Source of the DNA: Boothiomyces macroporosus
Taxonomy: Eukaryota > Chytridiomycota > Chytridiomycetes > Rhizophydiales > Terramycetaceae
NCBI GenBank assembly: GCA_027604185.1
Contig: JADGKB010000194.1
Span: 1-16,831 of the forward strand
DNA: 16,831 bases
Reading direction: 5' to 3'
The translations under genes and the position numbers were made by a program. Numbering within the stretch: the stretch's first letter is position 1; each line of letters starts with the position of its first letter. Positions 1 through 16,831 of this stretch are shown here, in pieces. Under the pieces are notes generated by a model. It searched no databases, was not told the origin of the DNA, and saw nothing but the letters and a program-made list of their open reading frames with translations.

Positions 1-60
1 TCTCTTCCCCTTTCCTTTCTTCTCTCTTTCTCTCTCCTTCCCTCTTTCCCCCCTCCCAGA
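1..60. repeat. polypyrimidine low-complexity tract
   Basis: Positions 1-58 contain only C and T, with no regular repeat unit, and end in CAG at 58-60. Coding similarity of the adjacent aminotransferase-like fragment on the minus strand stops at this boundary. The tract may be a simple-sequence expansion that interrupts that gene, or an assembly-edge artefact. On the plus strand it resembles a long polypyrimidine tract before an AG, but the introns of this window are about 20 nt and use no such tract, so I do not call it a splice site. Confidence 0.8.
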
Positions 61-370
61 CCATGGCATATGGGCCCAATTCTCCAAGAGGATTAAAGTA
101 GAAGGTCCAAGAATCACCCCCATCAGTTGCGTTCATCAATATCTTTTCTACATTTCGGCACGCTTGAATAACCTTATCGGCTTGGTTGGAATGCAAATAG
201 CCAGCATTTAGCTAAACATACGTTTCAGTAAGGTACTTTGTGATGGCATTGATGACACAGTACGGAACCTGCGATCCACCAGCATTTTCAAAGAACACCC
301 AATCTGGGTTATTCTTTATCATCGGGAATTGCGATCTGATTTCACTACGAGTTGGTCTTGATATGGTCAT
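61..370 (-). pseudogene. class V aminotransferase / cysteine desulfurase-like, broken N-terminal fragment
   Basis: The minus strand from an ATG at 370 encodes the N-terminal part of a PLP-dependent class V aminotransferase of the cysteine desulfurase-like type. Recognisable pieces are SQFPMI, a strand ending FFENAGGSQVP (the family's start of the PLP fold), then LNAGYLHSNQADKV, and finally VILGPSTLILLENWAH in a second frame. Two lesions are visible. Codon 53 (214-212) is TAG where the family usually has Gln. A run of five C on the plus strand (117-121) shifts the frame by one; four would keep it open. Similarity stops at the pyrimidine tract at 60, so the catalytic lysine region is absent. 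It lies 38 nt downstream of the methyltransferase on the same strand. A real pseudogene is most likely; sequence errors could explain the frameshift, less easily the stop. Confidence 0.72.
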
Positions 371-408
371 TCGAATCAAGAGTTACACAAGGCCGAAATC
401 ACACTTTT

Positions 409-1185
409 TTATTCCATTTTCTTTGCAACGAAAACATATGCATGATTATTCATTTTGTAGCTGGTACCTTCAAAGTATTCCTGCATCAAGGCTTTTGCTC
501 TAGCCAGTGCTTCCTCCTTGGAAGGTCCAGTGAACCACTCGCTATCTTCACAAAACTCCATCAAATCCTTAGGGGATGCAAATTCCATTGGCAGTTCAAC
601 TAAATTATATTCTGCGATTTCATAACCTGCAGCTTTAAGGATTGCTTCCATTTTGTCCCGATTCCACAGTGAAAAGGATGCATCTTCAGTTTCAAAGTAT
701 TGGTCAGTCAAGGTGCCAGATGATGCGGATTTAACAATTCGGAGGAATGGAACTGTAGAATGATGTGCCCAAACGGAACAGACGAGTAATGGCGCACAGG
801 TTTTAAAAAGTGCCAATAGGTTTGCAAGATTTGAGTTGTACATTATCCCGAAAGAGCACGTAACGACATCAGAGCGTAGATGTTGGATATCCTTGTCATT
901 GCACAAGTGTTGAATTTGCAACTCTTTACCTTCTGGTACAATTGCTTTTTTCAAGTATTGGAGCATGCCTGCAGATCCATCACAGGCAATCACTTTATTA
1001 GTAGCAGTTTGTTCCAAAATGGTTAGTGCAGGTTCTCCTGGTCCGGTTGCGAAATCTAGCACAGTTTCGCAGTTGTTTACTGCAACCAGCCGGGCAATTT
1101 CGTTGTATACGGGGACAAAGCGAGGGCGAAAAACCTTGTTGTATTTGTTGGCCATTATATCCCATTCATTTTGAGTTTCCGACAT
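409..1185 (-). CDS. class I SAM-dependent methyltransferase
   Basis: Single-exon protein of 258 residues. The frame is open a few codons further upstream (TTG at 1194), but the first ATG is at 1185, giving MSETQNEWDIM. Motif I, the SAM-binding glycine loop, is VLDFATGPGE at about residues 42-51. It is followed by an acidic strand end, VIACDGSAGML, typical of class I Rossmann methyltransferases of the UbiE/Methyltransf_11 type. The C-terminal half is less diagnostic and the substrate cannot be told from sequence. The gene is unbroken and ends in TAA. It shares its strand with the aminotransferase fragment downstream, but the fragment's damage argues against a working operon-like pair. A metabolite or quinone-type methyltransferase is possible; no gene name is justified. 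Confidence 0.85.
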   Translation of the reverse strand: MSETQNEWDIMANKYNKVFRPRFVPVYNEIARLVAVNNCETVLDFATGPGEPALTILEQTATNKVIACDGSAGMLQYLKKAIVPEGKELQIQHLCNDKDIQHLRSDVVTCSFGIMYNSNLANLLALFKTCAPLLVCSVWAHHSTVPFLRIVKSASSGTLTDQYFETEDASFSLWNRDKMEAILKAAGYEIAEYNLVELPMEFASPKDLMEFCEDSEWFTGPSKEEALARAKALMQEYFEGTSYKMNNHAYVFVAKKME

Positions 1186-1302
1186 TTTTGGCAACTCTTA
1201 AAATTGACGTGAGGCTTAAACCAGTGAAAGTCACATGACTATCACCTTGATATTTGAAGATTCAACTGTAACAATTTATTCAAAAGTAGGAAATCACTCG
1301 GG

Positions 1303-4300
1303 TTATCTTCCAGTTGAGAATTTGGTTGGGTGAAGATCTAGTCCACGAATATCTGGTGAGAACTTGATGGCATTTCTTGATCGCATGATGGCCAATCTGA
1401 TGCAAGAATAAATGAAAATAACGATACCAAATCCGATACCTATCAACCATACATATGGCGTCATTCTATCATCAGTCTGGAAGGCAATGTTGAATGGTGG
1501 CACGTAAACAATAATGAAAACGATAGCAGCACCAATCAGAATACCATAAAAGTTTCGCACGTTTGAGAACATGAACGCACCTACTGGATATTTGAACTTT
1601 GCCTTTACGCAGAACAAGTTGAAGCATTGCTGAATCATAAGAACCATGTAGAAAGCAGAGTTACCCAATGCAACAGCAGCAATTTGATCTTTGTCTTGGA
1701 ATACTTGGCCAGTTGTTGATGTAAGAACATATCCAGTGCTACCAAAGTTTGGATCGGTGAAATCCTGCAAAGAAAATCGATATTGATACCACATAGCAAA
1801 GAAATAAGCAACCAAACAGCCAATTGTTTCAATTGTTCCAATTTCAATATATGCCCAAGATAGCACGCCAGCATCTACCAAGGTTTCTTCTTCAATAGGA
1901 TCAGTAAAGTTTCGCATAATCTTTCCAATAAAGGAAGGAGGTCCATTCTTGGCATCTTCCTTCATTCTTGCAGTAAGCTTTTCAGTGACAGGCTTTCGAG
2001 GTTGCAACTTCATCAAGCTTCCTTTGTCTTCAGGCAAATCCCAGGCAAATGAAAGCGCCAAGAACAACTCAAACCCTAAATCGGTAACCATGATAAGAAT
2101 TGCATTCATTGGTAGCGGAATTGGTACAGCGACATTCAACAAGTTGGCGTATACTACATCAAGTATTTTTTACCTTCAGGCATAGTGTGAGAGATTGTAT
2201 ATTTGATTGATTTCTTCAAGTTCAAGAAAATCAATCTTCCTTCTTCAATACCGTTAACACAAGAGGCAAAGTTGTCATCAATCAAAATCATGGCAGCAGC
2301 TTCCTTTGATACGTCAGATCCAGATAAATTCATGGCAATTCCCAAATCAGCTTTCTTTAATGCAGGCGAGTCGTTTACACCATCCCCAGTTACACCAACA
2401 ATGTGTCCTAGAGACTGTGCGTGTTTAACAATAGTGAGTTTGTGCTTTGGAGAGGTACGAGCAAAGATAATTTCTTCCTTTGAGAAAATGTTTTCCCAAT
2501 CAGCTTCAGTCAATCCGTCAATCTTTTCACCATGAATAACAATAGCATGTGCATCAGACTCTGGCACGTCTTCTGGTCTGCAGTTTCTCTTCTTTGCCAA
2601 AGAGTCTCTAGTGTCTTGCAACATCAAGTTGATTTTTCTTCCAATAGATTCTGCAGTAAGAGGGTGATCTCCAGTAACCATCATTACTCTAATACCAGCT
2701 TCTCTGCAGTGTCCGATAGCTTCTCTTACACCGTGCTTTGGTGGATCTTCGAGCGAAACCAAACCGCAGAAAGTCAAGTCAGTCTAAAATGAGCTCAAGA
2801 TTACCTTTGGGTAGTTGACAGGATCCTTTTTGAATTCAAAATCAGCAGGGAATTGATCGCCAGGTAATGCAAGGCAAGCAAAAGCAAGTACTCTGTGACC
2901 TTTGGAAGCCATAAAGTTATAAATCTCATCATATCGTTTAACGTGTTGCTCAGTCAATGGAATTGCATCATTTCCATCATGGAAAGTAGAACACAATTTC
3001 AATACACGTTCTGGAGCACCCTTCAAGTAAAGCATCAATTTTCCATTCTTGTGTTCTTTTTTATGAATAGTCATTGCCCATTTGTTGTCAGAGTTGAATG
3101 GAATTTCAAATACTTTTGGGAAAGTGTCGTGAATACCGTCAAAGTTGTCCAGCTTTTGAGCTGCATTACGTAACAAACCTGCTTCAGTAGCGTCACCAAG
3201 AACAGGCCGAGTAGCAATTGGGCCTTCACTGTTTTCAAATCGAGCTCGCGAACACAAGGCAGACATGTGGACGATTTCGTTTACACCAGCGTGTTTCATA
3301 TCCAAAGTTACAGCGCCAGAATCGTCTCCACTTTGCAATTGTGCGAAAAACAACTTATCTCCAGACCAGACATACGTTACAGTCATTTGGTTTCTTGTCA
3401 ATGTACCGGTTTTGTCAGTAGCCAACAAAGTAATAGCACCAAGAGTTTCAACACCCTGCAAATCCTTCACTAGCACGTTTCTTGTAGCCATCTTTTTGGC
3501 AGCTAATGAAAGCAAAATTGTTACAGTAGCAGGCAAACCTTCAGGAACAAAACTGACAAAAGTACCGATAGCAAAGTTGAAAGCATAAGCCCACGTATTT
3601 CCTCTGGCAAAACGAGCGACAAAGAAGAAGGTTACGGCAACAATACCAGCAATCACGGCAATAGTGTAAACGAAATTCTCGATCTCCTGATTCATTGGCG
3701 ATACACGTCGTTCTTCACTGGAGGTCAAAAATGCGATCTGACCAATAACAGTATTGTCACCAGTTCTAATTACAATACCATAGCATTCACCATTTACACA
3801 CAAGGTTCCGTTAAACATTAAGTTGTGGGCTTCCAAAGGGTTTTGATGTTCATTCTTTACTCCTCTTTCTTGGGCTTCGGCTTCACCAGTCAAAGAAGCA
3901 TTGTCAACCTTGACCTCGGTAGAAGCAAAGATTACCAAATCAGCAGGAATTTTGTCTCCAGAACGTACATAAACGATGTCACCCTTTACAAGTTCGATAG
4001 CTGGGATGTTTTGGGTTTTTCCATCTCTAATGACGTTACACTTTGCAGGAATAAGATTCTATATTAATAAAGAGTACCATAAATGACTCCAAGATAGCTT
4101 GTGATTTTTGGGTTTGATAGAATTCAATAAAAGCGTTTGCAAAAGCAACAAAGATACAAATAGCACCGATATAGATCTAGATTAAAGCCGGAATACGTTG
4201 ATTGTGTTTCCTTCTGGTTGTACAGCGTATACAATATAAGCGACGATACCACTGACCCACAACATCACGTTAAAGATATGCAGCAAATACAGAATGAACT

Positions 4301-4533
4301 GAATGATTGGGTGGACCTTTTTTGGCGGGCTAAGTTGGTTCAATCCGTCTACTTCTAATCGCTTTTTTGCTTCTTCCGATGACAACCCTTCTGACGCAAC
4401 AGCTTTTGCAGTATTGAATTTGACATTGAACAGCTCCGATAGCTCTTCGGGAGTTTTCAAATGCTCAGTCTATATTAAAGAGAATTACTATGTCGACCTT
4501 CTTTTCGTCCTCTTTCTTTTCTGGGGGAGCCAT
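1303..4533 (-). CDS. P-type ATPase, Na+/K+-ATPase alpha-like (type IIC-related), six exons
   Basis: Cation-pumping P-type ATPase of the membrane, 1043 residues, close to the usual alpha-subunit length. Exons (minus strand): 4533-4489, 4469-4197, 4176-4078, 4058-2805, 2783-2174, 2153-1303. The five introns are 19, 20, 19, 21 and 20 nt, and their removal keeps the frame. The start is the ATG at 4533 (MAPPEKKED). Visible motifs: the actuator loop reads TGEA (196-199) instead of TGES; M4 has PEGL with Glu at about 312; the phosphorylation site is DKTGTLT with Asp354; the hinge is GDGVNDSPA (about 690). M5 reads YTISHTMPE and M6 reads TDLGFEL. The C-terminal membrane half (M7-M10) is present. Overall similarity is to Na,K/H,K pumps, but several cation ligands differ, so the transported ions are uncertain. 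A fungal ACU-type alkali-cation ATPase is an alternative. No beta subunit lies in the window. It diverges from ALADIN. Confidence 0.93.
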
Positions 4534-4741
4534 GATAAGTTGTGGAAAAAAATCGTGTTCTGATAGTCGCGTTTATATTGTTGTTACAAGTGGCGTCAGC
4601 ATAATTTAGTAAATAAAAGCCGCCATTATTCTTAAAATTTCAAATCGCATTTCTTTTACAGCCACTAGTTTAATCTTGCCAATGCTCGATTGAAAACATT
4701 GAATTTTCCTGTTTGCATTCTTTATTTTTTTTCAAAATCTA
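4534..4741. promoter_or_regulatory. divergent intergenic region, ATPase / ALADIN
   Basis: These 208 nt separate the start codons of the P-type ATPase (minus) and the ALADIN gene (plus), so both promoters must lie here or overlap the 5' ends. The stretch is AT-rich, with an A/T run just before the ALADIN start. No specific factor site was recognised and no small ORF is convincing. Confidence 0.5.
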
Positions 4742-5944
4742 ATGGTTTCAGTAGTGTCGTTCCAAGAGAGCAATAATCAAATCCAGGATCTGAGACCGAA
4801 CCAATCAGCGAATATATACCACCCGCCGTTAGTATTTCCGCTGGAGCTTCCTGCACAACCGGATGAACCGCTAGCTCTGTTAAAATCTCAACCAGAGGCA
4901 CCAATCCCAATATCCAAAGGTATTTTTTATTAACAAGGCATTGATCTAATCAGCTGGCATCCATTAAAGACCACTTTGGCAATATCTCATTCGAATTCCA
5001 TATTTTTATATTCGCTTCCCAACAAAAGTAATGCCAATTAACCTAGAATGGTTTCCCGGACCTAGTGGTTTGACTCATCCCCTTCAATACCATATCAGCA
5101 GTGTAAAATTTTGTCCTTTTGGACCAACAACATTAGCAGCTGGATGTGAAAAAGGTGTTTTGCTCTGGAAAATATTTACAGAAAAAGCCAGAGATCAAAC
5201 TGTTCCATTGATTGAAGGGGAGTCTAATGCGTGGATGGAATTACTTGCTGTTGACGGATTAGAAGGTGTTTCATGCATCGAGTGGAGTTTATGTTCAAGA
5301 TACTTGTTTGTAGGATACAAGGATAGCGTTAGTCTAGTTGTGTGGGATACAGTTACTCTTACTCCGACTATATTGACCAGGGGCTCATTCAGAGGAACGG
5401 ATCATTTGTTATCGATCAATGAAGGAAAGTATCTCTTGCAGACATGTGGAAATCAGTTTTCCATCTGGGAAACAGAAACATGGAATGTTAAATTAATGTC
5501 AACTAATAGTAAAATCACAAATATCATATGGATCAACGGAACTAGAAATATCCTTTTCACGATAAAAGGCAGTTTCAAAATCTATTGTCTACAAATCAAG
5601 AATAATCTAGAAACACTTTCTGCTCCAGATATCGAATTGCCACAATTAGATTTGCCTCGAATTGATACACATTTATCGCTTGAGATCAAGGAAATCAAAC
5701 TAGACCCAAAGAACAAGAGGCTGGCAGTTGCCTTTGTGAATGGCAAAGTCGGTCTCTTTCGTTTTAGAATGAATCCATTACCAGATCTTGAGCCAATGTA
5801 ATATATTTTTAATTTAGTGGATGGGTTAAAGGATTTGATGGTGAGACCAGTATTGACTTTGCTGGGCAGTTTGAAGGTGGATCTTTGCTAGCTGTAAAAT
5901 GGAACAAGGAAATCATTAGTTTTCTACCATCTTATTTCAGGTAG
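4742..5944 (+). CDS. AAAS: ALADIN-like WD-repeat nucleoporin, four exons
   Basis: Predicted nuclear-pore WD40 protein of 381 residues, shorter than the human protein (about 546). Exons: 4742-4919, 4938-5027, 5047-5797, 5818-5944; introns of 18, 19 and 20 nt. Removing them joins LISWHPLKTTLAISHSNSIF (exon 2) to WFPGPSGLTHPLQYHISSVK (exon 3). Exon 4 supplies the terminal blade ending in KEIISFLPSYFR. WD-type strands such as SVKFCPFG, LLWKIF, CIEWSLCSRYLFVGYKDS and VVWDT are visible. The GLTHPLQYHISSVKFCP stretch and the final GGSLLAVKW...PSYF strand match ALADIN better than a generic WD40 protein. ALADIN sits in the pore's cytoplasmic ring region with NDC1 in other eukaryotes. Yeast lacks it, while filamentous and early-diverging fungi can have it. 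Moderate-to-good confidence in the family; the propeller fold is near certain. Confidence 0.82.
4920..4937 (+). other. 18-nt intron of the ALADIN gene
   Basis: Shortest intron inferred in the window: GTATTT at the 5' end, TTAAC followed directly by AAG at the 3' end. Removal joins ...ISK to GIDLISWHP in frame; without it the frame ends at TAA within four codons. A 34-nt alternative ending at the CAG at 4953 is in a different frame and would lose the start of the WD strand. Confidence 0.8.
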
Positions 5945-5992
5945 CTTAGCCACACGCAAATAAAATGTCAGTGATCAAGTTTATATTTAAAA

Positions 5993-6283
5993 ATGTACAG
6001 CTGCCCTATATGCCAGAAACCCTTTCCCAACCAACAGGCTTTTGATCTTCATCTCCAGACCGAAATCGAAAAAGAATCTAAAAAGAAAACCCAACCACAT
6101 TTCGCGCTATACACCGCATATATATCCGAGACTGTTCCACAGCAAGATAGAGGCTCAAGATGGATTGTAAATAATATCAAGTTGTTCAATATGATCAATG
6201 ATCAGTACAAATCTGTTACTGATCCCGCGTTATTCAAGTATCTCGTCGATCAGAAAATTGACGCATTAAACAAAGTTTTTTAA
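5993..6283 (+). CDS. small C2H2-like zinc-finger protein, hypothetical
   Basis: Single open frame of 96 residues starting 48 nt after the ALADIN stop. Residues 4-7 form a CPIC knuckle followed by QKPF and a helix-like segment containing DLHLQ, as in C2H2 or UBZ-type fingers. A clear second zinc-binding His/Cys after the helix is not obvious, so the finger may be atypical. The middle is basic (KESKKK) and the remainder is a mixed charged region ending in KVF. I do not recognise the protein. It could be a complete small gene or one exon of a larger one, though no neighbouring exon is apparent. The convergent Crinkler-like remnant lies downstream. Confidence 0.6.
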   Translation: MYSCPICQKPFPNQQAFDLHLQTEIEKESKKKTQPHFALYTAYISETVPQQDRGSRWIVNNIKLFNMINDQYKSVTDPALFKYLVDQKIDALNKVF

Positions 6284-6299
6284 AGTAATTTTATTCTGT

Positions 6300-7005
6300 T
6301 TAGTGTGTACCGCCAATCCTACTTGATTGACTTGGCCATGAACCGTTCTTTTTCGATATAGGTTTTAGAGGACCGAGTCAAGTATTTTACAGTGTATTCC
6401 AGCAACTAGGCTGAATCTACCCCCTTTGACCAGTACCAATTGCTGCAAGCTGACAAAACCACGGTCCAATGCGACAGGCAAAACAATGTTATTCAAATGT
6501 AGCTTAAATTCATTGTATCAGAGTTTGGTCTGAGGACGATTCAATACCCTATTGGTTTAAACTTAAACTGTCACTCTGTGTCAATTGCATATCTCCATGA
6601 GATTCATTTGGGTTTCTTACCCAGAATTATCACATAAGCTCCATGGAAAACTCTCATTGCTAAATTGGCAATTCTCACAAAGTCTTGACATCTCAACTCA
6701 TGTGCAGCCAAGAGCTCTGCTTGACTGACCCCATACTAATCTCTTGGTGTTATTTATTATGATAGTTTGGTGATTCAGGAACAAAGTAGTGATATCCATG
6801 TTGAAGGATGACTTTGGAGGCATTCCATTCTTCAAGAAATGAACTGCTTTAGTGCTTTCAATTCTCTCTTCTTGGATGCAACTTTGGACAACCCCTTCTT
6901 TGTAGTCTTTCTGCATTTAAAGGAAAACATTTGAGCCAGTTCAAGAGTAGTTGTGATATACTTTTCGATAATTCTCCCTTTGGTATCGTTACTGTAATCA
7001 GCTCC
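6300..7005 (-). pseudogene. decayed C-terminal part of the Crinkler-like gene
   Basis: After the TAA that ends the NTPase frame (7008-7006), coding-like sequence continues in the same frame with GADYSNDTKGRIIEKYITTT up to about 6920. It then shifts to a second frame (about 6916-6700) containing KAVHFLKNGMPPKSSFNMDI followed by TLF. These pieces resemble the region that follows the NTPase module in fungal Crinkler proteins. A third frame (about 6740-6610, LLAAHELRCQDFV) and a fourth (about 6510-6390, VALDRGFVSLQQL) are open for a few dozen codons each but were not assigned to a family. Several stops and frame changes remain, so this is not translatable as one protein. No other gene was seen between 6284 and 7005. 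Confidence 0.6.
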
Positions 7006-8271
7006 TTAAACAATCTCAGCAACCATTCCAAGAGAAGTAATCAGACCTTTACCATGATAAGCAATTAGTGCATCACGAGCAACTGGATTCAAAGCAGTAA
7101 TAACTTTAGAACCATCTTCATTCTGCACAATATCAAAAAGTTGTCGGTCCATTCCAACCTTAATCTTGGGCGGAGAAAGACAGAGTGCCATACGAGTGAT
7201 ACATTCCTTGAGATTGACCCGCCTTTCTTTGGATAGTTTATCAAAAAACTTGCTATGATCCTTTGTAAACTCTTTTACTCGATTTTCACGATAACACATT
7301 GTCTTTTCCTGTAAACTTTTCACTGGTTGCTTCCACAGCAAATCCAATTCATGTGGAACACCACCAGACCAATACAACGCATCAACAGCATCTTCAGATT
7401 TAGGGTCGACTTTGACATTATCTCCGAGCATGTACTGATCACACCACAAGCCGAATTCATTGTCATCAAACCTGTGACTTGAAATATCGTGGGTTTTCCA
7501 TCCTTTCATTTCGGTTGGGTATCCTTCATTATTGGCTGATGCTGACACAATGACTTTGATGTTTTTACTGCGGTTTGCTGCAAGTTCATTAACCAAAGAG
7601 AATGGGTATTCATCCACCACTACTGAACGTGCATAAAAAGCATTGTGCTGGTCAAATATTAGAATCCAAGTTAAATCTTTAGCCACAACATATCCAATAA
7701 GATTGTCGATTAGTGCTATCAGCTTTTCTTCCTTTTCACTTCCAACAACAGCTTCACACCATTCTACTATGCATTTTCCATCGATAACATCATTGTAAAA
7801 AGTAGTCACAAGTTCTTTGAGAATATACTTGTAACTTTTCCTTCTCCAAGAGGCACAGTCATTTACATAAGTTACCCTGTAAGTTTCTCGATACAACCGA
7901 TATTCAGCTGCCAAAATATATAGCAAATAACTCTTCCCAACTCCAACCGGACCTCTTAGATAGATTCCAAGATGATTTTCTGAACTTGTGTTCTGAACTT
8001 CCTCCTTTAATATGTTGTAAGATTTCCTAATGATAACAAATATGGAGTTTTGTTGAGAACTGAACCGGTATTGTAAACCATTTGGCGAAATAAATGGTAA
8101 AAAAACACAGTTGGCAGTTGTAAAGTTGCCAAGTGAGTTTAGCACACCCTGCGACCTTTCTGCAAACTCTTGAATTGCTTCAAAGTTTGGTGTAGGGAGT
8201 GAAGGAAACTCTGGTGTTAGTTTACTGAATTTTCTTTTTGCTGAAACTGGGTTGTGATTAAATGACGACAT
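7006..8271 (-). CDS. Crinkler (CRN)-like P-loop NTPase, probably truncated by an in-frame stop
   Basis: Open frame of 421 residues from an ATG at 8271. A Walker A motif, RGPVGVGKS, lies at residues 106-114. It is followed by RVTYVNDCASW and a helix LKELVTTFYND, and a Walker B-like strand WILIFDQHN at 202-210. This order (P-loop, Y-x-N-D-C-x-x-W, L-x-E-L-x-x-x-F) is the NTPase module seen in Crinkler-type proteins of oomycetes, chytrids, Rozella and Glomeromycotina. No signal peptide or LFLAK-type leader is visible. The frame stops at TAA just before sequence that still looks like the family's C-terminal region, so the gene appears cut short. Family proteins have been proposed as nucleus-acting effectors or as relatives of transposon- and conflict-derived proteins. 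Function here is unknown. It diverges from the UBE3D-like gene with 96 nt between starts. Confidence 0.75.
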   Translation of the reverse strand: MSSFNHNPVSAKRKFSKLTPEFPSLPTPNFEAIQEFAERSQGVLNSLGNFTTANCVFLPFISPNGLQYRFSSQQNSIFVIIRKSYNILKEEVQNTSSENHLGIYLRGPVGVGKSYLLYILAAEYRLYRETYRVTYVNDCASWRRKSYKYILKELVTTFYNDVIDGKCIVEWCEAVVGSEKEEKLIALIDNLIGYVVAKDLTWILIFDQHNAFYARSVVVDEYPFSLVNELAANRSKNIKVIVSASANNEGYPTEMKGWKTHDISSHRFDDNEFGLWCDQYMLGDNVKVDPKSEDAVDALYWSGGVPHELDLLWKQPVKSLQEKTMCYRENRVKEFTKDHSKFFDKLSKERRVNLKECITRMALCLSPPKIKVGMDRQLFDIVQNEDGSKVITALNPVARDALIAYHGKGLITSLGMVAEIV

Positions 8272-8367
8272 TGCTGAGAGTATTATTAAAATTTTTACTT
8301 CACAAAATTGGTGTGGCTCTCAAGCCCAATCAAGCCATCCCTAGATGATTTTTTTCTCTTTTCTCAG
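8272..8367. promoter_or_regulatory. short divergent intergenic region, Crinkler-like / UBE3D-like
   Basis: Only 96 nt lie between the two divergent ATGs (8271 minus and 8368 plus). The frame upstream of 8368 is open to a TTG at 8308 but has no ATG. A pyrimidine-rich run ending in CAG directly before the ATG at 8368 could also be an acceptor of an unseen 5' exon. Confidence 0.4.
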
Positions 8368-9342
8368 ATGGAATATTTCAACAACACTCTTTCGATTGAC
8401 CTTGCAAGATTCAACAGAGTAGAAATCAACCAGTCGGATATCCAGATCGATAATATCAATATCAAATGCAGTACAGATATACCTTCTACCAGTATCCAGG
8501 GAACAAAGCTAACTACAAAGACCAGAATTAAAACGGAGCAACCAATAGTATACCCAGAAATCATAAAGTGTAAATGCGCAAATTTACTGTTCAGCAAGAG
8601 TTCAAAGATATTAGAATTACCGAATGATTATTGGTTCGAGTTGCAGGAATGCTGGGCTTGTCATGATGAGGACTATACGAAACTAAAAGGACAGGAAGGC
8701 GGGATTATTTATTCGCAGGAAGGGGTGTTGATGGTTGGCACGAGCTATTACTTGATTCATCCATCTGATTTACAGGGATATACAATTACAAAGGTAAGCA
8801 AAATTGGATTAATAGGAAGAATAATATTTAATGATATTATTTAAAAAAGATCCTACATTAATTGATTAAAAACAAGACATTTTTCTACTAGCAGATTAAT
8901 GACTACATTTAATCAAACAATAATAGAAAACTAATAATAGGATCAAGTGTTTTGCAGCCGCTGTTTGTTTCCCATTGGCAAATCAATCAAAGAAGGAAAA
9001 GGAATCCAGTTGTACAAGTACCGGGTGAATGGATTCAGGAATGAAATCAAACTTTGTCCTTCATTCACAAATTGCTTCTTACTAGAACTAATTGATGAAG
9101 CTAATACGATGGCTCATTACCGCTATTTAATCAATGACAAGCTGTTTATTATTCTTTTAAATTGGAAGATCATGGCGTACAAGAATGGCTTCAAAAGGGC
9201 TGTGAAGGTGTTGTATGGAGAAGGGATTGGCGAAAAAGTTTTTATAGATGATGATTTATTGGTAGAGTTTTACCAGCAATTACAGAGTGGGTATGTTGGT
9301 GAATTTAACGATTTGAAAACTAGTATTGTTTTTATTGAATAG
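8368..9342 (+). CDS. UBE3D-like (HECT-like E3 ubiquitin ligase E3D family), two exons
   Basis: Exons 8368-8793 and 8941-9342 give 275 residues, with the splice in phase 0. Exon 1 carries the family's signature around LELPNDYWFELQECWACHDE and ends in YTITK. Exon 2 continues with a CSRCLFPIG knuckle and QLYKYRV, and ends at TAG. UBE3D-family proteins bind E2 enzymes (UBCH10/CDC20 context in animals) through a HECT-like domain without the standard HECT fold. The cysteine pairs (KCKC and CSRC) are consistent with zinc binding in this family. The intron is 147 nt, far longer than others in the window. Start choice: ATG 8368 is the first in frame. Family assignment is from motif recognition; the role in this organism is inferred. 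Confidence 0.78.
8794..8940 (+). other. 147-nt intron in the UBE3D-like gene
   Basis: Donor GTAAGC and acceptor CTAATAATAG join YTITK to DQVFCSRC in frame. A 22-nt alternative ending at 8815 (TTAATAG) leads to a TAA after two codons, so it cannot serve the second exon. The interior is very AT-rich with several TTAAT-like motifs; no internal exon or snoRNA box pair was recognised. Confidence 0.65.
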
Positions 9343-9429
9343 AAATTGATTATAGATTATCATCTGTTTTGACATCATAAAACTCCTTTTTGGCAATGTA
9401 ATTGTGCTGTGCAATTTGTTTGCCCCTTT

Positions 9430-9772
9430 TGTTCAACGAAAATAGAGTCTGCCCATCCTATAGGGGGAAAAGTTTGGAAAGGACTTGAGATTATTTAACA
9501 CAATGTCCTCATTCTCTACGCGAAACTTTATTTGAATGGTGTTTTGTTAACACATCGAGTCTGCTATCTACTGTACTCGAAAATGGGGACTAGTAGAGTG
9601 TAAATCTCGCCACATGATCTGGAACCGTGATTTAAATAGTGCACTCAACATTCGTCTGTGTGCTCTAAGCCCTATTCAGGGTAAAGACTGTCCTTTATAC
9701 TTGCAACGAGGGAACTCTACTGAAGATGCTTCAAAAATAACCAATAAACGTTCAAAACAAATTTTATTATAA
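9430..9772 (+). pseudogene. decayed Fanzor/TnpB-like RNA-guided nuclease, C-terminal remnant
   Basis: The frame ending at the TAA 9770-9772 contains HMIWNRDLNSALNIR. This is the hallmark third RuvC motif of Fanzor and TnpB proteins (W-N-R-D-x-N-x-A-x-N-I), with the catalytic Asp retained. Just upstream is GLVECKSR, at the place of the zinc-ribbon C-x-x-C, with Arg in place of the last Cys. Further upstream, frames differ: SYRGK near 9450-9475 resembles the family's S-x-R-G-K element, and VLLTHRVC near 9540-9562 resembles the strand before the zinc ribbon. Stops and frame changes separate these pieces, so only about 110 codons of a roughly 500-700 residue protein are traceable. No terminal repeats were identified. 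It lies between the convergent UBE3D-like and kinase genes. Confidence 0.68.
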
Positions 9773-9852
9773 TAAACGACCAGAGAACGACTGGTAACAA
9801 TACCGCAAAGGGATGACATACATCTGTCTTCACAGAATCTAGTCCCTGAATA

Positions 9853-12205
9853 TTAATTCCATTCGAGGTTCAACACTAGTTTATCACAAAAAGTAAAATA
9901 CGCTTTGCTGTTCCCACCAATTTTTTTGAATTTAATAGCATGCAAATTAAGCAACCACAATTTGACGATTTCCACTCTAAGCTCCAACGTGTCAATGGTG
10001 ACCTTAAACATGTAATAATCAGGTACTCTTTGGAATATCATTGTTGGATATTCAGATTTGAGTTTAATCAGTGTCTTGTGTAATTCTTGAAACATTGTTG
10101 CTGGCGGCAGTACTGACCCATTAAGAGAAAACTTTACTGTTCTGATTTTAATTGCTGGTTTGTGCATTTCGTGCCAATCTGTGATGTCTTGAATATCTAG
10201 ATGAATGTCCTCTTGAGGAAGGATGGAGGACATTCGATCTGCTACCGAAGCTTCTCTGGAAATGCTGTTTGGTTGGTCCGCGAATGAACTTTCACGCGAC
10301 ATGCCACCAATAGAGTTTCTCGTAGACCTGTTTCTATCTATTAGTGAAGCTGCTCTACGAATTCCTGAATTATTGATTGAAAGTCTAAGTTTAGTAATTG
10401 GAAGAGCTTTTTGATTATTATCTTGTGTATTTGCTTTACTGTGTCCCAAGTTTATTTCATTGAGCGATTCTTCTAATGGTGATTGATGAGTTTCGTTTAT
10501 TGGTGGAGGTGACTCCACGATTGGTTTGTTTAATATATTTCCAAACGCCTCTGATTCCATCGGAAGTGGTCGCATCACACCAGAAGATCTCTTTTTTATA
10601 CTTTCGACAGACTGCCGTCTACCATGAGTCGGTGCAAGTTGTTCTTTGGATTTATCAATAGAAGTTTTGCGTTTTATACTGCCTTCAGTAGCTGATGTTC
10701 GTGCTTTGATTTCATTATCGGCAATCTTATGGATACTATTGCGGGATCTTTTTTCTCTTAATTCCAAAGGTGATGGTATTAGGGTGCTGCTTTTACCAAT
10801 ACACGAGGTTGATCGTTTAATTAGCCCTTTCTGGTCGGTGGTTTGTAGGTGGGAGGAACTTTGATTGATGGCATTCTTGGAATTCTCGCTATCAGAGAAA
10901 GTCATTTGGTAGCTCGAGCCTGGTGTGACTTGTACATTGATGCTCTTTCTTCTTTTTAATGCAGCAATATCCTGCACCGAGCTTCTCCTGATATTCCTTT
11001 CAAATTGCTCTATGTCTTTTTGTAGCTGTAATTCGTTATGTTGTCTGATATGATACACTGTACAATTTGTGTCGAATGTAACTGCTGAAATCACAGCACC
11101 TAGCGCATTCCTGTCTAGTTCAACCGGCTCGATTTGAACAGGTTTGTTTACGCATTCATAGTTTACCCATCCATCATTTCGCAGTCCTTCCATATCAATC
11201 CTTTCCTTTGCTTTAACAAAAATGCTTTTGAGCAAAATACACAGCTCTGGTGTTAGAATAGCTTACCCACGGAAAACTCTTTGGGGAACGTGTACTGGAG
11301 TTTCTTTACGTTAATCTCTAGCTGGTTTAGCGAGTCAGCAATAAATGGTGGATGTCCAGCAACCATATAATACAGAATTACTCCCATTGCCCAAATATCA
11401 ACTTTTTTGCCGTCATACTTTTCGCCACCCATTATTTCAGGTGCAGAGTAGTATGGTGTGCCACAGATGGTCTATGGTTAACGATAGATACTTCTAATTT
11501 ATCGCCATAAGCAAATGTCCCCAACCCAAAATCAGATACAAGTATATTTCCTCCTTCATTCAACAGGATGTTTTCCAGCTTTAAATCTCGATGGACAATC
11601 CCTGACGCATGAGTAAATTGAATGGCTGATACAAGCTGTCTAAATAGCTTTCTTGCATGAGTCTCTGTCAAACTCTTTTGTTTTTTGACAAGGTCTGCCA
11701 ACTCTCCACCTGCACAATACTCCCTATATTACAACTATTTACATGATAATGTATATTTCCTCTTGTCCATCAATGACTTTAAATGTCTTTACAATATTGG
11801 GATGATTCAGTCGCATCAGCAGCAATACTTCCTTTTGAAAATCAGATAAATAATCTTCCGGCTCTTCATTATGTACCACAACTTGTTTTTCAGCTTCTAC
11901 CTTTACTTTTTCAATGAATTCATCGAGATTTTCTTGGTTTTCGATTTCGTTTTTCTTGATTGCTTCGATAGCTTCACGGTATATACGTTTCCGTTCTTGG
12001 AGGACTCTAATCTTTTCTCTATCTTTACGCACACGCTCTCCATTTTCTTTATACGCCCTCATGAATTTCTTGTTGAGTATCTTTATGGCAACCAGTTGTT
12101 AATCAATGTTACTTTTTCACCAGTGGGTATATGCTGACCAAGTTTTACCTTGCTAAATGCTCCTTCCCCTATAGTATCGCCAATTTTGTAGTTGGCTAGT
12201 TTCAT
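9853..12205 (-). CDS. Kin1/MARK-like Ser/Thr protein kinase with KA1 domain, five exons
   Basis: Predicted 757-residue kinase. Exons (minus): 12205-12113, 12092-11743, 11723-11492, 11471-11267, 11246-9853; introns 20, 19, 20 and 20 nt. The start is ATG 12205. Glycine loop GEGAFSKV (13-20); VAIK with Lys35; HRDLKLEN (192-199); DFG (212-214); GTPYYSAPE (229-237); [10 protein letters not shown]. The catalytic residues are complete if the first intron is spliced as inferred. A charged, probably coiled insertion of about 65 residues (43-108) separates Lys35 from the alphaC Glu (about 119). A long Ser/Arg-rich, low-complexity linker with RRSS, KRKTS and RKS-type sites follows. The last 100 residues (about 658-757) form a KA1-like membrane-binding domain ([18 protein letters not shown], then [10 protein letters not shown] and GNSKAY). 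This architecture fits Kin1/MARK polarity kinases; SNF1-related or Gin4-like kinases are less likely. Confidence 0.88.
12093..12112 (-). other. 20-nt kinase intron without an AG acceptor (GT-TG)
   Basis: The segment begins GTAACA, contains ATTAAC and ends in CTG. Removing exactly 20 nt joins ...HIPTGEK to VAIKILNKK and restores the canonical VAIK lysine. No AG exists at that point. The nearest AG gives a 32-nt intron that stays in frame but deletes VAIK. Retention gives a TAA stop. Confidence 0.55.
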
Positions 12206-12389
12206 ATTTGATAAGGTTGATTAGGCCGTGTATTCTGCTATTTTTTGTATCCATGCAAAACAATAGGACGCCATGTCCAATCATACACTAATCCCAAAAT
12301 TCGCTAGTGTTGAATTCGGGAACTGGTACACCCAGATAGTACACACGAAATAATTGAAATGCGCAGGGTAGATTTATAAAAAAATATAA

Positions 12390-13198
12390 TTAATTTTCCA
12401 ATAGATACGCAATGGCTCTTTGAATATCATTTCTACTGAATCGCAGTGCTTCAATAATTCTTGGGCGGGAGAATCCCATACTTTCGAGCATTACGATATC
12501 CTCTTCTGAATGCGCAAGCACCGGCTCAGTAGTAGATTCAGTAGGTAACGTATTTTGAGATCTGCTAGGAGGATCAACTTGTAGCAATGGCAATATATAC
12601 TTTTTGCATAGTTTTACCAGGCCACTATTCACTCTCCACTTTTTAATTCCAGTGTATTTCACAATCATTCCAGTCACCAGTCCACAAGCAGCCGCAACAA
12701 CAGACTTGCTACCAGACACCAAGCAAAACTAGATTAAACCTAAAGTACCTGTAAAATGATGAAATACAAGAAGGAGCGATCGCTAAATGTCATTCCCAAG
12801 ACTTGAATATGATAAGAGGGAGGTATTTGGTTCATGTAGAATATTAGACAGCTAAAGATGAATCCAAATGGACCGCAGCTGCTTTTAATTCCATTGTAAA
12901 ACAAGATTCCTTGGAGAATAGTAGTAATAAGGGTAGAGTATATAAATAGAGAAGTAAACTTCACACTGCCCCAGTGCCTTTCCAGTATCCGGATATTATA
13001 CAATATGAGGTTTCCGAGGAATAGGTGAGTTGTAGATTGATATGTAATTGGGAACAGGATTAGTTTAATCACATTGAAATGCTTTGGTGTTGTGGTGGTA
13101 CCCAGCAGTACAGTAGTGAGTGTTGTAAGTCCTGTTAGTATCGTAAGGGCTTTAGTGGTTGGAGTGTTGGAGAATCCGCTTGGTCCATTTGAGAGCAT
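12390..13198 (-). CDS. UBAC2/Dsc2-like rhomboid pseudoprotease with UBA domain, two exons
   Basis: Exons 13198-12749 and 12728-12390 (20-nt intron 12748-12729) give 262 residues. The N-terminus SGFSNTPTTKALTI starts the rhomboid-like membrane domain. Several hydrophobic segments follow, including FHLF-type TTHLFLGNLILYNIRILERHW and SCGPFGFIFSCLIF. The rhomboid GxSG serine is replaced by a GPFGF loop, so no protease activity is expected. After a short basic/Ser-Thr-rich linker comes a C-terminal UBA domain (about 227-262, MLESMGFSRPRIIEAL). UBAC2 in animals and Dsc2 in fungi act in the ER/Golgi as membrane scaffolds for ubiquitin ligase complexes (ERAD, SREBP cleavage or Golgi quality control). 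The 184 nt between its 3' end and the kinase start hold no recognisable feature. Confidence 0.87.
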
Positions 13199-13317
13199 TT
13201 CAAGATTAAATTCAAAAGGTAGAAAATTGCTTGAATTTCCGAGTTCCAGCAGAAATGCTCAAGAGTAAAGAATAGATTTTTAATTTCTGATTATTTCTTG
13301 GTTATTTGTGATGAAAT

Positions 13318-13324
13318 TGACTCA
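13318..13324. promoter_or_regulatory. TGACTCA, Gcn4/AP-1-type site
   Basis: The heptamer matches the bZIP (Gcn4/AP-1) consensus. It lies in the divergent region between the UBAC2/Dsc2-like gene and the amino-acid permease, about 155 nt upstream of the permease ATG. Overlapping it, CTCAATT-T-AATTGAG (13321-13335) is a perfect inverted repeat. In yeasts Gcn4 activates amino-acid genes, so the position is suggestive, but one heptamer can occur by chance. Confidence 0.35.
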
Positions 13325-13478
13325 ATTTAATTGAGCCACTCTGCCATTCAGTCACCTATGATTGATTGCAGTCCCTGATGTAGAGTATAACCCTGCGGAA
13401 ATATCCTATGGAACAGAACTTTTGATTCAACGACTACTCTGCCTCATCTGGGGAGATATTAAACTTTTTTTTTCAAAA

Positions 13479-14942
13479 ATGATTTCAAGCCAGAGACTTG
13501 AGCGACAGTTTTCTGGAATAGAAACATTTGGACTGGTACTGACAAATTCTTCAGTCATCATTGGGATAATTCCCTTTTTTGGAATTGCAATGTTTCTTGG
13601 AGGGCCAGTCAGTTTTACCTGGGGATGGTTGATTACTGGATTGTTTACTTGCTGTATTGGATTATCACTGGCGGAAATATGCTCTACCTTTCCTGCTTTA
13701 GGAGGTCTTTATTACTACTCTGCAGCACTTGGAGGAGAGTATGGTCCGATTGCTTCGTGGTTTACTTGTTGGTTTAACGCTCTTGGACAGATTGCTGGCT
13801 GCAGTGGATCAGTATTCGCTGGAGCTCAGTTTTTAAACATTTATCTGTCAACAGTGGGTTTACAAGATTACTTGATCAGAAACAATCAACTCGATCCAGT
13901 TTTTATTCTCCTCACATTTGGAATAATGATTGTTTTGATTGGATTTATTAATAGTTGGGGAGGAACAGCACTTCGAATATCATCGTATTTATCCACATTT
14001 ATTCACATTATTGGAACATTTGTGATTATTTTAACTATATTAGTATCAACTCCAACAAAGCAACCGTCTTCATTTGTCTTTACGCATTTTAAAGATACCA
14101 CTGGATGGACAGCATTAGGAGCACCGCCAATATTTGTTATTATATTAGGGTTACTTCCATCAGCATGGACGTTGATTGGATATGATTCGTCAGCACACTT
14201 GTCTGAAGAAACTGTGGATGCTCAAATTAATGGCCCCTCAGCAATAATGTGGACTTTGGGTTGGAATATAATACTTGGATGGGGGCTGATTCTCAGTCTG
14301 ACGTTTTGTATTACAGATTATACACAAGGAGGAATAATGGCGGCTCAAATATTCATAGATGGCGGAAACTCTTTATTATTGTTGATAGTCTCGTTTGCAG
14401 GGTTTCTGTGTGGAGTTGGAACAGTTACAGCGAATTCCAGGTTATTGCTTGCATTTGCTCAAAATGGTGGATTGCCTTATTCAAATTATTTGGCGAATAT
14501 TGATATCAAATCCTCAATGCCTGTGCGCCTAGTTTGGCTATCTTGTATTTCTGCATTCCTGCTATGTTTACCAGTATTGTTCTCTTCTGTTGTCTTGTCT
14601 GTTATTGGCGGTATTTCTATAATAGGATTCACAGTCTCTTATGCAATACCAATACTTTTAAAAATTACTGTTGCAAAAACAAAGTTTAAACAAAGTGATT
14701 TCCATCTGGGCGGATACAGTGATATTATTGGATGGATATCAGTTTTCTGGACACTATTTCTCTTGGCAATCTTTCAATTCCCCAACAATACTGGAGGTTC
14801 GTTTCCAATTACCATTGAAAACTTTAACTTTGTTCCTGTTATTATCATTGGGTTGGGTCTACTTGTTGGAGGATGGTGGATGATTGATGCAAGATATTGG
14901 TTCAAAGGACCACATGTTTATGAAATCGCTGATAGTGATTAA
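13479..14942 (+). CDS. APC-superfamily amino-acid/GABA permease
   Basis: Polytopic membrane transporter of 487 residues from the ATG at 13479. It begins SSQRLERQFSGIETFGLVLTN, the usual lead-in to TM1, and continues with SVIIGIIPFFGI, GPVSFTWGW, SLAEICSTFPALGGLYYYSA and FTCWFNALGQIAGCSGS. These match the fungal ACT/GABA permease group (Uga4-like, choline/amino-acid permeases) of the APC superfamily. About 12 hydrophobic segments can be counted to the C-terminus (ARYWFKGP). YDSSAHLSEET, near the middle, is a conserved loop of this group. The frame is also open upstream to 13362 without an ATG, encoding PAEISYGTELLIQR, which might belong to a missed 5' exon, so the start is uncertain. Substrate is inferred only as amino acid, GABA or polyamine-like. 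Confidence 0.88.
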   Translation: MISSQRLERQFSGIETFGLVLTNSSVIIGIIPFFGIAMFLGGPVSFTWGWLITGLFTCCIGLSLAEICSTFPALGGLYYYSAALGGEYGPIASWFTCWFNALGQIAGCSGSVFAGAQFLNIYLSTVGLQDYLIRNNQLDPVFILLTFGIMIVLIGFINSWGGTALRISSYLSTFIHIIGTFVIILTILVSTPTKQPSSFVFTHFKDTTGWTALGAPPIFVIILGLLPSAWTLIGYDSSAHLSEETVDAQINGPSAIMWTLGWNIILGWGLILSLTFCITDYTQGGIMAAQIFIDGGNSLLLLIVSFAGFLCGVGTVTANSRLLLAFAQNGGLPYSNYLANIDIKSSMPVRLVWLSCISAFLLCLPVLFSSVVLSVIGGISIIGFTVSYAIPILLKITVAKTKFKQSDFHLGGYSDIIGWISVFWTLFLLAIFQFPNNTGGSFPITIENFNFVPVIIIGLGLLVGGWWMIDARYWFKGPHVYEIADSD

Positions 14943-15019
14943 TATACCCTTTTTAGTGTGTTTGCTCAAACAGTTTCAAATTGATAAAAACAGGGTTAGC
15001 AAAACACCATGAGATTAAT

Positions 15020-16120
15020 TTATTTCGCTTGTACTTTAAATAATCCCAACTCCATTGATTGAGTTTTATACGTGTTGGTGGTGTACTCTATCCCATCAAC
15101 TACTGTAATTGCTTGCGTGCATTCAACCAAGAATTGAAAGTTCACAGTAGAAGAAAACGATTTTAAGGTAAACCAGACTTTTTGTCTTTTCAAACATGGA
15201 ATATCCAACCCACTTCCAGTTACTCCATTCAATTCAAGGAGGAGAACCGAATGAGTCCCAGCTGGAAATGACTTTGGGAAATCCAAGACAAGCTGTTCAC
15301 CATTTGTAATATTAGCTATGTCTGTTCCAATGGTAGCTCTGGTAGCTGTTATGCGTTCATTGGAATCCAATATAATTTGATTTGTTTCTTTTTTGTTTAT
15401 AATTCTAGTGTTAGATGTATTCTTGCCCTATTTGTGCGACTGCCTTGTAACTAAAATTATTTGATAAAAATAACTCTATATTGTAGGAATCAATAGTGTA
15501 GTCATAATTTGGCACCGGCTCTAACCAAGCACATAATCTATCATAAGCATCAGGATCAGAACAGTAGTCGTGTGCTCCTTTGTACCACATTGTCTCGTAG
15601 CTCTTTTTGTAGTTGATGAATACATCTTTACCATTATCAGCATCACCCATTAAACTTAAGACTCGAAATCCAGACAAATGGTCAATCATAGGATCATACC
15701 CTGATAATTTCGCAGAGGGTGGAATAGGTGATAAACCCATCAACCAAACAAATTCTGGCAATGGAGCGAGATGTCGTGCTATAAGAGTGGAAGTGTGTGC
15801 ACCCATCGAAAATCCCCAAAGCCCAACAAAATCTTGGTCCCAATACTGATTAATATAAGGCAAGAGCAAATCCAAGTCAAACATAATTGAATCGAAAAAG
15901 TTGGCTGCATCTTTCTTTCGGACAAACCAATCGTATGTAATTGGCTCTTCTGTGCAAGTGTTTATTGGTGTACGTGCAACTGGCCCATTGATGAAAATGA
16001 ATTCATACTTTCCTTCCAATTTCTTTTGCAGCTGCTTGGTGAGTACGTCGAAATCTAACATTAATTTGTATTACTTTCTTTGTAGTCGCCCGCTCCATGT
16101 AAACACAAAATCTTTTTCAT
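15020..16120 (-). CDS. FSH1/OVCA2-type serine hydrolase with extra C-terminal domain, three exons
   Basis: Exons (minus): 16120-16075, 16054-15427, 15404-15020; introns 20 nt and 22 nt (GC-AG); 352 residues. Exon 1 gives MKKILCLHGAG, the first strand and oxyanion loop of the FSH1 alpha/beta-hydrolases. The 20-nt intron removal continues DYKENFDVLTKQL in frame. The nucleophile elbow is GFSMGAH with Ser98. Candidate acid residues lie in GDADNGKD (about 153-160) and the His is in KGAHDY (about 177). Usual FSH proteins are about 200-250 residues and would end near residue 222. Here exon 3 adds about 128 residues rich in beta-forming and Thr/Val residues (LVLDFPKSFPAGTHSVLLLE) that I do not recognise. 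Exon 3 has no in-frame ATG near its start, which supports fusion rather than a separate gene. The frame also extends upstream of 16120 through the 7-nt repeat, but the start is placed at the family's first strand. Confidence 0.85.
15405..15426 (-). other. 22-nt GC-AG intron in the FSH1-like gene
   Basis: Donor GCAAGA, branch-like CTAAC and acceptor ACTAG. Removal joins ...AVAQIG to IINKKETNQ in frame. No GT donor of usual form exists nearby, and without splicing the frame ends at a TAA inside the segment. Confidence 0.7.
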
Positions 16121-16180
16121 TCTTAAAGCCAGGAATATCTTTGTGTTTGATTCATTTTGTGATTCAACGCCACATTGCAA

Positions 16181-16236
16181 CCAAACACCAAACACCGAAT
16201 TCCAAACGCCGAATACCAAACACCAAACACTGAATT
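16181..16236. repeat. 7-nt tandem repeat, eight units
   Basis: Eight consecutive 7-nt units: CCAAACA twice, CCGAATT, CCAAACG, CCGAATA, CCAAACA twice and CTGAATT. The consensus is roughly CCRAAYN, or on the other strand NRTTYGG. It lies about 60 nt upstream of the FSH1-like start. It could be a minisatellite or a set of binding sites; it resembles degenerate G-rich telomere-type repeats on the minus strand only loosely. Confidence 0.8.
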
Positions 16237-16445
16237 CGTAGATCAAAAGACTATAATCTTCTATCGAAATCAAAACTTGTCTGGACCGAAATTAGTATTC
16301 AGAAGTGTAAGGCGAACCAGATATTTCAATCTTCTGCCAAATACTGTTGGAATATATCGTCAGCTACCAAAAGCTTTGATAGTTGCATGAAATGTTTGTA
16401 TTATAATGAATGATGTTATACGTGCTTATTCGACACTTTCCAATA

Positions 16446-16784
16446 TCAAACTACTGCAGAAGTGTTACTGTCAAGAAAATCTCGCAGTATGTTTTGATAT
16501 TCCCAATAACCTATCTTCTGTCTGCGTCTATTGGAGAAAATACATAAACTAGCTGATCAATTGCTTAGATTACCATTCCTAGAGCAAAGAACAGTTATTG
16601 GAAAATAGTCGATCTCAGTCACTTTAAAAATAATCTGGCTACACTGCTGAAAAGCAAATGAATCTGTGATTTCTACTTTTTCTATTTCACGTTCTATTAG
16701 TTGCGAATAAAGACTGGTTGAATCTTTGGGTTGTAAAGTACAGGCTTTTGTACTGAGTGTTTTGGCGGATATTTTAGGATCTAG
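16446..16784 (-). CDS. possible partial gene running in from the right end
   Basis: The minus strand is open for 75 codons (16784-16560) without a Met, including STKACTLQPKDSTSLYSQL and EIDYFPITVLCSRNG. It is preceded by TTAACTAG, the typical intron end in this window. A 21-nt segment (16573-16553, GTAATC...ATCAG) looks like an intron. Removing it extends the frame to a TGA at 16448-16446 with WEYQNILRDFLDSN. The protein is not recognised. Chance open frames of this size do occur at this base composition, so confidence is low. The stretch 16237-16445 holds nothing I can identify. Confidence 0.3.
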
Positions 16785-16831
16785 TTAATACAGCAACTTT
16801 CGAGAGACTTTACAAGTTAATTTACATGTGA

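Follow-up and report, generated by a model that had tools for sequence, protein, structure and literature searches.

The genes on contig JADGKB010000194.1 of the chytrid Boothiomyces macroporosus (Terramycetaceae) are interrupted by segments of about 20 nt. This locus raises the question whether such segments are genuine spliceosomal introns, whether they are present across the genome, and how a spliceosome could handle them. Here, the window denotes the whole stretch of 16,831 nt that was analyzed, one contig of an assembly of approximately 15.2 Mb. We conclude with high confidence that these are genuine U2-type spliceosomal introns. They are spread over the chytrid genome, and their length is confined to 19-22 nt, with an abrupt lower bound at 19 nt.

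Results

Intron inventory of the window

Re-listing of the window gave 16 introns (Table 1), of which one measures 147 nt and 15 are short: 18 nt (one), 19 nt (four), 20 nt (eight), 21 nt (one) and 22 nt (one). Thirteen of the 15 short introns have GTA..AG termini, with a single GC..AG intron in the FSH1-like hydrolase gene and a single GT..TG intron in the kinase gene. A TTAAT, TTAAC or CTAAC motif close to the 3' end was read by eye in 12/15, while inspection of the five ATPase introns revealed no TTAAY-like motif in two of them. An earlier note, made from the letters alone, had given the same count and positions, the same termini and the same number of branch-like motifs. It had also claimed that the introns restore conserved proteins, and indeed excision of all 16 yields six stop-free proteins with one terminal stop per gene, the ATPase, kinase and aladin junctions matching their homologues.

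Deposited gene models diverge at several of these sites. The ATPase homologue that forms the exception at intron 3 (model P0003) lacks 14 residues starting at that junction, the deposited kinase model on the same contig lacks 16 residues leading up to the lysine of VAIK, and the aladin intron 3 junction is absent from the deposited model of its own contig. Some of the tiny introns are already excised in deposited models of related chytrids; in Boothiomyces sp. JEL0866, for instance, this holds for intron 3 of aladin and intron 1 of the kinase.

Table 1. Genes and introns of the 16,831-nt window.
Feature	Position	Strand	Size	Sequence	Support and remarks
Na,K-ATPase-like P-type ATPase gene	1303..4533	-	1043 aa		five introns
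ATPase intron 1	4470..4488	-	19 nt	GTAATTCTCTTTAATATAG	gap-free junction in 7/7 chytrid homologues
ATPase intron 2	4177..4196	-	20 nt	GTATTCCGGCTTTAATCTAG	gap-free junction in 7/7 chytrid homologues
ATPase intron 3	4059..4077	-	19 nt	GTACTCTTTATTAATATAG	gap-free junction in 6/7 chytrid homologues
ATPase intron 4	2784..2804	-	21 nt	GTAATCTTGAGCTCATTTTAG	branch motif not clear; gap-free junction in 7/7 chytrid homologues
ATPase intron 5	2154..2173	-	20 nt	GTAAAAAATACTTGATGTAG	gap-free junction in 7/7 chytrid homologues
Aladin (nucleoporin) gene	4742..5944	+	381 aa		three introns
Aladin intron 1	4920..4937	+	18 nt	GTATTTTTTATTAACAAG	downstream exon aligns with solved aladin chains; skipped in three deposited models
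Aladin intron 2	5028..5046	+	19 nt	GTAATGCCAATTAACCTAG	upstream exon skipped in three deposited models
Aladin intron 3	5798..5817	+	20 nt	GTAATATATTTTTAATTTAG	junction shared by JEL0866 and Terramyces models
HECT_2-domain gene intron	8794..8940	+	147 nt		long exception; junction spanned by HECT_2 match
MARK/par-1-like kinase gene	9853..12205	-	757 aa		four introns
Kinase intron 1	12093..12112	-	20 nt	GTAACATTGATTAACAACTG	GT..TG; GEK-VAIK restored, cf. MARK2 and 3/5 aligned homologues
Kinase intron 2	11724..11742	-	19 nt		MARK2 and homologue alignments
Kinase intron 3	11472..11491	-	20 nt		MARK2 and homologue alignments
Kinase intron 4	11247..11266	-	20 nt		MARK2 and homologue alignments
Rhomboid-UBA gene intron	12729..12748	-	20 nt	GTACTTTAGGTTTAATCTAG	Rhomboid and UBA matched by spliced protein
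FSH1-like hydrolase intron 1	16055..16074	-	20 nt		junction spanned by FSH1 match
FSH1-like hydrolase intron 2	15405..15426	-	22 nt	GCAAGAATACATCTAACACTAG	GC..AG; frame and motif only, beyond Pfam match

A length spike across the genome sample

The window was combined with 25 stretches of 10 kb into a sample of 26 sequences and 266,831 bases. A scan for GTA...YTRAY...AG, independent of any gene model, gave 10.1, 13.1, 7.4 and 2.4 times the expectation at 19, 20, 21 and 22 nt, respectively, and about the expected number at 17, 18 and 23-25 nt. At shorter lengths in the same sample there was no excess at 14, 15 and 17 nt, and a 2.1-fold excess at 16 nt.

A gene finder based on codon usage only, its prior being flat over lengths of 10-200, found 79 GT-AG introns of 18-22 nt among 155. 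Ten other dinucleotide pairs yielded 4-12 each; the exception was TA-GG, whose 26 calls may reflect real introns displaced by one base. With learnt splice-site weights and neutral dinucleotides, 186 GT-AG introns of 18-22 nt stood against 0-8 for each of 18 other pairs, a specificity in agreement with U2-type termini (GT/GC..AG). Overall, the self-trained gene finder called 275 introns of 18-24 nt in the sample, about one per kb, and lengths of 18-22 nt accounted for 268 of its 341 calls; the range is thus narrow and close to 20 nt, as in introns of the nucleomorph kind. The estimated genome total is 15,700 introns. The automated set is an undercount: of the window's 15 short introns it recovers 11. 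Nine predicted genes from other parts of the genome have 36 junctions between them, and 28 of these lie inside a Pfam match. The claim of the earlier note that ultrashort spliceosomal introns occur throughout therefore extends beyond the window, short introns being called in 26/26 sampled sequences.

Two further properties were considered and set aside. Frequent non-AG acceptors are not apparent: when AG competed with one alternative per run, introns of 18-22 nt numbered one for TG, two for AA, one each for CG and GA and none for GG, AC and AT, compared to 169-177 for AG, and the single TG-acceptor intron is that of the kinase. As for selection on introns of 3n length, an in-frame stop occurs in 56/56 introns of 18, 21 and 24 nt, a count that is uninformative because stop-free introns are invisible to the gene finder.

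Two tiny introns or one longer intron in the aladin gene

Some apparent pairs of tiny introns could instead be single longer introns, as in the aladin gene, where introns 1 and 2 with the exon between them would form one intron of 127 nt (4920-5046), and the genome would then also hold an ordinary class of longer introns. Contrary to introns 1 and 2, the 30 aladin residues in question are left out of three deposited models, each from a different species, and our own gene finder chose the 127-nt version as well. The JEL0866 model, which has no such exon, also does equally well against the Pfam profile (131.7 bits, compared to 131.3 for this gene with the exon). The intron of 147 nt in the window, moreover, is backed by a domain match. 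The skipped stretch, however, forms a WD strand in an alignment with two solved aladin-type chains, and inclusion of the exon lifts the Pfam match from 120.8 to 131.3 bits and moves its start from profile position 54 to 20. In addition, GT-AG calls of 26-200 nt number 44 in the sample and show no excess over the 45-123 calls for 18 other dinucleotide pairs, so that a longer-intron class does not rise above the other pairs, though the 147-nt intron has its domain support. We consider the single longer intron improbable and retain two tiny introns in the aladin gene.

Branch motif and splicing machinery

In the set of 275 introns, base 14 or 15 is in most cases the putative branch A, and the intron ends 5 or 6 bases after it. 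A strong branch motif is present in 204/275 introns, compared to 47.6 expected when the inner bases are shuffled, and 71/275 carry no strong motif. The Stentor pattern of 15-16 nt, with base 10 or 11 as the branch A, is not what is found here, given the lengths and branch positions above. The distance from donor to branch is about 13-14 nt, and this short distance is the more unusual feature of these introns. Their consensus is, presumably, unlike that of U12-type introns.

The earlier note had taken the near fusion of the three signals to imply specialized splice-site recognition, and had proposed a survey of U2 snRNA, SF1, U2AF and SF3b for corresponding changes. Our search of the major spliceosome covered U1, U2, U6, SF1, U2AF1, U2AF2, SF3B1, Slu7 and Prp18, and gives that idea no backing in the readable parts. 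The U1 5' end (ATACTTACCTG) is canonical, the U1 match as such, at 68.8 bits, being marginally below the Rfam gathering score of 69.5; both U2 genes contain the canonical branch-binding box GTAGTA, which can pair with the branch motif; and the U6 ACAGAGA box is canonical. SF1, U2AF1, U2AF2 (under the whole-protein cut-off), SF3B1, Slu7 and Prp18 were all matched, and none of the seven splicing proteins and domains for which the answer was clear shows a sign of loss. Slu7 and Prp18 are dispensable when the branch-to-AG distance is short. A loss of second-step factors owing to the proximity of branch and AG was considered and rejected, since Slu7 and Prp18 are both matched.

Discussion

We read the short segments, from their sequence, as ordinary U2-type introns that have shrunk to a floor of 19 bases. 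The donor AAG/GUA would be paired by U1 and YURAY by the U2 GUAGUA box, with the bulged A mostly at base 14 or 15. Branching would then close a loop of about 14 nt in the lariat, and the terminal AG, 5-6 nt past the branch A, would be in immediate reach, so that neither a pyrimidine tract nor 3'-site scanning would be required. What we computed is the motifs, the spacing, the length floor, the restored proteins, the canonical U1, U2 and U6 boxes, and the splicing-protein matches; we infer that the short introns would be efficiently removed by the spliceosome, that this A is the probable branch point, and how a donor and a branch about 13 nt apart may be engaged.

Removal by other means, either by an endonuclease and a ligase or by DNA excision, or a bypass in translation, seems highly improbable to us. 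Human spliceosomes need about 50 nt between donor and branch, far more than the introns here offer, and are defeated by such short distances (PMC6692369, in the parts consulted); in addition, for RED, which acts with Smu1 in short-intron activation, the RED_N and RED_C profiles found no match here, and equally none in the control genomes. Against this, the donor, branch and acceptor motifs fit the canonical U1 and U2 boxes, and introns of 15 nt are processed by the Stentor spliceosome according to the parts consulted of PMC9505925. An origin of the segments in errors of assembly or basecalling is hardly conceivable: they frequently shift the frame, as indel errors do, but errors are not expected to yield segments that are bounded by GT..AG, measure 19-22 nt and keep a branch-like motif at a fixed distance. 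The segments also occur in all 26 sampled sequences, and the six extra residues at the same place in a related species fit an 18-nt intron by back-translation.

We tentatively raise the possibility, which we still hold to be doubtful, that a spliceosome with standard recognition RNAs and 3'-site proteins activates at a donor-to-branch distance of about 13 nt without RED, the limit of about 50 nt being a property of the human assembly pathway only and not a general one. If true, the floor of 19 nt would mark the physical lower limit of a spliceosome that retains Slu7 and Prp18, compared to 15-16 nt in Stentor, where neither was found.

Relic algal nuclei, mikrocytid parasites and some ciliates were already known to have near-minimal introns. 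The chytrid, with a 20-nt intron in about every kb, shows that a fungus can reach this state while retaining its introns and the usual 3'-site factors, and provides a fungal system for the study of the lower limit of intron length. The deposited gene models of related chytrids err at tiny introns, with a loss of 16 residues in the kinase and, in three models, of 30 residues including a WD strand in aladin.

Comparison with known systems

Among the matches listed (titles and starts of abstracts, with preprints and most subscription journals excluded, so that a report elsewhere is possible), none reported fungal introns of such length, whether in chytrids or elsewhere. For other chytrids, the parts consulted of PMC5364385 report intron counts without lengths, and PMC11649378 makes no mention of chytrids. 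The comparisons below likewise draw on parts of the cited papers. The likening to chlorarachniophyte nucleomorphs (introns of 18-21 nt; PMC10245619) and to Stentor (15-16 nt, as in other heterotrich ciliates; PMC9505925), made in the earlier note, is a correct reading. Nucleomorphs share an almost equal, narrow length range and many introns (PMC10245619), but are extremely reduced relic algal nuclei, whereas here the introns reside in the main nucleus of a fungus with a genome of about 15.2 Mb. Similar to Stentor, five bases follow the branch A and the U1 and U2 boxes are canonical; in Stentor, however, the branch A is at base 10 instead of mostly 14-15, the branch motif is weak instead of clear, and Slu7 and Prp18, both matched here, are listed as not found (PMC9505925). 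Mikrocytids also have uniform, very short (16-17 nt) and sequence-conserved introns, yet these are parasites with 224 introns and a reduced spliceosome (PMC10245619), compared to the estimated 15,700 here. Paramecium and Nyctotherus have very short introns only (about 25 nt), numerous per genome (PMC5014332), but are ciliates with introns about 5 nt longer. In Yarrowia, the branch motif likewise lies few bases from the AG and a 3' pyrimidine tract is absent; Yarrowia and other yeasts with a fixed branch-to-AG distance are, however, intron-poor, and Yarrowia introns are rather long (PMC2483917), whereas in this chytrid the donor-to-branch distance is minimal as well and the introns are numerous.

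Introns and Products of the Window

All 16 introns that the earlier note had read in the window, 15 of 18–22 nt and one of 147 nt, are reproduced with their lengths when spliced out of the sequence, which belongs to a 216-contig genome totalling 15,203,306 bases. The six spliced proteins each contain one stop, at the terminus: an Na,K-ATPase-like P-type ATPase (1043 aa), aladin (381 aa), a MARK/par-1-like kinase (757 aa), a rhomboid-UBA protein (262 aa), an FSH1-like hydrolase (352 aa) and a HECT_2-domain protein (275 aa).

Positions of introns and other features in the window
Feature	Position	Strand	Remark
ATPase intron 3	4059..4077	-	
Aladin intron 1	4920..4937	+	
Aladin intron 2	5028..5046	+	
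NTPase-like ORF	7006-8319	-	
Long intron	8794-8940	+	147 nt
Short ORF	9551-9769	+	
Kinase intron 1	12093..12112	-	GT..TG, 20 nt
FSH1-like intron 2	15405..15426	-	GC..AG; basis is reading frame and motif only
Tandem repeat	16180-16230		ACCAAAC (7 bases), repeated about seven times

The long intron starts with a would-be complete 22-nt intron, GTAAGCAAAATTGGATTAATAG, and closes with another branch-and-acceptor unit, resembling a tiny intron into which sequence was inserted. The NTPase-like ORF matches ATPase_2 and nSTAND3 weakly, under the curated cut-offs; a stop and then more open reading follow it, and it is possibly a decaying family member. The short ORF carries 'SRHMIWNRDLNSALNIR' and weakly matches the zinc-ribbon domain of Cas12f1/TnpB (15.3 bits against a cut-off of 26.3); it may be what is left of a Fanzor-type element.

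Homologue Support

Alignment of the spliced ATPase with seven chytrid proteins shows no gap at its five junctions, except in the deposited homologue P0003, in which 14 residues are absent from junction 3 onward. A homologue from Boothiomyces sp. JEL0866 has the same length of 1043 aa and 95% identity, and the alignment with animal Na,K-ATPase spans 5/5 junctions with a single four-residue gap slightly before junction 2. MARK2 likewise aligns across all four kinase junctions. The best kinase match is a Boothiomyces macroporosus protein (98% by BLASTP, 100% over the aligned part), and aladin is matched by a deposited protein of that name too. This species belongs to Terramycetaceae (Rhizophydiales, Chytridiomycota).

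At the GT..TG intron of the kinase, three of five aligned homologues join the flanks directly (VAIK). The Terramyces homologue has six additional residues, VTITNE, exactly at this site; back-translated as GTN-ACN-ATH-ACN-AAY-GAR, they would fit an 18-nt intron left as exon by annotators. The deposited kinase model from the window contig is without 16 residues at the same site. In aladin, the 30-residue stretch from intron 1 to intron 2 is absent from three deposited models but alignable with two solved aladin-type chains, and its inclusion lengthens the Pfam match and raises it from 120.8 to 131.3 bits; against this, the JEL0866 model scores 131.7 bits without it. Six deposited Boothiomyces/Terramyces models (P0003, P0121, P0124, P0194, P0195, P0196) have lost or gained residues exactly at ultrashort intron sites.

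Short Introns Elsewhere in the Genome

The sample, 266,831 bases or less than 2% of the genome, consisted of the window plus 25 segments of 10 kb taken from seven further contigs (C1, C2, C5, C8, C12, C20, C30). A gene finder using codon usage alone, with flat intron lengths of 10–200, placed 79 of 155 GT-AG introns at 18–22 nt, against 4–26 introns of that size for ten other dinucleotide pairs. A second round with self-learnt splice-site weights and no length prior made 344 calls. Retraining on the 18–24 nt class, which biases toward short introns via motifs and not via length, gave 341 calls, 275 of them of 18–24 nt (18 nt: 1, 19: 65, 20: 124, 21: 54, 22: 24, 23: 6, 24: 1), and recovered 11 of the window's 15 short introns. 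These 275 are spread over 189 predicted genes, 59% of which have at least one, at 1.03 per kb; if extrapolated, the whole genome would hold about 15,700.

Of the 37 predicted genes that had two or more introns, every one short, ten were drawn at random, and nine were scanned, the tenth being the window kinase. Among the nine are a V-ATPase subunit with eight introns, a Sec1 protein with six and an FtsH-like protease with three. Within a Pfam match lie 28 of their 36 junctions, one of them, in a RasGAP protein, in a stretch not significant on its own.

Independently of gene models, the pattern GTA...[CT]T[AG]A[CT]N2-3AG was counted against ten first-order Markov sequences. It was seen 73 times at 19 nt (7.2 expected), 111 at 20 nt (8.5), 52 at 21 nt (7.0) and 16 at 22 nt (6.8), with 7 against 6.6 at 18 nt and counts close to expectation at 23–25 nt; roughly twofold ratios are seen at 16, 31, 34, 35 and 40 nt as well. 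On the evidence of sequence, the predicted ultrashort introns are a genuine feature of this genome over the part sampled.

Intron Anatomy and Splicing Machinery

Donors of the 275 short introns are GTA (248), GTT (20), GTG (4) and GCA (3). Of the 275, 204 carry a strong branch motif, against 47.6 expected by shuffling (TTAAT 80, CTAAT 44, TTAAC 32, CTAAC 19, TGA forms 29). In these 204 the putative branch A is base 14 in 94 and base 15 in 76, and it is followed by 5 nt in 102 of them and by 6 nt in 76; the length floor of 19 is 14 + 5. The stretch from donor to branch region is T-rich (42% T) and only about four bases long, thus leaving no space for a pyrimidine tract.

U1 starts with ATACTTACCTG (68.8 bits, gathering score 69.5), U2 contains GTGTAGTA in two genes, and U6 has ACAGAGA on the other strand. 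The two U2 loci, L009 and L010, have a common branch-binding region and differ mainly near the 3' end. The genome matches Slu7, Prp18, SF1 and SF3B1, and the Slu7 gene itself, as read, has a 20-nt intron. U2AF1 is matched as four pieces inside 600 bases; the best U2AF2 match (230.7 bits) is under its whole-protein cut-off and contains four stop codons, which suggest introns there. The two RED domains (RED_N, RED_C) found no match, and the control genomes were silent with both as well. On contigs C10 and C65 (kinase matches) and on C20 (RRM matches), two sites within a single contig have identical scores; these pairs have the look of recent duplications or of repeats in the assembly.

Comparison with Known Systems

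Judged from these motifs, splice-site recognition looks standard, and the difficult point for splicing is the predicted geometry, with 13–14 nt from donor to branch. The candidates are ultrashort U2-type introns, a known kind, here in a fungus; the literature matches listed include no earlier report of introns this short in a chytrid or other fungus. For the human B complex, PMC6692369 gives an estimated minimum donor-to-branch-site distance of about 52 nt and a requirement for Smu1/RED when this distance is short. Stentor, according to PMC9505925, also splices at so short a distance, its branch A being base 10, so that the limit is not universal.
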